A DNA stretch of 36,758 nucleotides from Planctomycetota bacterium (GTDB taxonomy: Bacteria > Planctomycetota > UBA1135 > GCA-002686595): contig DRLC01000036.1 in the NCBI GenBank assembly GCA_011053145.1, positions 1-36,758 on the forward strand, in the 5' to 3' direction. The notes below the pieces were generated by a model, which saw only the letters and a program-made list of their open reading frames with translations, made no database searches and was not told the DNA's origin. Of the stretch, positions 1 through 36,758 are shown piece after piece (positions within the stretch are counted from its first letter, which is position 1; each line of letters opens with the position of its first letter). Position numbers and translations under genes: made by a program.

Positions 1-2
1 CG

Positions 3-806
3 GACCTCGAATCGGTCGTGACCGAGGACCCCGACGAGACGGTGCGGGTCTTCGCGCTCGAGGCGATCGCCGAGGCGAGCACGCCCGATGTCGCGACCCG
101 CTGCGACTGGCTGCGTCCCGCGCTCGAGGACGAATCCCCGGTGGTCCGCGCGAAGGCGCTGGAACTCGCGTGCGGACTCGGCGATCCGCGGGCGATCGAT
201 CGTGCGATCGCGGACCTCGGGGAGAACCCTCGGCGGCTGCAAGCCGCCCTTCTCGCGCTACGGGATCCGCTCGCGGATCCGGCCCTCTCCGAACGCGCCT
301 ACGCGGCTCTCCTCGACCGCAACCGACTCGAGGAGCACCGGCCGCTCATCGAGCGTGGCGCAACCTTCAAGGCCATGGGGATCGTACAGCTCCAGAAGGC
401 AGCGCGTTTCCTGCGGGATATGGCCCTCGCGAATCTCGAGGAACGGATCGAGGGACTGCGAGCCCACGAGTGGTTGATGATCCAGGCCTCGAACACGGGG
501 CCCGCGGGACGCATTTGGCTCTGGGAACAGCTCGAGGTGGAAACGGATCCGCTCCGGCGCATCGATCTGATCTCGGCGAGTTGCTCGACCCAGGATCCCG
601 ACGAACGTGCGGCCGTGCGCAACCGTCTGCTGGTGCTCGCGGAAGACGATCGGCGCGCCGTGGGCGAGCGGCTCTACGCCGCCGATCGCGCGGCGAAGAT
701 CGGCCCCGCCTGGATCGTCGCGCCTCGCCTTCGGCTCGTCGCGAACAGCACGCAGGAGACGAGGCTACAGCTCGCCCTGCAGTGCCTGCTCTGGCATTGG
801 TACTGA
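3..806 (+). CDS. HEAT-repeat-like protein, C-terminal part (runs off left edge)
   Basis: The reading frame is open from the window edge, so the true start lies outside; 267 residues are visible. The first 90 or so residues are helical repeats of the HEAT type: paired helices with the pattern 'D.VRVFALEAIAEA' and 'SPVVRAKALELACGLGDPRAI', each about 35 residues. The rest stays helical and charged but is less regular, ending in LQLALQCLLWHWY. HEAT arrays act as protein-binding scaffolds; no catalytic motif is visible. It converges on the ATP-grasp/oxidoreductase gene and their 3' ends overlap by 42 bp. It does not carry the GPGDTV or WW.FN motifs of the two HEAT paralogues at 15.3-19.8 kb, so it is probably a different family. 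Its partner is unknown. Confidence 0.75.
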   Translation, partial: DLESVVTEDPDETVRVFALEAIAEASTPDVATRCDWLRPALEDESPVVRAKALELACGLGDPRAIDRAIADLGENPRRLQAALLALRDPLADPALSERAYAALLDRNRLEEHRPLIERGATFKAMGIVQLQKAARFLRDMALANLEERIEGLRAHEWLMIQASNTGPAGRIWLWEQLEVETDPLRRIDLISASCSTQDPDERAAVRNRLLVLAEDDRRAVGERLYAADRAAKIGPAWIVAPRLRLVANSTQETRLQLALQCLLWHWY

Positions 807-3275
807 GTCCGAGGGGAGCGCGGCGTTCGGGACGGCCGCCTCTAGCGCAACCCACGCGCCCGCATCCTGGAGGCTGCGCCGGACGCCGTCGAGGATCGCG
901 TCGGTGCGCTTCGCCGAGCGGCTCCAGGGAAGGGCGTTGCGGTCCATCAAGTGCGGGTCTTCGCGCACCGCGAGGAAGCGACGGATGCTTTCGGGGCCGT
1001 AGCCGCGCACGCACATCGCTCCGCTGCTCGGATCGGGGAGGATCTGGAGGAAGTGGGGATTGACCTCTTCGAATCCCGCATCGGTCCAGACCTCGAAACC
1101 GCGCTCCTTCTGATCGACCAGCACGCGCCCCCGTTCGAACACGAGCTCGACCCGCTGGTGGCTCTTCGCGGGCGTTCCTTCCGGGTCGTTCCAGCCCACC
1201 GCGAAATCGGCCCGGAGAAGGGCGCTCGAGCGCGATCTTGGCGCGGGGATCGAGAGGTCGAGGGCGGTGTGCACGAGGTCGAAGCGCGGTCCCCCTTCGG
1301 ATGCGAGTCGACCGGGAATCCCCGTTGCGCTGACGCGACAAGGACGGGCCTGGGGCAGCAGGTAGAACAGGAGGTCCACGAAGTGGCATCCGATGTACTG
1401 GAAGACATCGAGGTCCGTGGACCACGCGGCGAGGTCCTGGAGCGGCAATCGAGCGGGCTGGGTGTACTGCACCGAGACGAGCAGCGGGCGCCCGAGTGAG
1501 CCCCGGTCCACGAGTCCCTTGAGCTTCGCGAAGCTCGGGTCGAAGCGCTTGTGGTAATCGACGAAGAGCGGGGTCGCGTTGGCTTCGGAGAGGGCATCCA
1601 GCTGTTCGCTCTCGGCGCCCGTCCCGGTCAGCGGCTTGACGACCCAGGTGGGGACGCGGCGCTGCAGCAGATGGGCGGCGTACTCGAAGTGGCTCGTGTC
1701 CGGCGTGCAGAGGAAGGCCATCGCGTCCTCGAGCCGAAGCCCGTCCAGGTCCGCGGGCCCGTCGATGAGGAATTCCTCGATTCTGGCCGTCACGCCTAGG
1801 CGGACGGAGAGGTCGGCCAGGCGCCGGTGGAACGCTGCGTCCCGCGGGGTGCGGACCGCGAGGACGATGCGGTCGATGGTGCCCTCGCGGATGCAGTCCA
1901 GCAGGGTCGGAAGCACGACCCCGTCCCCGAAGGAATCCCCGAGGACGTAGCAGCCGGCTCCGATCACGACGGCGGTGCGTCTCATCGAATCAGGGGTTGG
2001 GAGGTTGGCTGGGGGAGGGGGGGCGAGGGGATGGCTCGAGCCCATTTCGGCCTCGAGCTCCCGCGCGAGGCCCAGGGCTCGCTCGTCCGCTTCACGTCGG
2101 TTCGCCCCGGTGCAGACCACGTATCCGATCCGGTCGTGGTGGGAGCGAATCGGAGCCTGGACGGGGGAATCGAGGAACGCGTCCTGCAGGACGATCTCTT
2201 CGACGTGGGGGAGGGCGAGGAATGGATCCAGGTCCGGGATACGCGTCGCGCGATCTCCCTCGGGGAGGTATAGGAAACGCTGGGACACCCCCCTCCGCAT
2301 CGGAGACGGATCGAGCGATGCGGGATCGATCGGGTCGCCCATTGCGAGCCGGACGAGTGGTTCGAGGATCTGCACCCCGTGGTGGAGCGGGGCGACGAGG
2401 TCCGCGAAGCGACCGCCCGAAGTGCGCACCGCCATCTCGAGGACGAAGGGGGCGCCATCGTGGGGCACGAGTAGGTCGCCCTTGAGCACTCCGGTCGAGA
2501 GGCCGATCGCGGCTGCGGAGGCGAGCACCGCGCGTTCCATCTCGAGCAGGAGTGCGCGTTCGAGTTCGATTCCCATCGAGTGCCCATCCTCGATCAGGAA
2601 GGGATGGAACCGCTCCATCCCGTCGTAGTGGCGAAGGGCGATGCTCGTCCAGCGTGCCTCGCCCTCCACGAGGAGCGTTTCGGTGGAGAGTTGCAGGCCT
2701 TCTTCGAAGGACTCGAGCAGGAAGGTCGCATGCTGTCCCGGAGGGATCTGTTCGGCGCGGTAGCGCAGCAAGTCCTCGGAGCTCGGGATCCAGCGCACGC
2801 CGCGAGCCCCCTTGTCGTCATTCGGCTTGGCGACGAGGGGATAGGAGATGGCCTGCGCGGCGGCGAGCCAAGAGTCGGCGCTGTCCTCCGCGTGCAGAAT
2901 CTGAAAGTCCGGCACGCGCACGCCGGCGGCGCGCAGCGCGGCGATGCGCAGGTCCTTGAGGGTCCCGCGGCGCGCCGCTTCGACCGTGGGGCCGGGGAGT
3001 CCGAAGCGCTCCGCCACCATCGCCTGCTCGATCGCGAGCTCCGCGGCGTGGGTGAAGACACCGTGGAATTCCAGGCGAGCCAGGTCCCGATGGAATCGCG
3101 CGGGGTCCTTGAGGCATGTCTGCAGGAACTCGTCGGCGAGCGCCGCCGCCGGGGGGGCGGGGGCATCGTCGGCGACGAGGACACGGTACCCGAGTCCCCT
3201 CGCGACCCGCACGGCCGCGCACTGTTCGAAACCGCCGCCGAGCAGCAGAAGGGTGCGTGATTCGGACCTCCCCAT
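765..3275 (-). CDS. ATP-grasp ligase fused to Gfo/Idh/MocA oxidoreductase
   Basis: One continuous frame of 836 residues holds two enzymes. Residues 1 to about 425 form an ATP-grasp ligase of the carbamoyl-phosphate-synthase-large-subunit type: a Rossmann-like start (RTLLLLGGGFEQCAAVRVAR), then KDLRIAALRAAGV, YPLVAKPNDDKGARGV and a C-terminal lobe with VLEMAVRTSGGRFADL. Residues 431-836 form a Gfo/Idh/MocA-type NAD(P)-dependent dehydrogenase: VVIGAGCYVLG at the nucleotide fold and, near residue 547, WVVKP in place of the family's EKP, so the lysine is kept but the glutamate is not. The start at 3275 is chosen because GGGAGGAG lies just upstream; open frame beyond it reads as non-coding. ATP-grasp enzymes join a carboxylate to an amine or thiol. 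Here the likely substrate is a modified sugar or amino acid, but it cannot be named. Confidence 0.85.
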   Translation of the reverse strand: MGRSESRTLLLLGGGFEQCAAVRVARGLGYRVLVADDAPAPPAAALADEFLQTCLKDPARFHRDLARLEFHGVFTHAAELAIEQAMVAERFGLPGPTVEAARRGTLKDLRIAALRAAGVRVPDFQILHAEDSADSWLAAAQAISYPLVAKPNDDKGARGVRWIPSSEDLLRYRAEQIPPGQHATFLLESFEEGLQLSTETLLVEGEARWTSIALRHYDGMERFHPFLIEDGHSMGIELERALLLEMERAVLASAAAIGLSTGVLKGDLLVPHDGAPFVLEMAVRTSGGRFADLVAPLHHGVQILEPLVRLAMGDPIDPASLDPSPMRRGVSQRFLYLPEGDRATRIPDLDPFLALPHVEEIVLQDAFLDSPVQAPIRSHHDRIGYVVCTGANRREADERALGLARELEAEMGSSHPLAPPPPANLPTPDSMRRTAVVIGAGCYVLGDSFGDGVVLPTLLDCIREGTIDRIVLAVRTPRDAAFHRRLADLSVRLGVTARIEEFLIDGPADLDGLRLEDAMAFLCTPDTSHFEYAAHLLQRRVPTWVVKPLTGTGAESEQLDALSEANATPLFVDYHKRFDPSFAKLKGLVDRGSLGRPLLVSVQYTQPARLPLQDLAAWSTDLDVFQYIGCHFVDLLFYLLPQARPCRVSATGIPGRLASEGGPRFDLVHTALDLSIPAPRSRSSALLRADFAVGWNDPEGTPAKSHQRVELVFERGRVLVDQKERGFEVWTDAGFEEVNPHFLQILPDPSSGAMCVRGYGPESIRRFLAVREDPHLMDRNALPWSRSAKRTDAILDGVRRSLQDAGAWVALEAAVPNAALPSDSVPMPEQALQGEL

Positions 3276-3331
3276 GGGCTCCTCCCTTCGGCCGAATCCG
3301 CCGGTTGCTGTAGGGAGATGGGATCCCCGGC

Positions 3332-3928
3332 TCAAGGGGTCCGGCGCCACCCTTCCCAGCTCGCGAGGGCCTCCAGGCCGGCCCGGGGGCCCTCCGGGCA
3401 CGCGGGCCCCCCCTCGAGGGTCCAGAGCTCCCCGCCCGGGAACGCGAGGAACGCGGCGCGGCCGGTGCGCCCCCGTTTCCAGGGCCAGGCGCGGACCGCG
3501 AGCCGCGGGGTGCCCGGCCGGGGGGCGGACTCGGCCGCGAGGACCTCTCCGGAGCGGGGCGCGGGTGCGGGGACGGGTGCCGCCACCGGGACGACGGCGA
3601 AGAGGTAACCGTGACGCCGCAGGAGGCGGCCTCCCGCGAAGAAGTCCTCGTCCCCGAGCGCGGCGACATCCGGTTCCGCGCGTACCAGCTCCTCGAGCAG
3701 GAGCGGTTCCCCGTCCGGGGGTGGGTCCGTCTCCAGCACCTTCGCGAGGGCGACCGCGAGCTCCCGCGCCTCGGATTCGTTCTCGAGGCACACGAAGCTC
3801 CTGAGACGTGGCAGGGAAACGAAGATCAGGACCGCGACGATCGCCGTCAGGGCCGTGGCCCCGAGAAACGAGATCGCACCACGCGATGGATCGGAGCTGA
3901 GTGCGCGTTCAGGGGGGAGCCGCCGCAT
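3332..3928 (-). CDS. Small single-pass membrane protein of unknown function
   Basis: This 198-residue protein is not recognised as a family member. Residues 18-40 (AISFLGATALTAIVAVLIFV) form one membrane helix after a short basic/polar N-terminus, so most of the chain is probably outside the cytoplasmic membrane. The outer part begins with a charged helix (ENESEARELAVALAKVLETD) and has a Pro/Ala-rich linker (VPVAAPVPAPAPRSG). Its composition is typical of surrounding coding sequence. The general plan, a helix followed by a small exported domain, resembles pseudopilin-like or anchored proteins, but no type IV pilin prepilin motif is visible. It lies divergent to the nucleotidyltransferase gene with 40 bp between the chosen starts. 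No ribosome binding site precedes the ATG. Confidence 0.6.
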   Translation of the reverse strand: MRRLPPERALSSDPSRGAISFLGATALTAIVAVLIFVSLPRLRSFVCLENESEARELAVALAKVLETDPPPDGEPLLLEELVRAEPDVAALGDEDFFAGGRLLRRHGYLFAVVPVAAPVPAPAPRSGEVLAAESAPRPGTPRLAVRAWPWKRGRTGRAAFLAFPGGELWTLEGGPACPEGPRAGLEALASWEGWRRTP

Positions 3929-3955
3929 GGATCCGGATTCTGCTCGGTGCTTTGC

Positions 3956-3961
3956 TAGGCT
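3956..3961 (+). promoter_or_regulatory. -10 box of a leaderless promoter for the nucleotidyltransferase
   Basis: TAGGCT is followed by seven bases and then the ATG at 3969. That is the usual distance from a -10 box to a transcription start, so the mRNA would begin at or next to the start codon. No Shine-Dalgarno sequence lies before this ATG, which fits leaderless translation. Confidence 0.5.
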
Positions 3962-3968
3962 TCAAGCG

Positions 3969-5279
3969 ATGAAGAAGCGGATTCGTCAGCCGAATCTCGA
4001 AGACATGGATGCGAGGCTCCGCGATGCGTCTCGGGCGATTGGGGATCGTCTCGATGCAGCGGGTTTCCAAGCCTGGCTCGTCGGGGGCTGCGTGCGCGAC
4101 CTCGCCCTGGGGATCCCGCCCCACGACATCGACATCGCCACCGATGCAAGACCCGACGAGGTGCGCGCGACCTTCGAACGTACGGTGGCGGTCGGGGCGG
4201 CTTTCGGCACGATCTTGGTGCTCGAGGAAGGCATGGGGGTCGAAGTCACGACGTTCCGAACCGACGGTGCGTACCTCGACGGTCGCCGCCCCGAAAGCGT
4301 GCGCTTCGGCACGACCCTCGAGGAAGACGCCGCGCGGCGTGACTTCACCTGCAACGCGCTCTACCTGTCGCCGCGGACCGGCGAACTGCGCGATCCCGAG
4401 AACGGCATCGCGGACCTCGCGCGGGGACACCTCGCCTGTGTCGGGGACCCGGCCGAGCGATTCCGCGAGGATGGGCTGAGGATCCTGCGCCTCGGTCGCT
4501 TTGCGGCCGCCTTCGAACTGGAAGTGGATCAGGCGACCCTCCAGGCCGCGAAGCGTGAGCGAGGGAGTCTCGCCGGAATCAGCCGAGAGCGCGTGATCCA
4601 CGAACTCGAACGCATCGCCGGGGGACGCGTTCCCGCGCGCGCGATCGAGATCTTCCGCGAGGTCGGCGCCCTGGAATCGTGCTTCCCCGGGGCCGCCCTG
4701 CGCCCCGGGTGCGTGGCCCGCCTGGGGCCGGAACCCGGTTTCGTCCGCCTGCTCGCCACCCTGTTCGAGGATCCCGGCATCGGGCTGGGGACGGCGGAGG
4801 AACGGCGTGAGGCGCGCATTGCGCTCCTCAAGTCCCTGCGCATCTCGCGCCGCGCCCAGGCGGGCTGCCTTCGCATCTGGGAGCTGGAGGAGTGGCTCGA
4901 GGGGACGCGGCGCGACCCCGAGGGCTGCACCGGGGCCCGGGCGGTTCGGATCCTCCGGGACCCGTGGTTCGCGGATGCGTTCGCGGTCCACCGGGCCTGC
5001 CGTGCCAGCGTCAGCCCCGCAGCGGCGGACTTGGCCGCGCGCGCGGCATCCTCGAAGCCCGAGGACTTGCATCCCGAGCCCCTCGTGACGGCGGCTGATC
5101 TCCGGGACGCGGGGCTCGAACCCGGGCCGGAGTTCGGTGTCGTCCTCCGGGAAGTGGAGGACCTCCAGTTGGAACGACGCCTGCGCACCCGTTCCGACGC
5201 CATCGCGTGGTTGCGCGAGCGCGTCGCCTCAGCTCGGCGGAAACCGTCGAGCCAGGATTCGCCCGAAGGGGAAGAGTAA
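3969..5279 (+). CDS. CCA-adding / poly(A) polymerase-type tRNA nucleotidyltransferase
   Basis: A class II nucleotidyltransferase of 436 residues that adds or repairs the 3' CCA of tRNAs, or adds poly(A) tails. The active-site signature is clear: AWLVGGCVRDLALG at residues 35-48, then DIDIATDA with metal-binding D53 and D55. RRDFTCNAL and the nucleotide-recognition stretch RFREDGLRILRLGRFAA follow. The rest is the helical neck, body and tail of the family, about the usual length. Sequence alone does not separate a CCA enzyme from a poly(A) polymerase, so no symbol is given. The start at 3969 fits a leaderless promoter. An alternative ATG at 3927 has AGGGGGGAG upstream and would overlap the divergent gene's start codon. 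The 3' end overlaps the convergent UbiA gene by 51 bp. Confidence 0.93.
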   Translation: MKKRIRQPNLEDMDARLRDASRAIGDRLDAAGFQAWLVGGCVRDLALGIPPHDIDIATDARPDEVRATFERTVAVGAAFGTILVLEEGMGVEVTTFRTDGAYLDGRRPESVRFGTTLEEDAARRDFTCNALYLSPRTGELRDPENGIADLARGHLACVGDPAERFREDGLRILRLGRFAAAFELEVDQATLQAAKRERGSLAGISRERVIHELERIAGGRVPARAIEIFREVGALESCFPGAALRPGCVARLGPEPGFVRLLATLFEDPGIGLGTAEERREARIALLKSLRISRRAQAGCLRIWELEEWLEGTRRDPEGCTGARAVRILRDPWFADAFAVHRACRASVSPAAADLAARAASSKPEDLHPEPLVTAADLRDAGLEPGPEFGVVLREVEDLQLERRLRTRSDAIAWLRERVASARRKPSSQDSPEGEE

Positions 5280-6182
5280 CAGCAGCACGATCCCCGGCCC
5301 GGGATGCGCGGCACCGCCGGCGAGCAGCGCGGCGGCCGCGGTGAAGACCACGAGTCGCCCGAGTGCGACGCCCATCCAGCGTTCGATCGTCGCTGGGCAC
5401 GGAGACCGATCGGCGAGCGCGAGCCGAACCATCGGGATCGCGACGAGCAGCAGGATCGCGAGGACTCCGAGCCGCAGCAGGAGGGGCGGAGCGGTGGGAT
5501 ACGCCGTTCCCGGCAAGAGCGCGGGACCGAGGAGCAGCGTCGCGACGACCAGGAAGAGGGTCGACGCGCCGATCTTCCGGTGCTCGTCCCGCTCCTCCCG
5601 ATCCTCGAGGCGGCCGAGGCGCGCGACGAAGAAGACATACAGACCGTACGCCACGGGGACGAGGAATCGAAGCGGCGCCGGCGGCTCTTCCGGAGCCGCG
5701 AGCGCCGCGCCGAGGAGGAGCCCGGCACTGAGGTTGCCACCGCGACAAAGCCCGAGCAGCACCGGACCGATCCAGGGTCCACGGAGACCGACGTCATACA
5801 GGACGGCGAGGCAGGCGACCGCGAGGAGCACGGCCCCGGGGAGGCGCGAGTCCATTCCCGGGGAGACCACCAGGAGCACGAGCGGGGCGCCGAGCAGGAT
5901 CGAGGCGAGGGCGAAGGCGCTCCGCGCGGAGACGCCGCCGGACGGAATGGGTCGATCGGGACGCGTCGCAGCGTCGAACTCGCGGTCCGCCCAGTCGTTC
6001 AGGGCCATCGCGCCGTGGAACACGCACAGGGAGGCGAGAAGGAGCGCGGCTGCAGGCGGGCCGAACTGCACCTCGCCGCTCCCGAGGGTCATGCCCGCGA
6101 GCACGTCCGCGACGACGGAGGGGAACAGCGAGAAGCGAAGAAGCCTCGCGATCGCGCCGGCCCTGGGCCCGGGGGCGGTCAT
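5229..6182 (-). CDS. UbiA-family prenyltransferase, EboC-like
   Basis: A 317-residue integral membrane protein with about eight or nine hydrophobic helices. The first Asp-rich motif, NDWADREFDAATRPDRPIPSG (start about residue 62), is the UbiA signature that binds the prenyl diphosphate through magnesium. The second conserved region is weaker: LYDVGLRGPWIGPVLLGLCRGGN lacks the classic second Asp motif but resembles the CRxxN region of the EboC subgroup. The enzyme probably moves an isoprenoid chain onto a small acceptor in the membrane; the acceptor is unknown. It is the last gene of the dxr-rseP-ubiA run: its ATG begins one base after the protease stop codon. That links isoprenoid precursor synthesis to an isoprenoid-using enzyme. 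Confidence 0.88.
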   Translation of the reverse strand: MTAPGPRAGAIARLLRFSLFPSVVADVLAGMTLGSGEVQFGPPAAALLLASLCVFHGAMALNDWADREFDAATRPDRPIPSGGVSARSAFALASILLGAPLVLLVVSPGMDSRLPGAVLLAVACLAVLYDVGLRGPWIGPVLLGLCRGGNLSAGLLLGAALAAPEEPPAPLRFLVPVAYGLYVFFVARLGRLEDREERDEHRKIGASTLFLVVATLLLGPALLPGTAYPTAPPLLLRLGVLAILLLVAIPMVRLALADRSPCPATIERWMGVALGRLVVFTAAAALLAGGAAHPGPGIVLLLLFPFGRILARRFPPS

Positions 6183-6183
6183 C

Positions 6184-8052
6184 TCAGCGTCCGATCAGGC
6201 GCAGGATGTCGTTGTAGGTGACGAAGATCATCACCGAGAGCAGCAGGACCACCCCGACCATCTGGCTGTATCCGAGGACACGGTCGGAAACCGGCGAGCC
6301 CTTGATCTTCTCGATGATCAGGAACATCAGGTGCCCACCGTCCAGGGCCGGAATCGGCAATAGGTTCACGACGGCGAGGTTCAGGCTGATGAAGCACAGG
6401 AAGAACAGGAAACGCGACCAGCCGGCGCCGGTGACGCTGTAGGAGACCTGCACGATCGCGATCGGGCCACCGAGGCTGTCCGATGCCTTGACCGATCCGC
6501 CGATCACCCCGCGCAGCGCAAACCACAGGCTCTCGAGGGTGTCGATGAAGTTCCGCATCCCGAAGCGCACTGCCTCCGCCGCGCCCTCGGCCTGGAACGT
6601 GTACTGCGCGGAACGGAACGTGATCCCATAATCGGGAGCCGGCGGAGCCACCGGGGTCGCGGTCACGAGGGGGTAGGTGGGTTCCGCATCGGGGGCGACC
6701 CGGCGCTCCACCTGGATCCGGATCGCCTCGCCGGAACGGGCACTCTCCTGCACGAGGTGGAAGATGTCGAGCCAGTCGCGGACCTCGACGCCGTTGAGTT
6801 CGAGAAGACGATCCCCGTCGCGCAGTCCCGCGAGCGCGCCCGCCTCGCCGGGTTGGACCGTGATCCGCGTTCCGTCGAGGTCCGGGCCCACCGCGAGATC
6901 CTCGAGGAAGGCCGCGACGCCCTGGGGATCCGATCCGAGGACCGAGGACGAGAGCCGCAGTGGGCTCGTGGCTCCGTCGCGGAGGACCCGAAGCACCACG
7001 GGCCCCGCGCCGAGAGCCCCGGTGAGTTCGTCGCGCAGATCGCGGGCGCGATAGAGGAACCGATCCCCGACCGCCAGGATCCGGTCCCCCTCGCGGAGCC
7101 CCGCGGCTTCGGGGCGGGAACCCGGCCGGACCCCGGTGACGAGGGTCTCCACCGGGCGGATCCCCAGGCGCGGAGAGCTGCCATCGATCCATTCCGGTTC
7201 GACCGTGACTTCCCGTTCGCTTTCGCCGTCTCGAACCCGCAGCGTCAGCGGATCGCCGGCTCGGGCGGCCCGGTCGAGCTGCTCCAACGGCGTGAGCCCA
7301 GGATCGGCCCCGACGACACCGATGAGTCCCATTCCGGTGCGCAGACCGGCCCGGTACGCGCTGGAGTCCTCGCGGACCTGGAGCACCGGGGATCCCTGGG
7401 GGTCCTCCGCCACTGCGGACCGGATCCCGATCGTCCAGCGTTCGAGGCTGTCGTCGTAGCGGGGCAGGATCGTTCGCTCGACCACTTCACCGGTCTTCGG
7501 ATCGCGCAGGCGGGTCTCGAGGGGGTCGCCGTTTCCGAAGAGCACGGCCATCGGGATCTGGGAGAACTCATAGATCTCCTTGCCGTTGATCGAGATCACC
7601 TCCATCCCCGGCTCCACCCCGGCCTGCCACGCCGCGCTCCCGGGAGTCACCGAACCGACCGTCGGGGACTGGAACGGCACCCCGGCGGAGAAGAGGAACG
7701 GGTAGACGACGAGCACGAACGCGATGTTCGCGAGCACGCCGGCCGAATAGATGAAGAAGCGCTTGCCCACGCCCTGTGCCGCCAGTTCGTCGGGGAGCGG
7801 CTCGGTCCCCTCGAAGCGACGCTCCTCTCCGGCGAAGCGGCAGAATCCGCCGAGCGGGATCGGGGCGAGTTGGAAGAGCGTCTGGCCGATACGCCGCTCG
7901 AGCAACGCGGGCCCGAACCCGATGCTGAAGACAGCCACGCGGACGCCCGAGATGCGCGCGGCGAGGAAGTGGCCCAGTTCGTGGACGAACACGATCAGAC
8001 CGATGCCGCAGATGACCTGGAGCAGGCGTAGGACGTCGAAGCTCATGGACAT
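6184..8052 (-). CDS. rseP: RseP-type site-2 membrane protease with four PDZ-like segments
   Basis: A zinc metalloprotease that cuts substrates inside the membrane, typically anti-sigma factors or remnant signal peptides. HELGH at residues 24-28 lies in the first membrane helix, and NLLPIPALDGGH near the C-terminus supplies the third zinc ligand, Asp571. Between them are four PDZ-like segments with the usual AGL.xGD pattern, around residues 133-163, 221-250, 303-333 and 396-426. E. coli RseP has two PDZ domains in about 450 residues; this protein has 622. The start overlaps the end of dxr by 10 bp and no Shine-Dalgarno is visible, so translation is probably coupled. Two in-frame ATGs lie two codons apart (8052 and 8046). 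Confidence 0.93.
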   Translation of the reverse strand: MSMSFDVLRLLQVICGIGLIVFVHELGHFLAARISGVRVAVFSIGFGPALLERRIGQTLFQLAPIPLGGFCRFAGEERRFEGTEPLPDELAAQGVGKRFFIYSAGVLANIAFVLVVYPFLFSAGVPFQSPTVGSVTPGSAAWQAGVEPGMEVISINGKEIYEFSQIPMAVLFGNGDPLETRLRDPKTGEVVERTILPRYDDSLERWTIGIRSAVAEDPQGSPVLQVREDSSAYRAGLRTGMGLIGVVGADPGLTPLEQLDRAARAGDPLTLRVRDGESEREVTVEPEWIDGSSPRLGIRPVETLVTGVRPGSRPEAAGLREGDRILAVGDRFLYRARDLRDELTGALGAGPVVLRVLRDGATSPLRLSSSVLGSDPQGVAAFLEDLAVGPDLDGTRITVQPGEAGALAGLRDGDRLLELNGVEVRDWLDIFHLVQESARSGEAIRIQVERRVAPDAEPTYPLVTATPVAPPAPDYGITFRSAQYTFQAEGAAEAVRFGMRNFIDTLESLWFALRGVIGGSVKASDSLGGPIAIVQVSYSVTGAGWSRFLFFLCFISLNLAVVNLLPIPALDGGHLMFLIIEKIKGSPVSDRVLGYSQMVGVVLLLSVMIFVTYNDILRLIGR

Positions 8053-9230
8053 GGAGAGGAGGAGTCGCGGACCGGCGTGCGCTCTCGGCGAGCCACCTCG
8101 CGTTCCGCGAGGCCCCGCGAGATGCGGTCGGATTCGAGCAGGGATGCGAGGTCACCCTCCAGCCCCGGGCGCGCCGCGAGTACGCTTCGACCGACCGGCA
8201 CGATGTCCTGAAAGGAGATTCGCCCGTCGAGGAACGCCTGGCAGGCCACCTCGTCGGCGGCATTCAGCGCGCAGCCCGCATCTCCCCCGGCTCGAACGCA
8301 CTCGTAGCCGAGTTCGAGCGCGGGAAAGCGCCTTGGATCCACGGGCTCGAACGAGAGCGAGGAAAAGCAGGCCAGATCGAAGCCCACGAGCTTGCAGGGG
8401 GCGCGATCGGGGTAATGCAGGGCATGGTGGATCGGGCCGCGCATGTCCGGAGGACCCATCTGGGCGAGCACGGAGCCATCGCGGAACTCCACCATCGAAT
8501 GGACGATCGACTGGCGGTGCAGCACCACCTCGATGCGTTCGGCCTCGAGCCCGTAGAGGTGGTGGGCTTCGATGACCTCGAGGGCCTTGTTCATCAGGGT
8601 CGCGGACCCGAGCGAGATCCGCGGTCCCATGTCCCAGGTCGGGTGATCGAGGGCTTCGGCCGGGGAGATCGAATCGAACTCGTCGAGGGGGCGATCCCGC
8701 AACGGGCCGCCGCTGGCGGTCAAGAGCACGCGGCGCACGCTGTCCACCGATTCCCCGCGCAGGCACTGGAAGATCGCCGCGTGCTCGGAATCCACGGGCA
8801 CGATCGTGCCGCCGCCCGTGCGCGCGAGCTCCATCAAGAGCGCCCCCGCGACGACCAGCGACTCCTTGTTCGCGAGCGCGAGCGTCTTGCCGCGCTCCAG
8901 GACCGCGATCGAAGCCGGGAGTCCGGCGGCGCCGACGATTCCGTGCACCGCGGTGTGGTAGTCCGCTTCCGAGGCGAGCTGGGCCGACGCCTCCTCGCCG
9001 GAGAGGATCGCGACGGAGCCGTCGATCACGTCCCGGAGGCGCGCGGCGGCTTCGCGGTCCCGGAGAGCGACCACGTCGGGCCGAAACTCATGCACCTGCT
9101 CGGCGAGCAGTTCCCAGGAACTCGATGCGCAAAGGGCCGCGATGCGAAAATGCTCCGGAGAGGAGCGGACCAGCTCGAGGGTCTGGGTGCCGATCGAGCC
9201 TGTACAGCCGAGGAGAAGGAGCGACTTCAT
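8043..9230 (-). CDS. dxr: 1-deoxy-D-xylulose 5-phosphate reductoisomerase
   Basis: This enzyme makes 2-C-methyl-D-erythritol 4-phosphate, the first committed step of the non-mevalonate isoprenoid pathway, in the cytoplasm with NADPH and a divalent metal. The 395-residue length is normal. LLLLGCTGSIGTQTL at the N-terminus is the NADPH-binding loop. LANKESLVVAG and VPVDSEHAAIFQ hold the metal ligands (Asp and Glu), and LTASGGPLRD and NKALEVIEAHHLY are the substrate-loop and C-terminal-domain signatures. The start at 9230 begins directly with the NADPH fold; open frame upstream does not look coding. It heads a dxr-rseP-ubiA operon, the common bacterial dxr-rseP pairing, and shares a short divergent promoter region with the NUDIX gene. 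Confidence 0.97.
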   Translation of the reverse strand: MKSLLLLGCTGSIGTQTLELVRSSPEHFRIAALCASSSWELLAEQVHEFRPDVVALRDREAAARLRDVIDGSVAILSGEEASAQLASEADYHTAVHGIVGAAGLPASIAVLERGKTLALANKESLVVAGALLMELARTGGGTIVPVDSEHAAIFQCLRGESVDSVRRVLLTASGGPLRDRPLDEFDSISPAEALDHPTWDMGPRISLGSATLMNKALEVIEAHHLYGLEAERIEVVLHRQSIVHSMVEFRDGSVLAQMGPPDMRGPIHHALHYPDRAPCKLVGFDLACFSSLSFEPVDPRRFPALELGYECVRAGGDAGCALNAADEVACQAFLDGRISFQDIVPVGRSVLAARPGLEGDLASLLESDRISRGLAEREVARRERTPVRDSSSPCP

Positions 9231-9297
9231 GGGGAACCGCGCCGGGGAGGCCGGCCCCGCACGGCGGAGCGCGTTGCCCGGCCGCGCAGCTTCCCCT

Positions 9298-9307
9298 AGT
9301 GTAGACC
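9298..9307. promoter_or_regulatory. Overlapping divergent -10 boxes between dxr and the NUDIX gene
   Basis: The 113-bp gap holds TAGACC on the plus strand (9302-9307) and TACACT on the minus strand (9303-9298). Each sits at a plausible distance from its gene: about 30 nt of leader for the NUDIX gene and about 60 nt for dxr. The two polymerase sites would overlap, so the operons may compete for polymerase. No -35 box is convincing. Confidence 0.35.
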
Positions 9308-9343
9308 TTCGCGCAAGCTGGACGAAGAGCCGGAGCGCGTCAC

Positions 9344-9901
9344 GTGTGGGAAGACCAGGCCAAGTACTGTCCGCTGTGCGGTAGCGGACTCGAAACGGGA
9401 TCGGTGGGGGGGAGGACCCGACTGCGGTGTGGCCGTTGCCCGTTCGTCCTCTACCGCAATCCGGCATCCGCCGCCCTGGGCGTCGTCCTCGACCCCGCCG
9501 CCCGCGTGCTCTTGATCCGCCGTGCGATCGAGCCCTTCCGGGGCCATTGGGCCCTTCCCGCCGGCTACCAGGAAGCGGACGAGTCCCCGGAGGAGGCGCT
9601 CGTCCGCGAGGTGCGCGAGGAGAGCGGACTCGAGGTGGAATCGCTGGGTCTCCTCGAGCTCACCTACACGGATTCGGACCCGCGCAAGCCGGCGAACGTC
9701 GCGGTCTACCTGTGCCGGCCCATCGGTGGAGAGCTCGTCCACGGGCAGGAGGAGGTGGATGTCGGTTGGTTCTCGCTCGATGCGCTGCCCTCCCCGATCG
9801 GCTTTGACAACTACGAGCGGATCCTGCGCCGCCTGACCCTTCCCGAGGGCTATCCTGTCTCCCCCTGGGGTGTTCTGCGCACCCTGTTGACCGATGCCTG
9901 A
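9344..9901 (+). CDS. NUDIX hydrolase with N-terminal zinc ribbon
   Basis: A 185-residue NUDIX pyrophosphohydrolase. Four cysteines (C9, C12, C29, C32) form a zinc ribbon. The Nudix box is complete from G74: G, five residues, E80, seven residues, then REVREESGL, which binds the catalytic magnesium. The family cleaves nucleoside diphosphates linked to another group. The zinc ribbon suggests an NADH-pyrophosphatase or ADP-ribose-type substrate, but the NudC SQPWPFPxS signature is missing, so the substrate is open. The GTG start is chosen because GGAG lies eight bases upstream and the zinc ribbon begins at once. Its last codons overlap purM by 8 bp, so the two are co-translated. Confidence 0.9.
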   Translation: MWEDQAKYCPLCGSGLETGSVGGRTRLRCGRCPFVLYRNPASAALGVVLDPAARVLLIRRAIEPFRGHWALPAGYQEADESPEEALVREVREESGLEVESLGLLELTYTDSDPRKPANVAVYLCRPIGGELVHGQEEVDVGWFSLDALPSPIGFDNYERILRRLTLPEGYPVSPWGVLRTLLTDA

Positions 9902-10961
9902 GGAGCACCCTTCGGACGTGAAGAGCGAAGCCGGACTGACCTACAAGGAGGCGGGCGTCGATATCGATGCCCAGGACCAAGCCCTGGAGGGCGCGAAGCC
10001 CGCGATCCGCAAGAGCTTCACCGCCGGTGTGCTCGGGGACGTCGGACTCTTCGGGGGCCTGTTCGACCCGACGAAGCTCGGCTTCGACAACGCGATCCTC
10101 GTCGCGAGCGCGGATGGCGTTGGGACCAAGCTCGAAGTGGCGAAGATGGCCGGCGTGCATCGCACGGTTGGACGCGATCTGGTGCAGCACTGCATCAACG
10201 ACATCCTCGTGCAGGGGGCACGTCCGCTTTTCTTCATGGACTACGCGGCGATGGGCAAGCTCGAGCCCGCGATCGTCAGCGAACTGGTCTCCGGGGCGGC
10301 GGACGCCTGCGCGGCGAATGGGCTGGCTCTGCTCGGGGGGGAGACCGCCGAGATGCCGGGGCTCTACAAGGAAGGGGACTTCGAACTGGTCGGGTTCATC
10401 GTCGGCGCGGTCCAGCGCGAACACCTGATCGACGGGAGTCGCGTTCGTCCGGGACAGGTCCTGCTCGGACTGCGCTCGGCGGGGCTGCACACGAACGGGT
10501 ACACCCTCGCCCGGCGGATCCTGTTCGGCGAACTCGGCCTCGGGATCGACGACCGTCCGGACGAGCTCGGCGGTGCAACGGTCGCGGAGGCCCTGCTCGC
10601 GGAGCATCGCTCCTACCTCGAGCTCCTGTGGCCCCTCGTCGAGGCCGGGCGCGTCGCGGCCATGGCCCACATCACCGGGGGCGGCATTCCGGGAAACCTG
10701 AACCGCGTGCTCGGCGAATGCGATGCGCGGGTCGACCCGGGCTCCTGGGAACCCCAACCTCTCTTCGAGCTCCTCGTCCGGGGCGGGCGACTGGATCCGG
10801 CCGAGGCCTTCCGCGCATTCAACATGGGCATCGGGATGATCCTCGTCGTCGACGAGGACGAGGTCGCCCCGGTGACCGAATCCCTCGCCGCGCGCGGCGA
10901 AGAGGTCCTGCGGATCGGATCCACGACCCCGGGCCGCGGGCTCGTCCACCTCTCCGCATGA
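9894..10961 (+). CDS. purM: Phosphoribosylformylglycinamidine cyclo-ligase
   Basis: This enzyme closes the imidazole ring of the purine pathway, turning FGAM into AIR with ATP, in the cytoplasm. Length (355 residues) and motifs are those of PurM: TYKEAGVDIDAQD near the N-terminus, ILVASADGVGTKLEVAK, HCINDILVQGARPLFFMDY, LLGGETAEMPGLY, HTNGYTLAR, HITGGGIPGNLNRV and FNMGIGMI. The start overlaps the NUDIX gene by 8 bp, and the stop overlaps the next ATG in an ATGA. No other pur gene is in view. Confidence 0.97.
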   Translation: MPEEHPSDVKSEAGLTYKEAGVDIDAQDQALEGAKPAIRKSFTAGVLGDVGLFGGLFDPTKLGFDNAILVASADGVGTKLEVAKMAGVHRTVGRDLVQHCINDILVQGARPLFFMDYAAMGKLEPAIVSELVSGAADACAANGLALLGGETAEMPGLYKEGDFELVGFIVGAVQREHLIDGSRVRPGQVLLGLRSAGLHTNGYTLARRILFGELGLGIDDRPDELGGATVAEALLAEHRSYLELLWPLVEAGRVAAMAHITGGGIPGNLNRVLGECDARVDPGSWEPQPLFELLVRGGRLDPAEAFRAFNMGIGMILVVDEDEVAPVTESLAARGEEVLRIGSTTPGRGLVHLSA

Positions 10962-11857
10962 GGCTTCTGCTGCTCTTCGCGCTCCTCTTGCATCCCCAGG
11001 GGATCGACTGGGAAGGAGCCTGGGCGGATCTCGCGCGACTCGCGGACCCCACGACCGACCCCGCCGAAGCCGCGGAGCTGCGCGCCGGGCTCGATGCGTT
11101 GGCCCGGGTCGCCCTCACCGCGGATCCCGAGGGCCCCGAGGTGACCCGCGGTGCGCTCCTCGCCGTCCGCCTCGCCAAGAGCGAGGGCGAGGAGAACAGC
11201 CCGGCCCTCACCACCCTGCGGCGGCGCCCGCTCGACGGACTCACCGGCGAGGAACTCTGGTGGGTCGCCGAGGTGCAGCCCCCGGGGCCGGCGCGCGTTC
11301 GGGCGCTGCTCGCCGCCCTCGAGGCCACGGCGGAGCTGACGCCCGAGCACCTCCGCCTCGCCTGGAACTACGGGGTGGTGGAGGCCCAGGCGCTCCGTCT
11401 CGAGACCGGGGCTCTTCCGATCCAGCGCATCCTCGAGCAGCGCGCCCAGGCCCCATGGAGCACGATGGACCTCGGCCTCACCCTCTCCCGCCTCGGGAGG
11501 GTCGAGGAGTTGGACGCCCTCTTCGAGCACGCGATCGAGCGCGAGGCCGCCGCCGGTCGGGACACCGCCGAGCTGTGGTCCCGGTGGGGGATCGCAACGT
11601 ATGGATTGGGTCGGGATGACCTGGCCCGGGACCGCCTCGGAAGGGCCTTGGCACGCGGCTCGCAAGACGCTTCCCTGGTTCTCGCCCGGATGGACCTGCG
11701 TGCCGGCCGCCTCGAAGCGGTTCGCAGCGGCCTCAGGGCCTCTATACTTTCCACCCCGCCGGCCCCCTGGGCGTTGCGGTGCTGGGGCATCTCCTTGCTC
11801 CCGCAGCCCCGCACGCGTCCGCACGGGCCGGCATCGAAGGGAAACGCAAAGCACTAG
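10958..11857 (+). CDS. Exported helical-repeat (TPR-like) protein of unknown function
   Basis: A 299-residue protein starting in the ATGA shared with the purM stop. MRLLLLFALLLHPQG looks like a short signal peptide, so the product is probably exported. The rest is Ala/Leu/Arg-rich helix with TPR-like pairs (for example MDLGLTLSRLGRVEELDALFEHAIE and GIATYGLGRDDLARDRLGRALARG). No catalytic motif is visible. The last 35 residues or so, from about 11750 on, lose this character and run over a probable promoter for the next gene. The natural C-terminus may therefore have been shorter, or a frameshift may be present. No function can be assigned. Confidence 0.7.
   Translation: MRLLLLFALLLHPQGIDWEGAWADLARLADPTTDPAEAAELRAGLDALARVALTADPEGPEVTRGALLAVRLAKSEGEENSPALTTLRRRPLDGLTGEELWWVAEVQPPGPARVRALLAALEATAELTPEHLRLAWNYGVVEAQALRLETGALPIQRILEQRAQAPWSTMDLGLTLSRLGRVEELDALFEHAIEREAAAGRDTAELWSRWGIATYGLGRDDLARDRLGRALARGSQDASLVLARMDLRAGRLEAVRSGLRASILSTPPAPWALRCWGISLLPQPRTRPHGPASKGNAKH
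11743..11748 (+). promoter_or_regulatory. Probable -10 box for the esterase-fold gene
   Basis: TATACT is a near-consensus -10 box in an otherwise GC-rich stretch. It lies inside the 3' end of the repeat-protein gene and would give a leader of about 105 nt to the ATG at 11863. No good -35 box is seen. Confidence 0.4.
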
Positions 11858-11862
11858 GAAAC

Positions 11863-13092
11863 ATGATGATCCCCAAGCTCCTCACTGTCTTCGCCCTGGC
11901 CGGCCTCGGCGCCGTCACGTTGGCGCCCGATCTCGTCCTGAAGGCCACCGATCACCGCAAGCTGGGCAAGGACGTGGCTGCCTACTGGACCGCGCGGACC
12001 GAGGTCGAGGGCATCGATGAGAGCTTTTCGAAGCTGTCCACCGACATCAAGAAGGTGGACGCGACCCTCAGGAAGAAGGACCAGGGACCGCTGCTCGCGC
12101 TGGTGGCGGACTGGCGGGAGATCTTCTGGACCGCGAGCCAGTCCATCCTCGAGGACCGCAAGCTGAAGAAGGGCAAGATCACCGAGGAGAAGAGCGCGGA
12201 GCCGGTCTTCACGTACTGGGCGCCGAAGAAATTCTCCTCGAAGAAGGGGCCGGCGCCGATCGTGCTGATCGTTCCCGATGCCGACCAGACCGCGCAGGAC
12301 GTGCTGGAGACCTCCTGGGCCGACGAGGCCATCCGCGGCGGCGCGATGTTGGTGGTCGTCTCGATCGAAGGGGACCCGGCGACCTGGAGCGGGGATGCAG
12401 GCTTCGCGGCGGTCATGGGTACCTTCGGGCGTGTCATCCGGACGAACATGTTCGGCTTCGACTTCGACCGCATCTATCTCGCGGGGCACGGGAAGGGATT
12501 CGCGGCCGCGGCGGCGACCGCGGCCTACTTCCCGCACCTGTTCGCGGGGTTGATCGGACGCGGTGAGATCCCGAGTGCCGATCCGACCAACTTCCGAAAC
12601 GTCGCGACCTACCTCGGCGGAGGGGGGGAGTCCGCCACCTTCGCGAGGGGGGTCGAGGAACTCGGCTACGGCAATTCCACCACCGGGGAGGATTCCGCGG
12701 CGGCGATCTGGGCCTGGATGCAGGAGCACACCCGCAATAGCTCGCCCGCGCACATCACCTTCGCGCCGCCCACCGCAACCTCTCGGTCCGCCGGCTGGGT
12801 GAAGGTGACCGGAATCGATCTGGACGGTTCGCCGAAGGTGGACGCGGTGGCCGACCGCGCGTCGAACACGATCACGATCACCGCCAAGGGGGTTTCGATC
12901 GTGGATGTCTATTTCAACGACGTCCTGGTGGACCTCGACCAGCCCGTACGCGTCATCGTGAACGGCGGAACCCCACACGAGGACCTCTTCGCCCGCAACC
13001 CCAAGTACATGGTCGACCGCGCCTATGACTTCGGCGACTGGGCGAGCGTTTTCACCGCGACAGCGAGCTACGACGTGCCCAGCACGAACTGA
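11863..13092 (+). CDS. Secreted esterase-fold (PHB-depolymerase-like) protein lacking the nucleophile serine
   Basis: A 409-residue protein with an N-terminal signal-like helix (KLLTVFALAGLGAVTLA), a charged helical stretch (residues 30-110) and an alpha/beta-hydrolase-like core. The core starts at GPAPIVLIVPDADQTAQD and reaches the nucleophile elbow as DRIYLAGHGKGFAAAAA. The canonical GxSxG is GHGKG here (residues 208-212), with glycine in place of the catalytic serine. A beta-rich C-terminal segment (WVKVTGIDLD, TITITAKGVSIVDVYFND) resembles the accessory domain of exported esterases. The fold call is by motif and pattern only. Unless another residue acts, the protein is a binding or structural pseudoenzyme. 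The ATG at 11863 has TAGGA upstream; a second ATG follows at once. Confidence 0.65.
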   Translation: MMIPKLLTVFALAGLGAVTLAPDLVLKATDHRKLGKDVAAYWTARTEVEGIDESFSKLSTDIKKVDATLRKKDQGPLLALVADWREIFWTASQSILEDRKLKKGKITEEKSAEPVFTYWAPKKFSSKKGPAPIVLIVPDADQTAQDVLETSWADEAIRGGAMLVVVSIEGDPATWSGDAGFAAVMGTFGRVIRTNMFGFDFDRIYLAGHGKGFAAAAATAAYFPHLFAGLIGRGEIPSADPTNFRNVATYLGGGGESATFARGVEELGYGNSTTGEDSAAAIWAWMQEHTRNSSPAHITFAPPTATSRSAGWVKVTGIDLDGSPKVDAVADRASNTITITAKGVSIVDVYFNDVLVDLDQPVRVIVNGGTPHEDLFARNPKYMVDRAYDFGDWASVFTATASYDVPSTN

Positions 13093-13121
13093 GCGGGTCC
13101 CGCTCCCCGTTCCCCGTGCGC

Positions 13122-14792
13122 ATGGCTCGCTCGTCCCGCATCGCGTCCGTTCTCGCGATCTGTGCCGTCGGGGGCGCGGGGACGATGGTGGTCGAGCTCG
13201 CCGCGGTGCGGCTCCTGGCGCCCTGGTTCGGCACGAGCCAGGTGGTCTGGGCGAATGTGATCGCGGTCGTTCTATTCGCGCTGGCCCTCGGATACGCCCT
13301 CGGCGGCCGGCTGTCCGGTAGCGGCCGCGATCTCTCGAGGCTCGGCGTCGTCCTCCTCCTCGCCGCGGTCGGCACGGCGTGGCTGCCCGCGCTCGCGGCC
13401 CCGGTGGCGGGGCTCTTCCTGCCCCCGGATCTGGCGCTCCACGAAGCCGCGGCCACGGTCCTGTGGGGGAGCCTCGCCGCCTCCCTCCTGCTGTTCCTGC
13501 CGGCGGCCACCGTACTCGGCTGCGTTTCCCCCCTCGCCGTCGAGGCCGTCGCCGAGACCTCGGAGCGGGGCGCGGGCGCCGCCGGAGGACTCGTCCTCGC
13601 CGCGTCGACCCTCGGGAGCCTCGCGGGCGTCTTCGCGACGACCCTGTACCTGGTGCCCGAACTCGGGCTTGCGGGGGGGTACCGCGTCGCCGCCGGTCTG
13701 TTGCTCCTCGCCGGATTCGCCGCGATCCTGCTCGACCGTGGCCGACGCCGTGATCTCGCCGCCCCCGGAGGCCTGGCACTGCTCCTGCTCGCTCCCGCCC
13801 TGATCGTCCCCCCCGGCGAACCGCGAGTCCCCGAAGGCACGCGCGTCCTCGCTCGGGTCGAGTCTCCCTACCAATCCATTCGGATCGTCGAGCGCATGGA
13901 GGGGGACAGGAGGATGCGCTTCCTCCAGGTCAACGAGGGGTTCGACTCCTACCAGTCGGTCTGGCAGGAACGGCCCGGGATGCTGCCCCTCGGCTACTAC
14001 TACAACGACGTGCTCCTCCCCTCCGCGTGGGCGCGCGCGCTCGGGGAAAAGGAGGATCCGGGGGACCCCTGGCGCGTCCTGATCCTCGGGCTGGGCGGGG
14101 GCACCGCCCTGCGGGTTCTCGAAGGTGGACCCGTGTCCGACGCCGGGCTCGATGCCGTCGGCGTCGAACTCGACCGAGCCGTGGTCGACCTCGCACGGGA
14201 GTTCTTGGACCTCGCCCCCGAGGGGACCCCCGGGCGCCTCGTCCTTTCCGGTTTCGACGCACGCTTCGCCCTGCGGGTGGAGCCCATCGCGAGCGCACGC
14301 TTCGACCAGATCTTCCTCGACTGCTATGCGAACCAGGTGGAGATTCCCCCGCACCTGGTGACCCAGGAGTTCGTGCGCATGTGCGAGGAGCACCTCGCGC
14401 CGGGGGGCTGGCTGCAGATGAACCTCGGCGGCTTCGGTTTCGAGGACCCCGTGGTCCGCTCGATCGCCCGGACGACCGCCTCGACCCTCGGGACGCCGGT
14501 CCTGCTGCTGCGCGTCCCCTTCGCGCGGAACCTGACGCTGCTCGCGCGACCCGGGGCCGAGCTGCCGGTGACGGGCAGCGGGCTCGCTCCGGTGGGGGGG
14601 GCGGTGCAGGCGCTCCTCGAGCCCCGCTCCGTCCCGGGGAGTTGGCAGCTCGTCTCCCCCGACGCGAACGGATCCGAGCTCCTGGTCGACGACCACGCGC
14701 CGATCGAGCGGCTCCAGGAGCGTTCCCTCGTGGAGGCGGGCCGGCGTCTCCTGGACCCGAGTCCCTGGCGCGGGTTCGGGGTGGGGCTGTGA
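13122..14792 (+). CDS. Membrane-anchored spermidine-synthase-like protein
   Basis: A 556-residue fusion. Roughly residues 1-230 hold about seven hydrophobic helices, starting AICAVGGAGTMVVELAAVRLLAPWFGTSQVVWANVIAV, typical of the membrane portion of fused aminopropyltransferase-like proteins. The cytoplasmic half has the SAM-binding-type fold: PYQSIRIVE, LQVNEGFDSYQSVW, VLILGLGGGTALRVL, GVELDRAVVDLA and FDQIFLDCYANQVEIPPHLVTQEF. Family members usually transfer aminopropyl groups to polyamines, but the fused group is poorly characterised and the proton-abstracting Asp region reads DCY, so the substrate is uncertain. A GTG at 13116 is an alternative start. The stop overlaps the next GTG. Confidence 0.85.
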   Translation: MARSSRIASVLAICAVGGAGTMVVELAAVRLLAPWFGTSQVVWANVIAVVLFALALGYALGGRLSGSGRDLSRLGVVLLLAAVGTAWLPALAAPVAGLFLPPDLALHEAAATVLWGSLAASLLLFLPAATVLGCVSPLAVEAVAETSERGAGAAGGLVLAASTLGSLAGVFATTLYLVPELGLAGGYRVAAGLLLLAGFAAILLDRGRRRDLAAPGGLALLLLAPALIVPPGEPRVPEGTRVLARVESPYQSIRIVERMEGDRRMRFLQVNEGFDSYQSVWQERPGMLPLGYYYNDVLLPSAWARALGEKEDPGDPWRVLILGLGGGTALRVLEGGPVSDAGLDAVGVELDRAVVDLAREFLDLAPEGTPGRLVLSGFDARFALRVEPIASARFDQIFLDCYANQVEIPPHLVTQEFVRMCEEHLAPGGWLQMNLGGFGFEDPVVRSIARTTASTLGTPVLLLRVPFARNLTLLARPGAELPVTGSGLAPVGGAVQALLEPRSVPGSWQLVSPDANGSELLVDDHAPIERLQERSLVEAGRRLLDPSPWRGFGVGL

Positions 14793-15337
14793 AGGTGTCG
14801 ATGGCCGCGCGGATCGGGGTGGGATTCCTCCTGATCCTCGGGGCGGCGAACGCCACGGCCCAGGAGCCCCTCGGGTCGCGATGGGCCGCCGTGGAGGCCC
14901 TTCCCCCCGAGAGCCAGGATCGCCTTCCTCGGGCCGCGGCACTCCTGATGGAAGCCGGGGACTTCGGCGGCGCACTGCTCCTCGCCGAGCGCGCGTTGGA
15001 GCGGGACCCGGAGAATCTGGAGTTGCTCTGGCGGGCCGCGTCGATTTCGGTCTCCCTGCGCGACGCCGGGAGGGCGCGGCGCCACGCGGACGCCCTCTGG
15101 GCGGCGGTCCAGGACCGGGCGTCCGGAGACCGGGAGTGGCAGAGCGCTGCGCTCGAACTCGAACGTTCCGCGGACCAGCTCGAGGAACACGCCGCCGAGC
15201 GCGTGCGGCTCCTTCGCCGCGCGCGCCTCCTCAGTGGAGGAATCTTCGCCGTCCTGCTCGCCGCCCTGGCGTGGCTGCTTCGAGCGGACGCCGCGGGAAG
15301 GCCGGGATCAGGGAAGGTCCAGGAGCCCGTTCTGTAG
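14789..15337 (+). CDS. Exported TPR-like protein with C-terminal membrane helix
   Basis: A 182-residue protein starting with a GTG that overlaps the previous stop; an ATG at 14801 is the alternative. Residues 6-26 (AARIGVGFLLILGAANATAQ) form a signal peptide. A TPR-like unit follows (AAALLMEAGDFGGALLLAERALERDPENLELLWRAA). A coiled helical stretch leads to a hydrophobic segment (GIFAVLLAALAWLLRA) near the C-terminus, so the repeat domain is probably held at the outer face of the cytoplasmic membrane. Overlap with the spermidine-synthase-like gene suggests a common mRNA. The 3' end overlaps the convergent HEAT gene by 30 bp. Function unknown. Confidence 0.75.
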   Translation: MKVSMAARIGVGFLLILGAANATAQEPLGSRWAAVEALPPESQDRLPRAAALLMEAGDFGGALLLAERALERDPENLELLWRAASISVSLRDAGRARRHADALWAAVQDRASGDREWQSAALELERSADQLEEHAAERVRLLRRARLLSGGIFAVLLAALAWLLRADAAGRPGSGKVQEPVL

Positions 15338-17428
15338 CTGCGGCTCGATCAGGGTCGGGAGCCAGACGTCGTACTGCGCATCCGTCGACATGCGGGCGAG
15401 CCAGGGCCACCGATCCTGGTCGCAGATGCGACCGATCGCGACCGCGGTCCAGGCGCGTCCCATCTCGCCCTTGCGGGGATCGAGGAGGCGCTTGCAGAGC
15501 TCGGTCAGCGGCCGCGGGTCCTTGATCCACCCCATCGCGGAAGCCACCGAGGCCTGGATCGTGGGCCGCGAGGAATCCTCCAGGATCTCGAAGAGGCGTT
15601 GGCCGATGCCTTGGTCACCGAGGAGCGCCAGCGCGATCGCGACATTCTCGACGACGAAGGGCTTCTGGGTCGATTCGGTCAGGACCTGCGAGAGGTCCTC
15701 GATCGCGGCCGGATTTCCGATCATGCCGAGTGCGAGCGCGGTGTATCCGCGCACGAACTCCTCGCCGGTCTCGCGCATGCGGGTCCGCAGGAGTTCCTGG
15801 GATTCCTGGTCGCGCATCATGCCGAGCGCGATCGCGATGGCTCCCGCGACCTCTCCCGAGCGAGTCCGGGTGAAGAGCTGGCGGAGCATGCGCCCGCTCG
15901 CCGGCGCGGCCACCTCGCCGCGCTGGGGAGCGGTCTCCTCGAGAACCCCGAGCCCGAGGGCCGTCCACGCCTGGGTTTCCCCACGGGACCGGCTGAGGTT
16001 CGTCAGGAGGAGCTTGCGGATCCTCTGGAGCGAGGGATACGGCTCATCGCCGGTGCCGCGGCGCGCCGCCGCTTCGGCGACCGAGACCATCGAGAGGAAC
16101 CGGGTGGAGCGGTGTGCGGAGGAGCGGTAGGCCACCTCCGAGAGGTGCTTCAGGATCTGCTCGTCGAGCGGATCGCCTCCGGATCGGCCGATGTTGCCGA
16201 GGGCGATGACGCAGGCGTTCTGGACCTCCCGCAGCTCCTTGGAAGACCGACCGACGGAGGCGAGGAAGGTGTATCCTGCCCGGGCGCGGAGGGACTCGGG
16301 GGCACCTTGCAGCAGGCGGGCGATGGCCGTCGGAGCCTGGGATCGCGCGACGTAGGACTGATCGGCATCCCCGAAGAAGGAGAGCATCTCGAGGATCTGA
16401 TCGACGCGGGTTCGCCCGGTGAACAGCTCACTCTCGCCGACGAATTCGTTGTCGAGCGGCATGGGGGTCATTCCGAGCGCGGTGAGCGCAGCGGACTGCA
16501 CTTCCACGCGATCGACCCACAGCGCGGTCTTCAGGGAGTCGTAGATCAGCGCGCGGACCTCGGGGCTGTGGGTTCGTTCTCCGAGCAATCCCAGCCCGTA
16601 GGCGGCGAACGCGCGCAGGCGGACTCCGATGCGCTGGCGGCCGACGAGGTCCCGGCCGAGGGGTTCGTCCTTCAGGATCGCGGTCAACCACGAGGCATAG
16701 CGGTCCTCCCCGCGAATCCCGAGCGCGAGCACCGCCTTCTCGGCGACCTCCTGGTTTCCGCTCGAAAGGGGAATGCGGACCACGTCCGCGAATCCGCCGA
16801 GCTTCGGGTCCGGCATCACGTCCCGCAGCTTCGCCAGCGCCTGGATCGCGTAGATCTGGAGCTCCGGTCGGCCTCCCCGGCGGATCGCGCGGATGAGCGC
16901 GGGTTGGACGACGTCTCGGATCTGTGCCTGGGAAGCGCGCAGGAGCGGGGAGACCTCTGCGGTCTCGCCTCGGCCCATGTAAAAGCCACCGGCGCCGGAT
17001 TCGCTCAGGGTCGGCACCGCGGCCAGATGGTCCCAGCGGTTGTAGTGCCACCAGAGCTTCCAGGAGTTCGGGGACTCGACACGCGGTCGGCTCGCCGGGG
17101 TGATCGGGGGCGGTTCGGCGTCGGTTGCCCCGAGCCCGGGGATGTTCGGGCGCGCGAAGGGGTTCGCGCCTTCGGCGTACGGGCTCGCGGGCGTCGTGCT
17201 CCCGGGAATCGGGGTGCTGGGGTCGGTCCCCGTGACCGGGCCGGGATCCCCCCCGGTGCCGCCGGTTCCGCCCGTGCTCGGATCCACCGTATCCCCGGGG
17301 CCGTTGTACCCCCCGGGGCGGCCGGGATCATCGGGCGGCCCGTCGGGTTGGCCCACCTTCTGGGCGGAGAGGGGGCACGCGAGCGCAGCCAGGAGCAGGA
17401 GCGCGGGAGGGGTGGCGAGGAGCTTCAT
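15308..17428 (-). CDS. Secreted HEAT-repeat protein, paralogue 1
   Basis: A 706-residue exported protein: signal peptide (KLLATPPALLLLAALACPLSAQ), then the motif YNGPGDTVDP, and a low-complexity linker rich in Gly, Thr, Pro and Ser to about residue 110. A conserved entry segment (SWKLWWHYNRWDHL, GGFYMGRGE) precedes about a dozen HEAT-type helical pairs with repeated 'ALG.(I/L/M)' turns (VLALGIRGE, YGLGLLGE, LALGMIGNP, AIALALLGD). It ends in LQNGLLDLP. HEAT solenoids bind other proteins and no enzymatic motif is seen. It is clearly paralogous to the next gene upstream, with which it shares every landmark in the same order. Position after a signal peptide places it in the periplasm or outside. 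No ribosome binding site precedes the ATG. Confidence 0.85.
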   Translation of the reverse strand: MKLLATPPALLLLAALACPLSAQKVGQPDGPPDDPGRPGGYNGPGDTVDPSTGGTGGTGGDPGPVTGTDPSTPIPGSTTPASPYAEGANPFARPNIPGLGATDAEPPPITPASRPRVESPNSWKLWWHYNRWDHLAAVPTLSESGAGGFYMGRGETAEVSPLLRASQAQIRDVVQPALIRAIRRGGRPELQIYAIQALAKLRDVMPDPKLGGFADVVRIPLSSGNQEVAEKAVLALGIRGEDRYASWLTAILKDEPLGRDLVGRQRIGVRLRAFAAYGLGLLGERTHSPEVRALIYDSLKTALWVDRVEVQSAALTALGMTPMPLDNEFVGESELFTGRTRVDQILEMLSFFGDADQSYVARSQAPTAIARLLQGAPESLRARAGYTFLASVGRSSKELREVQNACVIALGNIGRSGGDPLDEQILKHLSEVAYRSSAHRSTRFLSMVSVAEAAARRGTGDEPYPSLQRIRKLLLTNLSRSRGETQAWTALGLGVLEETAPQRGEVAAPASGRMLRQLFTRTRSGEVAGAIAIALGMMRDQESQELLRTRMRETGEEFVRGYTALALGMIGNPAAIEDLSQVLTESTQKPFVVENVAIALALLGDQGIGQRLFEILEDSSRPTIQASVASAMGWIKDPRPLTELCKRLLDPRKGEMGRAWTAVAIGRICDQDRWPWLARMSTDAQYDVWLPTLIEPQLQNGLLDLP

Positions 17429-17650
17429 GGCTTGTGTTCCGAGTCTCTCTGGGCGTTGTCCTGGAAGGCAGCCCGGTGGGCTGGCCCTCTATGGTCCATT
17501 CTCTCTTAGTTCGTCGAAAGGGCAGGGGATCATTCCAAATGGTGTGCCGCCGGGCCTTCTGGCCCCGGAGACCACGAACCGAGCCCGAGGGGGGATCTCC
17601 CGGCTTGCAATGGACTATATCGGACACAACGTTCCGTTCCCGTAACGCGA

Positions 17651-17688
17651 GCGGGCCCGACCGGACACTTTCGTCCGACCGGGCCCGC
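17651..17688 (-). terminator. Hairpin downstream of HEAT paralogue 2
   Basis: Two 16-base arms (17651-17666 and 17673-17688) pair over a 9-bp GC stem, two mismatches and a 5-bp stem, with the six-base loop ACTTTC. It lies 18 bases past the stop of the 17706-19790 gene. No U-tract follows on the minus strand, so termination is probable but not certain. The remaining 220 bp up to paralogue 1 hold a minus-strand TATAGT (17619-17614), a possible promoter. Confidence 0.5.
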
Positions 17689-17705
17689 GCGATTGCCGGG
17701 GCCTC

Positions 17706-19790
17706 CTAGAGGATGTCGAGGATGCCCGTGCCGTTCGTGGAGTCGACCAACGTGGTCGCCGAAGCCCGATAGTTCAGGTCCACCGCGATCTTGGTGTTCC
17801 ACGGCAAAGGCTCCTTGTCGGCGACGATGCCGAGGGCCACGGCTGCGAAGCCACGTGCCTGGGAGGTGAGCTCCTTGTCCTGGAGCATGTTGACGAGCGG
17901 GTCGATCGAGTGCTGGTCCCCGATGAATCCCAGGGCCGAGGAGATCGCGGCCTGGGTCGCGAGGCTCTTCGAGCTCTGGAGCATCTTGACGAGCTTGCCG
18001 ACGAGTTCCTTGTCCCCGAGGAGACCGAGCGAAATCGCGGCCTGCTTCAGGAGATCGGGACGGTACTTCGACTCCTCGATGATGCGGCCGATCGGCTCCT
18101 TCGCGTTGAGGTCGCCCATCAGCCCGAGCCCGAGCGCGACGTACCCGCGGGCGGTGTCCTCGCTCAGCTTCTCGAGGTGCTCGAGGAGGGTCTTGGAAGC
18201 TTCCTGGTCGCCCATGATCCCGACGCCGATCGAGTACGCGCCGAGCCGCGACTTGTCCTTCTCCGCCTTGAGAGCGCTCCGAAGAGCGTCGCCGAGGGCG
18301 ACGAGTTCCGGAGGCGCGGTGCCCTGCTCCTTAAGCTTGCGGCCGAGGACCCCGATCGCGAGGCCGGCCCAGGGCTTGATCGTGGACTTGCCGCGTTCGA
18401 GCTGCTTGAGCAGGAACTCGGACGCGTCCTTGATGCCGCTCTCACTTCCGTCCGGTCCGGGAGTCCCGGCCACCTTGGCCATCGCGATCAGCGCGAAGTT
18501 GCGGGACTGCTGGTCGGACAGGTTCTTCGGAACCTCGGCGAGGGCCTTGCGGATCTTCTTGTCGAGGTCGGTGTCCCCGGCCGTGCCGATCAATCCCATC
18601 GCGAGGATGCAGCTCTGCTGGACCTCCCGAGGTTCGTCCGAGCTCTTGCTCATGCGGTCGAGCAGGTCATCGGCGATCTTGTTGCGCCAGGTCTCGTGGA
18701 GGTCCGCCGGCATCCCATCGAGGAGGCGCCCGAGGGCGGTGGGGCAGTGGGCGCGGATGAGGAAGTTGTTGGTGTCGTCCGCGAGGAAGTCCAGGAGGAA
18801 CTGCAGTTGCGCGGTGCGGCTGAGGTAGGGCGGCTGGGGGCCCTCTTCCCCTTCCGCGACCGGTGCTTCCATCTGCTCGATCGGCACGAGGCCCATCGAG
18901 ATGATGCACGCGATCTGGAGGTCGCGGGAGGACGTGTTGTCCGACGCGATCGTCTTCGCGAGGTGCTCCACGATCGTCTGGCGTTCCTCCGCCGAGGCCT
19001 GCTTCCCGATCAGCCCCAGCCCGTAGGCAGCGAACGCGCGTGTGCGGTAGGGAACCTCGGGGTCACCCACGAGCTTGCGCCCCTCGGGGGTGTCTTCCAT
19101 CAGGGCGGCGAGGGTCGGGATCGACTTGGGGTTCGCGAGGATCCCGAGCGCGACCGCGGCGGTCTCACTGATCTCCTGGTTGCTGTCGCCGAGGAAATGC
19201 TTGATGACCTGCTCGAACTCGGACTCGCCGCTCTCCCCCTTGACGTCGCCGATCTTCGCGAGCGCGATCATCGCACCGGTCACGATGTCGTTGTTCGTCT
19301 CGGTCTCGAGCGCTCGGAGGAGGGCCGGTACGACCTTCTCGCGGATCTGGTTCTCGGACGGACGCAGGCTGTTCTTGGCCTCCTTCTTTTCCCCCCGTCC
19401 GAGGAAGAAGCCCTCGGAGCCGGACTCGATCTGGCCCTCTTGGATGTGGGACTTCAGGTTGAGGTAGGGCTCCTTGTTGAACTCCCACCAGAAGGACCAG
19501 ACCGTGAGGTCCGGGCCGCTCGCGGTGGTCGTGCCCGTTGTCGGCTTGCTGGCGGTGCTGCCGCCGGGAGCACCGGGGCTGAGCGGACCGGGTGCCGTGG
19601 GGCCGGCGGAACCGGGAGTGGTCGGGCCCGCGGGGCCGGGCGCGGTACCGGCACCGCCGCCACCTCCTCCACCGCCGGGCGGAACGGTATCACCGGGACC
19701 TCGGTACTGGCCCCCGTGGGCGAAGGAGGGGGATTGCATGCCGAGCATGCCAAGAGCGGCGAGGGCCGCGGTGAGAAGGAGTTTCTTCAT
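17706..19790 (-). CDS. Secreted HEAT-repeat protein, paralogue 2
   Basis: A 694-residue exported protein with signal peptide (KKLLLTAALAALGMLGMQSPSFA), then YRGPGDTVPP at the mature N-terminus, a poly-Gly run and a Gly/Pro/Thr/Ala linker. The entry segment is LTVWSFWWEFNKEPYLNL and GFFLGRGEKKE. It is followed by many HEAT-type repeats with 'ALG.(I/L)(G/A)' turns (ALGILANPKSIPTLAALME, LGLMGDLNAKEPIGRI, SLGLLGDKELVGKLV, SALGFIGDQHSIDPLVNML). It ends LNYRASATTLVDS and GILDIL. It lacks catalytic motifs and is probably a binding scaffold outside the cytoplasm. A start 37 codons further up is possible but lacks a signal-peptide shape. Together with paralogue 1 it forms a tandem duplicated pair. Confidence 0.87.
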   Translation of the reverse strand: MKKLLLTAALAALGMLGMQSPSFAHGGQYRGPGDTVPPGGGGGGGGAGTAPGPAGPTTPGSAGPTAPGPLSPGAPGGSTASKPTTGTTTASGPDLTVWSFWWEFNKEPYLNLKSHIQEGQIESGSEGFFLGRGEKKEAKNSLRPSENQIREKVVPALLRALETETNNDIVTGAMIALAKIGDVKGESGESEFEQVIKHFLGDSNQEISETAAVALGILANPKSIPTLAALMEDTPEGRKLVGDPEVPYRTRAFAAYGLGLIGKQASAEERQTIVEHLAKTIASDNTSSRDLQIACIISMGLVPIEQMEAPVAEGEEGPQPPYLSRTAQLQFLLDFLADDTNNFLIRAHCPTALGRLLDGMPADLHETWRNKIADDLLDRMSKSSDEPREVQQSCILAMGLIGTAGDTDLDKKIRKALAEVPKNLSDQQSRNFALIAMAKVAGTPGPDGSESGIKDASEFLLKQLERGKSTIKPWAGLAIGVLGRKLKEQGTAPPELVALGDALRSALKAEKDKSRLGAYSIGVGIMGDQEASKTLLEHLEKLSEDTARGYVALGLGLMGDLNAKEPIGRIIEESKYRPDLLKQAAISLGLLGDKELVGKLVKMLQSSKSLATQAAISSALGFIGDQHSIDPLVNMLQDKELTSQARGFAAVALGIVADKEPLPWNTKIAVDLNYRASATTLVDSTNGTGILDIL

Positions 19791-19903
19791 GGCTGACGAG
19801 ACGGGAACGTTGGGTGTGCAGTGACAGATGGGCAAGGCGTTGGTTCGCCAAGCTTCAACTGGTGCAAAGGCCGTACCGAGATTCCGCCGGGGCGGCGGCA
19901 AAC

Positions 19904-19932
19904 ATCCTAACCCCGCGCGGGAGGATCGAAAA
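19904..19932 (-). promoter_or_regulatory. Possible promoter for HEAT paralogue 2
   Basis: Minus-strand TTTTCG (19932-19927) and TAGGAT (19909-19904) are separated by 17 bp. This would give a leader of about 107 nt. The 283-bp gap between this gene and sdhB holds nothing else that looks coding. Confidence 0.35.
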
Positions 19933-20001
19933 ACCGCATTCGGGGTGAGATTCCGTGGACGGCCAGGGGTGTGGGGGAGGGCGGTTTCGCTCGGGCGGCC
20001 C

Positions 20002-20027
20002 GCGGCGTTCCGAATGCGGAACGCCGC
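20002..20027 (-). terminator. Perfect hairpin after sdhCAB
   Basis: An 11-bp perfect inverted repeat, GCGGCGTTCCG and its complement, closes on the four-base loop AATG (plus-strand sense). It lies 46 bases past the sdhB stop. There is no T-tract on the minus strand, so it is a terminator-like or mRNA-stabilising hairpin rather than a textbook terminator. Confidence 0.5.
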
Positions 20028-20073
20028 AGGCCCCTTTCGTCCCCTCCGGGGCAGTCCGGCCGGGGGGAGGCCG

Positions 20074-20856
20074 TCAGCCCAGGTCCCGGGAGACCAGCGT
20101 CGCGCGCAGGTACTCGCGGTTCATCCGGGCGATGTTTTCGACGGAAATGCCCTTCGGGCACGCGCCCATGCACTCGAAGTGGTTCGTGCAGTTCCCGAAT
20201 CCCTCCGCGTCCATCGCGCCCACCATCGCCAGGGCGCGGCGCTCGCGTTCCACCTTTCCCTGCGGGAGGAGCGCGAGGTGAGAGACCTTGGCGGCCGTGA
20301 AGAGCATCGCGGAGGCGTTCGGGCAGGCGGCGACGCAGGCCCCGCAGCCGATGCACGCGGCAGCGTCCATCGCGAGTTCCGCGATTTCCCCTCCGATCGG
20401 CGTGGCATTGGCGTCCTGGGGAGCCCCGGTGGCCACGGACACGAAACCGCCCGCGGCGATGATGCGATCGAAGGCGCTGCGGTCGACGATCAGGTCCCGC
20501 ACGATCGGGAACGCGTTCGCCCGCCAGGGTTCGATGTGGATCGTCGCCCCGTCCGCGTAGTGGCGCATATGGAGCTGGCAGACCGTGGTCTCGGACTGCG
20601 GCCCGTGGGGGATCCCATCGACGACGAGGGAACAGGCTCCGCAAATGCCTTCGCGGCAGTCGTGCTCGAACGCCACGGGTTCCTCGCCCTTTGCGAGGAG
20701 TTCCTCGTTCAGGACGTCGAGCATCTCGAGGAACGACATATCCGGCGAGACGGTGTCGAGCGTGTAGGTGACCATGCCGCCCTTTGCGTCGGGGCCGGCT
20801 TGGCGCCAGATCTTCAGCGTGATGCGCATCGTGTCGTGTCCGCTTCCAGCACTCAT
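20074..20856 (-). CDS. sdhB: Succinate dehydrogenase iron-sulfur subunit
   Basis: The electron-relay subunit of succinate:quinone oxidoreductase (complex II), on the cytoplasmic face of the membrane. Its 260 residues carry the [2Fe-2S] ligands C67, C72, C75 and C93 ([11 protein letters not shown], then TTVC). A ferredoxin-like pair follows for the [4Fe-4S] and [3Fe-4S] clusters: [12 protein letters not shown] and [12 protein letters not shown]. The ATG overlaps the sdhA stop in an ATGA. An internal ATG at residue 10 would give a version closer to the shorter homologues. It is the last gene of sdhCAB. Confidence 0.95.
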
Positions 20857-22793
20857 TTGTAGCTCCTCTGCGACGGCTTGACGTACTCGAAGGTGAGCTC
20901 CTCCTTGTGGAGCTTCGCCTTCTCGCCGACCCCTTGGAATTCCCACGCGGCGACGTAGCTGAACTCGTCGTCCTTGCGAGCCGCCTCGCCCTCCTCGGTC
21001 TGGCTTTCCTCCCGGAAGTGGCCGCCGCAGGATTCGGTGCGGTCGAGGGCGTCCGAGACCAGCAACTCGGCGAACTCGAGGAAGTCGGCGACACGGCCGG
21101 CGTGCTCCAGACTCTGGTTCAGGTAGCCCCCATCGCCGGGGACGCGCACGTTCTCCCAGAACTCCGCCCGGAGGGCGCGGATGTCTTCGATCGCGCTCGT
21201 GAGGCCCTGCTCGTTGCGCGCCATACCGCACTTGTTCCAGACGATCTCGCCCAGGGCGCGGTGGAAGGAGTTGATCGAGCGCTTCCCGCCGACCGCGAGG
21301 AGCTTGTCGGTGCGCTCGCGCGCCATCGTCTCCGAGGCCTGGAACTGCGGCGCGTCCGTCGAGACGGCGGGCAGCGCGCGCGCATTGAAGTGTCCGCCGA
21401 TCGTGTAGGGAATCACGAAGTACCCGTCGGCGAGGCCTTGCATCAGTGCGCTCGCGCCGAGTCGGTTCGCCCCGTGGTCGGAGAAGTTCGCCTCACCGAG
21501 CACGAAGAGTCCAGGGATGGTCGACTCCAGGTTGTAGTCGACCCAGAGGCCGCCCATCGTGTAGTGCGACGCGGGGTAGATGCGCATCGGGACGCGGTAG
21601 GGGTCCTCTCCGGTGATGCGCTCGTACATCTGGAAGAGGTTCCCGTAGCGGGCGCGGATCGCGTCCTCGCCGTCCCGCGCGATCGCGTCGCGGAAGTCGA
21701 GGTAGACCGCGAATCCGGTCGCGCCAACCCCGTAGCCGGCGTCGCAGCGCTCCTTCGCGGCGCGCGAAGCAACGTCCCGCGGGACCAGGTTGCCGAAGGC
21801 CGGGTAGCGGCGTTCGAGGTAGTAATCGCGCTCCTCCTCGGGGATGTCGTTGGGCTTGCGCGTATCCCCCTTCTCGAGCGGAACCCAGACCCTGCCGTCG
21901 TTGCGCAGGCTCTCACTCATCAGCGTGAGCTTCGACTGATGATCGCCCGAGACCGGAATGCAGGTGGGGTGGATCTGCGTGTAGCAGGGGTTCGCGAAGA
22001 ACGCGCCGTGCTTGTGCGCGCGCCAGGAGGCCGTGACGTTGCAGGCCTTCGCGTTCGTCGAGAGGTAGAACACGTTTCCGTAACCGCCGGTCGCGAGCAC
22101 GACCGCATCGCCGGCGTAGCGTTCGTACTCACCGGTGACGAGGTTGCGACAGACGATGCCGCGCGCGACGCCTTCCACCTTCACGAGATCGAGCATCTCG
22201 CGCCGCGGGAACATCTTGATCTTGCCCAGGCCGACCTGGCGCATCATCGCGCTGTAGGCGCCGAGCAGGAGCTGCTGGCCCGTCTGACCGCGTGCGTAGA
22301 ACGTGCGGCTGACCTGGGCTCCCCCGAACGAGCGGTTCGAAAGGTGTCCACCGTATTCGCGCGCGAACGGCACGCCCTGGGCCGCGCACTGGTCGATGAT
22401 GTTGTTCGAAACCTGCGCGAGTCGGTAGACGTTCGACTCACGGGCACGGAAGTCGCCGCCCTTGATCGTGTCGTAGAACAGCCGGTAGATGCTGTCGCCG
22501 TCGTTCGGGTAGTTCTTCGCCGCGTTGATCCCGCCTTGGGCCGCGATCGAGTGCGCGCGTCGCGGCGAGTCCTGGATGCAGAACACGCTGACGCGATAGC
22601 CGAGTTCGGCGAGACTCGCCGCCGCGGAAGCGCCGGCGAGGCCGGTGCCGACGACGAGGACGTGGAACTTGCGCTTGTTGGCCGGGTTCACGAGCTTCAT
22701 GTCGAAGCGGTGGCGGTCCCAGCGTGTTTCGATCGGCCCGCCCGGAGCCTTGGAGTCGAGGCGGCCTGCGTCGGATGCCTGGGGGGTCATCAT
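20853..22793 (-). CDS. sdhA: Succinate dehydrogenase flavoprotein subunit
   Basis: The catalytic subunit that oxidises succinate to fumarate, with covalent FAD. It has 646 residues. [21 protein letters not shown] (from residue 45) is the dinucleotide fold. [14 protein letters not shown] carries His81, the expected FAD-linked histidine. Further family marks are [22 protein letters not shown], the substrate region [12 protein letters not shown], and [40 protein letters not shown] at the capping/FAD site. This is the Bacillus/Bacteroides-Wolinella type rather than the E. coli type, in line with a single membrane subunit. The frame stays open far upstream, but the double ATG at 22793/22790 overlaps the sdhC stop and is taken as the start. 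Confidence 0.97.
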
Positions 22794-23443
22794 TTGCCTC
22801 CGAAGAACAGGAAGTAGACGGGGAACGAGGCGAAGCCGAGCGCGAGGAGCGCGGCGACCAGGGGGCCGAGCTTCTCGAGGATGGGATCGAGCTTCGGGTG
22901 GCTCGCTCCGATGGACTGGAAGGCGCTGCGGAACCCGTGGGACAGGTGCAGCCCGAGAACGAGCGCCGCGAGGATGTAGATCGCGGCCGTCCCCGGACTC
23001 GCGAGGTGTTCCCGAACTTCGCCGGACGGATCGTCGAAGAACTCGTGGTGGAACCGGAAGTCGAGGAGGTGCTTGATCAGGAACGCGATCAGGAGCGCGC
23101 CCGTGACGAACATCGAAGCGGAAGCGGCCGTCTTCTTGCCCGTACTCGAGCGCACGACGTACCCGGTCCGCCGCGCTTCGCGGTTCTCGAGGGTCAACCG
23201 GAGCGCGATCACGATGTGGGCGACGAAGAGGCCGAGGAGTCCGAACTCCGCGACACGCAGGAGCCAGCCGTAGCCCTGGAGCCAGTTCACGTAATCGACG
23301 AAGGCCTCCCCGTCCCCTTCGTAGAGCTTCAGGTTCCCGTGGAGGTGCTCGAAGAGGAACCCGACCAGGAGGAGGCCGGTCAGGCCCAGGACGATCTTGC
23401 GGCCGACCGAAGAGGTCAGCGCGTTTGCGATCCAACGCAGCAT
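22790..23443 (-). CDS. sdhC: Succinate dehydrogenase cytochrome b subunit
   Basis: The single membrane-anchor subunit, 217 residues with five hydrophobic helices (about residues 16-32, 63-83, 108-127, 150-168 and 192-213). Histidines suited to bind two b hemes lie in the helices ([29 protein letters not shown]). One five-helix subunit without sdhD is the di-heme type found in Bacteroides, Wolinella and Bacillus, which reduces menaquinone or works near it. It is first in the sdhCAB operon. The 217 bp upstream, shared with the divergent phosphatase gene, show no clear promoter for this strand. Confidence 0.93.
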
Positions 23444-23625
23444 CGTCAGGTGTTGGATGGGGTTTCGTGTGGGGCGTGAAGCCGTTCCGCGTGGAGCGGG
23501 ATCCCGAGCGTCCGGCGGGGGGTCTCGGGGTCTGTTGGCCCCGAAACGGAATCGGTGCGCGGACCGTAGCGAAGCGGTGGGGGGCGAGCAAAGAAGAAGT
23601 GGCCCTCAAGAGGACGAGAAGGCGT

Positions 23626-23654
23626 TTTTTGCCGGGGTCCGTCCCTGCTACGGT
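23626..23654 (+). promoter_or_regulatory. Leaderless promoter of the histidine phosphatase gene
   Basis: TTTTTG (23626-23631), a 17-bp spacer and TACGGT (23649-23654) are followed by six bases and the ATG. The transcript would start at or next to the start codon. No ribosome binding site is present. Confidence 0.5.
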
Positions 23655-23660
23655 GACCCC

Positions 23661-24347
23661 ATGGGGACGCAATCGGCCCGACTCTTCCTCTTGCGCCACG
23701 GGGAAGTCGAGGATCGTTGGCGCGGCACGATCTACGGGAACCTCGATGTGGCGCTCTCGCCACGCGGTGAGGAGGAGGCGCGCGCGGCCGCCGAGCGCAT
23801 TCCGATCGAGCCCGCCCTTCGGCCCTCGATCGTGGTCTCCTCCGATCTCGAGCGCGCCCGCTTCGGCGCGGATCGGATCGCGGAGCGCGTCGGCGTGCAA
23901 CGGCTCGAGGACCCGGACCTCGCGGAGATCGATCGTGGCGACTGGGCCGGGAAGTCGGTGGGGGAGATCGATGCGCGTTTTCCGGGGGCGCGTCAGGCTT
24001 GGTACCGAGCGCCGCGTTCCACCCGGCCCCCCGGAGGGGAGTCGCTCGAGGACCTCGCCCGGCGCGTCCTTCCCGCGCTGGACCGCTGGGCGGAGCGGGC
24101 CTCGGGTGGGTCGGTCGCGATCGTCGCCCACCTGTGGGTGCTTCGAACCGCTGCCTGCGGCGCCCTCGGTCTCGATCTCGACCGCGCCGGCCGGCTCGAC
24201 ATACCGACCGGGGAACTGCTGGTGCTCGATTGGCCCGTGCACGTCCGGGCGAACCCCGGGCCGAGGCCCACGCTGGCGGGTTTCGCGGTGGAAAACGCGC
24301 CCCGCGGGAGAGGCTGGTTCCGGGGCCCGCACCGCTCGCCGCGCTGA
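23661..24347 (+). CDS. Histidine phosphatase (phosphoglycerate mutase/CobC superfamily)
   Basis: A 228-residue cytoplasmic phosphatase of the branch-1 histidine phosphatase superfamily. [31 protein letters not shown] has the RHG catalytic box at residues 12-14, with His13 phosphorylated during the reaction. [15 protein letters not shown] and VAHLWVLR give the other conserved arginine and the second histidine. Length and the [12 protein letters not shown] stretch fit alpha-ribazole phosphatase or broad-specificity phosphatases. A cobalamin role is tempting given the B12 riboswitch 5 kb away, but no corrinoid gene lies next to it, so the substrate stays open. It is convergent with the small Cys-containing gene. 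Confidence 0.9.
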
Positions 24348-24374
24348 GCGTGCCCATTGAGACTCAATCGCAAG

Positions 24375-24647
24375 TCAGTTCGTCGGGAACCCCTTGGGAC
24401 CCTTTCCGGTCGGCCCCGGCGCACCGGGCGACATCCCGGGGCCGCCCCCGGGTCCTCCGGGGAACCCACCGAAGCCCTCGAGGAGTCGCCGCGCCTCGAA
24501 CACGGTTTCGCCGAAGTGATGCGCGAGCCAAATGAAGTAGCAGTCGACGTTGTCGACCGGATCATCGACTTCGAACGCCGCCTTGCAGGTCAGGTCGCAG
24601 GGCCGATCGGCCTGCAGGAAGCATCTCTTCGTACTGGGGTCGCTCAT
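24375..24647 (-). CDS. Small Cys-containing protein with Gly/Pro-rich tail
   Basis: A 90-residue protein not recognised as a known family. Residues 1-60 hold four cysteines (C9, C17, C21, C36), an acidic stretch (FEVDDPVDNVDCYFIW) and His44-His45 beside it, a layout that could bind a metal or cluster. Residues 61-90 form a Gly/Pro-rich tail (GFGGFPGGPGGGPGMSPG). Its ATG overlaps the stop of the MaoC-like gene in an ATGA, so it is translated with it and probably acts in the same process. The chosen start is the only one giving that coupling. Confidence 0.7.
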   Translation of the reverse strand: MSDPSTKRCFLQADRPCDLTCKAAFEVDDPVDNVDCYFIWLAHHFGETVFEARRLLEGFGGFPGGPGGGPGMSPGAPGPTGKGPKGFPTN

Positions 24648-25144
24648 CGCGCGTCTCCGGCCAGGAGCTTGTGGTTCGCGGGCATGTCCCGGAGCATCGA
24701 GAACGACCAGTCGCCTTCGCTCACGACGCGATCCTCCTGATTCTTGACCTCGGCCCGGAAGACCACGATGCCCGAGCGCCGGCTCGGCTCTTCGAGCCGT
24801 TCGACGCGGAGCGCGAGCCGAATCGTGTCGCCGGGCCGCACCGGCGCCGGCCAGCGGATCGTCATCCCGGCGAGCGCCTGCAGCGTTCCCTCGAAGTATC
24901 CGGTCCGGAACGCGAGGCCGGTGGCCACCGACTGGACGAGCATGCCGTGGGCGACGCGCCCTCGAAACGCGGTTCGAGTCGCCGCGGTCTCGTCGGTGTG
25001 GAGCGGCATCTGGTCCCCGGAGAGTCCGGCGAACAGAACGATGTCGGCCTCGGTGATCGTGCGCGCCGGAGACAGAATCATCGCCCCGGGTTCGAACTCC
25101 TCGTACCAGAGCCCGCGCCGAGGCCCATCCTTGCGTGAGATCAT
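24644..25144 (-). CDS. MaoC-like (R)-enoyl-CoA hydratase / hotdog-fold dehydratase
   Basis: A 166-residue hotdog-fold protein of the MaoC dehydratase family, which adds or removes water at the double bond of acyl-CoA or acyl-ACP. The hydratase motif is FAGLSGDQMPLHTD at residues 38-51, with the catalytic pair D44 and H49; the usual Asn of GDxNPLH is Met46 here. FRGRVAHGML and the C-terminal strands (TIRLALRVERLEEPSRRSGIVVFRAEVKNQ) complete the fold. The ATG at 25144 fits a -10 box eight bases upstream and has no ribosome binding site. It is the first gene of a two-gene unit with the small Cys-containing protein. Confidence 0.88.
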   Translation of the reverse strand: MISRKDGPRRGLWYEEFEPGAMILSPARTITEADIVLFAGLSGDQMPLHTDETAATRTAFRGRVAHGMLVQSVATGLAFRTGYFEGTLQALAGMTIRWPAPVRPGDTIRLALRVERLEEPSRRSGIVVFRAEVKNQEDRVVSEGDWSFSMLRDMPANHKLLAGDAR

Positions 25145-25152
25145 GGCCCGAG

Positions 25153-25158
25153 AAGGTA
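25153..25158 (-). promoter_or_regulatory. -10 box of a likely leaderless promoter for the MaoC-like gene
   Basis: TACCTT on the minus strand lies eight bases before the ATG at 25144. No Shine-Dalgarno sequence intervenes. Confidence 0.4.
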
Positions 25159-25241
25159 GCGCGGGGAGCCGGCCGAACCAGCCCCGAGATGGGTTCCGGG
25201 GGCGTCCGCTGGGTCGGATCACGCCGCCATAGCACATAAGA

Positions 25242-25249
25242 TATATTAT
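25242..25249 (+). promoter_or_regulatory. AT-rich -10 region before the GyrI-like gene
   Basis: TATATTAT stands out in a GC-rich setting. The TATTAT at 25244-25249 is eight bases from the GTG at 25258, again a leaderless arrangement. It is divergent to the MaoC-like promoter about 90 bp away. Confidence 0.45.
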
Positions 25250-25257
25250 CAGACGCC

Positions 25258-25935
25258 GTGAGCTCAACGAATGGGGGCATCCTGCCGATGCAGATCCCCA
25301 TGAAGAACCCCCGGAAGCGATCTCGTCCCCCGCTGCTTCTCTGCATCCTCTTCGTCTCGTCCGCTTGCGCCGCGGTTGGAACAGGCCGAGCCGTAGGGGT
25401 TCGGGAAGCCTCCGCCGAGATCCCGACGACCCCCGACATCCTCGGTTCCCTCGACGCGCCGGATGCCGCGCCGACCAGTTGGAAGGAACGCCTCGCCGCG
25501 AGCTACGTCTACCTCGAGGAACGCGGCGACTATCGGGATCTCGGGGATGCGATGCGTCGACTCCTGAACCTCGTGGAGGTCAGCGACGTGGAACCGAGCG
25601 GTGCCCCCTTCACGTTGTTCTTCGACGATCCGGGAGAGGTCCCGGTGCAGGAGCTCCGCGCGCGCGTCTGCATCCCGGTCGGCCGGCGTCCGGTGGATGC
25701 GCCCCCGGCCCTTGGCTTCGACACCCTGCCGCGGGCGATGGTCCTCTACACGCGGGTGCGTGGGTCCTACGCCGACGTTCCGCGTGTCTATCCGACGCTC
25801 TTTCGCGCGCTCCAGGAACGGGGTTGGGCCGCTGCCGGCCCGATCCGCGAGTCCTACCTCGTGAACCCGAGCTCGGTCGCGTCCGTCGAGGAGTTGATCA
25901 CCGAAGTGCAGATCCCCTGGACACCGGCGCGCTGA
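25258..25935 (+). CDS. Exported GyrI-like (effector-binding domain) protein, possible lipoprotein
   Basis: A 225-residue protein. A basic N-terminus (KNPRKRSRPP) and hydrophobic stretch (LLLCILFVSSAC) form a signal peptide; Cys37 could be a lipid attachment site, although Ser at -3 is not ideal. After a charged linker, residues 105-222 resemble the GyrI/AraC-type effector-binding fold: YTRVRGSYADVPRVYPTLFRALQERGW, then PIRESYLVNPSS and a final EELITEVQIPW. Such domains bind small hydrophobic or cationic ligands in the cytoplasm; here the domain seems to be exported, which is unusual. The GTG at 25258 fits the -10 box upstream. An ATG at 25300 would give a more typical signal-peptide length. 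Confidence 0.75.
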   Translation: MSSTNGGILPMQIPMKNPRKRSRPPLLLCILFVSSACAAVGTGRAVGVREASAEIPTTPDILGSLDAPDAAPTSWKERLAASYVYLEERGDYRDLGDAMRRLLNLVEVSDVEPSGAPFTLFFDDPGEVPVQELRARVCIPVGRRPVDAPPALGFDTLPRAMVLYTRVRGSYADVPRVYPTLFRALQERGWAAAGPIRESYLVNPSSVASVEELITEVQIPWTPAR

Positions 25936-25945
25936 AGCGCGGTCT

Positions 25946-27610
25946 TCAGTTCGGCCGGCCTAGGAGCTCGAACAGCTCGGCGGGGTAGCACGCACTCAGG
26001 GACAGGGCACCCGCCTCCTCCCGCGCGTGCACGAGGTCTCCGGGCCGGAGAAGCTCCGCGAGGATCGCGGGAACGGGTAGGTTTCGTTCCGCGCGGTCCT
26101 GGGACACGAGGTGCAGCGCGCCGTCCCCCACCGAGCGGATCTCCCAGGGGGCGTCGGCTGCCGAGGCGGCCTCGGTGTGCTGGCGCGCGAGCACGAGGCG
26201 CGGGACCGACTCGGCCAGCCGCTCGACGAGGTCGCCGGCCGCACTCCACAGCTGGTGCTCGTGGCGGTCCTCGCACCAGTGGCAGAATTCGCCGAGGGCG
26301 TGCAGCACCGCCCGCGCTTCCTCGGGGCCGCTCAGGTTCCCCTCGTCGAGCAGCCAGCGGCCCGCGAAGTCCAGGACCTCCCGCCGACCCAGGGACTCGA
26401 AGACCCCGAGACCGCTCCCGTAATCGGAGAGCCGGCGCAGGCAGGCGAGGCGCTCCGCCTCCGTGCCCCCGCGCTCCCGGCCGATGTCCCAAAGGAATTC
26501 CTCGACCATCGCGCCGACCACCCCGGGGAAGTCGGGAGCGAGTCGCGTGTCCGCGTCGTCGGTCGGCGCTTCGACCCCGAGGTCGCTCGCCAGTCGCGCG
26601 AAGAGGCCCTCCAGGTCCTCGCCCCGGGCGCGTCCCGCGTCGAATGCAGCGAGGGCTTCGGCCGCATCGCACCCGGTCTCGGCGCCCTCCCGTTTCGGAG
26701 GCCTTCCGAGCGCCGACTCCTCGACGCCGGCCCCCTGGTTGTGGGTCTCGATCCCCCAGAGTTCGACCAGCGCACGGCGCGCCCGTTCGAGGTCCGCTCG
26801 CGTGTCCATCGCCAGTGCGTTGAGGACTTCGACGACGACCGGCCGACCCTCGCGCGCCGAACTGCGGACGACTTCGAGGATCGGTTCGATCTGCGCGGGC
26901 GGGACCCCGGCCATTTCGAGGCCGGCGCGGGCGCGCTCCCGCTCCGCGGCGAGATCGATCACGGGGACATCGGGCGAATCGGAGGCGGGTTCGGCTCCGG
27001 GTTGCGCGGCCGCACCGAAGAACAGGCGCTCGAGCTCGACCTGCTCGATGCGAAGCACCCCCCGCCGCGAGGCCCGAAGGCGCTGCATGTCTTCGCGGAC
27101 CGCATCCACGAGCCCCGAGCTCCGAAAGCAGCCGACCGCTGGAGAGAGCAGGAAGACCCCGTCGCCGATCGGAAAGAGCCGGCCGACGAGGAGGTCGCTC
27201 GGGCGCAGGCCCGATGCCGCGTCGGGCTCGTGGATCGGGTACTCGCCGGCCCCGAGGAGATCGCGCACCCAGATCCCCCGCCCGGGGTCGGCGCTCGTCA
27301 CCTCGAAAGCGCCGGCGTGGGACTGCAGGAAGGCCTCGGTGTGGTCCGCCTGCATCGCGTCGGCCCGATCGAGCCACTCGGAGAGCAGGGCCTCCGCGGG
27401 AACCCCTCCGAGGGCATCGGACGGGCGTTCGAGCACGAACCATTCGAGGTGGCGCCGATCGGCGAGCACGGGGTCCGATCCGGGCTCACTGTCTTCCCCG
27501 AAGAACAGCGTCCGGCTCGTCTGGAACTCGAGTTCCAGTTCGTCGCGCTCGGCGATCAGGGACTGATACAGCTCCAGCCCCCGTTCGATCCATTCCCTGG
27601 GGTCGTACAT
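25946..27610 (-). CDS. Large cytoplasmic protein of unknown function
   Basis: This 554-residue protein is not recognised. There is no signal peptide or membrane helix. Residues 1-210 mix helices and strands (YDPREWIERGLELYQSLIAERDELELEFQ, WFVLERPSDALGGVPAEALL, LFPIGDGVFLLSPAVGCFRS). The middle is acidic and helical (VIDLAAERERARAGLEMAGVPPAQIEPILEVVRSSARE), and the end (APWEIRSVGDGALHLVS, PAILAELLRPGDLVHA) may be a small beta domain. Codon use matches its neighbours, and the antisense frame is a shadow. The start at 27610 is the first Met after which the protein reads as coding; a minus-strand TAAACT (27642-27637) lies 26 bases upstream. It converges on the GyrI-like gene 10 bp away. Confidence 0.8.
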   Translation of the reverse strand: MYDPREWIERGLELYQSLIAERDELELEFQTSRTLFFGEDSEPGSDPVLADRRHLEWFVLERPSDALGGVPAEALLSEWLDRADAMQADHTEAFLQSHAGAFEVTSADPGRGIWVRDLLGAGEYPIHEPDAASGLRPSDLLVGRLFPIGDGVFLLSPAVGCFRSSGLVDAVREDMQRLRASRRGVLRIEQVELERLFFGAAAQPGAEPASDSPDVPVIDLAAERERARAGLEMAGVPPAQIEPILEVVRSSAREGRPVVVEVLNALAMDTRADLERARRALVELWGIETHNQGAGVEESALGRPPKREGAETGCDAAEALAAFDAGRARGEDLEGLFARLASDLGVEAPTDDADTRLAPDFPGVVGAMVEEFLWDIGRERGGTEAERLACLRRLSDYGSGLGVFESLGRREVLDFAGRWLLDEGNLSGPEEARAVLHALGEFCHWCEDRHEHQLWSAAGDLVERLAESVPRLVLARQHTEAASAADAPWEIRSVGDGALHLVSQDRAERNLPVPAILAELLRPGDLVHAREEAGALSLSACYPAELFELLGRPN

Positions 27611-27636
27611 GGTTCGGGCCCGATTTCGGGCGGAAG

Positions 27637-27642
27637 AGTTTA
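27637..27642 (-). promoter_or_regulatory. -10 box for the 554-residue protein gene
   Basis: TAAACT on the minus strand would give a leader of about 20 nt to the ATG at 27610. The 178-bp divergent gap up to the CvpA-like gene shows no other clear signal. Confidence 0.4.
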
Positions 27643-27788
27643 CCCGGGCGTCCCCTCCCGGGGAACGCTCGGGAGGGGATGCCCGGGGCGACTGCGAACC
27701 GGCGGCGGTGTTTCTGGGCGATCCCAGGTAGCCCGCGGGGGGGATCCGAGGCATGCTTGGGGGGGTCCGTCCCGAGGAGCCCCGAACC

Positions 27789-28397
27789 ATGACCCCCCCT
27801 TCCCAACGCTTCGCCGACGCCCTCGCCAACCTGGCCCCGATCGATCTCGTCGGACTGGGCCTCGTCGCAGCCCTCGTTCTGCTCGGTCTTTGGCGCGGGC
27901 TCTGGTGGCAGGTCATCCGCCTCCTCGGCGTGGTCTTCGCGGTGGCGATGGCGCGTGTCTTCAGTCCCTCGGCGGGCACGTGGATCCAGGACACCTGGCC
28001 CGACCTTCCCGCACGGCTCGCGAACGGCGCCTCCTGGGTCTCGGTCTTCCTGGTCGCACTCGCGGCCGCGTCGCTGATCGGGCTGCTCGGCCAGCGTCTC
28101 CTCGAGGTGATGCAGCTCGGGATCGTCAATCGCCTCGGGGGCGGGTTTTTCGGGGCGCTCACAGGGCTCCTCGTGCACCTCGCCCTCCTGGTCGTCCTCT
28201 GCCAGCTCGCCCCCGAGGGGTTCCTCGCCAAGCACGTCAGCGGGACCTATTCGGAACGACTCGTCCAGCAGGCCGGCCAGAACTGGCGCGTCGTCCTCGG
28301 CGCCGAGGCCGCGGACGAACTCGAGCGCGCCCTCGAGCGCATCGGCGCCGGCGAGGGCGAACCTGCCGCGCCGTCCGGCCGCCCCGCTGTCCACTGA
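27789..28397 (+). CDS. CvpA-family membrane protein
   Basis: A 202-residue integral membrane protein with four hydrophobic helices in the first 140 residues (VGLGLVAALVLLGLWRGL, VIRLLGVVFAVAMAR, WVSVFLVALAAASLIGLLG, FFGALTGLLVHLALLVVL) and a soluble, charged C-terminus. The LGLWRGLWWQ turn and the late NRLGGGFFGALTGLL helix match the CvpA (colicin V production) family, whose members have loosely defined roles in envelope stress and secretion. The ATG at 27789 is preferred over 27753 because GAGGAG precedes it. It is a single gene; the 400-bp region after it holds the riboswitch. Confidence 0.82.
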   Translation: MTPPSQRFADALANLAPIDLVGLGLVAALVLLGLWRGLWWQVIRLLGVVFAVAMARVFSPSAGTWIQDTWPDLPARLANGASWVSVFLVALAAASLIGLLGQRLLEVMQLGIVNRLGGGFFGALTGLLVHLALLVVLCQLAPEGFLAKHVSGTYSERLVQQAGQNWRVVLGAEAADELERALERIGAGEGEPAAPSGRPAVH

Positions 28398-28456
28398 TCC
28401 GCGAAGCCGACCGGCGTTTTTCCCGGGATCACGGGCCGCAACGCCGACCGCGCCGC

Positions 28457-28462
28457 TAGACT
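28457..28462 (+). promoter_or_regulatory. -10 box of the riboswitch-controlled transcript
   Basis: TAGACT lies seven bases before the first bases of the riboswitch fold, so transcription would start at about 28469. No good -35 box is visible. Confidence 0.5.
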
Positions 28463-28469
28463 CGGCGCT

Positions 28470-28675
28470 CGTATCGGCACGTGCGAACGGGGAAGTCAGG
28501 TGCGAATCCTGCACGGTCCCGCCACTGTGAGTCGCCGAGCCCCGCTTCGCCCGAGCTCCCCGTGAGCGCGGGTGGGCACCCCCGAGCAGGCGGGTGTCCG
28601 GTCACTGGGTCCTGACCCGGGAAGGCTGGAGCGCGCGGCGGAAACGACGAGTCAGGAGACCCGGCGCGCGTGCGG
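28470..28675 (+). ncRNA. Cobalamin riboswitch (AdoCbl class I-like aptamer)
   Basis: The aptamer binds a cobalamin and lowers expression of the gene behind it when B12 is plentiful. The core is unmistakable: GAACGGGGAAGTCAGG, GCGAATCCTGCACGG and the B12 box CCCGCCACTGTGA (28518-28530). CACTGGGTC and CCCGGGAAGG follow, and the 3' strand is GAGTCAGGAGACC (28650-28662). The closing P1 stem pairs GCACGTGC (28477-28484) with GCGCGTGC (28666-28673), with one G-U. The size of about 205 nt and the peripheral insert before CACTGGG fit the larger class I form. Any open frame running through this region is fortuitous. Confidence 0.95.
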
Positions 28676-28721
28676 ACCTTGTGTCGGACCCCGGGGAATG
28701 GGCCCGCCTGGTCTTCGCGCT

Positions 28722-28792
28722 CCTCCGGACCGCGAACGTCCCGTCGTGCCCCCCCGGGGATCCGGTCTTCGACGTGGACATCGAACCGGAGG
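28722..28792 (+). promoter_or_regulatory. Expression platform: anti-SD/SD helix
   Basis: CCTCCGG (28722-28728) is perfectly complementary to CCGGAGG (28786-28792), the Shine-Dalgarno sequence seven bases before the ATG at 28800. Pairing would hide the ribosome binding site. No terminator with a U-tract lies between aptamer and gene, so control of translation initiation is the likelier mode. Confidence 0.65.
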
Positions 28793-28799
28793 TCATCCC

Positions 28800-30095
28800 A
28801 TGAAAACGGGATCCATCGCGGCCGTCGCCGCCCTCTCTCTCCTTCCCCTCTCCGCGCCCGCCTTCGGGCAGGCCGACCAACCCGCCGACGGCTTCGCCGT
28901 CACCTCTCTCCCCTACCCGGGCGCCAGCGCGACGCTGACGCTTTCGAACGGCGACATCATCGCCTTCGACGGCTCGAACGTCGATCGCTATGACGCGTCG
29001 GGGGTCCTCCTGACGAATCTCGCGAGCTTCTCGCCCTTCGTCTTCCCGTCCTTCGTACTCACCGATCCGAGCGAGAGCATGCTCGTGCTCGGGGAGAGTT
29101 CGAACGGCGTCATCTACGAGATGCCCCTCGCCCCCGCGACGCCGAACCCGGTCACGACCCTCGCGTTTAACTACGACGCCGTGTTCGAGGACGCCACGCA
29201 CGTCCTCGTCAGTGCCGCCGCCCTCGGCTTCGGACTCGGGAACCAGGTCTACCGCGTGGACCTCACCACCGGTACGACGACCCAGCTCGTCGCCGTCGCC
29301 GGTGCTTCCGGCCCCATCGCGTTGGACGACGCGGGGAACCTCTTCTACGGCACCTCCTCGAGCGCCTTTCCCGCGCCCCCCGGATCCACGGACGTCCTGC
29401 TCTTCGACCAGGCGGCCCTGACCGGCAGCCCGGTCCTCACCGAGGCGGACGCAACGGTCGTGCTCTCGGGCCTCGACGGCGCGGCGAGCATGGCCTTCGA
29501 TTCGGTGGAGGATTCGCTCTACCTCGCGATCAACAACTTCGGGACCGGGGTGAACCGGATCCAGCGCGTCTTCGGCGGTCCGATCGAGGTCGTGCTCGAG
29601 GGCGTCTCCGGGCGCTCGATCTCGAACCTCGAGTTCGATGGAGGAGACGGCGTGGCCGCCTACCTCGGCTACCAGCCCGCGACCGGCGGAGTGCTGCGCT
29701 ACAACACGACCGATTTCGCGGCCACTTCGGAGCGCAACCAGGTCGTCGCCGCGCGACCGATCGCCTCGGTCAGCGGTCCGGGGACCACCGGCCCCGGCAG
29801 TTTCGATGTCGCCCTCACCCAGGGTGCGCCGAACGGATTCGCGATCCTCTACTTCGATCTGAACTCGAACCTCCCCCCCACCGAGACCGTGATCTCGCTC
29901 GGCTTTCCGCTCTTCCTCGGGCTGAGCCTTCCGGGGCTCTCCCGGGTTCCTGGAACGTTCCCCGTGGACGGGAATGGAAACGCGGTACGCACCTTCACGA
30001 ACCCTGGTGGGCTCGAAGGGCTGTACACGATGCAGTTCCTGGTCTTTGACATGGGCGCGCAACTCGTCGGCTCGTCGACCCTGACGTCCTTCTAG
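28800..30095 (+). CDS. Secreted beta-propeller-like protein under B12 riboswitch control
   Basis: A 431-residue exported protein. MKTGSIAAVAALSLLPLSAPAFGQ is a signal peptide cut near AFGQ. Residues 35-330 show the repeated strand pattern of NHL/SMP-30-like beta-propellers: LSNGDIIAFDGSNVDRYDASG, PSFVLTDPSESMLVLGES, NQVYRVDLTTGTTTQLVAV, PIALDDAGNLFYGTSS, SMAFDSVEDSLYLAINN and LEFDGGDGVAAYLGYQ. A final beta domain (NGFAILYFDLNSN to VGSSTLTSF) is of a type common on secreted proteins in such genomes. The start is set by the CCGGAGG site and the signal peptide. It is the only gene behind the riboswitch. By analogy with the surface propeller BtuG of Bacteroides, a cobalamin-binding or scavenging role is proposed; this is inference from context and fold. 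Confidence 0.87.
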   Translation: MKTGSIAAVAALSLLPLSAPAFGQADQPADGFAVTSLPYPGASATLTLSNGDIIAFDGSNVDRYDASGVLLTNLASFSPFVFPSFVLTDPSESMLVLGESSNGVIYEMPLAPATPNPVTTLAFNYDAVFEDATHVLVSAAALGFGLGNQVYRVDLTTGTTTQLVAVAGASGPIALDDAGNLFYGTSSSAFPAPPGSTDVLLFDQAALTGSPVLTEADATVVLSGLDGAASMAFDSVEDSLYLAINNFGTGVNRIQRVFGGPIEVVLEGVSGRSISNLEFDGGDGVAAYLGYQPATGGVLRYNTTDFAATSERNQVVAARPIASVSGPGTTGPGSFDVALTQGAPNGFAILYFDLNSNLPPTETVISLGFPLFLGLSLPGLSRVPGTFPVDGNGNAVRTFTNPGGLEGLYTMQFLVFDMGAQLVGSSTLTSF

Positions 30096-30155
30096 GCCCA
30101 TCGGGTGGCGCGGTCTCCGCGAGGTCGGGGGCCCGCTCCTCCTGCCCTGGCGGAA

Positions 30156-30198
30156 CGAGCCCCGCTGGACGGCGCCCCGCGCCGCCCTGCGGGGCTCG
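30156..30198 (+). terminator. Hairpin after the propeller gene
   Basis: CGAGCCCCGC (30156-30165) pairs perfectly with GCGGGGCTCG (30189-30198), and an inner GGCGC/GCGCC stem (30171-30175, 30179-30183) strengthens it. It has no T-tract. It ends on the first base of the operator of the next operon, so it may insulate the two units. Confidence 0.5.
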
Positions 30199-30229
30199 TG
30201 ACCATTCCGTGATCTGTTCGAGCTATCCT
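30198..30229 (+). promoter_or_regulatory. Two-repeat operator and -10 box of the two-component operon
   Basis: GTGACC (30198-30203) and GTGATC (30209-30214) are direct repeats 11 bp apart, one turn of DNA, as bound by OmpR/PhoB-type activators. Nine bases later comes TATCCT (30224-30229). The repeats take the place of a -35 box, as in E. coli Pho promoters. The same arrangement occurs at 32458-32500, which suggests autoregulation by the downstream regulator. Confidence 0.65.
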
Positions 30230-30245
30230 GCGGTGCCCCGGTTCC

Positions 30246-30950
30246 ATGTCCCAACCCCGTCACCTGCTCGTCGTCGAAGACGACCCCGACCTCGCCCAAC
30301 TGGCGCGCATGCACCTCGAAGAAGAGGGCTACCGCGTTTCGGTGGAGAGGGATGGAAGACGCGCCCTCGAGCTGGCTCTCGGCCAGCGTTTCGACCTCTT
30401 GGTGCTCGACCTGATGCTGCCGGGCGTGGACGGCCTCGAGATCTGCCGCGCGCTTCGCAAGCAGCCTCACTATGTCCCGATCATCATGGTCACCGCGAAG
30501 GGGGCGGAGTTCGATCGAATCCTGGGACTCGAACTCGGGGCGGACGACTACCTTTCCAAGCCGGTGAGCCTGCGCGAATTGTCCGCCCGCGTCCGGGCCA
30601 TGTTCCGGCGGATCGAGAGCCTGGATTCCCGGGAAACCAGGGATGAGGTGTTCGTGCGCGGCAACCTGAAGATCGATCCACTCCGCCGGTCCGCTTGGCT
30701 CGACGACCAAAGGGTCGAACTCACCGCCAAGGAGTTCGACCTCTTGCACTTCTTCGCCTCCCACCCCGGGCGCGTCTTCACGCGCAGTGATCTCGTGGAC
30801 GCGCTCTGGGGGCCCGGGTACGCCGGCTACGAGCACACGGTCAACTCCCACATCAACCGACTCCGCCGCAAGATCAACGGCGACGGCGACCTCCAGAAGT
30901 TCATCGAGACGGTCTGGGGGGTGGGCTACCGGTTCAACGAATCGCCGTGA
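30246..30950 (+). CDS. OmpR/PhoB-family response regulator
   Basis: A 234-residue transcription factor. The receiver domain (residues 1-120) has the acidic pocket E11-D12-D13, phosphoacceptor D55 in LLVLDLMLPG, and the conserved VTAKG and DYLSKPVS segments. The C-terminal winged helix (residues 135-232) shows VELTAKEFDLLHFFASHPGRVFTRSDLVDALWG, a recognition helix ending HTVNSHINRLRRKI, and the wing ETVWGVGYRFNE. It binds direct repeats as a dimer once phosphorylated by the adjoining kinase, whose GTG overlaps its stop. A PhoB identity is plausible from family and operator spacing but is not proven. The leader is only about 10 nt and lacks a Shine-Dalgarno sequence. Confidence 0.95.
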   Translation: MSQPRHLLVVEDDPDLAQLARMHLEEEGYRVSVERDGRRALELALGQRFDLLVLDLMLPGVDGLEICRALRKQPHYVPIIMVTAKGAEFDRILGLELGADDYLSKPVSLRELSARVRAMFRRIESLDSRETRDEVFVRGNLKIDPLRRSAWLDDQRVELTAKEFDLLHFFASHPGRVFTRSDLVDALWGPGYAGYEHTVNSHINRLRRKINGDGDLQKFIETVWGVGYRFNESP

Positions 30951-32431
30951 GACTTTCCCTGCGCACGCGCCTGACCGCCGTTCTCCTGCTGTCGTTCCTG
31001 GTGATCGGCGGGATGCTCTTCTGGGGCATCCTCAGGGGCTCGCGCCTGTACTTCGAGGAGGTCCACTACAAGCTCAACCGCGACGTCGCCACCCACGTCG
31101 CGGCGTCGCTGCAACCATTCTCGCGGGGGGCCCAGGGCGACCCGGTGGATCGCGAGGTCCTCGGGGCATTGTTCATGAAGGTGATGCACATCAACCCGAG
31201 CCTCGAGGTCTACCTCCTCGACCCCTCGGGCGAGATCCTCGCCTTCGACGCGCCCCCCGGTCACGTGAAACTCGACCGGGTCGACATGGAGCCGATCCGG
31301 GAAGCCCTCGAGCACCCGGATTCGGAAGGGATCCCCCGGGGAACGGATCCGCGCAACCCCGAACTCGCGAAGCCGTTCTCGGTCGCGGAGCTGCGCGAGG
31401 ACGGGCGCCTCGGCGGCTACCTCTATGTCGTTCTCGGTGGAGAGGCCCACGAGCGGATCGCCACCGCGCTGGGAGAGAGTGCGCTGCTTCGGGGGTCCCT
31501 CGTCTACCTTCTCGGCAGCCTCCTCCTCGCGGCCGGGATCGGAACCCTCGGGATCGCACTCCTCGTGCGACCTCTTCGGCGGTTGCGCGATGCGATGAAT
31601 GCTTTCGAGGAGGGACAGCGCCCGCCCAACCTCGTCGCCGGCTCACCCGGCGAGGTCGGTGAGCTTGCGGCGGCCTTCGAATCCATGGCCGGACGCATCG
31701 CTTCCCAGCTCCAGGAACTCCACGAGAACGACCGGCGCCGCCGGGAGTTCGTCGCGAACGTCTCCCATGATCTGCGCACCCCCACCGCAGCGATTCAGGG
31801 CTACCTCGAGACCCTGATGCTGCGCTGGAAGCGGCTCGAAGGCGAGGAACGCGAACGGTTCCTCGCCAGCGCATTCCGGCAGGCCGAGCGGCTCGGGAAG
31901 CTGGTCGACGAACTCTTCGAGCTCACACGCCTCGAAGCGCATGAGTTTCGTCCACAGCGCGAGAGCTTCTCCCTGGCGGAATTGGTCCAGGACATCACCG
32001 CGAAGTTCCATCTGCCCGCCGAGCAGAAGGGAATCCGGCTGCGAGCCGAGATCGACTACGACATTCCCCCCGTACTCGGCGACATCGCCCTGTTGGAGCG
32101 CGCGCTCGACAATCTGATCGACAACGCCATCCGCTATACGCGCCCGGGAGGAGACGTCCGCGTCTCACTGCGGCAGGTGGCGGGCGGGGTCGGCGTCAGC
32201 ATCAGCGATTCGGGCCCCGGCATTCCCGGCCCCGCCTTGCCGCGGCTCTTCGACCGGTTCTATCGGGTCGAGCGGGGCGCGCGGGAGGATGCGGGGGGGA
32301 CCGGGCTGGGTCTGGCGATCACGAAGCGCATCGTCGATCTGCACGAGGGCTCCATCCAGGTCCGATCCGACCCGGCCGAGGGAACGACGTTCTCCTTCGT
32401 GCTCGCGACCTCCGCTCCCGCCGCCGGCTGA
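30947..32431 (+). CDS. Membrane sensor histidine kinase
   Basis: A 494-residue HisKA-type kinase. Helix one is at residues 9-29; an extracytoplasmic sensor of about 150 residues follows (YFEEVHYKLNRDVATHV to GGYLYVVLGG), then helix two at about 183-207. A HAMP linker (RPLRRLRDAMNAFEEGQ), the phosphoacceptor His274 in FVANVSHDLRTP, and the ATP-binding domain with N box (DNLIDNAIRYT), G1 (DSGPGIP), F box (FDRFYRV) and G2 (GGTGLGL) complete it. The periplasmic domain resembles no sensor I can name; its presence argues against a classic PhoR, which has a small periplasmic part and a PAS domain. The GTG start overlaps the regulator's stop (GTGA). The signal is unknown. Confidence 0.95.
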   Translation: MRLSLRTRLTAVLLLSFLVIGGMLFWGILRGSRLYFEEVHYKLNRDVATHVAASLQPFSRGAQGDPVDREVLGALFMKVMHINPSLEVYLLDPSGEILAFDAPPGHVKLDRVDMEPIREALEHPDSEGIPRGTDPRNPELAKPFSVAELREDGRLGGYLYVVLGGEAHERIATALGESALLRGSLVYLLGSLLLAAGIGTLGIALLVRPLRRLRDAMNAFEEGQRPPNLVAGSPGEVGELAAAFESMAGRIASQLQELHENDRRRREFVANVSHDLRTPTAAIQGYLETLMLRWKRLEGEERERFLASAFRQAERLGKLVDELFELTRLEAHEFRPQRESFSLAELVQDITAKFHLPAEQKGIRLRAEIDYDIPPVLGDIALLERALDNLIDNAIRYTRPGGDVRVSLRQVAGGVGVSISDSGPGIPGPALPRLFDRFYRVERGAREDAGGTGLGLAITKRIVDLHEGSIQVRSDPAEGTTFSFVLATSAPAAG

Positions 32432-32457
32432 CCGGCCCCTTCCCGACGATTCGGAAA

Positions 32458-32500
32458 GTGACCGGGCCGTGATCGTCTCGTGACCTTCGGTTCCTAGCAT
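32458..32500 (+). promoter_or_regulatory. Three-repeat operator and -10 box of the Spondin_N gene
   Basis: GTGACC (32458-32463), GTGATC (32469-32474) and GTGACC (32480-32485) repeat at exactly 11 bp. Nine bases later is TAGCAT (32495-32500), the same spacing as at the two-component operon. The repeats replace the -35 box, which points to activation by the OmpR/PhoB-type regulator encoded just upstream. A leader of about 46 nt with AAAGGAC before the GTG start follows. Confidence 0.7.
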
Positions 32501-32552
32501 CCCGGTTCGGTGCCATCCGGGCACCGCGTCAGCAACCCAAAGGACACATCCC

Positions 32553-33236
32553 GTGAAGTACGCAAAGACCCTATTCGGAATCAGCCTCGCCACCGGCATG
32601 ACCGCGTTGACCCTCGCGGCTGCGACCCCCGACCCCTCGTTCGACAGGGCCGAATTCGACGTGACCATCACCAACGTGACGCGCGGCCAGATCTTCTCGC
32701 CGGTTCTCGTCGCCAGCCACAGCTCCGACACCTCGGTCTTTACCCCCGGGGAGGCGGCCTCGGCCGAACTTGCCGCCCTCGCCGAGGAGGGCAACAACAT
32801 GCCGCTCGCGATGCGGCTGAGCCAGGACGCCAACGTCGCCGATGTGGAGAGCGGTTCCGGGGTGATCCTCCCGGGAACCTCGGAGACGATCCGGATCACG
32901 GTGACGGGCAAGGCCGATCGCATCAGCCTGGCCGGTATGTTGGTGAACACCAATGACGCTTTCGTCGGTCTCGACTCGTTCCAGATCACGCGCGATCCCG
33001 AGACGACGGTGCGCGCGCTCGCCTATGACGCGGGCACGGAGTTCAATTCCGAATCGTGCGCGTTCGTTCCGGGGCCCGCCTGCGGCGCTTCCGGTGCACA
33101 CGATCCGACCCCTGCCGAAGGGTATGTGTATGTCTCCAATGGAGTGCAGGGGATCGGAGACCTCAGCCCGGAGCTGTACGACTGGCGCAACCCGGCCGCG
33201 ATCATCACGATCCGGCGCGTGCGCGCCGGGACCTGA
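32553..33236 (+). CDS. Secreted Spondin_N-domain protein
   Basis: A 227-residue exported protein. The first 24 residues (YAKTLFGISLATGMTALTLAAA) form a signal peptide. The rest is one Spondin_N domain: FDVTITNVTRGQIFSPVLVASHSS, FTPGEAASAELAALAEEGN, AGMLVNTNDAFVGLDSFQI, YDAGTEFNSESCAFVPGPACG and a final DWRNPAAIITIRRV. The three cysteines seen include the C-FVPGP-C pair. Bacterial members of this family are exported proteins of unclear role; in animals the fold is in spondin matrix proteins. The GTG start is set by AAAGGAC eight bases upstream. Its promoter carries the repeats shared with the two-component operon, so it is the best candidate target of that system. Confidence 0.88.
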   Translation: MKYAKTLFGISLATGMTALTLAAATPDPSFDRAEFDVTITNVTRGQIFSPVLVASHSSDTSVFTPGEAASAELAALAEEGNNMPLAMRLSQDANVADVESGSGVILPGTSETIRITVTGKADRISLAGMLVNTNDAFVGLDSFQITRDPETTVRALAYDAGTEFNSESCAFVPGPACGASGAHDPTPAEGYVYVSNGVQGIGDLSPELYDWRNPAAIITIRRVRAGT

Positions 33237-33254
33237 GTCTCCCGAGCGCACGGG

Positions 33255-33295
33255 CCCGCGCGACGTCCAGATCCTCCGGGGCGTCGCGCGGGTTT
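33255..33295 (+). terminator. Terminator after the Spondin_N gene
   Basis: An 11-bp perfect stem, CCCGCGCGACG (33255-33265) with CGTCGCGCGGG (33282-33292), encloses a 16-base loop and is followed by TTT. It sits between convergent genes and may serve the minus-strand gene as well. Confidence 0.65.
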
Positions 33296-33347
33296 CGCAT
33301 GCACCACCCGCGTGGGAGGCGATTCACGCGGATTCCCCCGAGCGGAC

Positions 33348-34034
33348 TCAGGGGTGCGTTCCGACCGCGGAGCGATCGGAGTCGCTGGGCTGGAGGGTAC
33401 CTCGGGGAAGCACCAGCACGAGCGCGTCGGGTTCGGCGAGGAGTCGGGCGCCTGGAACGAAGGGCAGCTCGCGGGGACCGCCTTGGGCGCCCTCGAGCCA
33501 CGGAGCGAGGCGGCCAGCCTCCCCAGGACCGGCCGAGAGGTAGAGGCTCTGCTCCCGTCCGTGCTCGAACAGGGCCCAGCGAATCGGGAGGTCCGCGCGC
33601 CGCGCGACCCCGATCCGCAGAACGATCCATGCCACCAGGAGCGGCGCCTCCCAGCCGCCTCCCGCATCCGGTCTCACCTCCGGGAGTTCCCGGGCGGGGG
33701 GCTCGAGTCGCCTTCCACCGAGCGCCTCCAGGACGACCGGTAGCAGCGCAGCCAGGGCACGGCGTTCCCTGCGGGCGAGCAGGAGGTCACACCCGGATGC
33801 AGCCCCGAGGACGCCGAGGCACCACCCCATGCGCTCCTCTTCCTCGCGCCCGCTCTCCAGCCGCTCGAGCAGCGCTTCGTCCGAAAGGGCGTCGGGGTCC
33901 GAGGCCAGGCGCTCTTCGATCTCGCTGTATTCGCGGGTCGAACGCGAGAGGAAACGGCGCACGATGGGGAGCAGCGCCGCAGCCAGCTCCTCGGCGACCT
34001 CCTCCGATCCGCGCGGCCTCCGCTGGCTACTCAT
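33348..34034 (-). CDS. Protein of unknown function, possibly a degenerate kinase-like fold
   Basis: A 228-residue protein not assigned to a family. The N-terminal half is helical (VAEELAAALLPIVRRFLSRSTREYSEIEERL, GWCLGVLGAASGCDLLLARRERRALAALLPVVLEAL). The second half has a strand-rich pattern (PLLVAWIVLRIGVARR, IRWALFEHGREQSLYLSAGP, LLAEPDALVLVLPRG). A helical dimer followed by an alpha/beta layer recalls histidine-kinase or ChpT-type phosphotransferases, yet no catalytic His or ATP-binding N/G boxes are present; the link is a weak suggestion. No signal peptide is present. The gene lies just downstream of tRNA-Leu on the same strand. Confidence 0.55.
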   Translation of the reverse strand: MSSQRRPRGSEEVAEELAAALLPIVRRFLSRSTREYSEIEERLASDPDALSDEALLERLESGREEEERMGWCLGVLGAASGCDLLLARRERRALAALLPVVLEALGGRRLEPPARELPEVRPDAGGGWEAPLLVAWIVLRIGVARRADLPIRWALFEHGREQSLYLSAGPGEAGRLAPWLEGAQGGPRELPFVPGARLLAEPDALVLVLPRGTLQPSDSDRSAVGTHP

Positions 34035-34059
34035 CGGTCGCCCACGTGCTGGCCGGGCG

Positions 34060-34146
34060 TGGTACCAGAGAGGGGACTTGAACCCCTACTCCCTTGCGGG
34101 AAATGGATTTTGAATCCATCGCGTCTACCAATTCCGCCACTCTGGC
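34060..34146 (-). tRNA. tRNA-Leu (CAA)
   Basis: Read on the minus strand, the 87 bases fold as a leucine tRNA. The acceptor 5' strand GCCAGAG pairs with CTCTGGT, followed by A and an encoded CCA. The anticodon arm is ATGGA, loop TTCAAAA, TCCAT, giving anticodon CAA (reads UUG). The extra arm TTCCCGCAAGGGA is long, as in class II tRNAs. The T arm is GGGG, TTCAAGT, CCCC. It stands between ddl and the 228-residue gene, with a UUCG-type short hairpin (34152-34165) before it. Confidence 0.96.
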
Positions 34147-34212
34147 CCGTGCCCGTTTCGACGGGTGGCAAGAGGATGGCCTCCCGCTTCGCGCTCGGCA
34201 AGCCCCCACCGA

Positions 34213-35310
34213 TCAGGCGTCTCGGCCGGCGAGCGCGAGCGCAGCGATCCGCAGGCAGAGCGAGCGGTAGTCCAGGCCGGCCGCGGACGCAGCGATCGGC
34301 AAGAGGGAGCGCTCCGTCATTCCCGGGAGGGTATTCAGCTCGAGGAAGACGGGTTCGCAGAAGCCGGTGCTCGGGCGCGGAACGAGGAAATCCGAGCGCG
34401 AGTATCCGTCGCAGCGCAGGAGGCGATGCGCGAGGAGGGACAGCTCCTGGACCCGCGCGCATTCCTCCGGCCCCAGGGATTCGGGCGGACAGACCTCCCG
34501 GGCCCCGGACTGGGAGTACTTCTCTTCGTAGTCGAAGAAGGAACCGGAACGCGGCTGGATTTCAACGACCGGCAGAGCGAACGGTCCCGTTTCGCCGGCG
34601 AGGACCGCGCCGGTCACCTCGATGCCCTCCACGAGGGCCTCCACGAGGACCCTTGGCTCCACCGCCAGGGCGGTGGCAACGGCCGATTCGAGTTCCCCCT
34701 CCTCCCGAACCACCGTGGTCCCGAGGGAAGATCCGCCCGAGCGCGGCTTCACGACCCACCCGTTGCGCTGGCCCAGATGGGAGAGTTTCGAGCAAAGCGC
34801 CGACCGCTCCTCGGCCCACTCTTCCCGACCAAAGGCGACGCCTGGAGCGACGCATGCCCCGGCGCCCTCGAGAACGGCCCGGGCGAAGACCTTGTCCATC
34901 GCGACGGCGCTCCCCGCAACCGCGGAGCCGGTGAACGCGCGTCCGGCGGTGTGCAGGAAACCCTGGAGTGTCCCGTCCTCCCCCGCGTCCCCGTGCAACC
35001 CGAGGAAGAAGAGGTCGACGTCGGCGCAGAAGCTTCCGAGCGCCTCGGGCGGAGCGGCGCAGCGGTCTCCGAGACGCCACCGCCCATCCTTCTCGATCAC
35101 GACCAGACTCACCTCCGCCGGACCGCGAAGGTCCTCGGCGTCGGTCCGCGTGCCGAGCGCGTCCGCGATCCGCCGAGCAGACGCCAGGGAGATCTCATCC
35201 TCGGCGGAGATTCCCCCGCCGAGGACACACACATGGGAGCGCGCGAGCAGGGCTTCGCCGTGCGCGAGCGGCGTCACGACTCCGGGCCGGGTCTCAGACC
35301 CCGTAGACAT
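34213..35310 (-). CDS. ddl: D-alanine--D-alanine ligase
   Basis: An ATP-grasp ligase of 365 residues that makes the D-Ala-D-Ala end of peptidoglycan precursors in the cytoplasm. Family marks are VCVLGGGISAEDEISLASA (N-terminal domain, usually GGxSxEHxVS), FFLGLHGDAGEDGTLQGFLHTAGRAFTGS, AMDKVFARAVLEGAG, VVKPRSGGSSLGTTVV, the loop FFDYEEKYS, and the metal site PVFLELNTLPGMT. GGISAEDE has Asp where His is common, and a long acidic insertion lies near residue 60. The chosen ATG (35310) lies 17 codons inside the longest frame and overlaps the pyrophosphorylase gene by 17 bp. Its presence indicates that the organism makes peptidoglycan. Confidence 0.92.
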   Translation of the reverse strand: MSTGSETRPGVVTPLAHGEALLARSHVCVLGGGISAEDEISLASARRIADALGTRTDAEDLRGPAEVSLVVIEKDGRWRLGDRCAAPPEALGSFCADVDLFFLGLHGDAGEDGTLQGFLHTAGRAFTGSAVAGSAVAMDKVFARAVLEGAGACVAPGVAFGREEWAEERSALCSKLSHLGQRNGWVVKPRSGGSSLGTTVVREEGELESAVATALAVEPRVLVEALVEGIEVTGAVLAGETGPFALPVVEIQPRSGSFFDYEEKYSQSGAREVCPPESLGPEECARVQELSLLAHRLLRCDGYSRSDFLVPRPSTGFCEPVFLELNTLPGMTERSLLPIAASAAGLDYRSLCLRIAALALAGRDA

Positions 35311-36691
35311 GGCCGCCGTCGTGTTCGCGGGGGGCGACCGCGCGCGCCGCGAACTCCTCACCTGTCTCCGCGACCCGTGGGTCGACTTCCACCGGATGCA
35401 GGCCGTCGGGACCGGGTGCGGGCAGATCCCGCCCCGCGGCGCGCACCCAGTCCGCGAAGAGTCGGCAAAGATCCGCGCGCGCCGTCGCTGGGGAGTCCTC
35501 CCCTTCCCGATTCTTCACCGGACTGAACTCGAAGGCCCGGTCGACCTCCAGGGTCACGCTGCGACGGGCGTGGGCCAGGGCATCGAAGACGAAGGTCTCG
35601 AACTTGACCCCGTCCACGTCGATCGGACGGCCCCCCTCGTCGACGCACGCCATGCGCTTGTTCGCGACGTGCCAGGGAAGCTCCAGTTCGCCCTGGGTGA
35701 CCTCCTCGAGGAAGGGCAGCGAAAACACGTGCATCGCGATGTTCCCGGCGCGGAACCGCAGGCGCCCCGTCTCGTCACGCGCCTCTCTCGCTTCCGCGGG
35801 AAGGTCGGAGTACTCGATGCACCCGAGCTTGCCGTCGATGTGCCCGATCACGCCGACCTTCTCGGCCGCATCTCGCTTCTCCACCACCTTCGTGCTCATG
35901 TCCGCTTCCTCGAGGGCGTGTAGTCCGAGGAAGAGCGGATCCGCGGGACGCGCAAGAGGGTTGTCCACCTGGAAGTAGGAGACGAACTCGATGCCACGCT
36001 CGCGCATGTCCGCGAGGGCCCCGGACGAAGAGAGCCCGAGCAGGCAGCCTCCGTGCCCATTGGGGGCGAGGAAGAGCGAATCTTCGGCCGCGAAGAGCAG
36101 GTGCCCCTCGGCGTCGAGGGCGGGAAGCAGATCCTGGGAAAAGAACACGACGTCTTCCGGCGGAAGCCCGAAGAAGCCGTCGCGCTCGAAGATCGCGCGG
36201 GTCGCGGCGTCGTTGACCGGCGAGGTCATCACGTACCACGGCATCGATTTCCCGGTACGACGACGGGCCGCGTCGATCCGATGGGCGTGGTACGCGAACA
36301 GGGTTCGGTCGGTGACGGGGCCGATCGGGTAGTCCCCCTTCGGAGCGTCGTAGCCGAGCCTGGATGCCTGTCCGCCGGCGACGAGCACATAGCCGACGCG
36401 GCCCTCGGCGAGGAGCCGTGACCCGCACGCCACCGCTTCGCGCGCTCGTTCGCGGTGCCCGGCGGAACGCTCCAACGGGAAGAGCTCCGGGGGGTCGAAG
36501 GAGCCGCCCGTGGGTGCCGCCCCCTGTCCGAGGCCGCGGAGGCGCTCCAGGAGCACGAGGTCGATCGCTGCGAGCTGCCCGGCCAGTTTCCCGTGGGATT
36601 CGGAGCCGGGCGCGAGTCGGTCCAAGCGGCGCAGGGCATGCCCCTGACCGGCCGCCTGCAGCCCCTCTCGCTGGGACGGGGCGAGTTCCAT
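35294..36691 (-). CDS. UAP1-type UDP-N-acetylhexosamine pyrophosphorylase
   Basis: A 465-residue nucleotidyltransferase of the UDPGP family, eukaryote-like subgroup, which makes UDP-GlcNAc (or UDP-GalNAc) from the sugar 1-phosphate and UTP. The nucleotide loop is VLVAGGQASRLGYDAPKG, near residue 105. MTSPVNDAATRAIF, FFSQDLLPALD, PNGHGGCLLGL, FVSYFQVDNPLA (metal Asp), VVEKRDAAEKVGVI and the late IDVDGVKFETFVFDAL follow. This replaces or supplements bacterial GlmU-type activity. With ddl, which it overlaps by 17 bp, it forms a cell-wall precursor pair. The ATG has only a weak GGACGAG site upstream. Confidence 0.92.
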   Translation of the reverse strand: MELAPSQREGLQAAGQGHALRRLDRLAPGSESHGKLAGQLAAIDLVLLERLRGLGQGAAPTGGSFDPPELFPLERSAGHRERAREAVACGSRLLAEGRVGYVLVAGGQASRLGYDAPKGDYPIGPVTDRTLFAYHAHRIDAARRRTGKSMPWYVMTSPVNDAATRAIFERDGFFGLPPEDVVFFSQDLLPALDAEGHLLFAAEDSLFLAPNGHGGCLLGLSSSGALADMRERGIEFVSYFQVDNPLARPADPLFLGLHALEEADMSTKVVEKRDAAEKVGVIGHIDGKLGCIEYSDLPAEAREARDETGRLRFRAGNIAMHVFSLPFLEEVTQGELELPWHVANKRMACVDEGGRPIDVDGVKFETFVFDALAHARRSVTLEVDRAFEFSPVKNREGEDSPATARADLCRLFADWVRAAGRDLPAPGPDGLHPVEVDPRVAETGEEFAARAVAPREHDGGHVYGV

Positions 36692-36711
36692 CTCGTCCTG
36701 GTCGGCGCGGC

Positions 36712-36758
36712 CTAGCTGGCCGTCTCCCCCATCGGCTCGGACAGGGCCTCGAGCATTC
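36712..36758 (-). CDS. C-terminal end of an upstream gene (runs off right edge)
   Basis: On the minus strand the last bases of the window read as an open frame ending ...MLEALSEPMGETAS and a TAG stop at 36712, 20 bases before the pyrophosphorylase ATG. The short gap suggests a gene in the same operon. Fifteen residues are too few to name the product, and the frame could be chance. Confidence 0.35.
   Translation of the reverse strand, partial: MLEALSEPMGETAS

Follow-up and report, generated by a model that had tools for sequence, protein, structure and literature searches.

A minus-strand frame joining an ATP-grasp ligase and a Gfo/Idh/MocA oxidoreductase in a planctomycete, and its two-gene counterparts in relatives

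The fused frame and its two halves

The DNA analysed here, a 36,758-nucleotide stretch from a Planctomycetota bacterium (hereafter the window), contains a single open frame on the minus strand that joins an ATP-grasp ligase to a Gfo/Idh/MocA oxidoreductase (positions 765-3275). It starts with an ATG at 3275, ends in a stop codon at 767-765 and encodes 836 amino acids with zero internal stops. The feature was defined from the open frame itself, from domain matches and from the ribosome-binding site of the ligase, a strong Shine-Dalgarno sequence (duplex -11.3 kcal/mol). That one frame spans both enzyme halves is confirmed for the assembled sequence, and the two catalytic domains proposed in the preliminary description of this DNA are both recognised by Pfam, if weakly. 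Chance alone does not account for the open frame, given that the two halves are each conserved and share one phase. A scan for promoters and terminators gave nothing notable.

The ligase part comprises residues 1-429 (1989-3275, minus strand), with a conserved core that ends at about residue 411 in the alignment. A proline-rich linker follows at approximately residues 415-430 (1986-2033, minus strand), in which residues 417-430 read LAPPPPANLPTPDS and lead into MRRTAVVIGAG; at the nucleotide level it holds a C7 tract (G7 at 2017-2023 on the plus strand) and a C5 tract. The oxidoreductase part, residues 431-836 (768-1985, minus strand), carries the motifs VKP, DYHKRFD and YIGCHFVD. It begins at M431, in agreement with the earlier suggestion that MRRTAVV is a former start. 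The ATG at this position (1985-1983) overlaps an out-of-frame TGA (1984-1982), and from the frame stops we take the resulting ATGA (1982-1985, minus strand) to be a relic of a gene boundary.

By sequence and fold comparison, the first half groups with L-amino-acid ligases and related ATP-grasp enzymes, and the second half with inositol-dehydrogenase-like enzymes. The Pfam matches (LAL_C2, ATP-grasp_4, ATPgrasp_N, GFO_IDH_MocA and GFO_IDH_MocA_C3) all lie under the curated cut-offs: PF13535 reaches 17.0 of 27 bits and PF18603 28.3 of 29.4 bits in the ligase half, and PF01408 and PF22725 are matched below cut-off in the oxidoreductase half. Homology is nonetheless firm, because a sister genome of the same family, Planctomycetota bacterium OFTM281 (G009; pair L046), carries both halves as separate genes, at 53% identity for the ligase and 59% for the oxidoreductase. 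The ligase half shares the ATP-grasp fold (Foldseek matches to 4dim, 4wd3 and 3vot, E <= 1e-20; profile search, 4dim 3e-32 and 3vot 3e-26) and is a predicted ATP-grasp carboxylate-amine ligase. It has this fold and an LAL_C2-like C-terminal part in common with the L-amino-acid ligases BL00235 (3vot), RizA (4wd3) and BacD/YwfE, but differs from them in its low identity (approximately 15-18% in structural alignments, under the Pfam cut-off) and in its substrate, which would be a sugar amine. At the fold level the oxidoreductase half consists of a Rossmann N-terminal domain and a GFO_IDH_MocA_C domain (Foldseek matches to 3ezy, 4hkt and 7d5n), and it shares the two-domain fold and the active-site lysine and histidine with TM_0414 (3ezy) and inositol 2-dehydrogenase (4hkt).

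An AlphaFold2 model of the whole chain gave two confident domains, a linker (residues 415-431) with pLDDT < 50, and a pTM of 0.53. The preliminary description had suggested that an intermediate might be channelled between the two activities. This idea finds no support in the model, since it places the two domains on a disordered tether with no defined interface between them. A single model made from 17 rows is not enough to dismiss channelling, but as far as it can tell the two active sites are tethered rather than docked.

Two separate genes in relatives

Relatives of the oxidoreductase were sought in one genome per species (84,980 species) using the patterns [FWA]V[DE][YF]HKRF and [VI]FQY[IL]G[CI]H, and 71 were fetched. 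Eight of them (L046-L053) have a ligase gene immediately upstream, and in all eight the two are separate genes in the order seen in the window, ligase then oxidoreductase. Four of these pairs meet in a 4-bp ATGA overlap, so that an overlap of the relic's kind is a real gene boundary there; the junctions of the others range from a 14-base overlap to a 1-base gap, the oxidoreductase start of L049 being one of several possible. On the comparison with relatives by which the preliminary description had proposed to judge the fusion, the outcome goes against it: the pairs are split in every case, and none of the eight paired relatives offers the one-chain arrangement in an independent genome. The matches from the family and homologue searches included no second genome of the window's genus. 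On these comparisons, the fusion is specific to the window's genome.

The closest relative, G009, has the same gene order as the window: dxr, rseP, a ubiA-like gene, cca (on the opposite strand), a small pilin-like gene, the ligase and the oxidoreductase. In G009 the last two are separate genes with a 4-base ATGA overlap. The OFTM281 pair and the Kordiimonas pairs (L051-L053) therefore consist of the same two proteins, in the same order and at full length, but as two genes where the window has one frame. The small gene directly upstream of the fused frame (3332-3928, minus strand, 198 aa) is syntenic with that of G009; a Pfam match was not found for its product, which looks pilin-like by eye.

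The ligases point to a long association of the two proteins. In a tree of 17 ligases of our choosing, the nine paired ones (the window's included) form a single clade against eight unpaired ones (100/100), most branches inside the paired clade not being strongly supported. The paired ligases span at least four phyla (Planctomycetota, Pseudomonadota, Acidobacteriota and Myxococcota), and because they form one clade across these phyla, the pair is an old, co-inherited unit. This defines a two-gene unit over at least four phyla in which the oxidoreductase is tied to a clade of ligases in pseudaminic-type sugar loci. In the titles and opening lines of abstracts of the open-access papers searched, no description of a ligase-Gfo/Idh/MocA pair was found, and a plasmid search returned zero records covering 80% of the query.

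The same comparison bears on the active site of the oxidoreductase. Gfo/Idh/MocA enzymes usually have an E-K-P motif, with the catalytic lysine, and a D-x-x-x-H motif. In all nine paired members the Glu of EKP is replaced by Val and the Asp of D-x-x-x-H by Tyr, the Lys of VKP and the His of GCH being retained. The preliminary description had taken the VVKP of the window's oxidoreductase as a sign that its chemistry may be altered. All eight paired relatives have VKP, as do 62 of the 70 fetched relatives that have letters at the site (one of the 71 is gapped there), and the motif was not a selection criterion in the scan. A change of chemistry marked by VVKP in the window protein alone is thus ruled out, and we read VKP as a subfamily-wide signature.

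The phase of the junction

The window's two other minus-strand frames stop at 1984-1982 and 1992-1990, at the start of the oxidoreductase. As the ATGA is kept but out of phase, a single base in the C-rich spacer separates the fused from the split arrangement. This raises the question of whether the phase is real. An error of assembly or consensus, in which one base of the C7/C5 tract was miscounted and the organism in fact has two ATGA-overlapping genes, would account for the split state of all eight relatives and for stops in both other frames falling exactly at the oxidoreductase start, and the C7 plus C5 composition of the spacer is in keeping with it. Three observations argue in the other direction. 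The ATG of the oxidoreductase lacks a Shine-Dalgarno sequence (+0.6 kcal/mol, with 95% of 4000 random window sites at least as strong), whereas the starts in the eight split relatives have values of -4.1 to -10.6 kcal/mol; four of those values fall within the strongest 7.5% of sites, and the other four do not stand out from background. Compared with the ligase tail of G009 the linker has approximately 18 extra residues, and in the alignment it exceeds the ligase tail of every relative. Finally, the 15 other G/C runs of at least seven bases in the window all lie within open frames. This last argument rests on the genes staying open and not on the frame statistic for homopolymers, because five of the 16 runs (3151, 3407, 13673, 13808 and 28749) were not best in phase on both sides; the run at 3407 lies inside the 3332-3928 gene, though it was scored in another gene. 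Leaning on the absent Shine-Dalgarno sequence, the longer linker and the open homopolymer genes, we consider that the fusion is probably genuine, and hold a miscounted base to be possible but doubtful.

If the fusion is real, a single phase change would have turned an ATGA overlap into a bifunctional enzyme. It may have arisen as the stop of the ancestral overlap was lost through a change of phase in the C-rich spacer, and in the product a flexible tether, not a channel, would link the two enzymes and fix their ratio at 1:1. We also considered whether the C7/C5 tract could act as a slippable switch that varies the outer part of a flagellin sugar. A one-base change in either direction would then yield the ligase and a poorly initiated oxidoreductase in place of the tethered bifunctional enzyme, both directions being equivalent because each of the other two frames ends exactly where the oxidoreductase starts. 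Homopolymeric tracts are described as varying flagellin glycans in Campylobacter (PMC3068675), but for the window we regard a switch of this kind as very improbable.

A possible role in pseudaminic-type sugar modification

For the function of the pair we lean, on the basis of gene context, towards the customisation of a pseudaminic-acid-type nonulosonate, mainly for flagellin glycosylation, with the window holding a fused version of the conserved two-gene unit. The oxidoreductase, which would be NAD(P)-dependent, may make or adjust a polyhydroxy acid, perhaps from the product of a TPP enzyme. The ligase would activate this acid with ATP and join it as an amide to a free amino group on the nonulosonate or on a precursor of it, and Maf would then transfer the finished sugar to flagellin. 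In outline, a TPP enzyme and a reductase would build the acid, the ligase would amidate it and methyltransferases would make additions; at the paired loci, the Gfo/Idh/MocA enzyme would take part in the synthesis of the acid.

The clearest context comes from Kordiimonas, where the pair lies inside Pse loci. All three loci (L051-L053) have the order PseF-PseG-like, methyltransferase, FkbM, ligase, oxidoreductase, GH57-like, PseB, PseC; PseB and PseC of L052 score over the NCBIfam cut-offs, and the PseF-PseG-like chain gives a weak PseG match. Since Kordiimonas aquimaris JCM 16665, which carries L052, is a named strain, the function is open to direct testing. L047 has a second ligase and a GH57-like gene, and a Maf glycosyltransferase follows its pair. 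On a Solidesulfovibrio plasmid, an unpaired ligase stands amid NeuB, PseF, methyltransferases, FabG, a two-part transketolase, a glycoside hydrolase, PseB and PseC.

Within the window's family, 10 of 81 genomes gave a match to the ligase at E <= 1e-10 (the G020 match being part length), and 19 had PseB over cut-off. Nine of the ten ligase genomes are among these 19, and the remaining one, G015, has a PseB at a contig edge (367 bits). With genomes treated as independent, the chance of such co-occurrence is about 6e-7 for nine full-length ligases with G015 counted as PseB-positive, and 1.8e-5 with strict counting; PseB fragments in G064, G023 and G005 were left out of the positives. Among the nine ligase-bearing family genomes only, NeuB is present in eight and Maf and flagellin in all nine, the genome that lacks NeuB (G081) being 77% complete.

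The pair could instead make an amino-acid- or acyl-linked surface polysaccharide, or a small secondary metabolite, with no link to flagellin, in which case its association with PseB would reflect shared cell-surface genes. In keeping with this, the family's unpaired ligases also occur among transketolase-like and other genes, the window locus lies outside a Pse cluster, and PseB and PseC were not found within approximately 5 kb or less on each side of the pair in L048, L049 and L050. We nevertheless judge this alternative unlikely, given the Pse context of the three Kordiimonas loci, the Maf gene beside the pair in L047 and the PseB association across the 81 genomes.

A variant within the same pathway would have the oxidoreductase act on a nucleotide-sugar or on the nonulosonate itself, with the ligase then acting on the product. 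Sugars are common substrates of Gfo/Idh/MocA enzymes, and a sister clade of the oxidoreductase that has no ligase adjoins an LDH2-like gene in 23 of 26 loci and a NeuA-like gene in 18 of 26. On the other side, the separate clade formed by the paired ligases suggests that these enzymes recognise the oxidoreductase product, which is compatible with either order of action; such a clade would be explained by a part for the Gfo/Idh/MocA enzyme in acid synthesis. We therefore put this variant forward only tentatively, and retain acid synthesis followed by amidation as the reading that we prefer.

The pair gives a way into the acyl-like groups that have been reported from bacterial flagellins. Treponema denticola has a flagellin glycan with a polyhydroxy acyl group, which is not used as evidence here, and a literature search on a Treponema glycan turned up nothing direct. 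The nearest likeness, made by description, is to the sfmABCDE operon of Shewanella oneidensis, an ATP-grasp ligase-containing system for a pseudaminic-type flagellin glycan. As reported, the operon encodes a NeuB homologue, a TPP enzyme, a reductase, a methyltransferase and the ATP-grasp protein SfmE (SO_3265, ATP-grasp_4), with a Maf gene nearby (PMC3765264). There, the flagellin is modified with a pseudaminic-type sugar of 274 Da, which has a basic group and bears a further moiety of 236, 250 or 264 Da that is seemingly nitrogen-free (PMC3765264). As described, however, the sfm operon has a 3-oxoacyl-ACP reductase in place of the Gfo/Idh/MocA enzyme, and the genes are unfused (PMC3765264). 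An ATP-grasp gene is also described in type B flagellin loci of Clostridium difficile (PMC5207246). In Aeromonas, a Gfo/Idh/MocA gene occurs in some pse islands, and the term ATP-grasp is absent from that paper (PMC7874193).

The preliminary description had proposed that the neighbourhood be examined for sugar or secondary metabolite genes. In the window and in G009 alike, the pair lies outside a Pse locus and sits between housekeeping genes (dxr, rseP, ubiA-like and cca); the link to a sugar pathway was drawn from relatives and from contigs elsewhere in the window's genome. We set aside a function connected with the dxr-rseP-ubiA-like neighbours: although G009 keeps the same synteny, 78 of the 81 family genomes have no oxidoreductase match at E <= 1e-15, the three matches being the window, G009 and one distant sequence at 30%. 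The window's genome itself has flagellin and Pse genes on other contigs, with PseB-PseC-PseF-PseG on C296. On C174, Maf adjoins a methyltransferase related to that of L049, and on C96 NeuB adjoins Maf. A gene fragment before NeuB on C96 appears to be the end of a GH57-like gene, as judged by eye from its last residues.

Ligase-free relatives of the oxidoreductase

The VKP-type oxidoreductase has a sister clade, spread over many phyla, whose loci (L054-L079) lack the ligase. An LDH2-like gene lies beside the ligase-free oxidoreductase in 23 of these 26 loci and a NeuA-like gene in 18 of the 26, with NeuB also present at some of them. These loci apparently represent another nonulosonate-type pathway.

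Locus L076, a metagenome-bin contig labelled Helicobacter pylori PMSS1, carries a NeuB homologue and an oxidoreductase like those of the paired clade, alongside which no ligase was detected on the contig. This label looks doubtful.

Probable nonulosonate genes in Kordiimonas and in the window's genome

Several genes clustered together in Kordiimonas are dispersed over separate contigs in the window's genome: PseB-PseC-PseF-PseG on C296 (L124), NeuB-Maf on C96 (L144), methyltransferase-Maf on C174 (L146) and the ligase-oxidoreductase on another. Two Kordiimonas loci (L052, 2-1753; L051, 8-1771) encode cytidylyltransferase (PseF-like) and PseG-like domains on one chain of approximately 585 residues.

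HEAT-repeat and HEAT-like genes in the window

A HEAT-repeat gene (3-806, plus strand) converges on the fused gene, and their 3' ends overlap by approximately 42 bases (765-806). Two adjacent minus-strand genes (15308-17428 and 17706-19901) each encode a large protein of similar layout, with a Gly/Pro-rich N-terminal part followed by what look by eye like HEAT-like repeats; they are perhaps tandem paralogues.

Follow-up and report, generated by a model that had tools for sequence, protein, structure and literature searches.

An exported β-propeller family of Planctomycetota under cobalamin riboswitch control is a putative cobamide-capture component

We analyzed a 36,758-nucleotide stretch of Planctomycetota DNA (the window; contig DRLC01000036.1), in which a cobalamin riboswitch precedes the gene of an exported protein with a predicted β-propeller. 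A role of this propeller family in B12 acquisition is strongly supported. Because the riboswitch recurs before its homologues, because homologues share operons with btuCDF-like or BtuH-domain genes, and because a YncE-like propeller replaces it elsewhere, the protein is most likely an extracytoplasmic cobamide-capture component of a B12 uptake system, i.e., a putative binder. We consider it probable that this exported propeller, presumably repressed by B12, takes part in Planctomycetota cobamide uptake and binds cobamides outside the inner membrane for BtuF-BtuCD. The features of the locus are as follows.

28457–28662, + strand: cobalamin riboswitch aptamer; positions 22–169 of the RF00174 model correspond to 28468–28662 (cmscan)
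28663–28799, + strand: leader from aptamer to start codon, the putative expression platform
28768–28785, + strand: small conserved hairpin TTCGA-CGTGGACA-TCGAA, directly 5' of the Shine-Dalgarno sequence
28788–28792, + strand: Shine-Dalgarno sequence GGAGG, read directly
28800–30095, + strand: exported protein of 431 aa with ATG start (translation, AlphaFold2, Foldseek, family alignment A1)
Domains of the protein: signal peptide, about residues 1–24; propeller, about 32–327; C-terminal β-sandwich, about 330–431

The RF00174 match at 28468–28662 (+) reached 51.3 bits, where the gathering score is 31.5, and its E-value within the window was 4e-10. It contains the conserved core and the B12 box AGTCAGGAGACC at about 28651–28662, which bears out the aptamer that a sequence-only reading of the window had recognized. 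An Rfam search of the 4.05-Mb, 400-contig assembly found this one cobalamin riboswitch only. The gene starts 138 nt 3' of the match. Neither a T-run nor an intrinsic terminator was found in the leader, and the whole leader fold was not more stable than shuffles (z −0.27). The hairpin motif (TTCGA-CGnGGn-TCGAA) was present in 21 of 31 family leaders, and variant stems, e.g., TTCTG...CAGAA, occurred in three genomes (G001, G022, G018). This hairpin may be the regulatory helix of the riboswitch. As the leader is devoid of a terminator and the conserved hairpin lies right before the Shine-Dalgarno sequence, we infer a translational expression platform, i.e., repression of translation.

A homologue of the propeller family was found in 46 of 61 related genomes. 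The sequence-only reading had proposed to look for the riboswitch before orthologues. Of the 46 relatives with a homologue, 43 carry it upstream of the gene and in the same orientation, i.e., all 43 where upstream sequence exists, and the remaining three genes lie at contig edges. In G015 and G029, no more than about 200 nt of contig precede the start codon; in G038, the propeller gene stands behind a BtuH-type gene that itself starts 47 nt short of the contig end. Among relatives, the gene is almost always associated with the riboswitch. Riboswitch and gene were 78–353 nt apart in nearly all 43 relatives, and up to 1.4 kb apart for tandem copies. Moreover, a search of 392 genomes from across the phylum with the family profile gave 55 positives, and we took the 38 phylum-wide genomes not examined before as an out-of-sample set; in 31 of these 38, a riboswitch was found within 650 nt upstream. 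Besides these 31, three genomes of genus g62 have a riboswitch at the head of an operon that ends with the gene. A homologue of the window's protein was also found in a Planctomycetota MAG by a single-protein scan. The riboswitch is missing from a few diverged paralogues (G016, G028, G255). Those of G016 (L102:5993–7792) and G028 (L103) are longer propeller-family proteins of 599 aa or more.

With 51 bits, the match is modest for the RF00174 family, and it might be read as a chance match or as a relic upstream of an unrelated gene. However, most related genomes carry only one to three cobalamin riboswitches each, and the pairing is therefore not a chance event; it recurs in every testable relative and in most of the out-of-sample genomes, and riboswitch scores before homologues elsewhere reach at least 104 bits. 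We hence give the chance or relic explanation practically no credence.

The 431-aa protein has a Sec-type signal peptide, and its translation has no cysteine in the signal-peptide region and hence no lipobox. It matched no Pfam or NCBIfam family. Its conserved stretches include FNYDA, GESS and GxSGPxA. AlphaFold2, run with the 42-sequence family alignment (A1), gave a model with pLDDT 93.7 and pTM 0.89, in which the predicted propeller reads as six four-stranded blades, judged from the strand list. Foldseek comparison of the model with the PDB yielded 742 matches at E ≤ 0.001, and those listed were mostly propellers. The secreted propeller that had been read from the sequence thus gained a predicted structure. 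Among the best 50 of the 742 matches, the highest target-normalized TM-scores belonged to designs with six blades (Pizza6, 0.77) and to small propellers like them, and neither BtuG nor another B12-binding propeller was found among these 50. The fold of the model is that of a generic propeller. When the fetched loci were searched with a profile of the C-terminal domain, it matched this family and one other, riboswitch-controlled protein in L113.

No btu or TonB gene was seen near 28800–30095, so that the description of a lone gene behind the riboswitch was right in this sense. On the same strand, a response-regulator gene begins 150 nt 3' of the propeller gene. The genes conserved downstream in relatives, however, lie on the opposite strand; the propeller gene is therefore normally monocistronic. 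Within the taxonomic family it is syntenic beside housekeeping genes, and neither a TonB receptor gene nor btuB was found among its conserved neighbors. No btu gene adjoins it in most genomes, the window's included. Elsewhere in the window, a tRNA gene with a long variable arm lies at 34063–34146 (−) (Rfam, 58.8 bits), and two neighboring large exported proteins at 15308–17428 and 17706–19790 (−) have similar glycine-rich GPGDT motifs near the N-terminus.

In genus g62 (three genomes), orthologues do adjoin btu genes, as the sequence-only reading had thought worth checking. There, a riboswitch is followed by genes for a FecCD permease (btuC), an ABC ATPase (btuD) and a Peripla_BP_2 protein of BtuF type, and the propeller gene is the last of the operon, 70 nt behind the Peripla_BP_2 gene. 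P0001 and the g62 protein share 29% identity over the full length (E 5e-45). A propeller-Y_Y_Y histidine kinase of about 1250 aa is encoded after the btuCDF-propeller operon (L232:8465–12223 in G366, same place in G195 and G236). In G346 of family f97 (L243), the genes behind the riboswitch encode, in this order, a homologue of the propeller (hhalign E 6e-14) and a 264-aa BtuH-domain protein. The latter matches the BtuH domains of two proteins, BtuG1/BtuGH (8blw) with E 2.9e-20 and BtuH2 (7biz) with E 2.1e-12. BtuH2 binds B12 through its BtuH domain (PMC8941943). About 18 relatives have a further cobalamin riboswitch before btuF, btuC or btuD genes, and these riboswitches therefore run the B12 uptake regulon. 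In family f6, genes that by eye only look like BtuF-type and QueG-like reductase genes are divergent from the propeller gene (L086:2259–3812 and L090:8542–9321).

BtuH-type proteins of the order, which we call class A, were found in 12 genomes, with a riboswitch in 11 of the 12 and a contig edge in the twelfth. Class A aligned with the 264-aa G346 protein at hhalign E 9e-18, and its profile matched BtuH in the PDB weakly (E 0.33). A fold search of the class A model against the PDB gave no significant match, so the link to BtuH rests on sequence, and at this level we hold class A proteins to belong to the BtuH superfamily. BtuH has been described from Bacteroidetes. In Planctomycetota, free-standing BtuH-domain proteins under cobalamin riboswitches were seen at L243:7708–9586 (G346) and as the A4 proteins of 12 genomes.

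Thirteen of the 15 genomes without the propeller family have a YncE/YVTN-like propeller instead (alignment A3), and two (G009, G058) have neither. Among the 46 genomes with the propeller family, only G032 has a YncE-like propeller (Fisher p 2e-10 overall and 0.002 within the taxonomic family, both p values ignoring phylogeny). Cobalamin riboswitches precede 13 of 14 YncE-like genes. The A3 profile matches a YVTN surface-layer protein and YncE, and its match to the window's family is partial and of a generic propeller kind only. Loci of the YncE-like exported propellers are L107, L108, L119, L115, L105:5760–6956 and L120:9334–10485. From their near mutual exclusion and the riboswitch control of both, two only remotely related propellers appear to fill one riboswitch-controlled niche.

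Many propellers are hydrolases, and the protein might instead be an enzyme or chaperone of the B12 regulon that acts outside the cytoplasm, i.e., that releases, remodels or loads corrinoids rather than captures them. Riboswitch control and the btuCDF operon would suit such processing equally well; moreover, a sequence search gave weak profile similarity to DFPase, and the Foldseek matches included strictosidine synthase and a lactonase. However, replacement by a YncE-type propeller and co-occurrence with BtuH domains point to binding, and no catalytic motif was identified in the propeller protein. We therefore regard a processing function as conceivable but rather improbable.

The window's own genome (G000; assembly 91.5% complete) encodes the B12-binding subunit (C-terminal domain) of methylmalonyl-CoA mutase and a MetH-like protein, together with btuC, btuD and BtuF-like binding-protein genes. 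No cobalamin riboswitch was found before its btuCD genes, and neither of its two TonB-dependent receptors is clearly BtuB. CobS had no match in the assembly. With B12 enzymes and btuCDF-like genes present and no CobS found, the host appears to consume B12 and to depend on its import.

In other bacteria, cobalt transport is likewise among the targets of cobalamin riboswitches. Instead of cobamide, the propeller might bind something else of relevance at low B12, i.e., cobalt, lower-ligand bases, or a carrier polysaccharide or protein. Yet a host in which no CobS was found would gain little from cobalt or from bases for synthesis, and the g62 operon combines the propeller with BtuCDF-like genes; we deem another ligand unlikely.

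We thus favor cobamide capture, for which we propose the following course. With ample B12 in the cell, the aptamer would bind it and shut the leader, probably repressing translation. When B12 is short, the propeller protein would be made and exported via its Sec-type signal, presumably to the periplasm or the cell surface. There it would bind cobamides outside the inner membrane, which might then be handed to the BtuF-BtuCD importer or to an outer-membrane receptor.

The propeller family is a new, unnamed, riboswitch-controlled exported family akin to known accessory B12-capture proteins; our literature search found no paper on it, nor on cobalamin riboswitches in Planctomycetes. We see an even chance that Planctomycetota possess an extracytoplasmic cobamide-capture layer of their own, in which a propeller with no detectable sequence relation to BtuG, an interchangeable YncE-like propeller and free BtuH proteins, all riboswitch-controlled, feed BtuFCD, often without a recognizable BtuB. 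If so, high-affinity extracellular B12 scavenging would have arisen more than once and would not be peculiar to gut Bacteroidota. Scavenging of the BtuG type has been reported as exclusive to Bacteroidetes (PMC6143338). Should the protein bind cobamides, the job of BtuG would be done in another phylum by a second propeller lineage, which would help to explain how B12-dependent Planctomycetota are supplied where the vitamin is scarce. BtuH-domain proteins occur in Planctomycetota, too, and a large unannotated protein family gains a concrete, testable function.

BtuG is an exported seven-bladed propeller under a cobalamin riboswitch and part of B12 acquisition (PMC6143338, PMC10404256), and BT_1490 has been named BtuGH (PMC12751083). 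The window's protein had been read from the sequence as a BtuG-like B12 scavenger. The role in B12 acquisition stood, strongly supported by the riboswitch, the btuCDF-like and BtuH operons and the near-exclusive replacement, whereas the likeness to BtuG holds as an analogy only, as searches by sequence and by fold gave no link between them. For comparison, BtuG2/BtuG3 of Bacteroides thetaiotaomicron is represented by 3DSM, 8BMX and 8OKV, and BtuG1/BtuGH (BT_1490), a propeller fused to a BtuH domain, by 8BLW. A PDB sequence search with the 42-sequence family profile gave no BtuG match, and none of the 42 family members matched DUF5074. A true BtuG orthologue, transferred from Bacteroidota to Planctomycetota, might be suspected from the exported propeller, the cobalamin riboswitch and, in one lineage, a BtuH-domain partner. 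However, the predicted model reads as six-bladed, with Pizza6 among its best-covered matches, and homology to BtuG or YncE, a lipobox cysteine and an adjacent btuB gene were all not found. BtuG homologues, moreover, have been reported in Bacteroidetes only (PMC6143338). Orthology to BtuG is therefore highly improbable, and we rejected it for the six blades read from the model and the missing lipobox, DUF5074 match and linked btuB.

The window's protein hence resembles BtuG as an exported β-propeller under cobalamin riboswitch control, but the predicted model has an added C-terminal sandwich. BtuG sits on the cell surface as a lipoprotein, locked on BtuB, and has fM affinity for B12, whereas the window's protein has neither lipobox nor btuB neighbor and is a putative cobamide binder only. 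BtuG1/BtuGH finds its parallel in the riboswitch-led operon of propeller and BtuH-domain genes in G346; these genes are separate, in contrast to the fused protein, and the propeller has no detectable sequence kinship. The YncE/DUF5074-like propellers of the same order share control and export with the window's family, and many of them also have a C-terminal extension. As a regulatory RNA, the riboswitch is ordinary for RF00174; what is new is the protein family that it targets.
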